IMG/VR virus record: IMGVR_UViG_3300020415_000001
Location: 1 to 31,873 of that record
Source of the DNA: a virus
Length of the DNA stretch: 31,873 bases
Direction: 5' to 3' (one strand)
In this document: piece after piece, positions 1 to 31,873 of the stretch
Position numbering within the stretch: the stretch's first letter is position 1
How the letters are laid out: each line of letters begins with the position of its first letter
The notes under the pieces: generated by a model
Seen by the model: only the letters and a program-made list of their open reading frames with translations
Databases searched by the model: none
What the model was told of the DNA's origin: nothing
Made by a program: the position numbers and the translations under genes

Positions 1-63
1 CTGCCGGATAAATGTCGCAATTAATGGGCGCACGAACGGTTAAAGGACCGACAAACCTTAACT

Positions 64-1146
64 ATGAGTACTGAAAACAACAACGTTGAAACTAACGACG
101 TCAACCTCGACGATTTCGCAGTAGAACTCTTTGGCGGGAGCGAAGCTGCACCTGACAACGCCAAGTCGGAAGAAGTGGAAGAGGAAGATACGGAAGTAAG
201 CAACGCACCTCAAGACGATGATACTCATTCTGAGGGTTCGGAAGATGAACCCAATTCCGAGGATAACGATGACCTCGCAACAGAAGAAGACGAAAGTGAC
301 GAAGGAACCCGTGACGAGTCGGATGACGACGAAGACGGTAAGCCTAAGAAAACTCGTTTTCAGAAACGCATCGACGAGCTGACTGCTAAGGCACGAGAAG
401 CGGAACGTGAGAAGGAAGCCACTGAGGTTGCCCTTAAGGCCCGTATCGAAGCACTAGAAGCTAAGCTCGGACAGGACGAAAAGCCAGAAGACAAGAGTCA
501 GAAGGCAGACGAACTGGTAGAACCTAAACCTACCGACAAGACCGAAGACGGTGAAGATAAATACCCTCTCGGTGATTACGACCCCCAGTATCTTAAGGAC
601 CTCGCAGACTACTCTTTCGAGAAGAAGTTTGCAGCTCTCGAAACCTCTAAGGCGGAAAAAGAGCAGGAGCGAATTAAGAAGGAGCAAGACATCAAGGCGG
701 AAGCCGAGAAGCAAGCTCTACAGGAGTCGTGGACGGAAAAGCTTGCACCCGCACAGGAGCGTTACCCTGACTTCCACGAGAAAGGCGAAGCACTAGTTTC
801 GACCTTCGACGGAATTGACGCAAGTTACGGTGAATACCTTTCGACTGCACTTATGGCACTGGACAATGGCCCGGACGTTCTGTACTACCTTGCCTCGAAC
901 CCTGACGAAGCTCAGTCTATTGTTGAAAGTGGCCCGATGAAGGCTACCGTTGCAATGGGCCGGATTGACTCGATGTTCGCTGCAAAGGAGGAAGCTAAAA
1001 AGAGCGCTCCTCGTAAGGTTAGTAAAGCCCCCAGCCCGCCTCCGGCCAACAAAGGCTCAAGCGTAGCTAAAGGCTCTATTAATCCTAGCGATGGGGACGT
1101 TGACCTTGATGCCCTCGCGCGTGAACTCGCGAAGGGAGGGTATTAA
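64..1146 (+). CDS. Putative capsid scaffolding protein
   Basis: The 360-residue product is very acidic over its first ~95 residues (runs of Glu/Asp). It has heptad-rich, likely coiled-coil stretches near residues 95-145 and 190-230. A Lys/Pro/Ser-rich basic patch lies near 310-340, before a short C-terminal helix. It sits directly in front of the coat gene with a 29-nt gap. P22-type scaffolds (gp8, about 300 residues) share this acidic, helical composition and location, bind coat through a basic C-terminal segment, and leave the procapsid before DNA packaging. The role here is inferred from position and composition, because scaffolds diverge too fast for motif recognition. The start is ATG, with an AAAGGA-like sequence about 17 nt upstream, which is a poor ribosome site. 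A start outside good spacing, or coupling to an upstream gene, is possible. Confidence 0.75.
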   Translation: MSTENNNVETNDVNLDDFAVELFGGSEAAPDNAKSEEVEEEDTEVSNAPQDDDTHSEGSEDEPNSEDNDDLATEEDESDEGTRDESDDDEDGKPKKTRFQKRIDELTAKAREAEREKEATEVALKARIEALEAKLGQDEKPEDKSQKADELVEPKPTDKTEDGEDKYPLGDYDPQYLKDLADYSFEKKFAALETSKAEKEQERIKKEQDIKAEAEKQALQESWTEKLAPAQERYPDFHEKGEALVSTFDGIDASYGEYLSTALMALDNGPDVLYYLASNPDEAQSIVESGPMKATVAMGRIDSMFAAKEEAKKSAPRKVSKAPSPPPANKGSSVAKGSINPSDGDVDLDALARELAKGGY

Positions 1147-1175
1147 TAACTCATAAGTACAAAGGATAGTCTATA

Positions 1176-2471
1176 ATGGCTACAGTAACTGTCGATCAAG
1201 CGAAGCTTGTCCTTAATTCGTTTGCTGCGATTTTCCAGAATAACCTAATCTCTAAGGACTTGGTCACTTGGCGTAAGTTTGACGGCGAAATGAACGACCG
1301 TAATGGTCTGACTGTCGTCGAGCAGGTAACGCCTGACTACACCACCACGTTCACCGATTCGGCGGTCAATGACCTGTCGGCTGGTGTGCAGGATACCACG
1401 TTCGGTTCGGAACAGTTCCAGCTCAAGAACGTGATCGGTTCGAGCATGGGTTGGGGCGACTTCGTCAAAATCCGTGACATCGGTGCCGCTCGCGAGTCGG
1501 AAGCTCTTAAGGCTGCTGCGCTCCGTCTGGCTCACGACATTGATGCCTACATCCTCGGTTTCGCTGCTAACGCTTCGAACAACTGGCTGGGTGATGGTAA
1601 CAGTGCCGTATCTCAGTGGGATGACATCGCAGGTGGTTATACCCGCCTGAAAGAAGAAGGTGTAGATAGCATGGACATGCGTGCCGTGCTGACCTACGGC
1701 GATAAGCAGGCCCTTGGTCGCGACATCGTCGAAACGAACACGACTGGTAACCTTGAAGGTATGGGTATCTATCGTGAAGGCTTTAACGGCTCGGTTGCAG
1801 GTTTTAACACCCTGTTTACCCAGCAGCTTCCGGCCCTCACTACGGGTACTCGTGTTGCTACCGGCACCTCGGTAACGAACTACGGTGCTGGTGACCCTGA
1901 GAACGACTACGAAGACGTTGCAATCAGCGGCGCTCCGGGTCAGTTCAAGTCGGGCCTCATTAACTTTGATGGTCAGACGGGTGCAGTCACGGTTGTGGAC
2001 GGTGAAACGTTCACTATCGAAGGTGTGTACGCGTACGATAATCGTGCGAAGAAGCAGCTTGACCACCTCCAAGAGTTCCGTGTAATCGGTAATCACACTG
2101 CTGCGGCTGGTGTCTTCACCAACGTCCGGTACTTCCCCGCGATTATCGTGGATGGTCCGTATCAGACGGTTGTTAACACCAACGGTGGTTGGGATGGTCT
2201 GGCAATTACCCACAAGGGTGCTGCCTCGACCGCTCTGCATCCGCGTTTCCTCGCGGACAAGAGTTCGATTATCGTGAATACGGCTGACCTCATCATGCCC
2301 GCAACTGGTACTGCTCAGCGTAAGAGCCTCTCGAAGGTTCCCGTGAGCGTCCGCATGTGGCAGGATTCGGTCTTCGCAACTGGTGAACACCGTGTTCGCT
2401 TTGACGTGGCTCTCCAGCCGAACGTCACGGCAGACGGTCGCCGTCGCATCGTCCGTATCAACGGTTCGTAA
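1176..2471 (+). CDS. Major capsid (coat) protein, P22 gp5-like
   Basis: The 431-residue product matches the length of P22 coat protein (430). Residues ~45-135 resemble the P22 coat family. A VVEQ-type strand, then a segment ending in KNVIGSSMGWGDFVKIRD, is followed by a long helix with ESEALKAAALRLAHDID, which corresponds to the P22 stretch before LANNVELKVANMA. Residues ~220-330 are Gly/Val/Thr-rich beta sequence, where P22-type coats carry their insertion domain. The protein would assemble on the upstream scaffold into the icosahedral shell. The ribosome site AAAGGA lies 9-10 nt before the ATG. The gene is followed by a strong terminator, which may allow separately tuned high expression. 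Codon use is noticeably biased towards C- and T-ending codons, as expected for the most abundant virion protein. Confidence 0.88.
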   Translation: MATVTVDQAKLVLNSFAAIFQNNLISKDLVTWRKFDGEMNDRNGLTVVEQVTPDYTTTFTDSAVNDLSAGVQDTTFGSEQFQLKNVIGSSMGWGDFVKIRDIGAARESEALKAAALRLAHDIDAYILGFAANASNNWLGDGNSAVSQWDDIAGGYTRLKEEGVDSMDMRAVLTYGDKQALGRDIVETNTTGNLEGMGIYREGFNGSVAGFNTLFTQQLPALTTGTRVATGTSVTNYGAGDPENDYEDVAISGAPGQFKSGLINFDGQTGAVTVVDGETFTIEGVYAYDNRAKKQLDHLQEFRVIGNHTAAAGVFTNVRYFPAIIVDGPYQTVVNTNGGWDGLAITHKGAASTALHPRFLADKSSIIVNTADLIMPATGTAQRKSLSKVPVSVRMWQDSVFATGEHRVRFDVALQPNVTADGRRRIVRINGS

Positions 2472-2490
2472 TAACTACTAACTAAAGAAG

Positions 2491-2528
2491 GGTCGGAGTG
2501 GAGCTTATCTGCTCCGACCTTTTCTTTT
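2491..2528 (+). terminator. Rho-independent terminator after coat gene
   Basis: A perfect 8-bp stem is formed by GGTCGGAG (2491-2498) and CTCCGACC (2512-2519). The 13-nt loop can extend pairing through GGAGC/GCTCC. A T-rich tract (TTTTCTTTT) follows. It probably gives partial termination, setting coat expression above that of the tail genes. Confidence 0.85.
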
Positions 2529-2550
2529 ATCTCTCAAAGGATTCTAACAG

Positions 2551-2820
2551 ATGTCTTACATCGAACGCTATTCTCCGGTAATTTGTGCTGCTAACTCTAC
2601 TACCCCGTTTAGCGGGTCGAGCGTAGGCAACTTTATCTGTACCGCAGCAGGAACTATTACCCTAGTCGCCAATCAGGCAGACGGTAAACCTGAAACTACG
2701 CTACTCGACACCTTTGCTGTTTCAGCAGGTGACATCCTTGAACTGAGAATGTTCATCGGTAAGAACGGAGGCTACCTAACGACTGCTTCCAGTGGTGCTG
2801 GCGTACTCGGTACTTCGTAA
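2551..2820 (+). CDS. Small beta-rich virion protein, possible capsid decoration
   Basis: The 89-residue product is Ser/Thr/Gly/Ala-rich and predicted to be mostly beta, with strands around residues 28-40 (FICTAAGTITLV) and 60-70 (ILELRMFIG). It has no membrane segment, signal peptide or recognisable catalytic motif. It lies between the coat gene with its terminator and the head-tail adaptor gene, a slot that often holds head decoration or stabilisation proteins. That role is inferred from position only. The ribosome site AAAGGA is 12 nt before the ATG. Confidence 0.65.
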   Translation: MSYIERYSPVICAANSTTPFSGSSVGNFICTAAGTITLVANQADGKPETTLLDTFAVSAGDILELRMFIGKNGGYLTTASSGAGVLGTS

Positions 2821-2845
2821 TCTCCAAACACAGGCGAACTAAAAC

Positions 2846-3625
2846 ATGACTACGGTTTCTCAAATTATCACTGACGCTTACAGACAGGGAAACCTTATTG
2901 CTAGAGGGACCTCTCCGACCACGGCAGAACAAACCGAAGGTCTAAGGTACCTCAGTCGTATTGTAAAGTCAGTGTTTGGCAACGAGGCTGGTGAAGACCT
3001 AAACCCTTTCCCGATTGGTCGAAAAGACATCAATCGTCCGCAAGGGTATCCTTGGTACAACGACGTCCCTGACAATGACTGGTACGTCCCCAAGAACCTT
3101 CGTCTTATGCTCAACCTCGAAGACTCGGTCACTCTTTATTTGCACCCTGTCCCGGATGACGGGTCGCGGTTTGCTGTAAAGGACGTGGCTGGTAACCTTT
3201 CAACTTACAACGTTACAGTGTACGGTAACGGTCGGAACATTGACGGTGCCTCGTCTGTCGTGCTTAACACGGATGGCGAAGCCGGTGAGTGGTTCTACCG
3301 AGAAGACACTGGTAACTGGCAGAAATACGCCCCGATGGCGGTAGACGACGAGTTCCCGTTCCCGGAGGAGTTTGATGACTTCTTCATTACGATGCTCGCT
3401 ATTCGTCTCAACCCGTCTTACGGTGTTGCTCTTGATGGTCAGTCCAACGCTACACTAGCACGGTCTAAACGACAGCTTGTTGCTAGGTATCGTCAAATCA
3501 TCCCCACTCCTTCCGAGCTTGCTTTGCTTCGGATGACTAAAATGTCTGATGACAGGCAGCAGTGGTTGGACTCGTACCATTACCTTAACCCGAACACTGC
3601 GTTCGACAGCGGATGGCCTTACTAA
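2846..3625 (+). CDS. Head-tail adaptor / tail accessory protein, P22 gp4-like
   Basis: The 259-residue product starts with an alpha-helical pattern (MTTVSQIITDAYRQGNLIA, then TEGLRYLSRIVKSVF). Packaged-DNA stabilisation and adaptor proteins of the P22 gp4 / T7 gp11 type begin with the same pattern: a helix, a loop, then a helix that packs against the portal. A beta-rich middle (residues ~85-165) follows, then a helical C-terminal third with RLNPSYG and an arginine-rich helix near 205-220. In P22 this protein is the first to close the portal after packaging. Gene order coat, small protein, adaptor, hub fits this role. The C-terminus overlaps the longest version of the next frame by a few codons. 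Confidence 0.7.
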   Translation: MTTVSQIITDAYRQGNLIARGTSPTTAEQTEGLRYLSRIVKSVFGNEAGEDLNPFPIGRKDINRPQGYPWYNDVPDNDWYVPKNLRLMLNLEDSVTLYLHPVPDDGSRFAVKDVAGNLSTYNVTVYGNGRNIDGASSVVLNTDGEAGEWFYREDTGNWQKYAPMAVDDEFPFPEEFDDFFITMLAIRLNPSYGVALDGQSNATLARSKRQLVARYRQIIPTPSELALLRMTKMSDDRQQWLDSYHYLNPNTAFDSGWPY

Positions 3626-3627
3626 CA

Positions 3628-4896
3628 ATGGTAGATATTCCCTTCTTCGGTACGGACTACAGCCGTCAGGTTGCTCAAGAGCCGTACGTTCAGATGTACA
3701 ACAGGTACGCTGAGAAAAACCCGGCTCTGAACGACTCAATGGTTTCAGTCATTTCTCGCCCTGCGATGAAAAAGTGTGCCGAGGTTGGGTCTGGCCCAAT
3801 TCGTAAAGTGTTCAGCTCTCCCGGTGTTTTCGACGGTGACGCGTTCATCGTCTCTGGTACCGACCTTCACAGGCTCGACAGAGAAACACTAGAGTCTACG
3901 CTTATTGGTACGATCAGTACTCTTGACGTCGGTGACGTGAGTATGGCTACGACTGCTCCTATTGGAGAGGTCCCTGCTTACCTTTACATCGCAGAGGGTT
4001 CGGTTCTCTGGGTGTACACTGACAACAGCCCTTCTCGTGGTAGGCTACAGTTTACTGGGCCTCTTACTAACGGAGAACAGGTGCGTATCGGTGACGTCTA
4101 CTACCAGTTCACTACTGGTTCGGTTGACAGTGGTACTCCTGACGGTTCGTCCGGTAACCCGTGGTTGATTAACATGAACGTAACCCTTGTGGAGTCGATT
4201 GAAAACCTCTACGTAGCGATTGACGCTAACGGTGTAGAAGGCTCTGACTACAGTACGGGACTTACTGCTCACCCTACGGTCCAACCTACAGGCTTCAACG
4301 CTACCGAGTTGTCGGTGGAGTCCAAGCTTGCTGGTGGCTTAGGTAACACGACCACGACTACTGAGACTGGTTCGAACATGGCTTGGGATGACGCTACACT
4401 CACTGACGGTGGGTCGGCCAGCATCCGACAGGTTTACTTGCCTGACGATCTTGGTGCTGTCTCTGTGGCTCACATCAACTCTTACATCATCGTGATCCCT
4501 CAGCAGAACGACGACAACAAAGGTCAGTTCTACTGGATTGATCCCGGTGAGAACACTGTTGATCCGTTGAACTTTGCTACAGCTGAACGTAACCCTGACG
4601 GACTTCATCAGGTTGTTGTCTTCGGTGACCTGTTCTGGCTCCTTGGTGAGAACACTACTGAGCCTTGGCAAACGACTGGTGACGTAAATTCCCCCATGCA
4701 GCGGTACAGAGGTATCCTCTTTGACCGTGGTTCTTGGGAAGGTACGGCTGTTCAGGTAAAAGACAGTCTGATCGTTGTTGATGAAGACGGTGGCGTCTTT
4801 CAAATTCAAGGTGGTCAGAAACGTATTTCACGGCCAGACATTGAAGAACGAATTAGGCGAGCTAAAGAAAATGAAAAAGCCCGCACCAACATGTAA
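3628..4896 (+). CDS. Tail hub protein gp10-like, N-terminal half (split gene)
   Basis: The 422-residue product from ATG 3628 opens with MVDIPFFGTDY, the usual start of P22 gp10-type packaged-DNA stabilisation proteins. An alternative start at 3613 adds five residues. Beta-propeller-like sequence follows, including FYWIDPGENTVDPLNFATAE, FWLLGENTTEPW, and FDRGSWEG...DSLIVVDEDGGVF, all typical of the family. Residues ~143-262 are a separate inserted module (ANGEQVRIGDVYYQF-like start; LSVESKLAGGLGN...AWDDATLTDGG end) of a type that recurs in many phage structural proteins. The product stops after RISRPDIEERIRR. Intact homologues would continue there into the next blades, and that continuation is found in 5953-6801. 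It closes the portal channel together with the gp4-like protein. Confidence 0.78.
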   Translation: MVDIPFFGTDYSRQVAQEPYVQMYNRYAEKNPALNDSMVSVISRPAMKKCAEVGSGPIRKVFSSPGVFDGDAFIVSGTDLHRLDRETLESTLIGTISTLDVGDVSMATTAPIGEVPAYLYIAEGSVLWVYTDNSPSRGRLQFTGPLTNGEQVRIGDVYYQFTTGSVDSGTPDGSSGNPWLINMNVTLVESIENLYVAIDANGVEGSDYSTGLTAHPTVQPTGFNATELSVESKLAGGLGNTTTTTETGSNMAWDDATLTDGGSASIRQVYLPDDLGAVSVAHINSYIIVIPQQNDDNKGQFYWIDPGENTVDPLNFATAERNPDGLHQVVVFGDLFWLLGENTTEPWQTTGDVNSPMQRYRGILFDRGSWEGTAVQVKDSLIVVDEDGGVFQIQGGQKRISRPDIEERIRRAKENEKARTNM

Positions 4897-4910
4897 AGGA
4901 ATTTAACGTC

Positions 4911-5951
4911 ATGCTACTTCACGCAGACAACTTTGATTACTATGGGAGCGACTCTGCTTTCCTTGACGACGGTGTGTATGCATCCACCTACGGCGCGACC
5001 ATCATAAACGACCCTGACGGCGTTTCCGTCGGCAAAGTCCTGAGCCTTCGGTTCAGCGGCAACGAACGAGGTATTCGCTGGGTGCTCCCTGCGGCTAACG
5101 CCACGGTCGGCGTGGCAGCGCGGTTCTACCTAGAGCAGATTCCGGCCAGCGATGATGACCGACCAACCATCATCCAGTTCCGGGACGGATCGAATGATCG
5201 CATTCTCGGTATCCGGGTTACCCCGACCGGCGCTCTTGAGGCTATCGACAGCGGCAGCGTTGTGGTTGGTGCAACTACTGGACCTGTTCTTACCCCTGAG
5301 GCTTGGTGGCACATTGAAGCTAAGTTCAACGCGGGTACCGGAGACATTGAAGTAAGGGTAGAGGGTGTTACTGTTCTGGACGATACCGACCCGACACCGC
5401 TCGCGCCCACCACATCGCAAATCGCCTGCGGGTCCAGCGGCTCGGGTAATTCCGGTTCGACCGACGTTAAGGTCAAGGACCTCGTGGTTTGGGATAGCAG
5501 TGGCTCGGCAAACAACGACTTCTTCGGTTCGGTGCTGGTTTATGACCTTGCCCCTACGGCAGATGACACGTTCCCTACTGGTTGGACCTCTACTGCTGCC
5601 AATGGTTATTCGGTGTTGGATAGCAACCCGCCTGATGACGGCGTAGCTTACATCGCTGCTGACGACACTCCTCCGGCTGCTGCTGTCTTCGATCTTGAAG
5701 ACCTCCCGGCAGACGTTACTAGTGTCCGTGGTCTTATTACTCGTGTTCGAGCAGCAAAGACCGATGGTGGTGACGGTAGCCTACAGGTGTCGATGACTAG
5801 TAATGGTTCAGATGACGCTGGTGCAGATCGACCTATCACTACGGCGCAGACTTACTGGTCTGACGTCTCAGAACTTGACCCTGACACTGCCGCAGCTTGG
5901 ACACCCTCTGGTGTTAACGCGGCTCAACTTAAAATAGACAGGACTACGTAA
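4911..5951 (+). CDS. LamG / concanavalin-like tail protein inserted within the hub locus
   Basis: The 346-residue product starts MLLHADNFDYYGS and contains a jelly-roll pattern. The strand WWHIEAKFNAGTGDIEVRVEGV (residues ~125-147) is followed by DVKVKDLVVWDSSGSANNDF. A second beta region runs from NGYSVLDSNPPDDGVAYI to the end, with YWSDVSELDPDTAAAWTPSGVNA. This is the concanavalin-A/LamG-like protein often found in tail modules of phages of proteobacteria. It is presumed to bind surface glycans or decorate the tail. It is unusual in lying between the two halves of the tail hub. The ribosome site AAAGGA lies 9 nt before ATG. The stop is one base before the next ATG (TAA-C-ATG), so translation is coupled. 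Confidence 0.75.
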   Translation: MLLHADNFDYYGSDSAFLDDGVYASTYGATIINDPDGVSVGKVLSLRFSGNERGIRWVLPAANATVGVAARFYLEQIPASDDDRPTIIQFRDGSNDRILGIRVTPTGALEAIDSGSVVVGATTGPVLTPEAWWHIEAKFNAGTGDIEVRVEGVTVLDDTDPTPLAPTTSQIACGSSGSGNSGSTDVKVKDLVVWDSSGSANNDFFGSVLVYDLAPTADDTFPTGWTSTAANGYSVLDSNPPDDGVAYIAADDTPPAAAVFDLEDLPADVTSVRGLITRVRAAKTDGGDGSLQVSMTSNGSDDAGADRPITTAQTYWSDVSELDPDTAAAWTPSGVNAAQLKIDRTT

Positions 5952-5952
5952 C

Positions 5953-6801
5953 ATGGTTGCAACCCCAGAGATTCGTTCCTCTCAAGGGCGTGTGATTACG
6001 GTGACAGACGCTGTTTCTACAGCAGAAGTAGAAGTAACGCAAGCTAGGACTCTTGGGGTTGCGAACATCCCGGCAGAACATATCGAATCTACTCAGGCTC
6101 GTTTGGTCGTCCCTTACAACAAGAAACCAGAAGAAATTCAGGTAACGCAGGCTCGAACGCTTGCAGTTGTTAAAGGCCGGGTTAGCGACCCCCGTGTCCG
6201 TGCTTGGACATTTACTATTGACGGACATGACTTCTACGTCCTTCGTCTCGGTAACGATGAAACCTTAGTGTACGACGTTTACAGTGAACAGTGGTACGTG
6301 TGGGGTTCTAGTGACACTCCGCTGTGGAGAGCTTACAACGGTACCAACTGGTTAGGAGCCGATGGCCAAGCGGCTTTGTTTGGTTCTAACATCCTTGTTG
6401 GTGATGACGGTAACGGTGCCCTGTACTTCTTGGACCCTGACAGTGACACTGACGACGACGCCCTTGACGGTGCAGACGTTCAGCGATCTTTCAAACGGGT
6501 TATCCAAGGTCAGGTCACTCACAGAGGTTACAACTCGCGGCGCATGTACGACGTTGTCCTAGAGGGCAGCATCGGTGACGCAACGAACGAAGACCTCGTG
6601 ACTGTTAACCTCTCATTCTCTGACGACAGGGGTAACACTTACAACGACGCGGGTGACGTTACACTGACCCAAGGTGACTACAACACGAGAGCCAACTGGC
6701 GCAGTCTCGGTAGTCTTACTTCTCCGGGTCGATTGCTCCGTGTCACTGACTACGGCGCTCTACGTAGGATTGACTACACTGACGCTTCACTAGAGGAATA
6801 A
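5953..6801 (+). CDS. Tail hub protein gp10-like, C-terminal half, fused to VTQ repeats
   Basis: The 282-residue product has two parts. Residues ~1-76 contain three to four imperfect ~16-residue repeats (EVEVTQARTLGVANIP, HIESTQARLVVPYN, EIQVTQARTLAVV). They resemble the T-Q-A/V beta repeats that follow LamG-type genes in other phages. Residues ~84-282 (AWTFTIDGHDFYVLRL, LVYDVYSEQWYVWGSS, LVGDDGNGALYFLD, then SDDRGNTYND) are the C-terminal blades of a gp10-type tail hub, including the last strand LLRVTDYGALRRIDY. This half should complement the 3628-4896 product in the virion. The start directly follows the LamG stop. The repeats and LamG gene look like one mobile module that entered the hub gene. 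Confidence 0.75.
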   Translation: MVATPEIRSSQGRVITVTDAVSTAEVEVTQARTLGVANIPAEHIESTQARLVVPYNKKPEEIQVTQARTLAVVKGRVSDPRVRAWTFTIDGHDFYVLRLGNDETLVYDVYSEQWYVWGSSDTPLWRAYNGTNWLGADGQAALFGSNILVGDDGNGALYFLDPDSDTDDDALDGADVQRSFKRVIQGQVTHRGYNSRRMYDVVLEGSIGDATNEDLVTVNLSFSDDRGNTYNDAGDVTLTQGDYNTRANWRSLGSLTSPGRLLRVTDYGALRRIDYTDASLEE

Positions 6802-6804
6802 CAC

Positions 6805-7671
6805 ATGCCGAGTATTCAAGACCTTGACGGTAGGTTCCCTATTGTTAACCCTGACGGTACTCCTACCACTTATCTGCTCCGTCTGTTGAACGACAGAGGG
6901 GACAGTCAGACAGGGACTGACACTGAGATAGCGGAACTAGCGAGTCAGATTGACGGCAAGGCTGACAAGACTACAGAGATTATTGCTGGTAGCGGTCTTA
7001 GCGGAGGGGGTGACCTTTCTGAGGACCGCACCATCAACCTCGATCCTCTAAGTCTTGACGATCTAACTGACGTTGACTTAACGACTACCCCTCCTACTGA
7101 CGGACAGGTCATGGCCTATGTTGCAGCAGATAATGAGTGGGTACCTGCTAACCAAAGTGGAGGCGGCGGCGGCGGTGGAAGTGGTAAGATTATCCTAAGT
7201 CCGCAAGAAGAGTACGACGGGTCGTCTAGTTCTAACTTCGCAACTAAAGGATTGCAAGGTTACTTCTCTCGTAACAGGACGTGTAGTAAGATCGTAGCGT
7301 TTATGACTCCTGCAAGTGGCGCAACGTATAAAGCTTTCGTGGTGGAGCTAGATGGCTCGACTAACGTCACGGCTGTACTAGCAGAATCGTCTACGGTTTC
7401 TGGTTTGCCTACGACGCAAGGAGCGTACGAGTTCGACTTCACTGAGTGTACTATTACCGCAGGAGTCCGAACGGCTTTCCTGATTGTTCGAACAGACGGC
7501 ACGGGATCAACCCCAGTGTCTATCGGATATACAGGCGGCAACACTGTTGCTGTTAACGCTGGTGCTGACGATGTTTACAGTATCCGTGCAACGGTGAACT
7601 CTATTGCTGTTTCAACTTCCTTAAATACAGACTCCGGTAGTTGCTACCTAGCCTGTCCAGAGTTAGAGTAA
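6805..7671 (+). CDS. Tail fibre / receptor-binding-type protein
   Basis: The 288-residue product has an N-terminal virion-attachment segment (residues 1-50). Next comes the collagen-like/fibre signature GSGLSGGGDLSEDRTINL (residues ~64-81), and then the phage tail motif LDDLTDVDLTT...DGQVMAYVAADNEWVPAN (~87-118). A seven-Gly flexible linker lies near 121-127. The C-terminal ~150-residue beta domain begins KIILSPQEEYDG and has many Thr/Ser/Val strands, likely a carbohydrate-binding jelly roll. In P22 the equivalent slot holds the tail needle; this protein looks more like a fibre or collar tip. It lies 3 nt after the hub C-half, in the same operon. Confidence 0.72.
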   Translation: MPSIQDLDGRFPIVNPDGTPTTYLLRLLNDRGDSQTGTDTEIAELASQIDGKADKTTEIIAGSGLSGGGDLSEDRTINLDPLSLDDLTDVDLTTTPPTDGQVMAYVAADNEWVPANQSGGGGGGGSGKIILSPQEEYDGSSSSNFATKGLQGYFSRNRTCSKIVAFMTPASGATYKAFVVELDGSTNVTAVLAESSTVSGLPTTQGAYEFDFTECTITAGVRTAFLIVRTDGTGSTPVSIGYTGGNTVAVNAGADDVYSIRATVNSIAVSTSLNTDSGSCYLACPELE

Positions 7672-7675
7672 CAAA

Positions 7676-8104
7676 GTGAAAAGAACGATTAAGCTTCACG
7701 ACGTCCTTCAAGCGACTGACGCGTACATGAAAGACATTCAAGGGTTCTACCCCGAAGAGTGGCTAGACAACGACGCTAACGTTGCTTTGATTGACCCCGA
7801 AACAAGAGACGTTGCTCTGTTCGAGCGACAACACAAGACGCCTCACGCTGTACACGGCCACTACTTCTTCCACAGTCGCGGTAAAAGTGCAGTCAAATCT
7901 GCTAAAGCCGCACTAGAGGAGATTTTTAGTGGTCGGTACAACGTTGAGGTTATCTGCGGGTTAACTCCGCTGGACAACAAAGGTGCTCTTTGGATGAACC
8001 GTAGGCTCGGTTTCAAGTCTTACGGGCACACTGACACAGCGGCAGGGCTTTGCGATTTTGTCGTACTAACTAAACAAGAATGGGAGAACGCTCGACATGA
8101 GTAA
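7676..8104 (+). CDS. GNAT-like acetyltransferase-fold virion-associated protein
   Basis: The 142-residue product starts at GTG 7676, four nt after the preceding stop. The C-terminal part contains LTPLDNKGALWMNRRLGFKS, the classic GNAT alpha4-beta strand signature (N-x2-A/L-x-W-x3-LGF). In T7-like phages a GNAT-fold protein sits at the same place as internal virion protein gp13, and P22 has gp14 here. The acetyl-CoA pyrophosphate loop (Q/R-x2-G-x-G/A) is not obvious; HSRGKSAVKSAK near residues 63-74 is a possible degenerate form. It may therefore be a structural or chaperone descendant without enzyme activity. It overlaps the next gene by 8 nt. Confidence 0.65.
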   Translation: MKRTIKLHDVLQATDAYMKDIQGFYPEEWLDNDANVALIDPETRDVALFERQHKTPHAVHGHYFFHSRGKSAVKSAKAALEEIFSGRYNVEVICGLTPLDNKGALWMNRRLGFKSYGHTDTAAGLCDFVVLTKQEWENARHE

Positions 8105-8573
8105 GATTTTCGGTGGGAGTAAGAGCAAACAGACTTCTACTTCCAGTAACAGGGCTTATGATTCTGTTAACCAAGCAATGTCTCCTCTTATGGGTATGGC
8201 AGGTACAGGCGCTAATGCCTTGCAAGCTCTACTCTCTGGAGATATGTCTGGTTTCAACAGTTTCAAAGACGCAACAGGTTTCGACGCCGTAGCAGAACAG
8301 GGTTCCCGTGGTATCACTGGTAACGCTGCTGCAAAAGGGATGCTGAGAAGCGGCCCAACGGCTAAAGGACTACAGGCGTTCGGTACTAACCTACAGAACA
8401 CGTACGCTAACAACTACATGGATCGTCTGCTACAGCAGGCTGGACTCGGGTTTAACGCTGCTAACTCTCTTACTGCCGCAGGTGGTCAGAACACTAGCAC
8501 TGGTACCTCGAAAAGCAAGCCGGGCCTTGGTGGCTTTATTGGTGGAGCTATGTCGGGTATCGCTGGCGGATAA
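8097..8573 (+). CDS. Putative DNA ejection / internal virion protein (small)
   Basis: The 158-residue product is Gly/Ala/Ser/Asn-rich. Its N-terminal basic tail (MSKIFGGSKSKQTSTSS) is followed by small-residue helices with GMAGTGANALQALLSG, GSRGITGNAAAKGML, and AANSLTAAG. It ends in a Gly-rich hydrophobic segment, GLGGFIGGAMSGIAGG. This composition is common for ejection proteins of the P22 gp7 / T7 internal core type, which are packed in the head and pass into the cell envelope during DNA entry. Position before two further ejection-type genes supports the call; there is no catalytic motif. Confidence 0.62.
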   Translation: MSKIFGGSKSKQTSTSSNRAYDSVNQAMSPLMGMAGTGANALQALLSGDMSGFNSFKDATGFDAVAEQGSRGITGNAAAKGMLRSGPTAKGLQAFGTNLQNTYANNYMDRLLQQAGLGFNAANSLTAAGGQNTSTGTSKSKPGLGGFIGGAMSGIAGG

Positions 8574-8587
8574 GGAGAAACTAGAAT

Positions 8588-9586
8588 ATGGCTATTAACC
8601 CTCTTATGGCGTTGTTTGCTGCTCAGGGTGGCCCTCAGGCCCAACAAGTCCCTGAACAAGAGCCTATCATCGTAGAACGTACTGTTCAAGAGGAAGCTCC
8701 TTTGCCGACAAGTGCTGGTTCTCGTGGTCCTACTGCTCCTAACATGAGTAACGTGGACTATCTCGAAGAGCTACAGTACGTACAAGATCAGGCCCCTGAA
8801 AGAAAGGGTAGGTTCGGTACTAAAGGAACTCTTCGTGACATTCTAGGTACCCTAGGTGACGCCTTCCTGATGCAGTCAGGCAACAAGCCCATGTACGCAC
8901 AGCGTCGTGAACAGGAACGCGTAGCTGACGCTATGGTTGGTTTCTCTCAGGACCCGATGGCTGCTATGGAACGACTGGCTAACGCTGGTTACGCTGAGCA
9001 GGCTGGTAAACTACAGGGCCAGTTCTTCGACCAGTTGAACGACGCACAGACACAGCGTCTTAAACAGTCTGGTCTTGAACTTGACCAAAACAAAAACCTA
9101 CAGAAAAGCTATGAAGACTACGGTGCACTGTTCAGTAACATGATCGGTGCTGCAACCCCTGAAACCTACGAACGGATCAAACCGATCCTCAACAGGATTA
9201 AGGAAGTTGGTGGTCTTACTGATGAATACATGGTACCTGACGTTTATGACCCGGACTATGCGGCTGTCATTGCTCAGGGTGGTATGCCAGTCTCCCGCCA
9301 GATTACTGCCCAGCAGGGTGAACGTCGTCTGGAACAGGGTGACAAGCGTATCGGCATTTCTCAGCAGAACGCTGACACTTCGCGTATGAACGCAACTCGA
9401 CCTCGGGCTGCCCCTAGGCCCCGTGGACAGACTACTCTGGAATACTACAAGGAAATTGGAGCAAAACCAGAAAGTCAACGTACCCCGGCAGAAAAGGACT
9501 TCTATGACAAGTATGTCCGTTCTGGTGGTGCACGCTCTACGAATGGTCGCCGTCCGGTTGAAACCGGCAAGTCACGCTTTAGATAA
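8588..9586 (+). CDS. Putative DNA ejection protein, P22 gp20 / internal core-like
   Basis: The 332-residue product has a Pro/Gln-rich N-terminal ~55 residues. A helical middle follows, with TLRDILGTLGDAFLM (~75-90) and long Gln/Leu/Glu-rich helices at 95-190. The C-terminus is disordered and Arg/Pro-rich (near 270-332), ending in SRFR. It has no membrane segment and no enzymatic motif. It lies between a small Gly/Ala-rich protein and a giant ejection protein, so by analogy with the P22 gp7-gp20-gp16 trio it is probably the second ejection protein. An AAGGAG ribosome site is 10 nt before the ATG. Confidence 0.62.
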   Translation: MAINPLMALFAAQGGPQAQQVPEQEPIIVERTVQEEAPLPTSAGSRGPTAPNMSNVDYLEELQYVQDQAPERKGRFGTKGTLRDILGTLGDAFLMQSGNKPMYAQRREQERVADAMVGFSQDPMAAMERLANAGYAEQAGKLQGQFFDQLNDAQTQRLKQSGLELDQNKNLQKSYEDYGALFSNMIGAATPETYERIKPILNRIKEVGGLTDEYMVPDVYDPDYAAVIAQGGMPVSRQITAQQGERRLEQGDKRIGISQQNADTSRMNATRPRAAPRPRGQTTLEYYKEIGAKPESQRTPAEKDFYDKYVRSGGARSTNGRRPVETGKSRFR

Positions 9587-9603
9587 CAAGAAGGAGCCTA
9601 CAG

Positions 9604-12600
9604 TTGGCTACTCCGAATTACAGTAACACGTTTGAAATTGAAGACACCGTTACGGGTAAATTCTACAAAGTAGAAGGTGTCGAAGGCACCACCCGTGAAG
9701 AGGCTATTCAGTGGATCGAGACTCTCGACGACAGTCAACTGGCTGAGCGTGAAATCAAAACTCCTTCTGTAAGTACCCCGGCACCCGAGGGGGTTCCTAA
9801 CGCTGCTGCTCCTCAAGCGGCTCCGGCTCCCTCGGCTGCTCCTGTCCCTATGGGTGAACAGGAAATGCAAACTGTTGTACAGCAGGGCTTCGCTCCTCAG
9901 GGAGTAGAAGACGTTCGCTTCCTTGGTGAAGGCAGTGGCGACTTCCTTGCTGACCTCGCATTGCAAGATGTGCCTTACGAACAGATCAACAAGACGCTAC
10001 AGGAAAAGGCCCGTGAGAGTGGTATCGTTCCTGCTGCTGAAATGTTTGTTGGTGGTAAGGCTGCTTGGGATAAGTACACTCAAGAAGTTAAAGAAGCTGG
10101 TGGTGTGTCTAGCGCTGCTACGTACACGTCCGGCATCGACAACATGTTTAACCTGCCTAGTGCAGAAGGCTTGGAAGCTCCTGAGGACCCTACTTGGGCC
10201 GAAGCTTTTGAGCGTGGGTATCAGAACGCTGTACAGTACGGCACCTCTGGTGTGCTGGCTCGTAACTTCCACGACTGGATGGACACTGGTAAAGACCAGC
10301 TTCGTCAGCACTTCCCTGATGCCTCAGAAGACGAACTAGAACAAATTCACGAAGAGTTGATCGCTAAGACCCAGCGTGGTCTGCGTGAACGCGGTGAGAA
10401 GCTTGCTGAGAACGATCCTATCGTCCCTTGGTTGGCCTCTGAGCTGCTGTCTGCTGGCGCTGAGGACTTTATCCCTCTCGGTGGCACGCTCTCGACTGGT
10501 GCTCGTATTGGTGCTGGTGCCGCTGTAGGTGCTGGTGCTAGCACTGGTTATCAGGCGGCTGACATCAACGCTGGTGTTCGTGATGAGTTCAGCGGTGCAG
10601 AAGTCCTTGCTGACGCAGCTTTCAGTGGTGCCCTACAGGGCGGTGTTGAAGGCATTGCTAAGGTGGCTCGCACCCTAACTAACAAAGACATCGACACTGC
10701 TGCTCGTCCCTCTGGAGCGACTGCTGTGCGTACTCCTACGAACCGTAAAGGCTCTAGGCAGTACAAGCAACAGATTGCTGAGACGAGTGCTGACATTGCT
10801 GACAACATCAACCGTGCAACGGAAGGCTGGAAGAACGCCCCTCAGATTGAGGTTCACGACTCTTTCGGTCCTCTTCGTAACATCGACACTGACGCCATTG
10901 GTGTCTACCTCGGTGACGGTAAGGTTGCTATCAACAGTGAAGCAGTAGTCAAAGAAGCTAACCGCCTTAACGTAGGCCCCGAGGACGTTACTAATTCGGT
11001 ACTGTTCCACGAGAGCCTCGGCCACTACGGCCTTGAACAGCGGTTCGCTGATGAGCTTGACGTTACGCTCGACACGTTCATCCAAGAGAGTCCTGAGTTT
11101 AGTGCTGAGGTTTCTAAGTGGATGGACAACAACCCTGACGCCTACAACGGCAGCGCCACTAGGGCTGCTGAGGAAGTCATGGCTGAGTGGAGTGAGAACG
11201 GCAAACTTCCTAAGACGTTCTATGACACCGTAGCTAACAAGGTCAAAGAAATTGGCCGTGCTATGGGTCTTAACATCAACTACAGTGTGCGTGAAATCAA
11301 GGCTATCTTGGCTACAGCACACAGGACGGTGACGGACGGTAAGAAGATTGCAACGGGTGAGGCCCTTAACGCTGGTCCTCGTTACATGTTCATCGGTCGT
11401 AAAGCTGAGAACCTTACGGAGAAATCTAAGGAAGACCTGCGAAAAGCACAGCGCATGGAAGCAGAAGGGGTTGACGTAACTCGTAACTCCGATGTTCGTC
11501 CTACGTTGGGTTGGTTCAAGGGTGACGACAACAGGTGGCGTAAAGAGATTAGTGATCTTGACGCCAACGTCCTAAAGGTCAACTCTGACACTCTTGAGAA
11601 CCTTGCTCAGCACGTAAAGGACACTAAAGACATTCCGGGTTCGGAAGTCTACCAGTCGTTCCAATATAGGGACGCTCTTGACGTTCTCGCTGATCCTCGT
11701 TTCCAAGAGCTTTCGGATGACGGCGCACTCTACTTGAGTGACGTACTCGATCACCCGGAACTTATGGACGCTTACCCGATGTTGAATGACATCAAGGTCA
11801 CTCGTTCGAACATCCTTTACGACAACGGTAGTGAAGGCGGTTTCTTTTCTCCGTCTAAAGGTACTATCTACCTGTCTCCGAAGATGAGCAACAAGGAAGC
11901 TAAGAGCGTACTTCTTCACGAAGCTCAGCACGCTGTCCAGTTCCTTGAGGACTTTGCTTTTGGTGGTACTCCTGAGAGTGCTCTCAAGAACATGCCTGAT
12001 CCGGTCTTGTTCAAAGGGGCTAAGCAGTACTCGACGTTTATGAAGAGCGACATTAAGCGGCTTAACGCTACGGCTGACGCTTTTGAACACTACCTTAACC
12101 ATCCTACTATTGAAATGGCTAGGGATGTGTACAGTATCTCAGGCGATGACCGTGCAACGGACGATTTGTACCTTGACATGGTTGATGAGCTTGGGTTGGA
12201 CATCTACAGTACAGCTAACTCTGCTGAACTAGACCAACTGGATGAACTGTGGGACAAGCTTGTTCTTCGTACCCCCGCTGGCGCTAAGCTTGAAGCAGGC
12301 AGACCTCGTAGGGAAGCCCGCAGAAAGCAGTTTGAACTAGCACAGCTTAACAAGGCAATCGAAGACAAGGTTCCGGCTACGGTACGTCGCATTGTCGGTA
12401 AGGATAAGCAGGCACAGTACGAAGCTTACGAACACCTTTACGGTGAAGCTGAGGCTCGTGACGTTCAGGCTCGTATGGACATGACCCCGGAACAGCGGGC
12501 CGCGACGGCTCCTCTTTCGAGTGAACCTCATCTTGATCCTGACTCGTTGATCTCTGCTGATACTTTCGGTAGGGCTGCTTCTGTAGAGAGGTCAGAAGCC

Positions 12601-14928
12601 TCTAAGGAGAGGATTAAACTACAGCGTAAATACCCCGGAGATAACGCTGGGAACGTTGTGGGTAATCCTTCTGTAGCGGCGAAAACCTTTCTGAAAGAAC
12701 TCGAAGTTTACAATAACTATGAGTTAAGCCAGATGAAGCCGGATGAAGCTAGGAAAGCAGCGGAGAGGCTAGGAATAGATGAAGAGTGGTTGTCTTATTA
12801 CAACGACGCCTATCTTAAGTCTTACGGTTACGATGCTCCTGACACTCCCCAGCCGGACATGTCTAAGTACATTCCTTCTGTACGGTACATGCGTCCGGGT
12901 CGTGTGGACAACATCAAGGTTGATCCTAACGAACTGAACTCTGATGAACTGTTCGAGTCTGAGAATGCTCTTGACATCTTGAACGCTGCTGTTAAAGACT
13001 ACGAACCTACTGTTCTGTCGATGAGTGACATCAAGGCAGAAGCGGAAGCTCGTGGTTTTACTGCTAGTGACCTGATGAAGCGTAAGAGTAACCTTGGTGA
13101 AATCTCCAAGCGGTTGATGATGTACGACATCGCAGCCGATAAGATGAACACTAAGATCACGAGACTGTCTGCTAAGATCAACAGCGGTAACTTTACTGCT
13201 GGCGACAAGCAGGAGTACCTTAAAACTCTGGTTCGTTTCCAAGACCTGACTGCCCGCATCTTTGATGAACAGGGTGAAGCTGGTCGTGCGTTGCGTGCTA
13301 TTCAGGAGTTGAGCTTTACGAAGCGTCGTGTCTCTGGTATTCAGTCGGCCCTCAGTGGTTTGCAGAATGCTCTTGAGGACGATGACGTCTTTATGAGGTT
13401 CGCTAAGGAAGTGCAAGAAGGTCTGGAGGAAACTCAGGACAAGAAGCCCGGTAAGTTTGGTCAAGCGTTTGCGAATATCTTGAACACTCCGCGTGCTCTG
13501 ATGTCTTCGATGGACCTTTCCGCCCCGCTCCGTCAGGGTATCTTCCTCGTTGGTCGTCCTGAATTCTGGAAGGCAATGCCCTCCATGTTCAAGTACGCCA
13601 TGAGTGAGGAGAGCTACCGTGGACTGATGCGGGACATCACGAGTAGGGACACCTACCCGCTGATGACGGAAGCTGGTGTTGCTTTCTCGACTATCGACGG
13701 TAAGCTTAGCTCTCGTGAAGAAGACTTCATGTCTCAGTGGGCTGAAAAGGTTCCCGGAGTTCGTGCTTCTAACCGCGCATACACTGGCTTCCTGAACAAG
13801 CTCCGTGCTGATGCCTTCGACTCGATGGCTGCTGACCTTGAAGGTGCTGGTGTTGACTTGTCGAAAGACAAGAAGGCTCTAGACAAGAAGGCTCTTAAGG
13901 ACCTTGGTTGGTTCATCAGTAACGCAACTGGTCGTGGTAGTCTGGGCAACTGGAACAGTGCTGCTCCTCAGTTGACTGCTGCGTTCTTCTCGCCTCGCCT
14001 TATGGCTTCGCGTGTTAACATGCTGCGGCCTGACAACTACGTCAAGCTGCACCCCGAAGTACGGAAGCAAGCACTTATCTCGCTGCTGTCGTTCGGTGGA
14101 TTTGCTTTGAGTGTTATGATTCTGGCAAGCATGGCTGGAATGGACGTAGAGGCTGATCCCCGTAGCTCTGACTTCGGTAAGCTGCGTAAGGGTGACACTC
14201 GATACGACGTTCTTGGTGGCTTCGGTCAGTACATTACTCTTGCTGCTCGTCTCGGTGCCTTTGCTGGCTCTAACGCCTACGAAGGTGTGACGGGTGAGCC
14301 GGGTATCGACCACTACAAAACTACTAGTACTGGTAAGACTAAGCGGTACAACGAAGGTGAAGGTAAGTTCGACCAGACTGCATTCGGTGCGGTTGGCAGG
14401 TTCTTCCGAAACAAGTTGTCTCCTGTCGCATCCTACGTGGGTGATTACCTTGCTGGTGAGAACGTGGTTGGCGAAGAGTTCGACGCTGTAGACTCGACTG
14501 CTCAGCGGTTCGTGCCTATGTTCGCTTCTGACTTGGCTGACATGATGAGTAAGTACGGCATCGAAGAAGGTGCTGCTCGCGCTGCCCCCGGCGTCTTTGG
14601 TGTCGGTGTGCAGGACTTTACTCCTAAGAACCTCGACCCTGAGGCAGAACTTGAAGCTCCTAAAACCTACAAAGACAAAGGTCTTGAGGACGGGAGCAAC
14701 GAGTACGTCTCGGTCAAGGACGGCGTAGTGACCCTGAAAGGGGAAGCTCGTGAGGAGTGGGAGCGTTTGCTCAACATCTACACGCAAGAGTGGATGAAGG
14801 ACGAGTTGGCTGATCCTAACTGGAAGAACCTCTCGGACGCAGAGAAAGCGGAAGTCATCAAGGCTGTCCGTAACGACGCTCGTGAACAAACTAAGAAGGA
14901 CATGGTAGTCCTTATGGGAGTAGAGTAA
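9604..14928 (+). CDS. Giant ejection / polyvalent protein with two HE-H motifs and C-terminal membrane-active domain
   Basis: The 1774-residue product starts at TTG 9604, preceded by AAGGAG at 5-10 nt. The order of parts is as follows. An N-terminal ~50-residue domain and a Pro/Ala linker (50-85) come first. An Ala/Gly-rich hydrophobic region lies at ~280-340. A first zincin-like region has HESLGHYGL (H469, E470, H474; spacing HE-x3-H, not the canonical HExxH). A domain beginning LGWFKGDDNRWRKEISD (near 637) leads to a canonical HEAQH (H772-H776) and the downstream signature GEAEARDVQ (947-955) that usually accompanies it in polyvalent proteins. A C-terminal domain at ~1293-1600 (DLSAPLRQG, REEDFMSQWAEKVPG, NKLRADAFD, ATGRGSLG, FFSPRLMASR) carries a hydrophobic helix at ~1490-1513. 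It is probably injected with the DNA, forming an envelope channel and delivering peptidase or anti-host activities. Confidence 0.78.
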   Translation: MATPNYSNTFEIEDTVTGKFYKVEGVEGTTREEAIQWIETLDDSQLAEREIKTPSVSTPAPEGVPNAAAPQAAPAPSAAPVPMGEQEMQTVVQQGFAPQGVEDVRFLGEGSGDFLADLALQDVPYEQINKTLQEKARESGIVPAAEMFVGGKAAWDKYTQEVKEAGGVSSAATYTSGIDNMFNLPSAEGLEAPEDPTWAEAFERGYQNAVQYGTSGVLARNFHDWMDTGKDQLRQHFPDASEDELEQIHEELIAKTQRGLRERGEKLAENDPIVPWLASELLSAGAEDFIPLGGTLSTGARIGAGAAVGAGASTGYQAADINAGVRDEFSGAEVLADAAFSGALQGGVEGIAKVARTLTNKDIDTAARPSGATAVRTPTNRKGSRQYKQQIAETSADIADNINRATEGWKNAPQIEVHDSFGPLRNIDTDAIGVYLGDGKVAINSEAVVKEANRLNVGPEDVTNSVLFHESLGHYGLEQRFADELDVTLDTFIQESPEFSAEVSKWMDNNPDAYNGSATRAAEEVMAEWSENGKLPKTFYDTVANKVKEIGRAMGLNINYSVREIKAILATAHRTVTDGKKIATGEALNAGPRYMFIGRKAENLTEKSKEDLRKAQRMEAEGVDVTRNSDVRPTLGWFKGDDNRWRKEISDLDANVLKVNSDTLENLAQHVKDTKDIPGSEVYQSFQYRDALDVLADPRFQELSDDGALYLSDVLDHPELMDAYPMLNDIKVTRSNILYDNGSEGGFFSPSKGTIYLSPKMSNKEAKSVLLHEAQHAVQFLEDFAFGGTPESALKNMPDPVLFKGAKQYSTFMKSDIKRLNATADAFEHYLNHPTIEMARDVYSISGDDRATDDLYLDMVDELGLDIYSTANSAELDQLDELWDKLVLRTPAGAKLEAGRPRREARRKQFELAQLNKAIEDKVPATVRRIVGKDKQAQYEAYEHLYGEAEARDVQARMDMTPEQRAATAPLSSEPHLDPDSLISADTFGRAASVERSEASKERIKLQRKYPGDNAGNVVGNPSVAAKTFLKELEVYNNYELSQMKPDEARKAAERLGIDEEWLSYYNDAYLKSYGYDAPDTPQPDMSKYIPSVRYMRPGRVDNIKVDPNELNSDELFESENALDILNAAVKDYEPTVLSMSDIKAEAEARGFTASDLMKRKSNLGEISKRLMMYDIAADKMNTKITRLSAKINSGNFTAGDKQEYLKTLVRFQDLTARIFDEQGEAGRALRAIQELSFTKRRVSGIQSALSGLQNALEDDDVFMRFAKEVQEGLEETQDKKPGKFGQAFANILNTPRALMSSMDLSAPLRQGIFLVGRPEFWKAMPSMFKYAMSEESYRGLMRDITSRDTYPLMTEAGVAFSTIDGKLSSREEDFMSQWAEKVPGVRASNRAYTGFLNKLRADAFDSMAADLEGAGVDLSKDKKALDKKALKDLGWFISNATGRGSLGNWNSAAPQLTAAFFSPRLMASRVNMLRPDNYVKLHPEVRKQALISLLSFGGFALSVMILASMAGMDVEADPRSSDFGKLRKGDTRYDVLGGFGQYITLAARLGAFAGSNAYEGVTGEPGIDHYKTTSTGKTKRYNEGEGKFDQTAFGAVGRFFRNKLSPVASYVGDYLAGENVVGEEFDAVDSTAQRFVPMFASDLADMMSKYGIEEGAARAAPGVFGVGVQDFTPKNLDPEAELEAPKTYKDKGLEDGSNEYVSVKDGVVTLKGEAREEWERLLNIYTQEWMKDELADPNWKNLSDAEKAEVIKAVRNDAREQTKKDMVVLMGVE

Positions 14929-14931
14929 GAA

Positions 14932-15594
14932 ATGAACGAACAGAAACTAAGAGAAATCTTAGAGGAGTTCATGCTAAAAGTGGTAGCTCTCTTGGAGGAA
15001 TACACCTCCGAGGGGGCCGCCCCTTCTCAACCTGATCTGCCTTTGGAACCTCGTGTAGATACTGATGTACTGGCTGAGCTTGTGTCTCACGAAGGCATCG
15101 TTCTTGAGGCTTACAAGGACAGTAAAGGTATCTGGACTTGGGGTATCGGTGTTACTGATAACTCGGGCCACAGAGTAGGTAGGTACAAAGACAAACCCCA
15201 AACGCTTAGCAAGGTTCTTGAAATCTTTGAGTGGTTGGTTCGTACTAAGTATCTCCCCGCTGTTGAGAGGGCGTTCACTCGCCCGCTGACTAAGGAACAG
15301 CTCGCTGCTGCTCTGTCGTTCCACTACAACACTGGTGGTATCAACAAGGCATCGTGGGTCAAATCCTTTAACGCTGGTAACGATGAACTGGCTCGTAAGC
15401 AAATTATGAACTGGCGATCTCCCCCGGAGATTATCCCGCGTCGTAAAGCTGAACGTGATCTTTTCTTCGACGGTGAGTGGAGTGGTGACGGCACCGCTAC
15501 CCTGTACACCAAAGTTAACAAACCTTCGTACTCGCCTAAGTGGTCCAGTGCGACTAAGGTCAACATCCGTGAGGAGCTAGACAAATGGGCTTAG
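14932..15594 (+). CDS. Endolysin, GH24 lysozyme (muramidase)
   Basis: The 220-residue product contains the GH24 signature HEGIVLEAYKDSKGIWTWGIG. Glu54, Asp63 and Thr69 have exactly the spacing of the T4 lysozyme triad (E11-D20-T26). LTKEQLAAALSFHYNTGG (~117-134) matches the conserved helix of this family. It cleaves the N-acetylmuramic acid to N-acetylglucosamine bond of peptidoglycan. The first ~45 residues are an extra amphipathic helix plus Pro-rich linker, with no secretion or SAR-type hydrophobic segment, so export should need the neighbouring holin. The gene starts 3 nt after the giant ejection gene and overlaps the holin gene by 10 nt. Confidence 0.92.
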   Translation: MNEQKLREILEEFMLKVVALLEEYTSEGAAPSQPDLPLEPRVDTDVLAELVSHEGIVLEAYKDSKGIWTWGIGVTDNSGHRVGRYKDKPQTLSKVLEIFEWLVRTKYLPAVERAFTRPLTKEQLAAALSFHYNTGGINKASWVKSFNAGNDELARKQIMNWRSPPEIIPRRKAERDLFFDGEWSGDGTATLYTKVNKPSYSPKWSSATKVNIREELDKWA

Positions 15595-16028
15595 GAAGCA
15601 TCCTAGGGGACCTTATCAAACCTGTCACTGACATCGTCGGCAAGGCAGTGGTTGACAAGGACCAGAAACGAGAGCTTGACTTCAAGGTCAAGGAACTGAT
15701 TGACGAGGCTGACAAACGCTTTCACAATGAGGTGATTGCTCAGATCGAAGTCAACAAAGAGGAAGCAAAACACCCCAGCGTGTTTGTTGCTGGCTGGCGT
15801 CCCGGTATCGGGTGGGTCGGCGCTCTGTCACTGTTCATGTACTACCCCGTTCAGATTGCTGTGCAGCTCTGGAACGACGGCGTTGTCTCTATGGACCTCG
15901 GTGACTTGATGGTAATCCTTGGTGGTATTCTTGGTATCGGTGGTTACCGGACCTATGAAAAGATCAAAGGTGTGGACTCGAAGAAGGTGGGCTACAAAAA
16001 GCCTGAATACCTAGAAGGGATTTACTAA
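15585..16028 (+). CDS. Holin, 3TM (GTA-holin-like) family
   Basis: The 147-residue product has a soluble helical N-terminal half (KDQKRELDFKVKELIDEADK). It is followed by HPSVFVAGWRPGIGWVGALSLFMYYPVQIAVQLW (two hydrophobic segments, ~60-95) and LMVILGGILGIGGYRTYEKIKG (~107-128). The W-R-P-x-I-G-W and G-G-x-R-T-x-E-K-x-K-G patterns are the hallmark of the three-transmembrane holin family found in gene transfer agents and phages of proteobacteria. It permeabilises the inner membrane at the timed end of infection, releasing the endolysin. GAGGAG lies 8 nt before the ATG, inside the endolysin gene. Confidence 0.9.
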   Translation: MGLGSILGDLIKPVTDIVGKAVVDKDQKRELDFKVKELIDEADKRFHNEVIAQIEVNKEEAKHPSVFVAGWRPGIGWVGALSLFMYYPVQIAVQLWNDGVVSMDLGDLMVILGGILGIGGYRTYEKIKGVDSKKVGYKKPEYLEGIY

Positions 16029-16030
16029 TT

Positions 16031-16396
16031 ATGCTAGAGTTCTCTGAAATCTTATCTGGTTTCTTGGGCGCTGGTGTTACTGGTCTTCTAGGTTACTTCA
16101 CCGTTGTACGTAAAACTAAGGCAGACGAGACTGGTTTGGCTTTGAACGCGTGGAAAGAACTGATCGAGCCACTCATCACACAACTTAACTCTACTAAGGA
16201 AGAGTTGGAATCTATCAGAGCGGAAGGCCGGGAGAGAGAAGAGATACATAAAAGAGAATCTGAGAAACTACTTCAAGAAGTTGAAGCCCTACGGTTAGAG
16301 TTAGCCGAGCGGGACGAGAAGCATCGTATAGAAGTAGATAAACTTGTAGAGCAGATTCGAAGACTTCGCCTTGAAGTTGAGAAGTACAAAAAATAA
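16031..16396 (+). CDS. Membrane-anchored coiled-coil protein, possible inner-membrane spanin
   Basis: The 121-residue product has one N-terminal transmembrane helix (residues ~7-26, ILSGFLGAGVTGLLGYFTVV). A long charged coiled coil rich in Glu/Lys/Arg/Leu (residues ~40-121) follows. Topology, size and position as last gene of the lysis cassette match an i-spanin (Rz / T7 gp18.5 type), which helps disrupt the outer membrane. No lipobox-bearing o-spanin could be found overlapping or next to it, so the assignment is tentative. The gene ends just before a strong terminator. Confidence 0.62.
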   Translation: MLEFSEILSGFLGAGVTGLLGYFTVVRKTKADETGLALNAWKELIEPLITQLNSTKEELESIRAEGREREEIHKRESEKLLQEVEALRLELAERDEKHRIEVDKLVEQIRRLRLEVEKYKK

Positions 16397-16400
16397 GCAC

Positions 16401-16443
16401 AAAAAAAGGCTCCTTAGGGAATTACCCCTAGGGAGCCTTTTTT
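16401..16443. terminator. Bidirectional rho-independent terminator between convergent halves
   Basis: The stem is GGCTCCTTAGGG (16408-16419) with CCCTAGGGAGCC (16426-16437): 12 bp including one wobble, with a 6-nt loop. It is flanked by seven A on the left and six T on the right, so it terminates transcripts arriving from either strand. It sits exactly where the rightward late genes meet the leftward metabolic genes. Confidence 0.95.
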
Positions 16444-16457
16444 GTATCTACTGTTGG

Positions 16458-16553
16458 TTAGAAAAGAATAGCGCCTAGAGCAAACGCCCCAAGCAGAATA
16501 ACACCAAGATTGAGATTGGTATAAGTTTCTTTTCGATTAAGAAAGTTACGCAT
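16458..16553 (-). CDS. 31-residue single-pass membrane microprotein
   Basis: The reading frame encodes 31 residues: a polar N-terminus (MRNFLNRKETYTN) and a C-terminal hydrophobic helix (LGVILLGAFALGAILF) running to the stop. A very good ribosome site (AAGGAG, 7 nt before the ATG) and an 8-nt overlap with the preceding gene argue that it is real. It is the last gene of the leftward operon, just before the bidirectional terminator. Function is unknown; tail-anchored topology is likely. Confidence 0.6.
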   Translation of the reverse strand: MRNFLNRKETYTNLNLGVILLGAFALGAILF

Positions 16554-16800
16554 TGTTTTTCTCCTTGTATTCAGAAGCTTCAATAGCTGCTACCGCAAGA
16601 GTAGCAACCTTAAGCATAGATGTACGGAAGTCGTCCTCATAATTGTGAGGAGGGAGGCCATCTAGATAACCTGTACTGTACTTAGAAATGTAAGCAGTCC
16701 AGTCGGTAGGGGTGTTGTTGGCAGCGTCATCTGCTACCCCTCCCCACCGTTCTTTCTGATAGCCACGTTCTGTTTTAATACTGTCTAGAATATGATCCAT
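16546..16800 (-). CDS. Small conserved-type protein, possibly degenerate MazG-like helical fold
   Basis: The 84-residue product from ATG 16800 overlaps the RNR stop as TAATG, with GAGG 10 nt upstream. A start at 16818 would add six residues but lacks such spacing. The pattern is ERGYQKERWGG near residue 11, then TPTDWTAYISKY (~31-42) and MLKVATLAVAAIEAS (~63-77). It resembles small phage proteins related to all-alpha NTP pyrophosphohydrolases. It lacks the EExxE...ExxD metal-binding acids, so catalysis is doubtful. Its position beside RNR and a MazG-like gene suggests a link to nucleotide metabolism. Confidence 0.6.
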   Translation of the reverse strand: MDHILDSIKTERGYQKERWGGVADDAANNTPTDWTAYISKYSTGYLDGLPPHNYEDDFRTSMLKVATLAVAAIEASEYKEKNNA

Positions 16801-18701
16801 TACAGATTTACCTCGCATGAATTACCAACACAAGCAAACTCTTGGCTGGCGGTTGTTTGATCGGACCACTCGTAGTTTTTCAACTCATCCCAGTCGATCT
16901 CCGGCAGAGGATGCTTCTGGCACCACTCGTCGTATTCCTTCTCTGTTATCTCTTGATACGGAGCTTGTTTGTAAGTCCCGCCATCAGACGGCAGAAAAGA
17001 TACTCCAGAAAGTTTGTCGAACTTCTCGTAGACCCAAGCTGCGACATCCATCCATTCGTCATCCTTGACGTTGATCGTTGCCGACGGCTTGTGTTCACAC
17101 CATTCATCCTGCAAAGTCTCCCAGAGGTTAAGCATGTCAACAGCACTCATGTCATCCCGTACTACAGCACCGTCAGGGCTTTTAATCGGGAAGTAAAACA
17201 CGGTAGTTGTTTCAGGCTTGGTTATGTCCGGTTCGTTATATACTCCCTTATCTTTGAGAAAGGCAGTAACAGGGTCTTTGTTATCTGCACGAACAGTACG
17301 TAAGTAGTAAGGACTGTGACGAGTGTGAAGACCGCTAGCACTGTCAACAAGCTGACTAACAGTGCCACTAGGTTTAACACAAGTAATTGCAGCGCTCTGA
17401 GGGATACCAAGGCGCTCGGCCCACTCTTTGTTCGTGGCAACGGCAACTTCTCGGAGGGTTGCAAGGGTCTTGTCTCCAGTAAGGAGTTGAAGATTGTCGC
17501 AAACACCCGTGAGGCTAACGCCAAGGAGCCTTTCTTCATCACAGTTGTCCTTCCATTTCTTTCTTAGATATTTGAAGTCGGTGAAAGTTGACTGTATCGT
17601 TCCGAGTATTGTAGCAAGGCGTACCTTTCTTTTGAGGTCAACCACTGTGTCGCCAGAGCGGACAACGACCTCGGTAAGGTTGCAAAACTCGAATGGGCGC
17701 AAGATAATCTCACTGCAAGGGTTTGTCCCGAAATCAAAGGAAGCATCACGGCGTCCATTTCGTTCAGCAATTGCTTGGCAAGCATACCTACTGAAGAGTC
17801 CGGGTTCTCCTGATTTACTGTCATACAGTTCTTTCCATTTACCCATGAAGAAGCCAACGTCAGGACGACGATTGTCGTACACTGCGGAGTTGTTGGCGTA
17901 GCTTCGGTTAACCTGATGTTCCCACCAAGCGCCGTGCTTAGCTTTGTTCATCCGGTCATCAGTAACGTCGAACAAAGAGATCATAGCACTACGACGGACA
18001 CCACCTACGATAACCGTAGCAGCAATCTGCATCATAATGTCGTGACACTCAATACTCGTCAGTCGGCGACCAGCAGCCTGAGTGAAGGTTTCAATACAGA
18101 ACTTGAACAGGTCTTCCAGAGGCTCAGGGCCACTAGCTCGACCACCAAAGGTCTTGAGACGTTCACCAGCAGCTCGGACGTTAGACGTGTCCCACGAGGG
18201 AATCTGACCAGCGATAAGGAGAGAGATAAGCTCACGAAGAGACTTAGCCCAACCTTCCTTAGAGTCTGCCACCTTGATGACAGTGTCCGTCTCAGCGAAC
18301 TCTTCACTGATCTTAGGGAGCTGGTCGATGTACTTGGTCTCGACAGAGAAGCCGACACCCGTACCGCACATAAGAATGTACATGGTTTCGTCAAACGAAC
18401 GAGGACTGTCAACGGGAAGATAAGCACAGTTGTAAGCAGCAACGTGACAGCGGTCCAGTGCAGGACCAGCCGTCATCATCGCTCGCATAGAGGGCATCAC
18501 GTCAAGGTTGTAGATAGCTTCGTAAAGCTCATCAAACTCGTTGAACGCTCCGTCCCACTTGATCGACTTACCGTAGTAAGACACCAAGCGCTGTACCGTT
18601 TCATCCCAGTTCTCACGACGCCCTTCGCTCTCAAGCCATCGGGCATAGCGGCTCTTGTGAATGTACTCCTGATAAGGAGAGTTAAACGGTTTAGTCTTCA
18701 T
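16800..18701 (-). CDS. nrdJ: Class II (adenosylcobalamin-dependent) ribonucleoside-triphosphate reductase
   Basis: The 633-residue product reduces ribonucleoside triphosphates to deoxynucleotides for phage DNA synthesis. Active-site residues are C92 (YNCAYLP), C329 and E331 (NPCSEIIL) and C340 (FCNLTE). The C329-E331-C340 spacing is identical to C408-E410-C419 of the Lactobacillus leichmannii monomeric enzyme. CVKPSGTVSQLVDSASGLH (~445-463) matches the phosphate/substrate loop. The C-terminal pair C624/C629 (CVGNSC) is the redox shuttle that regenerates the active site. The enzyme is about 100 residues shorter than the bacterial one (739). No glycyl-radical or di-iron subunit is present or needed; it depends on cobalamin from the host. 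GAGGGAG 9 nt before the ATG lies in the preceding gene, which overlaps by 11 nt. Confidence 0.94.
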   Translation of the reverse strand: MKTKPFNSPYQEYIHKSRYARWLESEGRRENWDETVQRLVSYYGKSIKWDGAFNEFDELYEAIYNLDVMPSMRAMMTAGPALDRCHVAAYNCAYLPVDSPRSFDETMYILMCGTGVGFSVETKYIDQLPKISEEFAETDTVIKVADSKEGWAKSLRELISLLIAGQIPSWDTSNVRAAGERLKTFGGRASGPEPLEDLFKFCIETFTQAAGRRLTSIECHDIMMQIAATVIVGGVRRSAMISLFDVTDDRMNKAKHGAWWEHQVNRSYANNSAVYDNRRPDVGFFMGKWKELYDSKSGEPGLFSRYACQAIAERNGRRDASFDFGTNPCSEIILRPFEFCNLTEVVVRSGDTVVDLKRKVRLATILGTIQSTFTDFKYLRKKWKDNCDEERLLGVSLTGVCDNLQLLTGDKTLATLREVAVATNKEWAERLGIPQSAAITCVKPSGTVSQLVDSASGLHTRHSPYYLRTVRADNKDPVTAFLKDKGVYNEPDITKPETTTVFYFPIKSPDGAVVRDDMSAVDMLNLWETLQDEWCEHKPSATINVKDDEWMDVAAWVYEKFDKLSGVSFLPSDGGTYKQAPYQEITEKEYDEWCQKHPLPEIDWDELKNYEWSDQTTASQEFACVGNSCEVNL

Positions 18702-18885
18702 AAACTTTTACTCCCTCAATAGTCAGGAAACCGCCATCCTTGTACTCTTCATAAGTCTCAGGCGCATCACAATCTTCAAGGGCTTGCTTTACGAACTTTT
18801 CAGCGCTTTTAACACTCCTAAAAATCAACCCGTCTGAATTCAGATCATATTCACTGAAAGATATATAATAGAAAAGAGGCTCCAC
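18691..18885 (-). CDS. Hypothetical 64-residue protein
   Basis: The reading frame starts at GTG 18885, one base after the stop of the MazG-like gene, with AAGGGG about 8 nt upstream. The product is acidic and Tyr/Glu-rich: an N-terminal beta-like MEPLFYYISFSEYDL, a helix with SVKSAEKFVKQALEDC (~24-39), and a terminal strand FLTIEGVKVYED. It has no recognisable motif. It is coupled to RNR by an 11-nt overlap and carries the RNR ribosome site. Confidence 0.65.
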   Translation of the reverse strand: MEPLFYYISFSEYDLNSDGLIFRSVKSAEKFVKQALEDCDAPETYEEYKDGGFLTIEGVKVYED

Positions 18886-18886
18886 T

Positions 18887-19261
18887 TTACAACCCCTTCA
18901 TATTTGCTTTAACGTAACCCTCTGGTTTGAGGATTTTACCGTCCTCACGTTTGGTGACCTTACCGTCAGCACCAACCTTAGTCATGTTGTTGTCTGCTAC
19001 ACGAGTGAAGGCTTCCTCACCGTCAATCTCAAAGAAGTAGGCCAGAGCCGACAGGGTGTAGGCAGCATCAGCCCACTCCTTGACGAGGTTGGCTCGGCTT
19101 TCTTCCGACGGATCAGTAATGTAGTCCGCCATTGCTTCGTTAAACTCTGCGAGTTCTTCCGAGAAACAATCGACATAAAGAGAGAGACTGCCACCACTGG
19201 TAACAGTCCCGTTGTCTCCTGCCTTGTGAAACTCAGCTACGCGTTCTTCACGAGTTGCCAT
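18887..19261 (-). CDS. MazG-like NTP pyrophosphohydrolase
   Basis: The 124-residue product starts at ATG 19261, chosen because AAGGAGG lies 8 nt upstream; an in-frame ATG at 19282 has no such site. SEELAEFNEAMADY (~33-46) and VKEWADAAYTLSALAYFF (~59-76) give the EExxE and ExxD acidic pairs that bind Mg in the all-alpha NTP pyrophosphatase superfamily. Such enzymes hydrolyse (d)NTPs to (d)NMPs plus pyrophosphate, either to remove aberrant nucleotides or, as proposed for phage MazG, to alter host alarmone or nucleotide pools. It lies in the nucleotide cluster with RNR, HD hydrolase and the DUF5664-type protein. Confidence 0.8.
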   Translation of the reverse strand: MATREERVAEFHKAGDNGTVTSGGSLSLYVDCFSEELAEFNEAMADYITDPSEESRANLVKEWADAAYTLSALAYFFEIDGEEAFTRVADNNMTKVGADGKVTKREDGKILKPEGYVKANMKGL

Positions 19262-19523
19262 TAGTGTCTTCCTCCTTGTCAACTTTCTTTAGTGCTTCTG
19301 GTTGTGGCATGAGCATCAGAGGCCACTCAAATTCTACAGGATCGCTGACAATAACCTTGTCGCCAGCAGAGAAGACACAGATACTGTGGGTCAGTGCTCC
19401 GTCGTCGTTCTGTACGAACGTCGTCCCTACCTTAACTCGGTCGAGGAACAGTGCAAGGTTTTCAAGGACCTCTTCGTCGTTCCACTTGTTGTTGATCTTA
19501 TTCTCTAGTTTAGTCTTACTCAT
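19248..19523 (-). CDS. Hypothetical 91-residue protein
   Basis: The product has an N-terminal helical part (NDEEVLENLALFLDRVKVG) followed by beta strands (TTFVQNDDG, THSICVFSAGDKVIVSDPVEF). The sequence is charged and soluble, without membrane segments or known motifs. It overlaps the HD hydrolase gene by 8 nt upstream and the MazG-like gene by 14 nt downstream, so it belongs to the same coupled operon. Its ribosome site is weak, consistent with coupling. Confidence 0.65.
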   Translation of the reverse strand: MSKTKLENKINNKWNDEEVLENLALFLDRVKVGTTFVQNDDGALTHSICVFSAGDKVIVSDPVEFEWPLMLMPQPEALKKVDKEEDTNGNS

Positions 19524-20094
19524 TGAGTAGTTCGCCTACTTTCTCTTTTTGTTTTATGATTTCATTGTACCGAGACATGAACATCCTCTTTGCCATGTGA
19601 GGGGCCATACCCTTAGCTTCCACTTTACGGGTAGCCCTCAGGTCTTGGTGCCAGAGCTTATCTCGTACACCGTTATCGGCAATAGATTGTCGTTCCTGCC
19701 AGTACATTCTCTTATCCGCTTCCTTGATCTCGGGAGGGTAAGGGAACTTAATACCAAAGTGATTGGCAATAGCTTTTTCCACATTTTCTTCAATCTTCTT
19801 GTACTCAGGGAGTAGCTTCTTAAGTGGGGAGCTTACGTCTCCGAGGAATGCTTCCGAAGAATCGTGTAGCAAACCAGTGAGAGCAAGGTTATCAGGAACG
19901 ATACGGCTGACAAGAACAGAGTGTTCTGCCACGGAGTAAAAGCGGTTAACGTGGCCAGTGTACCGACACAGATTGCTAAGTGCTGTGGCAATTTCTTCAA
20001 TGTCATACTGGTACTCCTCTGGTTTAAGGATGTCAAACCAGTTGCCGTTAACCGTTGTGATACAAGACTCAGTCTGTTTTACTTCGGTACTCAT
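19516..20094 (-). CDS. HD-domain phosphohydrolase, YfbR 5'-nucleotidase-like
   Basis: The 192-residue product has the HD signature with the four metal ligands in order: H58 (SVAEHSVLVS), H77-D78 (LLHDSSEAFLGD), and D126 (KEADKRM). The stretch AFLGDVSSPLKK matches the GDLPTPVK segment of E. coli YfbR, which dephosphorylates deoxynucleoside 5'-monophosphates. Related phage HD proteins include dNTP triphosphohydrolases, so the exact substrate is not fixed. Arg44 ahead of H58 could play the substrate-binding role of YfbR Arg18. AGAGG lies 9 nt before the ATG. The start overlaps the preceding gene by 26 nt. Confidence 0.85.
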   Translation of the reverse strand: MSTEVKQTESCITTVNGNWFDILKPEEYQYDIEEIATALSNLCRYTGHVNRFYSVAEHSVLVSRIVPDNLALTGLLHDSSEAFLGDVSSPLKKLLPEYKKIEENVEKAIANHFGIKFPYPPEIKEADKRMYWQERQSIADNGVRDKLWHQDLRATRKVEAKGMAPHMAKRMFMSRYNEIIKQKEKVGELLNE

Positions 20095-20278
20095 ACTCGA
20101 TTACCTCTTCTGCTAGGACCATGTTATGATCGTAAGTAGCGACGATAGTCTCTACACCCCTACGCTGAACAGTCTCCAGCCACACGAGGTCCTCGCCGAT
20201 ACGGACAGGGTACCAAGCGAACCAATCGTTCCACTGGGTCTTGTCTTTCTTTTGGGTCTTACGTTTACTGATTTTCAT
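20069..20278 (-). CDS. Small basic/Trp-rich protein of a type common in T7-like phages
   Basis: The 69-residue product has a basic N-terminal tail (MKISKRKTQKKDK) and the segment WNDWFAWYPVRIGEDLVWLETVQRR, then a strand TIVATYDHN. Similar short WYPV-R-containing proteins recur in phages of proteobacteria; none has a function known to me. The ribosome site AAGGA is 8 nt before the ATG. It lies between the DUF5664-type protein and the HD hydrolase and overlaps both. Confidence 0.72.
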   Translation of the reverse strand: MKISKRKTQKKDKTQWNDWFAWYPVRIGEDLVWLETVQRRGVETIVATYDHNMVLAEEVIEYEYRSKTD

Positions 20279-20630
20279 TTTGCTGTTCCTTGATCAAGAG
20301 TTCGAGACGCGCGAGGGCGTTCCATGCGGCATGGGCAGCATGTAGAAGTCCACTATCAGGGTCCAGAACTTCTCCCGATCCTTCGTATCCAAGGTGTCGT
20401 ACCATTGCATCAGAGTATCGGTTATACCCGTCGTCAACTCCACGCCATCCGTTCCATTCGTACTTACTAGCTCCGAAAGCGGAGACTTCGGCAACTGCGC
20501 TAATTGCCCGAGGGAAGTAAGAAACTGCCCCCCTAAATACTGGAGATTTGCCTCCGTCATACTTGATTGCACCCTTGGCGACGTCTTCCGCCTTGTCATT
20601 AGTAAATTCCTTAGCTACCGTAGTTGACAT
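20265..20630 (-). CDS. dATP/dGTP diphosphohydrolase-like (DUF5664 / MazZ-type)
   Basis: The 121-residue product has the family pattern IKYDGGKSPVFRG (~22-34), a helix with ISAVAEVSAFGASKYEWNGWRG (~43-64), NRYSDAMVRHL (~69-79), and DSGLLHAAHAAWNALARLELL (~92-112). This all-alpha family related to MazG includes MazZ of cyanophage S-2L, which hydrolyses dGTP and dATP to monophosphates. Acid and His residues of the conserved helices (E48, D73, H78, H97) are present. Its role here is probably to adjust deoxynucleotide pools together with MazG-like and HD enzymes. The start overlaps the preceding 53-residue gene by 20 nt. Confidence 0.78.
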   Translation of the reverse strand: MSTTVAKEFTNDKAEDVAKGAIKYDGGKSPVFRGAVSYFPRAISAVAEVSAFGASKYEWNGWRGVDDGYNRYSDAMVRHLGYEGSGEVLDPDSGLLHAAHAAWNALARLELLIKEQQNENQ

Positions 20631-20772
20631 AGTCTTCTAGTTCCTCTTTGTTGTCCGTGATGTAAGGCTCCCAGAGTAGTTCGATTAACTCCTCGACAGG
20701 TACGTCAAGCAGTTCGATCAGCTCTGGACCCGTGAAGCGGTCACTCAAACGTTTCTGAAATTCTTCATCCAT
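20611..20772 (-). CDS. 53-residue acidic helical protein
   Basis: The frame starts at ATG 20770-20772, one base after the exonuclease stop. It encodes DEEFQKRLSDRFTG and the helix PELIELLDVPVEELIELLWE, ending in an acidic tail. The LxVPxEELIE pattern is seen in small phage proteins of unknown function. The ribosome site is weak (AAAG about 12 nt upstream), consistent with coupling to the upstream stop. The longer in-frame extension upstream is antisense or out of frame with the exonuclease gene and is not expected to be translated. Confidence 0.65.
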   Translation of the reverse strand: MDEEFQKRLSDRFTGPELIELLDVPVEELIELLWEPYITDNKEELEDYVNYGS

Positions 20773-20773
20773 T

Positions 20774-21505
20774 TTACTTAATCTTTGATCTAGTAGTTTC
20801 GAACCAGTGACCACAGTTAGTACAAGCGTTACGCTGAATACGGAAGCAACGAGTGTGTCGTTGACCTCGCTTCTGGGTCTTGGGGCTGTTACACGCAGGG
20901 CACCGAGTCTTAACACTTGGGTCAAGGTGGGGGTGGTTCCTGATGAACGGTTTGATTTTGCTGTACATTTTAGCAGTGATGCGGACATCCTGAATACAGT
21001 ACTTTTTCATCCGTTCCTGAGCTTTCTTGTCTCCGTCCATTACGGACTTCCACAAGTTAAAGCCTTCGTGCTTAAGCTTCTCACCAATACCAAGACGAGG
21101 AGCAACATAAGCCATACGGTTCATATTAAACCCAAACTTCTTGACCGTCTTGATAAGGTCGATGCTGGCGACAACAGGAGGAGGGGTCAGACCAGCAAGC
21201 ATGATTTCACCCGTAATCTTGGGGATGTCGTACTTGTCACCGTTGTACGTAACAACAGCGTCAGCCTCTTCCATGAGTCTAAGGGCGGCTTCTGCCATAC
21301 CCTTTTGTCCGTGTTCCCATTTACTGTAGAACATGTAGTCTTTCGTTCCGTCCCAGTGAGCACAGAAACAAAGCATACCACCGTGGTCTACTAGCATGTC
21401 GGGTTGAATGTTTTGGTCCCACATTCGCCACACGTAGGCAAGGGCGGGCTGCCACTCAATATCTATTACTAGAACTTTGGCGACACTGTTTTTACGTTTA
21501 CTCAT
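20774..21505 (-). CDS. DEDDy 3'-5' exonuclease with C-terminal zinc ribbon
   Basis: The 243-residue product has an RNase H-like exonuclease domain. Exo I is VLVIDIEWQP (D15, E17), Exo II VVTYNGDKYDIP (D93), Exo III KKYCIQDVRIT (Y169, D173), as in DnaQ-like proofreaders. Residues ~200-235 form a zinc ribbon (C202xxC205, C228xxC231), with an extra C220. This suggests nucleic-acid binding. It is a free-standing exonuclease in addition to the one inside the phage DNA polymerase, and may process recombination or degradation intermediates with the adjacent resolvase. AAGGAG lies 5 nt before the ATG, within the overlapping 30-residue gene. Confidence 0.85.
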   Translation of the reverse strand: MSKRKNSVAKVLVIDIEWQPALAYVWRMWDQNIQPDMLVDHGGMLCFCAHWDGTKDYMFYSKWEHGQKGMAEAALRLMEEADAVVTYNGDKYDIPKITGEIMLAGLTPPPVVASIDLIKTVKKFGFNMNRMAYVAPRLGIGEKLKHEGFNLWKSVMDGDKKAQERMKKYCIQDVRITAKMYSKIKPFIRNHPHLDPSVKTRCPACNSPKTQKRGQRHTRCFRIQRNACTNCGHWFETTRSKIK

Positions 21506-21594
21506 TTAAGCTCCTTACCTTTAAGGATTTTGTAGGTAAATTTGTTTTTTGCTACGTCATACACCTTGACTACAGAGTAGTAATAGTTACTCAT
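21502..21594 (-). CDS. 30-residue microprotein between resolvase and exonuclease genes
   Basis: The frame starts at ATG 21594, with AGGAG 7 nt upstream in the resolvase gene end. It encodes MSNYYYSVVKVYDVAKNKFT then YKILKGKELK: beta-like N-terminus, basic C-terminus. It overlaps the resolvase stop by 8 nt and the exonuclease start by ATGA, and carries the exonuclease ribosome site. Spacing on both sides supports a real coupled gene. Function is unknown; it may serve mainly as a translational coupler. Confidence 0.6.
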   Translation of the reverse strand: MSNYYYSVVKVYDVAKNKFTYKILKGKELK

Positions 21595-21949
21595 CAAACC
21601 ACTCCTGCGGGATTGTTCCTTCTGCCCAAGGGAAGCCGTGACGTTCTGCCCACTCCCAGTACATCATCGAGTTCTTTGACTTGGTGATGCGGTTATTAGC
21701 TCGTTGGAAAACAAACCTAATATCGAGAGACGGATTGTCCTTTCTAACTCGGCGCATTTTTCCTCTAGCTCGGGCGTCGAAATATCCTTTACATTCAATG
21801 TATATTCCATTTGGGAGCCTAAAGTCCGGGATGTACCGGGAAGGCGTAACGTAACGGATAACGGCGTCTTGTGGTTCATAGTCCACAGATTTCTTGAGTT
21901 TGCCGAGGGCTTCATACACACTCTTTTCAAATTTACTCCTGAATTTCAC
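21587..21949 (-). CDS. Holliday-junction resolvase, T7 endonuclease I-like
   Basis: The 120-residue product from GTG 21949 aligns with T7 gp3. E8 (FRSKFEKSVYEAL), D42 (YIPDFRLPNG), E52 and K54 (IYIECKG) reproduce the spacing of T7 E20, D55, E65 and K67. The downstream LDIRFVFQRANNRITK matches T7 LDIRIVFSSSRTKL, and the C-terminal HGFPWA...IPQEW matches HGIKFA...IPAEW. It resolves branched DNA and, in T7, helps degrade host DNA. The T7 N-terminal domain-swap segment is shortened by 12 residues. The start overlaps the preceding small gene by 17 nt. Confidence 0.92.
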   Translation of the reverse strand: MKFRSKFEKSVYEALGKLKKSVDYEPQDAVIRYVTPSRYIPDFRLPNGIYIECKGYFDARARGKMRRVRKDNPSLDIRFVFQRANNRITKSKNSMMYWEWAERHGFPWAEGTIPQEWFDE

Positions 21950-22061
21950 GGTCTAGTCTCTCCAACTCTTTAATCTCTTCGTCATTAAAGACACCGACCC
22001 AGTGAGCACTAAAAATAGTACCCTCTACTTGCCCTATTAAATTAATATAACGTTTTAGCAT
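21933..22061 (-). CDS. 42-residue hypothetical protein
   Basis: The frame starts at ATG 22061, about 10 nt after the exonuclease stop, and encodes MLKRYINLIGQVEGTIFSAH, then a helix ending FNDEEIKELERLDREIQE. The composition is that of a folded, soluble protein. The ribosome site is weak (GAAG close to the ATG), so the start is less certain; initiation may rely on coupling. It overlaps the resolvase start by 17 nt. Confidence 0.55.
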   Translation of the reverse strand: MLKRYINLIGQVEGTIFSAHWVGVFNDEEIKELERLDREIQE

Positions 22062-22071
22062 GTCTTCATAA

Positions 22072-22935
22072 TCAAAATCCGTCAATCGTAATCTCCGGGA
22101 CGTTTGGTTCCTTGGCAACCTTAGTAAGGTATCGAGGACCAGTGCTGTAGGCAAATCCACGTAGCGGGGTTCCTTGATCTTTGTAGCACCTAAACTTGTG
22201 TGCACAGTAGGAACAACCAACAGGAAGTTTCATGTTACCGCTCTTACCGTCAGGTACAGGCTCGTAACAAGGCTTCGGTGGCTCGTCGTTCTCAAGAACC
22301 TCTTTCAGTTCTTCGATACGAGGGGCCGGTTCGTGGTGTTCGATGACAATAGGTTTCAGTTCGCTGACGCAGATGTCTCCTGCGACCTTGTCGAACGCTA
22401 CCCAAGCTGCCGGTTTCTTAGGGGTCAACTCATGGGCGTACCCGGAGAGCTGGTAGACGTAACCAAAAGGATCGTCTTGTGTTACAGTGTCTTGCTCGAA
22501 TTTTTTATATCCGTAAGGGCTTGCCGATTTGACGTCCACAACGACACCATCAATGATCGCATCAATGTGGCCCTTGACACCGTTGACTTCAACTTCCCTT
22601 TGCTCGTCTGTGACTTCATGTCCTGCCTCTTTAATAAGGAACAGCAGCATTTCTTCAATAAGTGCGCCGTACATAAACTTGAGGTACGTCTTAGGTAGCA
22701 TAGCTTCCTTGGTCCCCTCTTCCGGGTGACCTTCGTACCACATCTGTCGGTTAGGTTTACCTAGTGCGGAGAAACGAAGAGGAGATCGGGCCTCCTGTTG
22801 CTTCTTCAAGCGGCTGCGGAACATTTCACGAACATTCTCACAGAACGCATCTAGGTTCTTTTCATCTACCTCGTGATCGACGTCAGGGTTGAACAAGTTG
22901 TAGACGTCAGTCGGTAGTGTTTCTAGCTTAGCCAA
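22072..22935 (-). CDS. PD-(D/E)XK exonuclease, Cas4/RecB-like with four cysteines
   Basis: The 287-residue product starts at TTG 22935, with GAAGAGGG 6 nt upstream. Nuclease core: E94 in YGALIEEML, H123 and D125 in GHIDAII, D134 and K136 in VVVDVKSAS, and Q162...Y166 in YQLSGYAH. C223, C241, C244 and C250 (CSYCAHKFRC) have the arrangement of the 4Fe-4S cluster in Cas4/AddB-type nucleases. It likely acts as the phage 5'-3' exonuclease (replacing T7 gp6), supplying recombination ends and degrading host DNA. It lies in one operon with resolvase and DEDDy exonuclease. Confidence 0.85.
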   Translation of the reverse strand: MAKLETLPTDVYNLFNPDVDHEVDEKNLDAFCENVREMFRSRLKKQQEARSPLRFSALGKPNRQMWYEGHPEEGTKEAMLPKTYLKFMYGALIEEMLLFLIKEAGHEVTDEQREVEVNGVKGHIDAIIDGVVVDVKSASPYGYKKFEQDTVTQDDPFGYVYQLSGYAHELTPKKPAAWVAFDKVAGDICVSELKPIVIEHHEPAPRIEELKEVLENDEPPKPCYEPVPDGKSGNMKLPVGCSYCAHKFRCYKDQGTPLRGFAYSTGPRYLTKVAKEPNVPEITIDGF

Positions 22936-23159
22936 TCTTTTCCCTCTTCTTCAATGAGCCTGACAACAGAAGTGTCAAGGTGTTCTCGGTTCTCGATGTA
23001 CACGTAGTCAACACCTTCAATGTCGTGACTCTCAGGGAACTGTTCGAGAACTCGTGTGGCCTTCTCTCGGGCCTCGTCTTCACTCTCCGCCAGTACGTTA
23101 ACAGAGACAGTGTCAAGCACCTCTCTACGTACCTCGGAAGTGAACCGATATTTATTCAT
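22923..23159 (-). CDS. Hypothetical 78-residue protein
   Basis: The product has a beta-alpha-beta pattern: YRFTSEVRREVLDTVSVNVL, then the helix SEDEAREKATRVLEQF (~26-41), then DYVYIENREH. This resembles small phage or plasmid proteins of the DpnD/PcfM type, but function is unknown. CGGAG lies 9 nt before the ATG. It is the first gene after the tRNA and structured region, and its end overlaps the exonuclease TTG start by 13 nt. Confidence 0.65.
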   Translation of the reverse strand: MNKYRFTSEVRREVLDTVSVNVLAESEDEAREKATRVLEQFPESHDIEGVDYVYIENREHLDTSVVRLIEEEGKDWLS

Positions 23160-23178
23160 TCGAGTTATCTCCGGTGGT

Positions 23179-23252
23179 TGGCGAGGGAGCAGGGATTTGA
23201 ACCCTGACTAACGGTTTTGGAGACCGTCGTGCTACCGTTACACTACTCCGAC
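23179..23252 (-). tRNA. tRNA-Trp (anticodon CCA), acceptor stem with two mismatches
   Basis: A full cloverleaf of 74 nt reads on the minus strand. The acceptor GTCGGAG faces CTCCCTC. The D-stem is GTGT/GCAC. The anticodon stem is ACGGT/ACCGT with loop CTCCAAA (anticodon CCA, tryptophan). The variable loop is 4 nt. The T-arm is CAGGG/CCCTG with loop TTCAAAT. The discriminator G73 is typical for bacterial tRNA-Trp, and the 3' CCA is encoded. Acceptor pairs 2-71 (U-U) and 3-70 (C-C) are mismatched, leaving five pairs. Confidence 0.88.
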
Positions 23253-23536
23253 CTTGGCCCCGAGGGCACACCTTTAGGGTGATACCTCGGGTAACTGGTG
23301 GGGTGGATTGTCATTCTTACTGTGGCGAACCCCGGTCTAAACCTCCACAGATCAGCCGGGTATTGGTCCCGCGTTTGACGAACTAATCAATCCCACGCTG
23401 TCGGTATCCACCCGGTCTACCTGTAAAACTGGACACCAGTAACGCTCACAGTGGCGCTCAATACTCATCCCGCGCTGGTGTACCCACGGGCGAGAAGCAC
23501 AGAGATAGATAGCTCTCCGTGCCCGACGACTAGACC
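23253..23536 (-). ncRNA. Candidate structured non-coding RNA between SSB and tRNA-Trp
   Basis: This 284-nt stretch has no open frame with a ribosome site, although nearly all neighbouring genes overlap. On the minus strand it can form: a 9-bp hairpin (23497-23505 with 23514-23522); a 7-bp stem (23433-23439 with 23475-23481); an 8-bp long-range helix (23301-23308 with 23406-23413) enclosing three smaller hairpins at 23371-23398, 23357-23371 and 23320-23350; and a 7-bp hairpin with an inner 4-bp stem (23259-23265 with 23285-23291). CACCA follows the long-range helix. A 9-nt direct repeat (CCCGGTCTA on the plus strand, 23331-23339 and 23411-23419) permits alternative pairing. It is probably transcribed with SSB and the tRNA. 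Whether it is a defined RNA or decayed tRNA sequence is unknown. Confidence 0.45.
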
Positions 23537-24214
23537 TTAGAAGGGGATGTCGTCGTCAAGGTCCTCAGGAGTGTCCTCCTTAACCTTGGTAGTCTTCTTA
23601 GGTGCAGCCTTAGCCTTCTTCGGCTTCGTCTCACCCTTCTCTGCATCCATAGCACCGAACTCGTCAGTCTCGTAACCTACGAGATCAGTAACTCGGACAG
23701 CAAGGACCCAGATACTCTTCTTCTTACCCTTACCCCAGTCTACGATCTTAAGCTTGAGGTCAGCCTTAGAGCCGTTACCGATAAGTCGGTCTTCCGGCCA
23801 CTGTTCATTGTCCTCGTCGTAGATACGGATGGGGGCGTTCTTCTCACCTTCGTAGTTCAACTCAGGCTTACGGAGAACAAGGAAGCGACCCTTGTCAGGG
23901 TTCTTCGCGTCTTCCTTTTCTTTCAGTCGGTCGAGGAGGCCCTCTTCCTTAAGGAACTCAGTGTCCTCAGGTTCGAACTCCATCGTCCACTCTTTGGCAG
24001 TACCCTCGTAGTTGTTGGTGAGGGCACGTTCGCCTACGATCTTTGGCCAAAACAGGCGGCCACTTGCGAAAACTGTTTTCGATTCCATCTTATCTTTTCT
24101 CTTTTCAATTTTCTTTTGGTTTGCCCATCGACGGGCTTTAGCGTAAGGTGAGTAATAGTCTATTGGTCTTTCCCAGTAGAACTCACTCATGTCGTCGAAG
24201 TCTATGTAATCCAT
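23537..24214 (-). CDS. Single-stranded DNA-binding protein, T7 gp2.5-like
   Basis: The 225-residue product has a core OB-fold region (~45-190). VFASGRLFWPKIVGE, the FLVLRKPELN strand, and DRLIGNGSKADLKLKIVDW followed by IWVLAVRVTDLVGYE parallel T7 gp2.5 (IIGGGSKLKVKYSL...). A Lys-rich linker and an acidic tail end in DDDIPF; the C-terminal aromatic residue is the docking element for polymerase and helicase in T7. From ATG 24214 it has a 42-residue N-terminal extension rich in Tyr/Trp/Lys not found in gp2.5; Met43 (24088) would give the minimal SSB. The first ATG is favoured because TAAGGAG (spacing 3) and a strong promoter lie directly upstream. Confidence 0.85.
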   Translation of the reverse strand: MDYIDFDDMSEFYWERPIDYYSPYAKARRWANQKKIEKRKDKMESKTVFASGRLFWPKIVGERALTNNYEGTAKEWTMEFEPEDTEFLKEEGLLDRLKEKEDAKNPDKGRFLVLRKPELNYEGEKNAPIRIYDEDNEQWPEDRLIGNGSKADLKLKIVDWGKGKKKSIWVLAVRVTDLVGYETDEFGAMDAEKGETKPKKAKAAPKKTTKVKEDTPEDLDDDIPF

Positions 24215-24236
24215 AATCTCCTTACCTTACACCACT

Positions 24237-24264
24237 AGTATAACACATTTTCAGAATTTGTCAA
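24237..24264 (-). promoter_or_regulatory. Sigma70-type promoter upstream of SSB
   Basis: On the minus strand the -35 is TTGACA (24264-24259), followed by a 16-bp spacer and the -10 TATACT (24242-24237). The predicted start is about 24230, only ~16 nt ahead of the SSB ATG. The -35 begins just after the stop of the 56-residue gene. It should be read by host RNA polymerase and drive SSB, the structured region, tRNA and the leftward operon. Confidence 0.8.
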
Positions 24265-24267
24265 GCT

Positions 24268-24438
24268 TTATTTTATATTAAAATGTGCTAATTCTTTTAA
24301 AGCTTCTTTAGCCACTTGTTTGCTGGCTACACAGGTATCAGGATCAGCTACAATAACTGCAAAATACCCTCTACACCTTTTTAGTTGGTTGAAATATTCT
24401 CTTGAATCTTTTCTCCAGTCTAGTGTGTTTCTGCCCAT
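24268..24438 (-). CDS. 56-residue hypothetical protein downstream of DNA polymerase
   Basis: The frame starts at ATG 24438, inside the polymerase 3' end (19-nt overlap). It encodes MGRNTLDWRKDSREYFNQLK, then RCRGYFAVIVADPDTCVASK, and a helix QVAKEALKELAHFNIK. The alternating hydrophobic strand FAVIVAD and an amphipathic helix suggest a small alpha/beta protein. The ribosome site is weak (GGA 5 nt upstream), consistent with translational coupling. The gene ends 4 nt before the SSB promoter. Function is unknown. Confidence 0.68.
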   Translation of the reverse strand: MGRNTLDWRKDSREYFNQLKRCRGYFAVIVADPDTCVASKQVAKEALKELAHFNIK

Positions 24439-26294
24439 GTCAATCCAATCTTACTTTCTGCGTCCAACGGGACGTTCATGTTAAGCTTACGCCCGCTTTC
24501 ACGGATAGCTTCTTCTGCAATCGCAGCGTGAACGTAAACGTGTTCGGGGTCTACGTCGTACTGCCATTCATCGTGGATGTCTCCGACCTTCAAGCTGTCA
24601 AGCTGTTGCTGCCGAATCCACGCTTCAAGGATGCAAGCACCTAGAGCCATAACCCTAGCGCCACCACCTTGCAGCTTGTAGTTCAGTGCTGCGTGAGGAG
24701 ACGGGCAGATAACCTGCGAACCGTCAACAAGACTAACCCTACCTTCGGCTTGCTCTCGTTTACACTGGTCCATCAAGTCACCGATACCGAGACGATCAAG
24801 GAACAGTTGCCTAATCTCTTCGCCTTCGGGGGATACCTCGTACTCGTTACCTCTCTTGTCTTTCCTGACAAACACTGGCAACCCAAGTTGTTTACCAATC
24901 TTAGGGGGACCAGCGCCGTACAGGATAGCGTAGATTAGTGTCTTAGCTTGCGGTCGGGTGATCCCTACAGTGTCTGCGTTGTACTGGTGGGGGTCACCTT
25001 CGACTACCTGCTTGGTGAAATCTGGACGATTAAGGTAGTGAGCAAGCATTCGTAGTTCGAGACCACTTGCATCAGTTCCGACAAGAAAACGTCCGGGTCG
25101 GGCAACCCACAAATCCCTAGACTCATAAGTCCAGAATCCATCTCGACCAAGGAGAAGCTCTCCGCTTTTGCTTTGACGCACAGCAGGGATATTCGCTGTG
25201 TTAGGTGCCTGATGTCTAAACCTAAGGGTATCCGCAACGAACAACTTACCGTGTATCTTTGAGTCATTCTCGTTCCATGCCTCCAGCCAAGTGTTAATCA
25301 TGTTGGCACGACCGTTAACGCTCATCCAAGTGGCAATCAGTCGAACCTCGGGTACGTCCTTCTCTTCAAGGAACTCCTCAAGTGACGGGCTTAGTTTCCC
25401 TTTGTCGAACGGTTTCGGGTTACCGCCCCCGCCTTTCTTTGTTTTCGGCGTGAACTCTCGCGGCTCCCAACCGAGGGATACAAGCTTATCAATTCGCTGC
25501 ATAGGCGATCCAAGGTTGAACTCAACATTTTCATACGCATCATACGTTCCGTCGTCGGATGGGACGACGTCGTATCGCTCAACATCGCGTTGATATATAG
25601 CTGTAAGGACGCCAGCTTTCGTGAACATATTTCTTTTTGCAACATGTACTCGCTCTGCTGGAAAGGCTTGTCGGATTTCGTCTTGTAGTTCATGTTCAAT
25701 CTCTCTCAGTTCTTGGTACAACGCGAGAGCACGGGCACCGTCAAAATAGAACCCGTTCTTACGCTGCTGTTCGATGATCTCTGTCATCTTGTGCTGAATC
25801 CAGATGCTACGCTCGTCGAAGCTAAGCTTGTTGAGCGTCTTCATTAGACGGACAAACAACTTAGCCGTGATGTAAACATCCATGTGACAGTACTCTACCA
25901 TTTCATCGGAGAGCTTGGAGAAGTCATCAAACTTAATCTTTGCGTGACCCATCCTCTCACCCCAAGCGTCAAGCGAGTGACCACCAGAGATACTAGGACT
26001 GTACAAAGTACTAAGCACAAGCGTGTCGATGCAGTTGCTGCTGTTCAGGTTTGTGTCAAAGAACTTGTTAAGGACGGGGGCGTCGAACTTGATGATGTTA
26101 TGGCCAACATACACCGTGTCTTTTTCTCGCTCGGAGAACCACTGAGCGATAGCATCGTGGCCGATGCACGCCCCCTTTTCGTTAGTCCCTAAGTTCCTCC
26201 AACACATGCACCAAATCACGCTTGGAAGAAGGCTGTCACCTTCAATGTCAATTACGAATGTACGATCTGCTTTCTCGTTCCAATTCGTGTACAT
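24420..26294 (-). CDS. DNA polymerase, family A (T7-like) with 3'-5' exonuclease domain
   Basis: The 624-residue product (T7 gp5 is 704) carries an N-terminal proofreading domain: D16/E18 (VIDIEGD), N66/D71 (VGHNIIKFD), D139 (EYCHMDV). The polymerase domain follows: motif A TDASGLELRML (D408), motif B RPQAKTLIYAILYGAG (K451, Y455, Y459), motif C GDIHDEW (H574, D575, E576). Y455 corresponds to T7 Y526 / E. coli F762; tyrosine there lowers discrimination against dideoxynucleotides. Residues ~275-310 contain a Gly/Lys-rich, probably flexible loop in the thumb region, where T7 has its thioredoxin-binding insert, although similarity is not evident. GGAG lies 7 nt before the ATG. Confidence 0.95.
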   Translation of the reverse strand: MYTNWNEKADRTFVIDIEGDSLLPSVIWCMCWRNLGTNEKGACIGHDAIAQWFSEREKDTVYVGHNIIKFDAPVLNKFFDTNLNSSNCIDTLVLSTLYSPSISGGHSLDAWGERMGHAKIKFDDFSKLSDEMVEYCHMDVYITAKLFVRLMKTLNKLSFDERSIWIQHKMTEIIEQQRKNGFYFDGARALALYQELREIEHELQDEIRQAFPAERVHVAKRNMFTKAGVLTAIYQRDVERYDVVPSDDGTYDAYENVEFNLGSPMQRIDKLVSLGWEPREFTPKTKKGGGGNPKPFDKGKLSPSLEEFLEEKDVPEVRLIATWMSVNGRANMINTWLEAWNENDSKIHGKLFVADTLRFRHQAPNTANIPAVRQSKSGELLLGRDGFWTYESRDLWVARPGRFLVGTDASGLELRMLAHYLNRPDFTKQVVEGDPHQYNADTVGITRPQAKTLIYAILYGAGPPKIGKQLGLPVFVRKDKRGNEYEVSPEGEEIRQLFLDRLGIGDLMDQCKREQAEGRVSLVDGSQVICPSPHAALNYKLQGGGARVMALGACILEAWIRQQQLDSLKVGDIHDEWQYDVDPEHVYVHAAIAEEAIRESGRKLNMNVPLDAESKIGLTWAETH

Positions 26295-26338
26295 AATTTT
26301 TCTCCAGTTGTTGTTATTGTTTTAGGAGTTAGTAGGTG

Positions 26339-26590
26339 TTATTTACACTCAACCTCTTCAAGGTTGTACCAATGGTCGTCTGTACCTTGTCTGCCGCCAC
26401 CTTGTTGCAGGTGGAGTAGGAAATCTACCGCACCCATAGGGTCCGAATAGTGTGCAGATTCATCCGTCATTTTGAAATGCTCTGCTAGTTTCTTTAGTGA
26501 CGGTTTACCAGCAAACACAGCTACGAAGTACTCACCGTGTTGGTCGTATTCGTTATACTCCTCAGTGAGTACCCACACTTTAGTAGTCAT
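26339..26590 (-). CDS. Hypothetical 83-residue protein
   Basis: The product starts with a beta strand and acidic loop (MTTKVWVLTEEYNEYDQHGE), then FVAVFAGKPSLKKLAEHF and a helix near 52-64 ending in a Gly-rich turn. Small phage proteins with V-W-V-L-x-E-E-Y-N-E and a later helical half occur widely; function is unknown. AAGGAG lies 6 nt before the ATG, inside the primase-helicase 3' end. It sits between the two main replication enzymes with a 44-nt gap to the polymerase. Confidence 0.72.
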   Translation of the reverse strand: MTTKVWVLTEEYNEYDQHGEYFVAVFAGKPSLKKLAEHFKMTDESAHYSDPMGAVDFLLHLQQGGGRQGTDDHWYNLEEVECK

Positions 26591-26593
26591 ATC

Positions 26594-28225
26594 TTACTCC
26601 TTCATGTCATCAAACTCGTGGCCCGTGTTGGTACCACCGTGTTCGTACTCATAAGCTAGGTCAGCCGACAACTCATCAAGACGTCCAGTAGTCTCGTTGT
26701 AGTGAAGCCAGCAAGCGGGACCAGTACGGCCATACTCACGGTTCTTCTCTACGGTAAGACGAGTGATATTACGACGCCATTCGTTGAGTTCTTTCTTGTC
26801 GCGTTCAAGACGGATGACAACGTTAGCCACTTGTTCCGGTCCTGCTGATCCGCGCACCTGACCTTGACGGTTGATGTGAATGACACAGAACACAGAAATG
26901 TCTAGGTTCATTGTCAGTGTCTTGATCTTCGTAGAAATTTCATCTAGCTGTTTTCGTTCATCACCTGATTGGTCTGACACAATGATAGAAAGGTGGTCAA
27001 CCATGATGTACTTACAACCAAGCGCTGCCATGTGACGGATTTTGGCAAGAACAACATCAATGTCGTTGCTACCGAAGTGATCCCAGATGACAACTCGACT
27101 AGTGTTAATGACCTCGTCATAAGCCTTCTCCAGTTCTTCCTCTGTGCGTTCAACATCTGGGAAGTGGTAAGGTTTGTCGTTATGGATCGACATAAGACCA
27201 AGGGCAAGCTTACGTTTAGGCTCTTCAAGGTGAAGAAACCCTACACCGATGTCCTCTTTCATAAGGTCTTCGTTAAAAAGGAGCGAGTATTCGATCTCTT
27301 TCATCACACTTGTCTTACCAACACCAGTGTCAGCAGTCAGTAGGACAAGTTCACTAGTCCGAACACCGTAAGTCTTCTCGTTAAGGCCCTTCCAAGGGTA
27401 CGGAACGGACCTCGGCTCGACGTACTTGAGTACTTCATCCCGTAGACGGGCGTCTGAGCCTAGCTGGATGCCATCTGGCATGTAAGTGGGGGCACGGTAC
27501 CACTCGTCCACATAATCCTTTCCTTGGCCGTTCAGGAGGTACTCGTTGGCATCCTTGAACTTGGACAGTTTGAGAATCTTAACCTTGCCGGGGTCAAACA
27601 GGATGGCACACTCCTTAGCGGCCTTCTGTCCGGGGTCGTCGTTGTCGAAGTTGAAGATGATTGTGTCGAACGAGTTGAGGTACTCGAAATTATCAACCAC
27701 TTCCTTCTTGGCACTGGACGCACTCATCACACCTACGTTGGGGTAACGAGAACCAGTAATCTGAAAGGCAGCCATCGCGTCGTAGAAGCCCTCGGTCACA
27801 GTGATCGAGCGCCCACCCTCAGGGAAAGAGTTCTGTCCGAAGAGTTTGGTACCGCTGATGGGTCCTTCGGTCTTGAACTTCTTGTCCTCGTAACGGACTT
27901 GGTTAGCTACGTGCTGGTTGTCTTGCGAGAACTTAGGGAAGACAGCCTCGATAGGGTTGTCGTCCTTCTGGCTCACAGACACTTGATACTTAGCCACACT
28001 GGTAGCGTCGATACCCCTCGACTTAATACCCGGCATCTTGATAGCGGGTAGAGGGATGATGTTAGTTGAACTTTTCTTTTCCACTTTAGCGACGCCTCCT
28101 TTATTGTTATAGTTCTTGTGGTAGTCGCAATCAAACCCGAAGCAATGTTCGTGGTCGTTGTAAATTCCTAGGTTGTCCTCACTACCACACTTTGGACAGG
28201 TGTCGTGACGGACGAATGTACTCAT
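26594..28225 (-). CDS. Primase-helicase, T7 gp4-like
   Basis: The 543-residue product has an N-terminal zinc motif (C10, C13, C28, C33). A TOPRIM-type primase domain follows, with E145 (ITVTEGFYDAMAA) and D194/D196 (FNFDNDD). The C-terminal RecA-like DnaB-family helicase has Walker A ADTGVGKTS (K304), a glutamate in FLHLEEPKRK, Walker B YIMVDHLSII, and CVIHINRQGQVRGSAG near the hexamer-interface loop. It ends in an acidic tail (FDDMKE), which in T7 contacts the polymerase. It unwinds the fork and lays down RNA primers for the adjacent polymerase. The start overlaps the phosphoesterase stop by ATGA. Confidence 0.94.
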   Translation of the reverse strand: MSTFVRHDTCPKCGSEDNLGIYNDHEHCFGFDCDYHKNYNNKGGVAKVEKKSSTNIIPLPAIKMPGIKSRGIDATSVAKYQVSVSQKDDNPIEAVFPKFSQDNQHVANQVRYEDKKFKTEGPISGTKLFGQNSFPEGGRSITVTEGFYDAMAAFQITGSRYPNVGVMSASSAKKEVVDNFEYLNSFDTIIFNFDNDDPGQKAAKECAILFDPGKVKILKLSKFKDANEYLLNGQGKDYVDEWYRAPTYMPDGIQLGSDARLRDEVLKYVEPRSVPYPWKGLNEKTYGVRTSELVLLTADTGVGKTSVMKEIEYSLLFNEDLMKEDIGVGFLHLEEPKRKLALGLMSIHNDKPYHFPDVERTEEELEKAYDEVINTSRVVIWDHFGSNDIDVVLAKIRHMAALGCKYIMVDHLSIIVSDQSGDERKQLDEISTKIKTLTMNLDISVFCVIHINRQGQVRGSAGPEQVANVVIRLERDKKELNEWRRNITRLTVEKNREYGRTGPACWLHYNETTGRLDELSADLAYEYEHGGTNTGHEFDDMKE

Positions 28226-28806
28226 ACAGTAGGCAGACCTCTCTCTTCAAGGATTTCGTTAAGTAGTTTAGGTCGGAAGTTGGTACGCTCGACGCAAGCA
28301 CAGTAGTATCGTTCATCTTCTACTGTCTCTGTTAGGTCTTCGTACGTAGGATTACCTTTCTCCGTGTGTCCATCACGCCTTACCGCTCCATCATGGAGGT
28401 GGCCGTGAATGTTCAAACCCCACCGTTCAAGACTGTCAGGGTGAAGAGGTACGTGCGACATAACAAAACCCTTCCGTTGTACGTAGCCTCGAACGTCGTC
28501 AAAGACGTCGAAGTACTTACGCATCTTAGGGGGTTCGTGGTTACCCGGTACTAAGACTTTACGACCTTTCAATCGGGACACAGCGTCTCGCATTCGATTA
28601 GCGTTGAACGCCACGTCTCCGAGGATGTACACACGGTCTTGATCAGACACAAGTTCGTTGTACATAGAGATCAAGTCTTCCGTCATTTTACCTACATCAT
28701 CCCAAGGACGAAGGGGGTCACCTTTGTAGTCCCTAAACTTGACGATGTTGGCGTGATAAAAGTGAGGGTCTGAATAGACCCAAACTTTGTAAGGTTTCTT
28801 ACTCAT
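28222..28806 (-). CDS. Metallophosphoesterase (calcineurin-like)
   Basis: The 194-residue product has the five-block signature of the superfamily: D13-x-H15 (YSDPHF), D64 (YILGDVAF), N89-H90 (VPGNHE), H118 (VMSHVPL), H134 and G135-H136-x-H138 (NIHGHLHDG). The bimetallic site hydrolyses phosphoesters; substrates may be nucleic-acid ends, cyclic nucleotides or phosphoproteins. Similar proteins are common in phages with unknown target. It overlaps the 51-residue membrane gene and the primase-helicase gene by 4 nt each. Confidence 0.88.
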   Translation of the reverse strand: MSKKPYKVWVYSDPHFYHANIVKFRDYKGDPLRPWDDVGKMTEDLISMYNELVSDQDRVYILGDVAFNANRMRDAVSRLKGRKVLVPGNHEPPKMRKYFDVFDDVRGYVQRKGFVMSHVPLHPDSLERWGLNIHGHLHDGAVRRDGHTEKGNPTYEDLTETVEDERYYCACVERTNFRPKLLNEILEERGLPTV

Positions 28807-28958
28807 CGACGACGAATCCAGTTAACAACGTCACGTCCCTGAGGTTGCGGGTCGGTCAACAGGAAGAAGGCCATCAGAAGACCCATAGCTGCGGCAGCAG
28901 GGATAGCTACAACCAGCCCTACGATAGTGTACAGAAGCTTGTTCATAAAGTTATTCAT
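28803..28958 (-). CDS. 51-residue membrane microprotein
   Basis: The frame starts at ATG 28958, with AGAGGA 8 nt upstream, and encodes MNNFMNKLLYTIVGLVVAIP, then AAAAMGLLMAFFLLTD and a basic C-terminal tail (WIRRR). One long or two short hydrophobic segments (residues ~7-34) suggest insertion into the inner membrane, with the Arg-rich tail in the cytoplasm. It overlaps the upstream gene by 8 nt and the phosphoesterase by 4 nt, strong evidence for coupled translation. Function is unknown. Confidence 0.65.
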   Translation of the reverse strand: MNNFMNKLLYTIVGLVVAIPAAAAMGLLMAFFLLTDPQPQGRDVVNWIRRR

Positions 28959-29199
28959 TTTCCGTTTCCTCTTTTGGTTTACGTGACAGCAACGAGTACA
29001 TAGTGTTCATTGCGTTGGCGTAGTCGTTGTCTTCTTCGACGATAACAAACGAATCATCATCGTCAGGTCGGGCGAACCCGTCACTGAACGCAGTGTCGAA
29101 TGCAATCTCAAGGCACTCGGTGCAAGGTTCGAAGTTGTTGATCTCTTTGTTCCACGAGATTTCCTTCTCGCTTAAGGCTTTGTCACAGATACTGCAACG
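28951..29199 (-). CDS. 82-residue zinc-knuckle-type protein
   Basis: Starting at ATG 29199 (AAAGGA 7 nt upstream), the product begins MRCSICDKALSEKEISWN. It has two CxxC pairs (C3/C6 and the pair in EPCTECLEIA, ~26-29), forming a likely single treble-clef or ribbon zinc site. The C-terminal part is acidic (RPDDDDSFVIVEEDNDY). An in-frame extension to 29337 exists but lies beyond the promoter and has no ribosome site. It is the first gene after the consensus promoter at 29255-29283, an expected position for an early host-takeover factor; that role is inference only. Confidence 0.7.
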   Translation of the reverse strand, partial: RCSICDKALSEKEISWNKEINNFEPCTECLEIAFDTAFSDGFARPDDDDSFVIVEEDNDYANAMNTMYSLLSRKPKEETENE

Positions 29200-29254
29200 C
29201 ATCGCTCTATCCTTTATTTCTGTATCTTGTTCATTGGGCTGCTCTTTCAAGTAT

Positions 29255-29283
29255 ATTATACATTGGTTGTGCAACTTTGTCAA
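29255..29283 (-). promoter_or_regulatory. Consensus sigma70 promoter
   Basis: On the minus strand the -35 is TTGACA (29283-29278), followed by a 17-bp spacer and the -10 TATAAT (29260-29255), a perfect match to consensus. It reads into the zinc-knuckle gene, phosphoesterase, primase-helicase and polymerase, giving host-polymerase-driven early expression. An imperfect inverted repeat overlaps the -35. Confidence 0.9.
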
Positions 29284-29304
29284 GGGTTTTTTAGTAACCC
29301 CTTG
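29281..29304. repeat. Imperfect inverted repeat overlapping promoter -35 element
   Basis: CAAGGGTT (29281-29288) and AACCCCTTG (29296-29304) are complementary with one bulged base and a 7-nt centre. The left arm overlaps the TTGACA box. It lacks a T-run on either strand and so is not a terminator; it could be an operator. It also overlaps the end of the 52-residue gene. Confidence 0.35.
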
Positions 29305-29449
29305 GAACTCCTCGGAGTTTAATACTGTGGCACTCAATGTTCTTGAGCTGGGTGGCTATGATCCTAGCGGTCAGAGGTTCTTTTGGTCCCGTAGTCCACA
29401 GGGAGGTACCTGTTGACCGTTTTTTGTAGGTGACTAACACCTTAAGCAT
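29291..29449 (-). CDS. 52-residue basic hypothetical protein
   Basis: The frame starts at ATG 29449, overlapping the previous stop by 8 nt, with AGGGAAAG about 10 nt upstream. It encodes MLKVLVTYKKRSTGTSLWTT, then GPKEPLTARIIATQLKNIEC, and a basic end (KLRGVPRGY). Alternating strand and helix patterns look protein-like, and the positive charge suggests nucleic-acid or acidic-protein binding. The C-terminal codons lie beside the -35 box of the next promoter. Function is unknown. Confidence 0.6.
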   Translation of the reverse strand: MLKVLVTYKKRSTGTSLWTTGPKEPLTARIIATQLKNIECHSIKLRGVPRGY

Positions 29450-29621
29450 CAGGCACTTTCCCTGTCATCAAGATAGTTTGGATGTCTTCCAGAGCCATTT
29501 CGTACCCCACCTGAAAATCACTGTCAGCGGGGTCGTTGTCGAACGTCTCAAGGGCGTTCCTTACGTAGTTACGCAAGGTGATGATACTCACTGGTACCAT
29601 TTTTGTTACGTTGTCGGTCAT
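29442..29621 (-). CDS. 59-residue hypothetical protein
   Basis: The frame starts at ATG 29621, with GGAGGA 7 nt upstream. It encodes MTDNVTKMVPVSIITLRNYV, then helical RNALETFDNDPADSDFQVGY and EMALEDIQTILMTGKVPDA. It appears all-helical and acidic. The strong ribosome site and the overlaps around it support a real gene. No recognised family. Confidence 0.65.
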   Translation of the reverse strand: MTDNVTKMVPVSIITLRNYVRNALETFDNDPADSDFQVGYEMALEDIQTILMTGKVPDA

Positions 29622-29622
29622 G

Positions 29623-29685
29623 TTACCGTCCTCCGTGCCGGTGTTCGTGGTGTAGGTCGAGCAGCTTCTGTTCCTCAGGTGTCAT
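29623..29685 (-). CDS. 20-residue mini-ORF
   Basis: The frame starts at ATG 29685, with GGAGG about 10 nt upstream. It encodes MTPEEQKLLDLHHEHRHGGR, a His-rich acidic/basic peptide, and its stop is one base before the next ATG. It may be a translated microprotein or only a coupler that keeps ribosomes on the message. It is too short to judge by composition. Confidence 0.35.
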   Translation of the reverse strand: MTPEEQKLLDLHHEHRHGGR

Positions 29686-29686
29686 G

Positions 29687-29815
29687 TTACTGAATACCTC
29701 CAAGGTTCCAAAGAGCGCGGATGTAAAGAGTCGCTTCAAATATTGAATACGATATGGCAACGACAAGTAGAGCGAGAGCACACCCCACTGTCCCGCTTCC
29801 GTTATTGTGCGACAT
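29687..29815 (-). CDS. 42-residue membrane microprotein after ATP-grasp
   Basis: The frame starts at ATG 29815, inside the ATP-grasp 3' end (14-nt overlap), with AAGGAG 10 nt upstream. A Gly/Asn-rich start (MSHNNGSGTVG) is followed by a transmembrane helix CALALLVVAISYSIFEATLYI and a short tail. A single-span protein tied by overlap to the ligase pair may anchor or act with them; this is inference. Confidence 0.6.
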   Translation of the reverse strand: MSHNNGSGTVGCALALLVVAISYSIFEATLYIRALWNLGGIQ

Positions 29816-30602
29816 TTTCAAAAAACTCCTTGTAGTCTGTGACTGTCGAACCTTCGAGGCCCGGAGCCGTGTTGATTTCCAAGACGTAAGCCTTGGCTTC
29901 ACTCTCGTTCCAGATGACATCGACTGCGCCGAAGTCCAGATCGAGTTCCTTGAGCACGTCCTTGGCAACCTTAAGCACACTGGCCGGAGGGTTGACGTCA
30001 GAGCGAGCGTAGATGAACCCGTTGGCGTGGTTACGAACCTGCCAGTTGGGGTCCGGGTGTTCGAGACGGCGCTTCTTCTGCTGGACAGAGATAACACTGT
30101 ACACTACTTCACCCTCCACTCCGATAGCCGTTGCAGTGCCGACACCGAAGTCAACCCAACGACGGCCTACGTGGACGCGGTACTCGTGCTTCTTCTTCAC
30201 GTACTCCGTGTAGAGAGAGCAAGGCACGAGAGAACTGCGATCAGCAGCCATAACGATACCAGCACCGCTGTGTCCTTGTAGAATTTGGCGGCAAACCACA
30301 GGGAAAGCATCCTCGGGTATATCTTCTTGGCTAGTCCAGAAACGCGGGAGGTAGTCTTTACCCGCCAGCTTTTCAAAGAATGCTCGCTTATTCGTAGCTT
30401 GTGCAAGTCTCTCTCCGTTGTTGTTCAGGGTAGCCCGAGAAGCCTCGGTACTGTTACCCCAGTTAATGATAACGTCAGAAGACCGAGGAACAAACTTGCT
30501 GTCCTCGACCTTCAACACCTTCCCGTTAAGGGCGGTCGCAAGAGCTTTCGCCCCGCGACTACCCTGTTTGTACGGGAGTACTCGTACTCTTCGGTTTACC
30601 AA
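29802..30602 (-). CDS. ATP-grasp carboxylate-amine ligase
   Basis: The 266-residue product starts at TTG 30602, overlapping the amidoligase stop by 7 nt; AAGGAG lies 7 nt upstream. ATP-grasp features: K73 (TNKRAFFEKLA), glycine-rich loop QGHSGAGIVM (~109-118), E133 (YTEYVKKK), Y141/R142 (HEYRVHV), D228 (FGAVDVIW), and metal ligands E242/N244 in YVLEINTAPGLEGSTV. Such enzymes activate a carboxylate as acyl-phosphate and join it to an amine, as in peptide or amino-acid ligation. With the adjacent amidoligase it forms a pair known from phages and thought to modify peptides, cell wall or proteins. No transmembrane segment. Confidence 0.88.
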   Translation of the reverse strand: MVNRRVRVLPYKQGSRGAKALATALNGKVLKVEDSKFVPRSSDVIINWGNSTEASRATLNNNGERLAQATNKRAFFEKLAGKDYLPRFWTSQEDIPEDAFPVVCRQILQGHSGAGIVMAADRSSLVPCSLYTEYVKKKHEYRVHVGRRWVDFGVGTATAIGVEGEVVYSVISVQQKKRRLEHPDPNWQVRNHANGFIYARSDVNPPASVLKVAKDVLKELDLDFGAVDVIWNESEAKAYVLEINTAPGLEGSTVTDYKEFFENVAQ

Positions 30603-31666
30603 ATGTCGTCTCCTTCGTGTTGCGGAACAGGAGTGGCGATGGCCTGTTGTGCTTCTTCAAGATACTGCATGTATTCGTTGAAGTTGGTAGGCTGCTCATT
30701 AAGAGTCGTCTTCTTCTTGATCCGCCTCCCAAACGGGTCCATCTTCACCTTTTCCGGGTTGAACTTACTCCAGTCCCGACAGTAGCAAAGGTCCTGAGCG
30801 AGGCGAATACCTTCGTACACAGAGGCCATAACCTGCTGGTGGTCGAACCCCGACCCCTGTACAATCGTGTTGGTGTGAGGGCCAAGCACGGTGTTAAGGT
30901 AGTCGAGAGGGCCAGCACCGGAGAAACCTTCGACAACCAGACGAGGGTCAGTGTAGTCTCCACTGATCTCGTAGATACGCTGCAAGATACTTACCCAAGT
31001 CTTGATAGTCTCGGGGTCGGTGGCACCTCGCAACGAGCGTACCTCAATCGAGCCGAACTTAGTCAACGAGTGACAGTTAAGACCAGCGTAGTGCATACCC
31101 TGAGAGGGTAGGTCCTTGCCGTCGCTTGCAATGAAGTCACGAATCTGGGCGACGATGTTCGTAGCGTCCTTGGAACGCAAACAGAACAGGTTGCCGACCC
31201 GGTGTTCACCACACCACTCAGTGAGGAGTTCCTCGACAGAGAAGTACAGAGCAAGGAAAGAGGTCAACCTGTTGAGGTGCCAGCCCTGTGCGTTCAAGTG
31301 GACGTGAACCGAGGTACGGTTGCTGTCGTCCAGCTTCGAACCGTAGTCCTTGAACATCTTCCACAGATCGTCGAGAGCCTTGTCAACCTCCGAGAACTTG
31401 ATAGGTCGTGCCAAGATGTACTCAGCGTTGTCCTGTCCACGGAGAGAACCGTCAGGCGTGTACTTCCACTGCTTGGGAATGAGCTTCTCGTCTTTCTCGG
31501 TGCCGTAAGGGGAACCCTTCGGGAACTTGTTGCCTTCGACCTCGATCTCAAGGCCCACGTCACCCTTGGTAGTGCGGTGACCCATCATAGCACCAATGTT
31601 GTAGCTGGGTTCGTCCTTCTCAGCGGAACGCTTGAAGAAGTCGGACGGAATCGGTACTCTACTCAT
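30596..31666 (-). CDS. Amidoligase (glutamine synthetase-fold COOH-NH2 ligase)
   Basis: The 356-residue product starts at ATG 31666, chosen because AAGGA lies 8 nt upstream; an in-frame ATG at 31732 overlaps the preceding gene. Motifs of the amidoligase_2 family are present: GLEIEVEG (metal/ATP-binding glutamates, near 38-45), TPDGSLR...AEYILARP (~71-89), SVHVHLN (~119-125), YAGLN (~193-197) and GSIEVRSLRG (~205-214). These place ATP and the substrate carboxylate in a glutamine-synthetase-like pocket. It probably forms an amide bond between an amino acid and an unknown acceptor, with the downstream ATP-grasp enzyme adding or processing another residue. The C-terminal ~80 residues have no clear motif. 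Confidence 0.86.
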   Translation of the reverse strand: MSRVPIPSDFFKRSAEKDEPSYNIGAMMGHRTTKGDVGLEIEVEGNKFPKGSPYGTEKDEKLIPKQWKYTPDGSLRGQDNAEYILARPIKFSEVDKALDDLWKMFKDYGSKLDDSNRTSVHVHLNAQGWHLNRLTSFLALYFSVEELLTEWCGEHRVGNLFCLRSKDATNIVAQIRDFIASDGKDLPSQGMHYAGLNCHSLTKFGSIEVRSLRGATDPETIKTWVSILQRIYEISGDYTDPRLVVEGFSGAGPLDYLNTVLGPHTNTIVQGSGFDHQQVMASVYEGIRLAQDLCYCRDWSKFNPEKVKMDPFGRRIKKKTTLNEQPTNFNEYMQYLEEAQQAIATPVPQHEGDDIW

Positions 31667-31691
31667 TCTCAGTTTCCTTCTTTCTTGTAGT

Positions 31692-31873
31692 TTATTTCTG
31701 AATCTCGATAGTTTCAAAGACACCCAGTTCATCGGTTACCTCTCGGCAGTGGCCGTAACCACGAGCCAGCACCAGTCGAGAGAGGTCGCCGTTGGGCATG
31801 AACCCTACCACGTCTTCCTTGTAAGCGAGGAACATCATGTCGAGAGGTCCCCGCAGGATTGCAAACTCGCGGT
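31692..31873 (-). CDS. Partial gene upstream of amidoligase (C-terminal end only)
   Basis: An open frame enters from the right edge and ends at 31692 after 59 visible residues, including FAILRGPLDMMFLAYKEDVV, then GFMPNGDLSRLVLARGYGHC and an acidic end. It is 25 nt upstream of the amidoligase start, in the same operon. Known phage amidoligase/ATP-grasp pairs are sometimes accompanied by a class II glutamine amidotransferase; the visible part is too short to tell whether this is one. Confidence 0.6.
   Translation of the reverse strand, partial: REFAILRGPLDMMFLAYKEDVVGFMPNGDLSRLVLARGYGHCREVTDELGVFETIEIQK

Follow-up and report, generated by a model that had tools for sequence, protein, structure and literature searches.

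Two conserved, covarying candidate RNA pseudoknots between the SSB-like and exonuclease genes of uncultured phages

STAXI is a repeat of one pseudoknot, found in Enterobacteriales near SSB and other DNA-handling genes (PMC2864571). In the gene 32 operator of phages T4 and RB69, gp32 binds a pseudoknot, behind which comes a less structured ribosome-binding region (PMC535899). Theta (HDV-like) ribozymes are small pseudoknotted phage RNAs that lie beside tRNAs and have their cleavage site at the tRNA 3' end (PMC10879173), and the manA and wcaG riboswitch candidates are structured cis elements of uncultured marine phages (PMC2864571). The sequence analysed here, referred to as the window, is the whole of an IMG/VR virus record of 31,873 nt, and carries two predicted pseudoknotted elements, A and B, in the gap at 23253-23536. 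As in STAXI, pseudoknot modules occur here in tandem near SSB and DNA-handling genes; unlike STAXI, they are different motifs, found in uncultured phages, each once per contig. Over 23150-23600 the STAXI model (RF01728) finds nothing at E up to 10, and it has no match in relatives; we treat STAXI as the nearest descriptive precedent, without claiming membership. The T4 gene 32 operator may be seen as the nearest mechanistic precedent, again with no membership claimed. Both belong to a phage SSB operon, and a pseudoknot lies 5' of the ribosome-binding region in all seven A relatives outside the window clade. However, the pseudoknot here lies behind the SSB gene and ahead of exonuclease genes, with a tRNA in between in the window, and A differs from the operator in its additional hairpin and conserved unpaired bases; SSB binding to A is putative.

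The other described systems are more distant. Unlike theta ribozymes, A and B of the window lie 5' of the tRNA, and the predicted folds are not HDV-like: in A the 5' strand of P2 abuts the 3' strand of P1, with no P3 hairpin between them, and in B the strand order differs. GOLLD and ROOL RNAs are also non-coding RNAs near phage tRNAs, but they are much longer, whereas A and B are two small independent motifs (~70 and 80-145 nt); an initial annotation had named them as a precedent, noting their greater length, but Rfam gives no match to either even at E up to 10. The manA and wcaG candidates have different structures, and the gap elements have no Rfam match to them. In Rfam 15 only tRNA matches convincingly (window searched to E 10, relatives to E 3; at gathering thresholds the window gives tRNA only), and no description of motif A or B was found in the literature searched. 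As judged from their sequences, A and B are new RNA motifs within a known broad kind, the phage cis-acting pseudoknots.

The locus and its relatives

The plus strand of the window encodes structural and lysis genes, and the minus strand replication and nucleotide-metabolism genes, namely primase/helicase, family-A DNA polymerase, an SSB-like protein, a Cas4-domain exonuclease, an endonuclease and a class II ribonucleotide reductase (RNR). The nearest cultured relatives are cobavirus-type podoviruses, among them roseophage SIO1, Lentibacter phage ICBM1 and Celeribacter phage P12053L, at ~40-44% protein identity. The replication arm (polymerase, SSB-like, Cas4 exonuclease, endonuclease, class II RNR) has the same order in all three, and in this gene order the window genome looks Zobellviridae/Cobavirinae-like. 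Elsewhere in the window, adjoining genes at 29802-30602 and 30596-31732 encode a ribosomal protein S6 glutaminyl-transferase-like protein and an amidoligase.

The gap has no coding frame, stops breaking all six frames on both strands as first described, and is flanked by the SSB-like gene and tRNA-Trp. Reading along the minus strand, the order is hairpin H1, element A, element B, hairpin H2 and tRNA-Trp (Table 1). The SSB-like protein of the window has no match in Pfam or PHROG when searched alone; in an alignment of its family, six members match phrog_18154 (SSB) and three match phrog_112 (gp2.5-like), and its predicted fold (mean pLDDT 74.5) has T7 gp2.5 as best match (1je5, E 1.4e-6), with Enc34 SSB also matched. 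The 78-aa small ORF downstream of the gap has no Pfam or PHROG family match, and relatives of it are present in six other loci (L002, L003, L004, L007, L008 and L010). Degenerate tRNAs concealed in the gap were considered and ruled out, ARAGORN and Rfam giving tRNA-Trp alone.

The promoter upstream of the SSB-like gene has counterparts of the TTGACA/TATAAT type at the same place in L003, L004, L007, L009 and L010, where the surrounding sequence has diverged. A promoter-like site was looked for within the gap itself (23253-23536) and none was found. The best reading is that the gap would be part of the SSB-operon transcript. In most of these loci, the strong host-type sigma-70 promoter is followed by a similar UAAGGUAAG leader.

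When the SSB-like protein and the exonuclease were used as queries, well over 100 loci from uncultured phages (given L numbers here) were returned, and in most of them the interval between the two genes contains non-coding sequence. Comparison with uncultured cobavirus-like phages separates the gap into independently occurring modules, since other phages carry either A or B alone. The gap therefore consists of at least two independent motifs. Of the single structured minus-strand RNA proposed in the initial annotation, covariation supports the structure and the strand, but not the idea of one large RNA, since A and B are independent. Outside these loci, neither element was found in nucleotide searches of 50,697 phage records, a plasmid search made with B only gave nothing, and a search of genome contigs returned three distant exonuclease relatives only, all lacking A and B. 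Both elements are absent from cultured relatives with the same gene order, and are thus dispensable in principle.

Table 1. Features of the window in and around the gap at 23253-23536 (sequences as minus-strand RNA; promoter as DNA).
Feature	Position	Strand	Description
Sigma-70-type promoter	24237..24264	-	TTGACA-N16-TATACT, TG before -10; upstream of SSB-like gene; 11/12 consensus matches
SSB-like gene	23537..24214	-	T7 gp2.5-like single-stranded DNA-binding protein, 225 aa, acidic tail DDDIPF; upstream of gap
Hairpin H1	23497..23522	-	GCACGGAG..CUCUGUGC; 5' side of gap; z = -3.8
Element A	23425..23495	-	Predicted H-type pseudoknot with inserted hairpin; model R1 88.4 bits; clade-free profile E 5.5e-10; covariation
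A P1, 5' strand	23485..23490	-	CCCGUG; pairs with 23469-23474
A P1, 3' strand	23469..23474	-	CGCGGG; pairs with 23485-23490
A P2 (pseudoknot), 5' strand	23475..23481	-	ACACCAG; loop strand; pairs with 23433-23439
A P2 (pseudoknot), 3' strand	23433..23439	-	CUGGUGU; downstream strand; pairs with 23475-23481
A unpaired AGUA	23462..23465	-	Invariant in seed alignments
A P3, variable hairpin	23441..23458	-	AGCGC..GCGUU; hairpin of differing sequence in all members
Element B	23292..23422	-	Conserved core, internal loop, second stem-loop, predicted pseudoknot; model R2 106.2 bits; clade-free profile E 2.2e-12
B P1, 5' strand	23411..23422	-	AGGU-AGA-CCGGG; pairs with 23349-23360
B P1, 3' strand	23349..23360	-	CCCGG-CUG-AUCU; pairs with 23411-23422
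B S3, 5' strand	23345..23348	-	GUGG; pairs with 23322-23325
B S3, 3' strand	23322..23325	-	CCAC; pairs with 23345-23348
B pseudoknot, 5' strand	23329..23333	-	GGGGU; pairs with 23300-23304
B pseudoknot, 3' strand	23300..23304	-	ACCCC; pairs with 23329-23333
B unpaired AGUAAGAAUGACAA	23308..23321	-	AGURAGARYGAC-AA pattern in 8/9 members
Hairpin H2	23259..23291	-	CCCGAGG..CCUCGGG; directly before tRNA, without U tract; z = -3.6
tRNA-Trp (CCA)	23179..23252	-	ARAGORN; Rfam RF00005 57.4 bits
Small ORF, 78 aa	22923..23159	-	Downstream of gap; conserved between RNA interval and exonuclease
Cas4-domain exonuclease	22072..22935	-	Downstream gene; phrog_1990 E 1.9e-38

Structure and conservation of elements A and B

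The perfect stems listed at the outset, of 9 bp (23497-23522), 7 bp (23433-23481), 8 bp (23301-23413) and 7 bp (23259-23291), are all present, as is the 9-nt repeat TAGACCGGG. One of these stems, the 7-bp one at 23433-23481, corresponds to pseudoknot helix P2, which is conserved in element A. Relative to shuffled sequences, the folding energy of the whole minus strand of the gap has z = -2.11 (3/200 shuffles), against z = -1.10 for the plus strand. This excess is carried only by the two flanking hairpins; the core elements A and B fold at the level of shuffled sequence (z = 0.14 and -0.20), since their helices are pseudoknotted and are overlooked by minimum-energy folding. Comparison of minus-strand energy with shuffles, proposed initially as a check, would thus have discarded real elements. 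H1 is retained in L004, where G-C replaces an A-U pair, and H2 has a near-identical copy in L004 only. The evidence that the gap is structured is comparative: homologous phages carry compensatory base changes in both A and B.

Element A has 10 distinct members (the window, L003/L016, L035, L055, L057, L058, L064, L065, L075 and L177); L004/L015 are counted with the window, to which they are identical over the element apart from the last base. A was aligned by model and by hand because the MAFFT alignment was poor. In helix P1, four of the six pairs change on both sides across members and the fifth is always U.G. In the hand alignment of the predicted pseudoknot helix P2, one pair takes the forms CG, AU, GC, GU and UA. 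The both-side-changed cells of P2 number 17, and those of the element's helices together 38 (at 13 positions, against 12.3 expected); each count was reached by 0/5000 shuffles, tests that are inflated by related sequences, and of which the clade-free profile test described below is independent. P3 is weaker evidence, as it was picked by hand in each sequence. The fixed unpaired nucleotides are AGUA and UUA. Taken as minus-strand RNA, A has 171 paired cells, of which 26 are G.U, and one pair is U.G in 10/10 members. We therefore assign A to this strand, since the invariant U.G would become A.C on the other.

Model R1 for A was built from five sequences without P2. Among 453,700 bases, it recovers three members at E 4e-5 to 2e-4 (L058, L075 and L057); L055 and L065 also come up where they should, but weakly. 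Pairing in P1 and P3 reaches 92.7% when the members are aligned to the model, compared with 28-57% for slid versions. A broad pattern scan for A was discarded, as it returned mostly unrelated phages without the rest of the element; a stricter pattern returned known members only.

Element B has nine members (the window, L020, L036, L097, L098, L164, L183 and the held-out L218 and L220). Its core comprises AGGU-AGA-CCGGG ... CCCGG-CUG-AYCU, a stem-loop of the form nnGG/CCnn, the stretch AGURAGARYGACAA, and a strand whose pairing partner lies back in the loop. P1, the outer helix, is conserved, yet uninformative on pairing, since it is near-invariant in the nine members. Support for pairing comes from both-side changes in stem S3 (GU/AC, UA/UA, CA/UG and GU/AU among members) and in the predicted pseudoknot (GUGGGC/GCCCAC, GCGGG/CCCGC and GGGGC/GCCCC in other members). 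Model R2 scores the held-out members at 90.3 bits (L218) and 46.1 bits (L220), values that show fit of the whole element, not unbiased discovery, as both were found by sequence pattern. Without the variable hairpin, which is missing from the L218 copy, the core comes down to a minimum of ~75 nt. A pattern match in L096 was rejected, the rest of the element being absent.

Models R1 and R2 each give a single convincing hit per contig, located where expected, and profiles built without the window clade (for B, without the window and L097) still recover the window (Table 1). At the sequence level, A and B are thus shown to be minus-strand RNA structures that are conserved and covary, found in differing combinations between SSB-like and small-ORF or exonuclease genes.

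Position of the elements and their possible roles

Each of the seven A copies that lie beyond the window clade (L035, L055, L057, L058, L064, L065 and L075) ends ~15-25 nt before a start codon. B ends ~17-20 nt before an ATG in L097 and L183, with a purine-rich, ribosome-binding-site-like stretch between; start codons of L057, L058 and L183 were read from downstream sequence, automated ORF detection having given a later ORF for L057 and L058. In two unrelated phage contigs, B lies 112 nt before the start of a YqaJ exonuclease (L218) or precedes a family-A DNA polymerase (L220). In L035 and L057, A comes after tRNA-Trp. A tRNA or tRNA-like sequence lies between A and the next gene in L003 and L004, and a tRNA-like one in L177. 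The tRNA-like sequences directly after A at L003:4690-4790 and L177:2600-2690 have normal-looking D and T arms and abnormal anticodon arms, and are negative with ARAGORN.

Because A and B are placed before ribosome-binding sites, the YqaJ exonuclease and DNA polymerase A, we tentatively favour their being cis-acting intercistronic control elements in an SSB-exonuclease operon. The SSB-operon transcript would then carry two independent cis-acting pseudoknots, two plain hairpins and a tRNA, and A and B would act in cis on the mRNA, setting the translation (or processing) of downstream DNA-metabolism genes. The pseudoknot would most likely be the recognition site for an early-infection protein, for which the gp2.5-like SSB itself or the small-ORF product is our guess. 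The bound protein would cover or expose the start region next to it, in the manner of T4 gp32 on its own message. The elements of the window have become stacked, with the tRNA between the stack and the next gene. Here A ends ~270 nt and B ~140 nt before the next start codon, and given these distances and the intervening tRNA, a direct effect on the next ribosome-binding site is hard to see without processing. Further observations count against this reading: different motifs stacked before one gene (the window, L020, L036 and L098) are unlike simple operators, the elements follow the SSB gene whereas the T4 operator precedes it, and cultured relatives do without both elements.

It is less likely, but deserves weight, that the structures serve mRNA stability or processing, with pseudoknots and hairpins protecting the SSB message against exonucleases at its 3' end, or marking where SSB mRNA is to be cut apart from the tRNA and exonuclease mRNA. 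SSB is required in large amounts, the elements often begin directly after the SSB stop codon and are stacked, the window tRNA that follows them must be cut out, and both plain hairpins are very stable. Such a role, however, needs no conserved unpaired core, whereas B keeps ~14 unpaired nucleotides and A keeps AGUA and UUA; nor is B directly behind the SSB gene in L218 and L220.

The unpaired conserved nucleotides, of B especially, resemble a binding pocket, and could belong to a riboswitch sensing a metabolite (perhaps a nucleotide) and controlling DNA polymerase and exonuclease genes. The B core is indeed highly conserved and occurs before different DNA-metabolism genes in unrelated contexts, but no known riboswitch family matches in Rfam, there are just nine B members, A and B are stacked before the same gene, and nothing hints at a ligand, making this improbable. 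A cobalamin riboswitch, an idea prompted by the string GCCACUG in A, which we take to resemble a B12-riboswitch segment, together with the B12-type reductase of the phage, was rejected, having neither an Rfam match nor a B12-box.

Discrete modules stacked beside tRNA genes and shuffled between phages might also suggest trans-acting small RNAs or decoys, released with the tRNA and occupying, for example, a host nuclease or defence protein. The near-constant spacing to the start codon in the seven A members points instead to cis action, and the gap has no promoter-like site of its own; we consider trans action quite improbable. A single-stranded DNA structure, acting as a replication or recombination signal as was once considered for STAXI pseudoknots, would suit neighbours that handle DNA, but is very improbable given that the G.U cells of A, one of them invariant, fall on one strand only and that the promoter orientation agrees with that strand. 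An equally slight chance is left to one large, tRNA-linked ornate RNA of GOLLD/ROOL type or a switch between two folds, for the window does contain stems and a repeat, but A and B occur apart in relatives, Rfam gives no match, and the features on which an enlarged tRNA-like outline and mutually exclusive pairings had been proposed are not conserved, leaving both unsupported (8-bp long-range helix in 2/9 B members; CACCA end in 2/9, the window and one relative; second TAGACCGGG copy in 1/9, the window alone).

Other motifs at the junction and their meaning

Several other RNA-like motifs were seen in the same interval. A further pseudoknot motif, CCCU..GAAUGGUAGGAUAA..GAGGGCCUACC, occurs at the same junction in seven loci (L005:1787, L009:4712, L017:1835, L027:1024, L033:2185, L048:2113 and L162:2084), and its second helix covaries (GAGAGG/CCTCTC, GGTAGG/CCTACC, GATAGG/CCTATC, GGAAGG/CCTTCC, GGTAAG/CTTACC and GCCAAG/CTTGGC). 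A ~140-nt RNA-like motif ending CCCAGYRGGUGRAAGGCCYRC lies just before the ribosome-binding site in L024, L025, L041, L044, L049, L053, L098, L162 and L164. A very short H-type pseudoknot, GAGACCUGAGCA..GUCUC..AAACUGCUCA, is found in the SSB-exonuclease interval of L061, L063, L068, L070 and L077, and an apparent pseudoknot formed by CCCGUGUUUGUCCGAGCGGG and a downstream AUCGGAC in L018, L020, L048, L143, L173 and L202, in tandem with B in L020. By eye, small ORFs resembling HNH homing endonucleases lie in or beside the interval in L022, L056, L082 and L177, and are a possible cause of module shuffling.

A broader proposal, which we hold as doubtful, is that the SSB-exonuclease interval in this large group of uncultured phages may be a site where pseudoknotted control RNAs are interchangeable cassettes. 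These would include at least A, B and motif II, with three more picked out by eye, and every one would be a new RNA class. Relatives would exchange them, and a phage protein or metabolite would read them, timing the DNA replication and recombination genes.

The two conserved, covarying structures, which have no Rfam family, add to the few RNA control elements listed for phages, and their case shows that screens of minimum free energy against shuffles overlook elements of this kind. Uncultured phages have retained A and B and reshuffled them between DNA-replication genes, probably as a control on expression of the genes that follow. Their recurrent placement at an operon junction offers a direct route to asking whether phage SSBs besides T4 gp32 regulate translation via RNA pseudoknots.

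Follow-up and report, generated by a model that had tools for sequence, protein, structure and literature searches.

Genomic Setting of the Locus

Two genes for ligases of different folds, an amidoligase and an ATP-grasp protein, lie together at the right end of a virus record (IMG/VR IMGVR_UViG_3300020415_000001), the whole of which (31,873 bases) was analyzed here and is called the window. To what do these two genes belong, and what could their products make? A preliminary description, drawn from the sequence alone, had seen in them a coupled pair accompanied by a membrane microprotein, and had proposed peptide or envelope modification as a possible role.

The minus strand of the window carries the replication genes (ribonucleotide reductase, nucleotide pyrophosphohydrolase, dNMP phosphatase, exonuclease, endonuclease, Cas4-like exonuclease, DNA polymerase and primase/helicase), and the plus strand carries those for structure and lysis. 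In the direction of transcription, the two ligase genes precede the primase block (Table 1). The right edge cuts the next gene upstream, here called HYP, and the genes that lie further upstream in this phage fall outside the window. A gene for a calcineurin-like phosphoesterase (PF00149, phrog_547), which has matches in 39 of 162 loci, is located between the ligase genes and the primase. Elsewhere on the minus strand, one short ORF carries the N-terminal domain of a dATP/dGTP diphosphohydrolase according to Pfam; the PHROG that it matches best bears the name “endolysin; inhibits RNA polymerase”, which is probably misleading as a family label. Another ORF (225 aa), devoid of PHROG match at E 0.001, has an acidic tail ending in DDDIPF, which we take to resemble those of single-stranded DNA-binding proteins. 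On the plus strand, an ORF of 1774 residues with a TTG start has no Pfam match at E 0.01 over its first 632 residues.

Table 1. Features of the window discussed in the text, with the evidence or remark attached to each.
Feature	Position	Strand	Evidence or remark
ORF of 1774 residues	9604-14928	+	TTG start
dATP/dGTP diphosphohydrolase N-terminal domain	20265-20630	-	Pfam
225-aa ORF with acidic tail	23537-24214	-	
Calcineurin-like phosphoesterase	28222-28806	-	PF00149, phrog_547
Small acidic Zn-ribbon protein (MRCSICD...)	28951-29202	-	start is an internal ATG of a 128-aa ORF
52-aa ORF	29291-29449	-	match in L001
59-aa ORF	29442-29621	-	match in L001
42-aa hydrophobic ORF, not a conserved component	29687..29815	-	tblastn, neighbor count
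RimK-like ATP-grasp ligase, 266 aa	29802..30602	-	TTG start; phrog_2599, PDB profile matches
Amidoligase_2 (GS/GCS-fold carboxylate-amine ligase), 356 aa	30596..31666	-	Pfam, PHROG, alignment, AlphaFold model
HYP, C-terminal 59 residues	31692..31871	-	cut by the right end of the window; homology to L001:5280-6041

The Two Ligases

The amidoligase matches PF12224 (33.6 bits against a cut-off of 22, E 4.7e-8 by direct hmmscan) and phrog_7469 (E 1e-58). Its reading frame stays open to an ATG at 31732 (ORF 30596-31732), which would make it overlap the upstream HYP gene by 41 nt, but the ATG at 31666 is the probable start on sequence grounds, since it is preceded by an AAGGA-type ribosome site and agrees with the alignment of relatives. 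The catalytic motifs reported as intact in the preliminary description, GLEIEVEG and SVHVHLN, are both present, and, counting residues from ATG 31666, E40, E42, E44, H121, H123 and N125 are invariant across 66 sequences. With respect to the nearest relative, L001, whose amidoligase is 68% identical, the gene is under purifying selection (pS/pN 0.85/0.21). An AlphaFold model (pLDDT 89.2) has as its best structural matches YbdK, glutamate-cysteine ligase and glutamine synthetase (Foldseek E 2e-5), the best by Z being 1tt4 (Z 12.3, rmsd 4.2 A, 220 residues aligned), and all of the 50 structural matches listed belong to the GS/GCS superfamily. Model and alignment thus agree on a GS/GCS-type fold with acidic metal/ATP residues, as expected for Amidoligase_2. 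At the sequence level, a PDB search returned no significant match, and these enzymes resemble the model in fold but share only 10% sequence identity with it; their substrate is not transferable.

The ATP-grasp gene, whose TTG start is preceded by AAGGAG, overlaps the amidoligase gene by 7 nt, and the coupling announced earlier is thus directly visible in the DNA. Its product matches phrog_2599 (E 1e-65), whereas its Pfam matches (Dala_Dala_lig_C, RimK) all fall below cut-off, with RimK at 16.8 bits against 21; judged by these scores, we file it only as a phrog_2599 ATP-grasp protein. Residues K72, E140, R142, K176, D228, E242 and N244, of which the last two had been singled out before, are invariant across 66 sequences, and the gene is under purifying selection relative to L001 (pS/pN 0.64/0.18). 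When its profile is compared to the PDB, RimK comes first, followed by MdnB-type and CdnC ATP-grasp ligases, D-Ala-D-Ala ligases and cyanophycin synthase (best match 7qys, E 6.8e-10), the RimK matches being stronger than the Ddl-type ones, while glutathione synthetase is absent among the 19 PDB sequences matched. The names MdnC and graspetide are our own assignment to PDB entries titled ATP grasp ligase. The protein is therefore like RimK alpha-L-glutamate ligases and graspetide ATP-grasp ligases in profile, although below the Pfam cut-off for RimK, and no link to ribosomal S6 or to a precursor peptide was found for it.

A Six-Gene Cassette

To place the two genes in context, IMG/VR was searched with profiles of both proteins, and the best 80 of 113 confirmed stretches were retained for the amidoligase and 80 of at least 510 for the ATP-grasp protein. 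All loci were then scanned with HMMs for seven components, each built from 3 to 7 seed sequences; because these seeds come from cassette-bearing phages, presence is more trustworthy than absence in distant phages. Co-occurrence counts consider only loci with enough flank and include near-duplicate contigs (e.g., L019/L020).

With few exceptions, the gene order in the amidoligase loci is C26/GATase-I (a class-I GATase/gamma-glutamyl hydrolase), GATase-II, COOH-NH2 ligase (PF14395, described by Pfam as phage phiEco32-like), HYP, amidoligase and ATP-grasp. Among the best 80 of 113 amidoligase loci, HYP is found in 74/74, the COOH-NH2 ligase in 68/68, GATase-II in 60/60 and GATase-I in 47/48, while a gamma-glutamylcyclotransferase (GGCT) is optional (14/35). 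In the same set, an ATP-grasp gene occurs somewhere in the locus in 42/42 cases and within 1.7 kb downstream in 66/72. The six remaining loci, as read from the gene-order listing, are L047, L052, L054, L055, L061 and L064, five of which have the ATP-grasp gene upstream instead, and the upstream flank of L061 is short. Conversely, among the ATP-grasp loci with 2.5 kb upstream (from the 80 of at least 510), 49 of 51 have the amidoligase (all but L140 and L154) and 47 of 51 have HYP. The comparison of gene neighborhoods proposed earlier hence bears out the pairing, and the idea that homologues might always occur without each other fails.

For this phage, the genes beyond HYP have to be sought in relatives. 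In L001, those upstream of the amidoligase are a Peptidase_C26/GATase (E 9e-24), a GATase_6 (E 4e-12), a COOH-NH2_lig (E 2e-8) and HYP, and the COOH-NH2 ligase, class-II GATase and C26/GATase-I are upstream in L001/L007 and L162 alike. GGCT was found neither among the hits in the window nor in the flanks of the closest relative, L007. From gene order and co-occurrence, the amidoligase and the ATP-grasp gene are thus predicted to be the tail of a cassette with six core genes and not an isolated pair, which keeps the known type recognized earlier from comparative genomics and replaces the pair by a larger set. Hydrophobic segments are rare in the cassette proteins (amidoligase 3/111, ATP-grasp 2/119, HYP 0/102, GATase-II 1/93, COOH-NH2 ligase 0/98, GATase-I 1/81), and this near absence of membrane segments points to a cytosolic site.

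The Gene Just Upstream

The preliminary description had noted a gene immediately upstream and suggested to check whether it encodes a class-II glutamine amidotransferase. The gene does exist, the window holding the C-terminus of a conserved protein whose full-length homologue in L001 (253 aa) has no Pfam match and corresponds to phrog_11055 (E 2e-15); it is thus not recognized as a GATase domain with an N-terminal cysteine. Because the window is cut inside HYP, the adjacent gene is HYP and not the class-II GATase, which relatives carry two genes further up.

A model of the L007 homologue (pLDDT 93.8) has no match in the PDB at E 0.001 or better; its best VIA hits (Z 4.6) are SH3-like domains (chromo, Tudor, CAP-Gly) of ~50-75 residues, too weak for a claim about the fold. 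Against viral models, it matches the CW02 homologue and a few uncharacterized phage proteins. Only R120, R124 and G129 are invariant (68 sequences), and no nucleophile is conserved, which led us to reject HYP as an enzyme. A carrier with a conserved C-terminus was rejected as well, the last residue varying among 18 residue types in 108 copies. By co-occurrence, HYP is an obligate cassette partner; judged by its model, it would be a small SH3-like-barrel protein that lacks a clear relative among solved structures.

Small Neighboring Proteins

The single-span membrane microprotein of the preliminary description corresponds to a 42-aa hydrophobic ORF. This ORF exists and shares 14 nt with the ATP-grasp gene; it is not conserved, with zero tblastn matches in 162 loci. 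Moreover, small hydrophobic ORFs are no commoner after the ATP-grasp gene (10/73) than after the amidoligase (13/77), so that this ORF was rejected as a cassette component. The neighboring ORFs of 20-59 residues had been put forward as potential substrates. All of them lie outside the cassette proper, and they do not behave as conserved substrates: those of 59, 52 and 51 aa match only the nearest relative, and that of 20 aa matches this relative plus one contig. As the 59- and 52-aa ORFs are conserved in L001 (69% and 45% identity, and in no other contig), they are probably real genes.

A further neighbor is a small acidic Zn-ribbon protein, belonging to a family with an average net charge of -14 that often follows the ATP-grasp gene, and which we liken to the amino-group carrier LysW. 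A scan for its N-terminal motif yielded 33 contig stretches, 15 of them without a family match. Family members were present in 18 contigs, 15 of which have an ATP-grasp gene just upstream; in two of the three others the Zn-ribbon gene is beside a relative of the primase of the window, without any cassette. The protein is also found in 3 of 23 cassette-free primase loci and, among the best 80 of 113 amidoligase loci, hardly occurs outside the clade nearest to the window. There is no LysW among its Pfam or PDB matches and no conserved C-terminus in the sequences compared. A LysW-like carrier for the ATP-grasp ligase, a tempting reading in view of the 15 contigs, is weakened by the occurrences beside the primase in cassette-free relatives, and a gene of the replication block appears more likely.

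Distribution and Published Precedents

Where the primase shares 48-81% identity with that of the window (contigs L194-L209), the cassette precedes it in 7/7 contigs with at least 4 kb upstream, against 0/23 of the contigs in which the primase is 38-41% identical, which indicates a core module of the clade of the window that is absent from the next clade. The same gene order is observed in the annotated phages CW02 and PA11, in two uncultured Zobellviridae records and, within a longer arrangement, in an E. coli phage. In Pseudomonas phage PA11 (NC_007808), gp005-gp008 are COOH-NH2 ligase, HYP, amidoligase and ATP-grasp, as in our loci, but the amidoligase is only 35% identical over 85% of the query.

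Such a set has been described before. In the available text of PMC5498523, a seven-gene “peptidoglycan modification cassette” is reported in RIO1-like and related podoviruses (PSA-HP1, RIO-1, CW02, PA11, tf, LUZ24, PaP3 and phiEco32, among others). There, as here, the ATP-grasp gene comes after the amidoligase, and the block, close to replication genes, also includes a gamma-glutamyl amidoligase/COOH-NH2 ligase, a GATase and a GGCT. By comparison, the window covers no more than the two final enzymes and a fragment of HYP, its small downstream genes differ, and no GGCT was seen in the flanks of L007. Excerpts of other papers use the same module name, peptidoglycan modification (PMC11945000), place the same genes in UFV-P2 (PMC3890496), or, for phages set alongside TC6, list putative genes for an ATP-grasp protein, an amidoligase, a COOH-NH2 ligase and an amidotransferase (PMC6209634); PMC11898732, in the part available, concerns another phage, JBD44. 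The cassette is therefore already known, its cell-wall role is conjectural, and the pair of the window, real, conserved and judged functional, is a probable part of it. Since the cassette had been described, the find is largely expected; what is added here are the co-occurrence counts, the recognition of the upstream gene as HYP together with a model of its fold, the dismissal of the microprotein as a component, and the limit of the clade that carries the cassette.

What the Cassette May Make

That the chemistry would be ATP-dependent amide ligation in the cytosol is a well-supported prediction, owing to the amidoligase fold, the ATP-grasp profile, the invariant motif residues and the near lack of hydrophobic segments. 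Our preferred reading, which we hold tentatively and a little below even chances, is that the pair forms the 3' end of a phage cassette building gamma-glutamyl-type amide bonds in the host cytosol, and that the stem peptide of the peptidoglycan precursor is altered mid-infection. In such a scheme, the COOH-NH2 ligase and the amidoligase would each convert a carboxylate into an acyl phosphate, in the manner of GCS/YbdK enzymes, and couple it with an amine, after which the RimK-like ATP-grasp ligase would add a further residue. The class-II GATase would draw on glutamine for ammonia or glutamyl groups, trimming or editing would fall to the C26 hydrolase and, where present, the GGCT, and HYP would present the substrate or scaffold the enzymes. 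The altered precursor might then affect superinfection or envelope stability.

In support of this reading come the order and co-occurrence of the cassette genes (in the best 80 of 113 amidoligase loci), the upstream families in the nearest relative, the GS/GCS fold, the proximity of the ATP-grasp protein to RimK and to graspetide ligases that act on peptides, and mid-infection expression in PaP3, for which the available part of PMC4707531 assigns ORF32-48 to the middle genes (class timing only), if PaP3 ORF numbers can be equated with protein numbers p44-p48, as we infer. The envelope or peptide modification suggested earlier is plausible. The substrate is the weak step, a best guess that rests on published conjecture: the name given in the accessible text of PMC5498523 and the proposal of cell-wall modification against superinfection for phiEco32, attributed to Iyer 2009 in an excerpt of PMC10580990. 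Against it, the literature found holds no biochemical evidence for a peptidoglycan substrate, nor, in the available text (including PMC7824862, PMC4431377, PMC3517423 and PMC11318856), a report of any tested substrate of the cassette; the Ddl-type matches are weaker than the RimK ones; and mid-infection expression is late for a superinfection block. The type of endolysin did not discriminate between cassette and cassette-free records (GH24 lysozyme 17/29 vs. 3/9; Amidase_2 0/29 vs. 0/9; Peptidase_M15_4 1/29 vs. 0/9, two of the nine cassette-free records, L262 and L268, showing only 3-4 kb upstream of the primase).

The structural matches of the amidoligase to YbdK, glutamate-cysteine ligase and bifunctional glutathione synthetase would also suit a small soluble gamma-glutamyl peptide akin to glutathione, made by a GCS-type and then an ATP-grasp ligase for redox, amine storage or signaling, and recycled by the GGCT and the C26 hydrolase, two families that do occur in the loci (14/35 and 47/48, best 80 of 113). 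A glutathione synthase gene is even annotated in the related phage set of PMC10945688, in the part available. Yet the ATP-grasp profile leads to RimK and graspetide ligases instead of glutathione synthetase among its 19 PDB sequences, and two GS/GCS-type ligases along with a class-II GATase exceed what glutathione needs, while the GGCT is optional, which leaves this product at about one chance in four.

Those same nearest solved sequences (RimK, MdnB/MdnC, CdnC), together with the invariant key residues, would fit ligases that modify a host or phage protein, either through a RimK-like addition of glutamyl or other residues, or by joining side chains, as graspetide ATP-grasps do. However, the cassette holds no conserved candidate substrate, as the HYP C-terminus varies and the small ORFs are not conserved, and the acidic Zn-ribbon neighbor also occurs in cassette-free relatives; we regard protein modification as rather unlikely. 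Somewhat less probable still is that HYP, with a fold so far missing from the PDB, serves specifically to present the substrate or as a scaffold, and that the six core proteins constitute one cytosolic assembly line for an undescribed gamma-glutamyl-type product, HYP-carried or free, other than peptidoglycan.

An auxiliary nitrogen or glutamine salvage set, delivering glutamate and ammonia for nucleotide synthesis, would account for the hydrolytic families (GATase-I-like, GATase-II and GGCT) and agrees with the nitrogen metabolism proposed for a related set in a planctomycete phage in the excerpt of PMC10945688, but three ATP-consuming ligases are obligate in the set, which argues for synthesis rather than salvage and makes this option improbable. 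Finally, a group built for attachment to phage DNA bases, as suggested in the preliminary description and within reach of ATP-dependent amide chemistry, is very improbable, given that none of the 20 window proteins scanned against PHROGs matches a base-modification family and that the nucleotide genes found are an ordinary ribonucleotide reductase, dNMP phosphatase, pyrophosphohydrolase and dATP/dGTP diphosphohydrolase.

Significance for the Podovirus Group

Whatever its product, a large group of podoviruses infecting several bacterial genera shares the cassette as a fixed core of six genes, and the counts show that what looked like a “pair of ligases” belongs to a defined set of six components, with HYP as an obligate partner. 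As related phages exist both with and without it, the cassette lends itself to clean deletion or expression tests in a laboratory phage.
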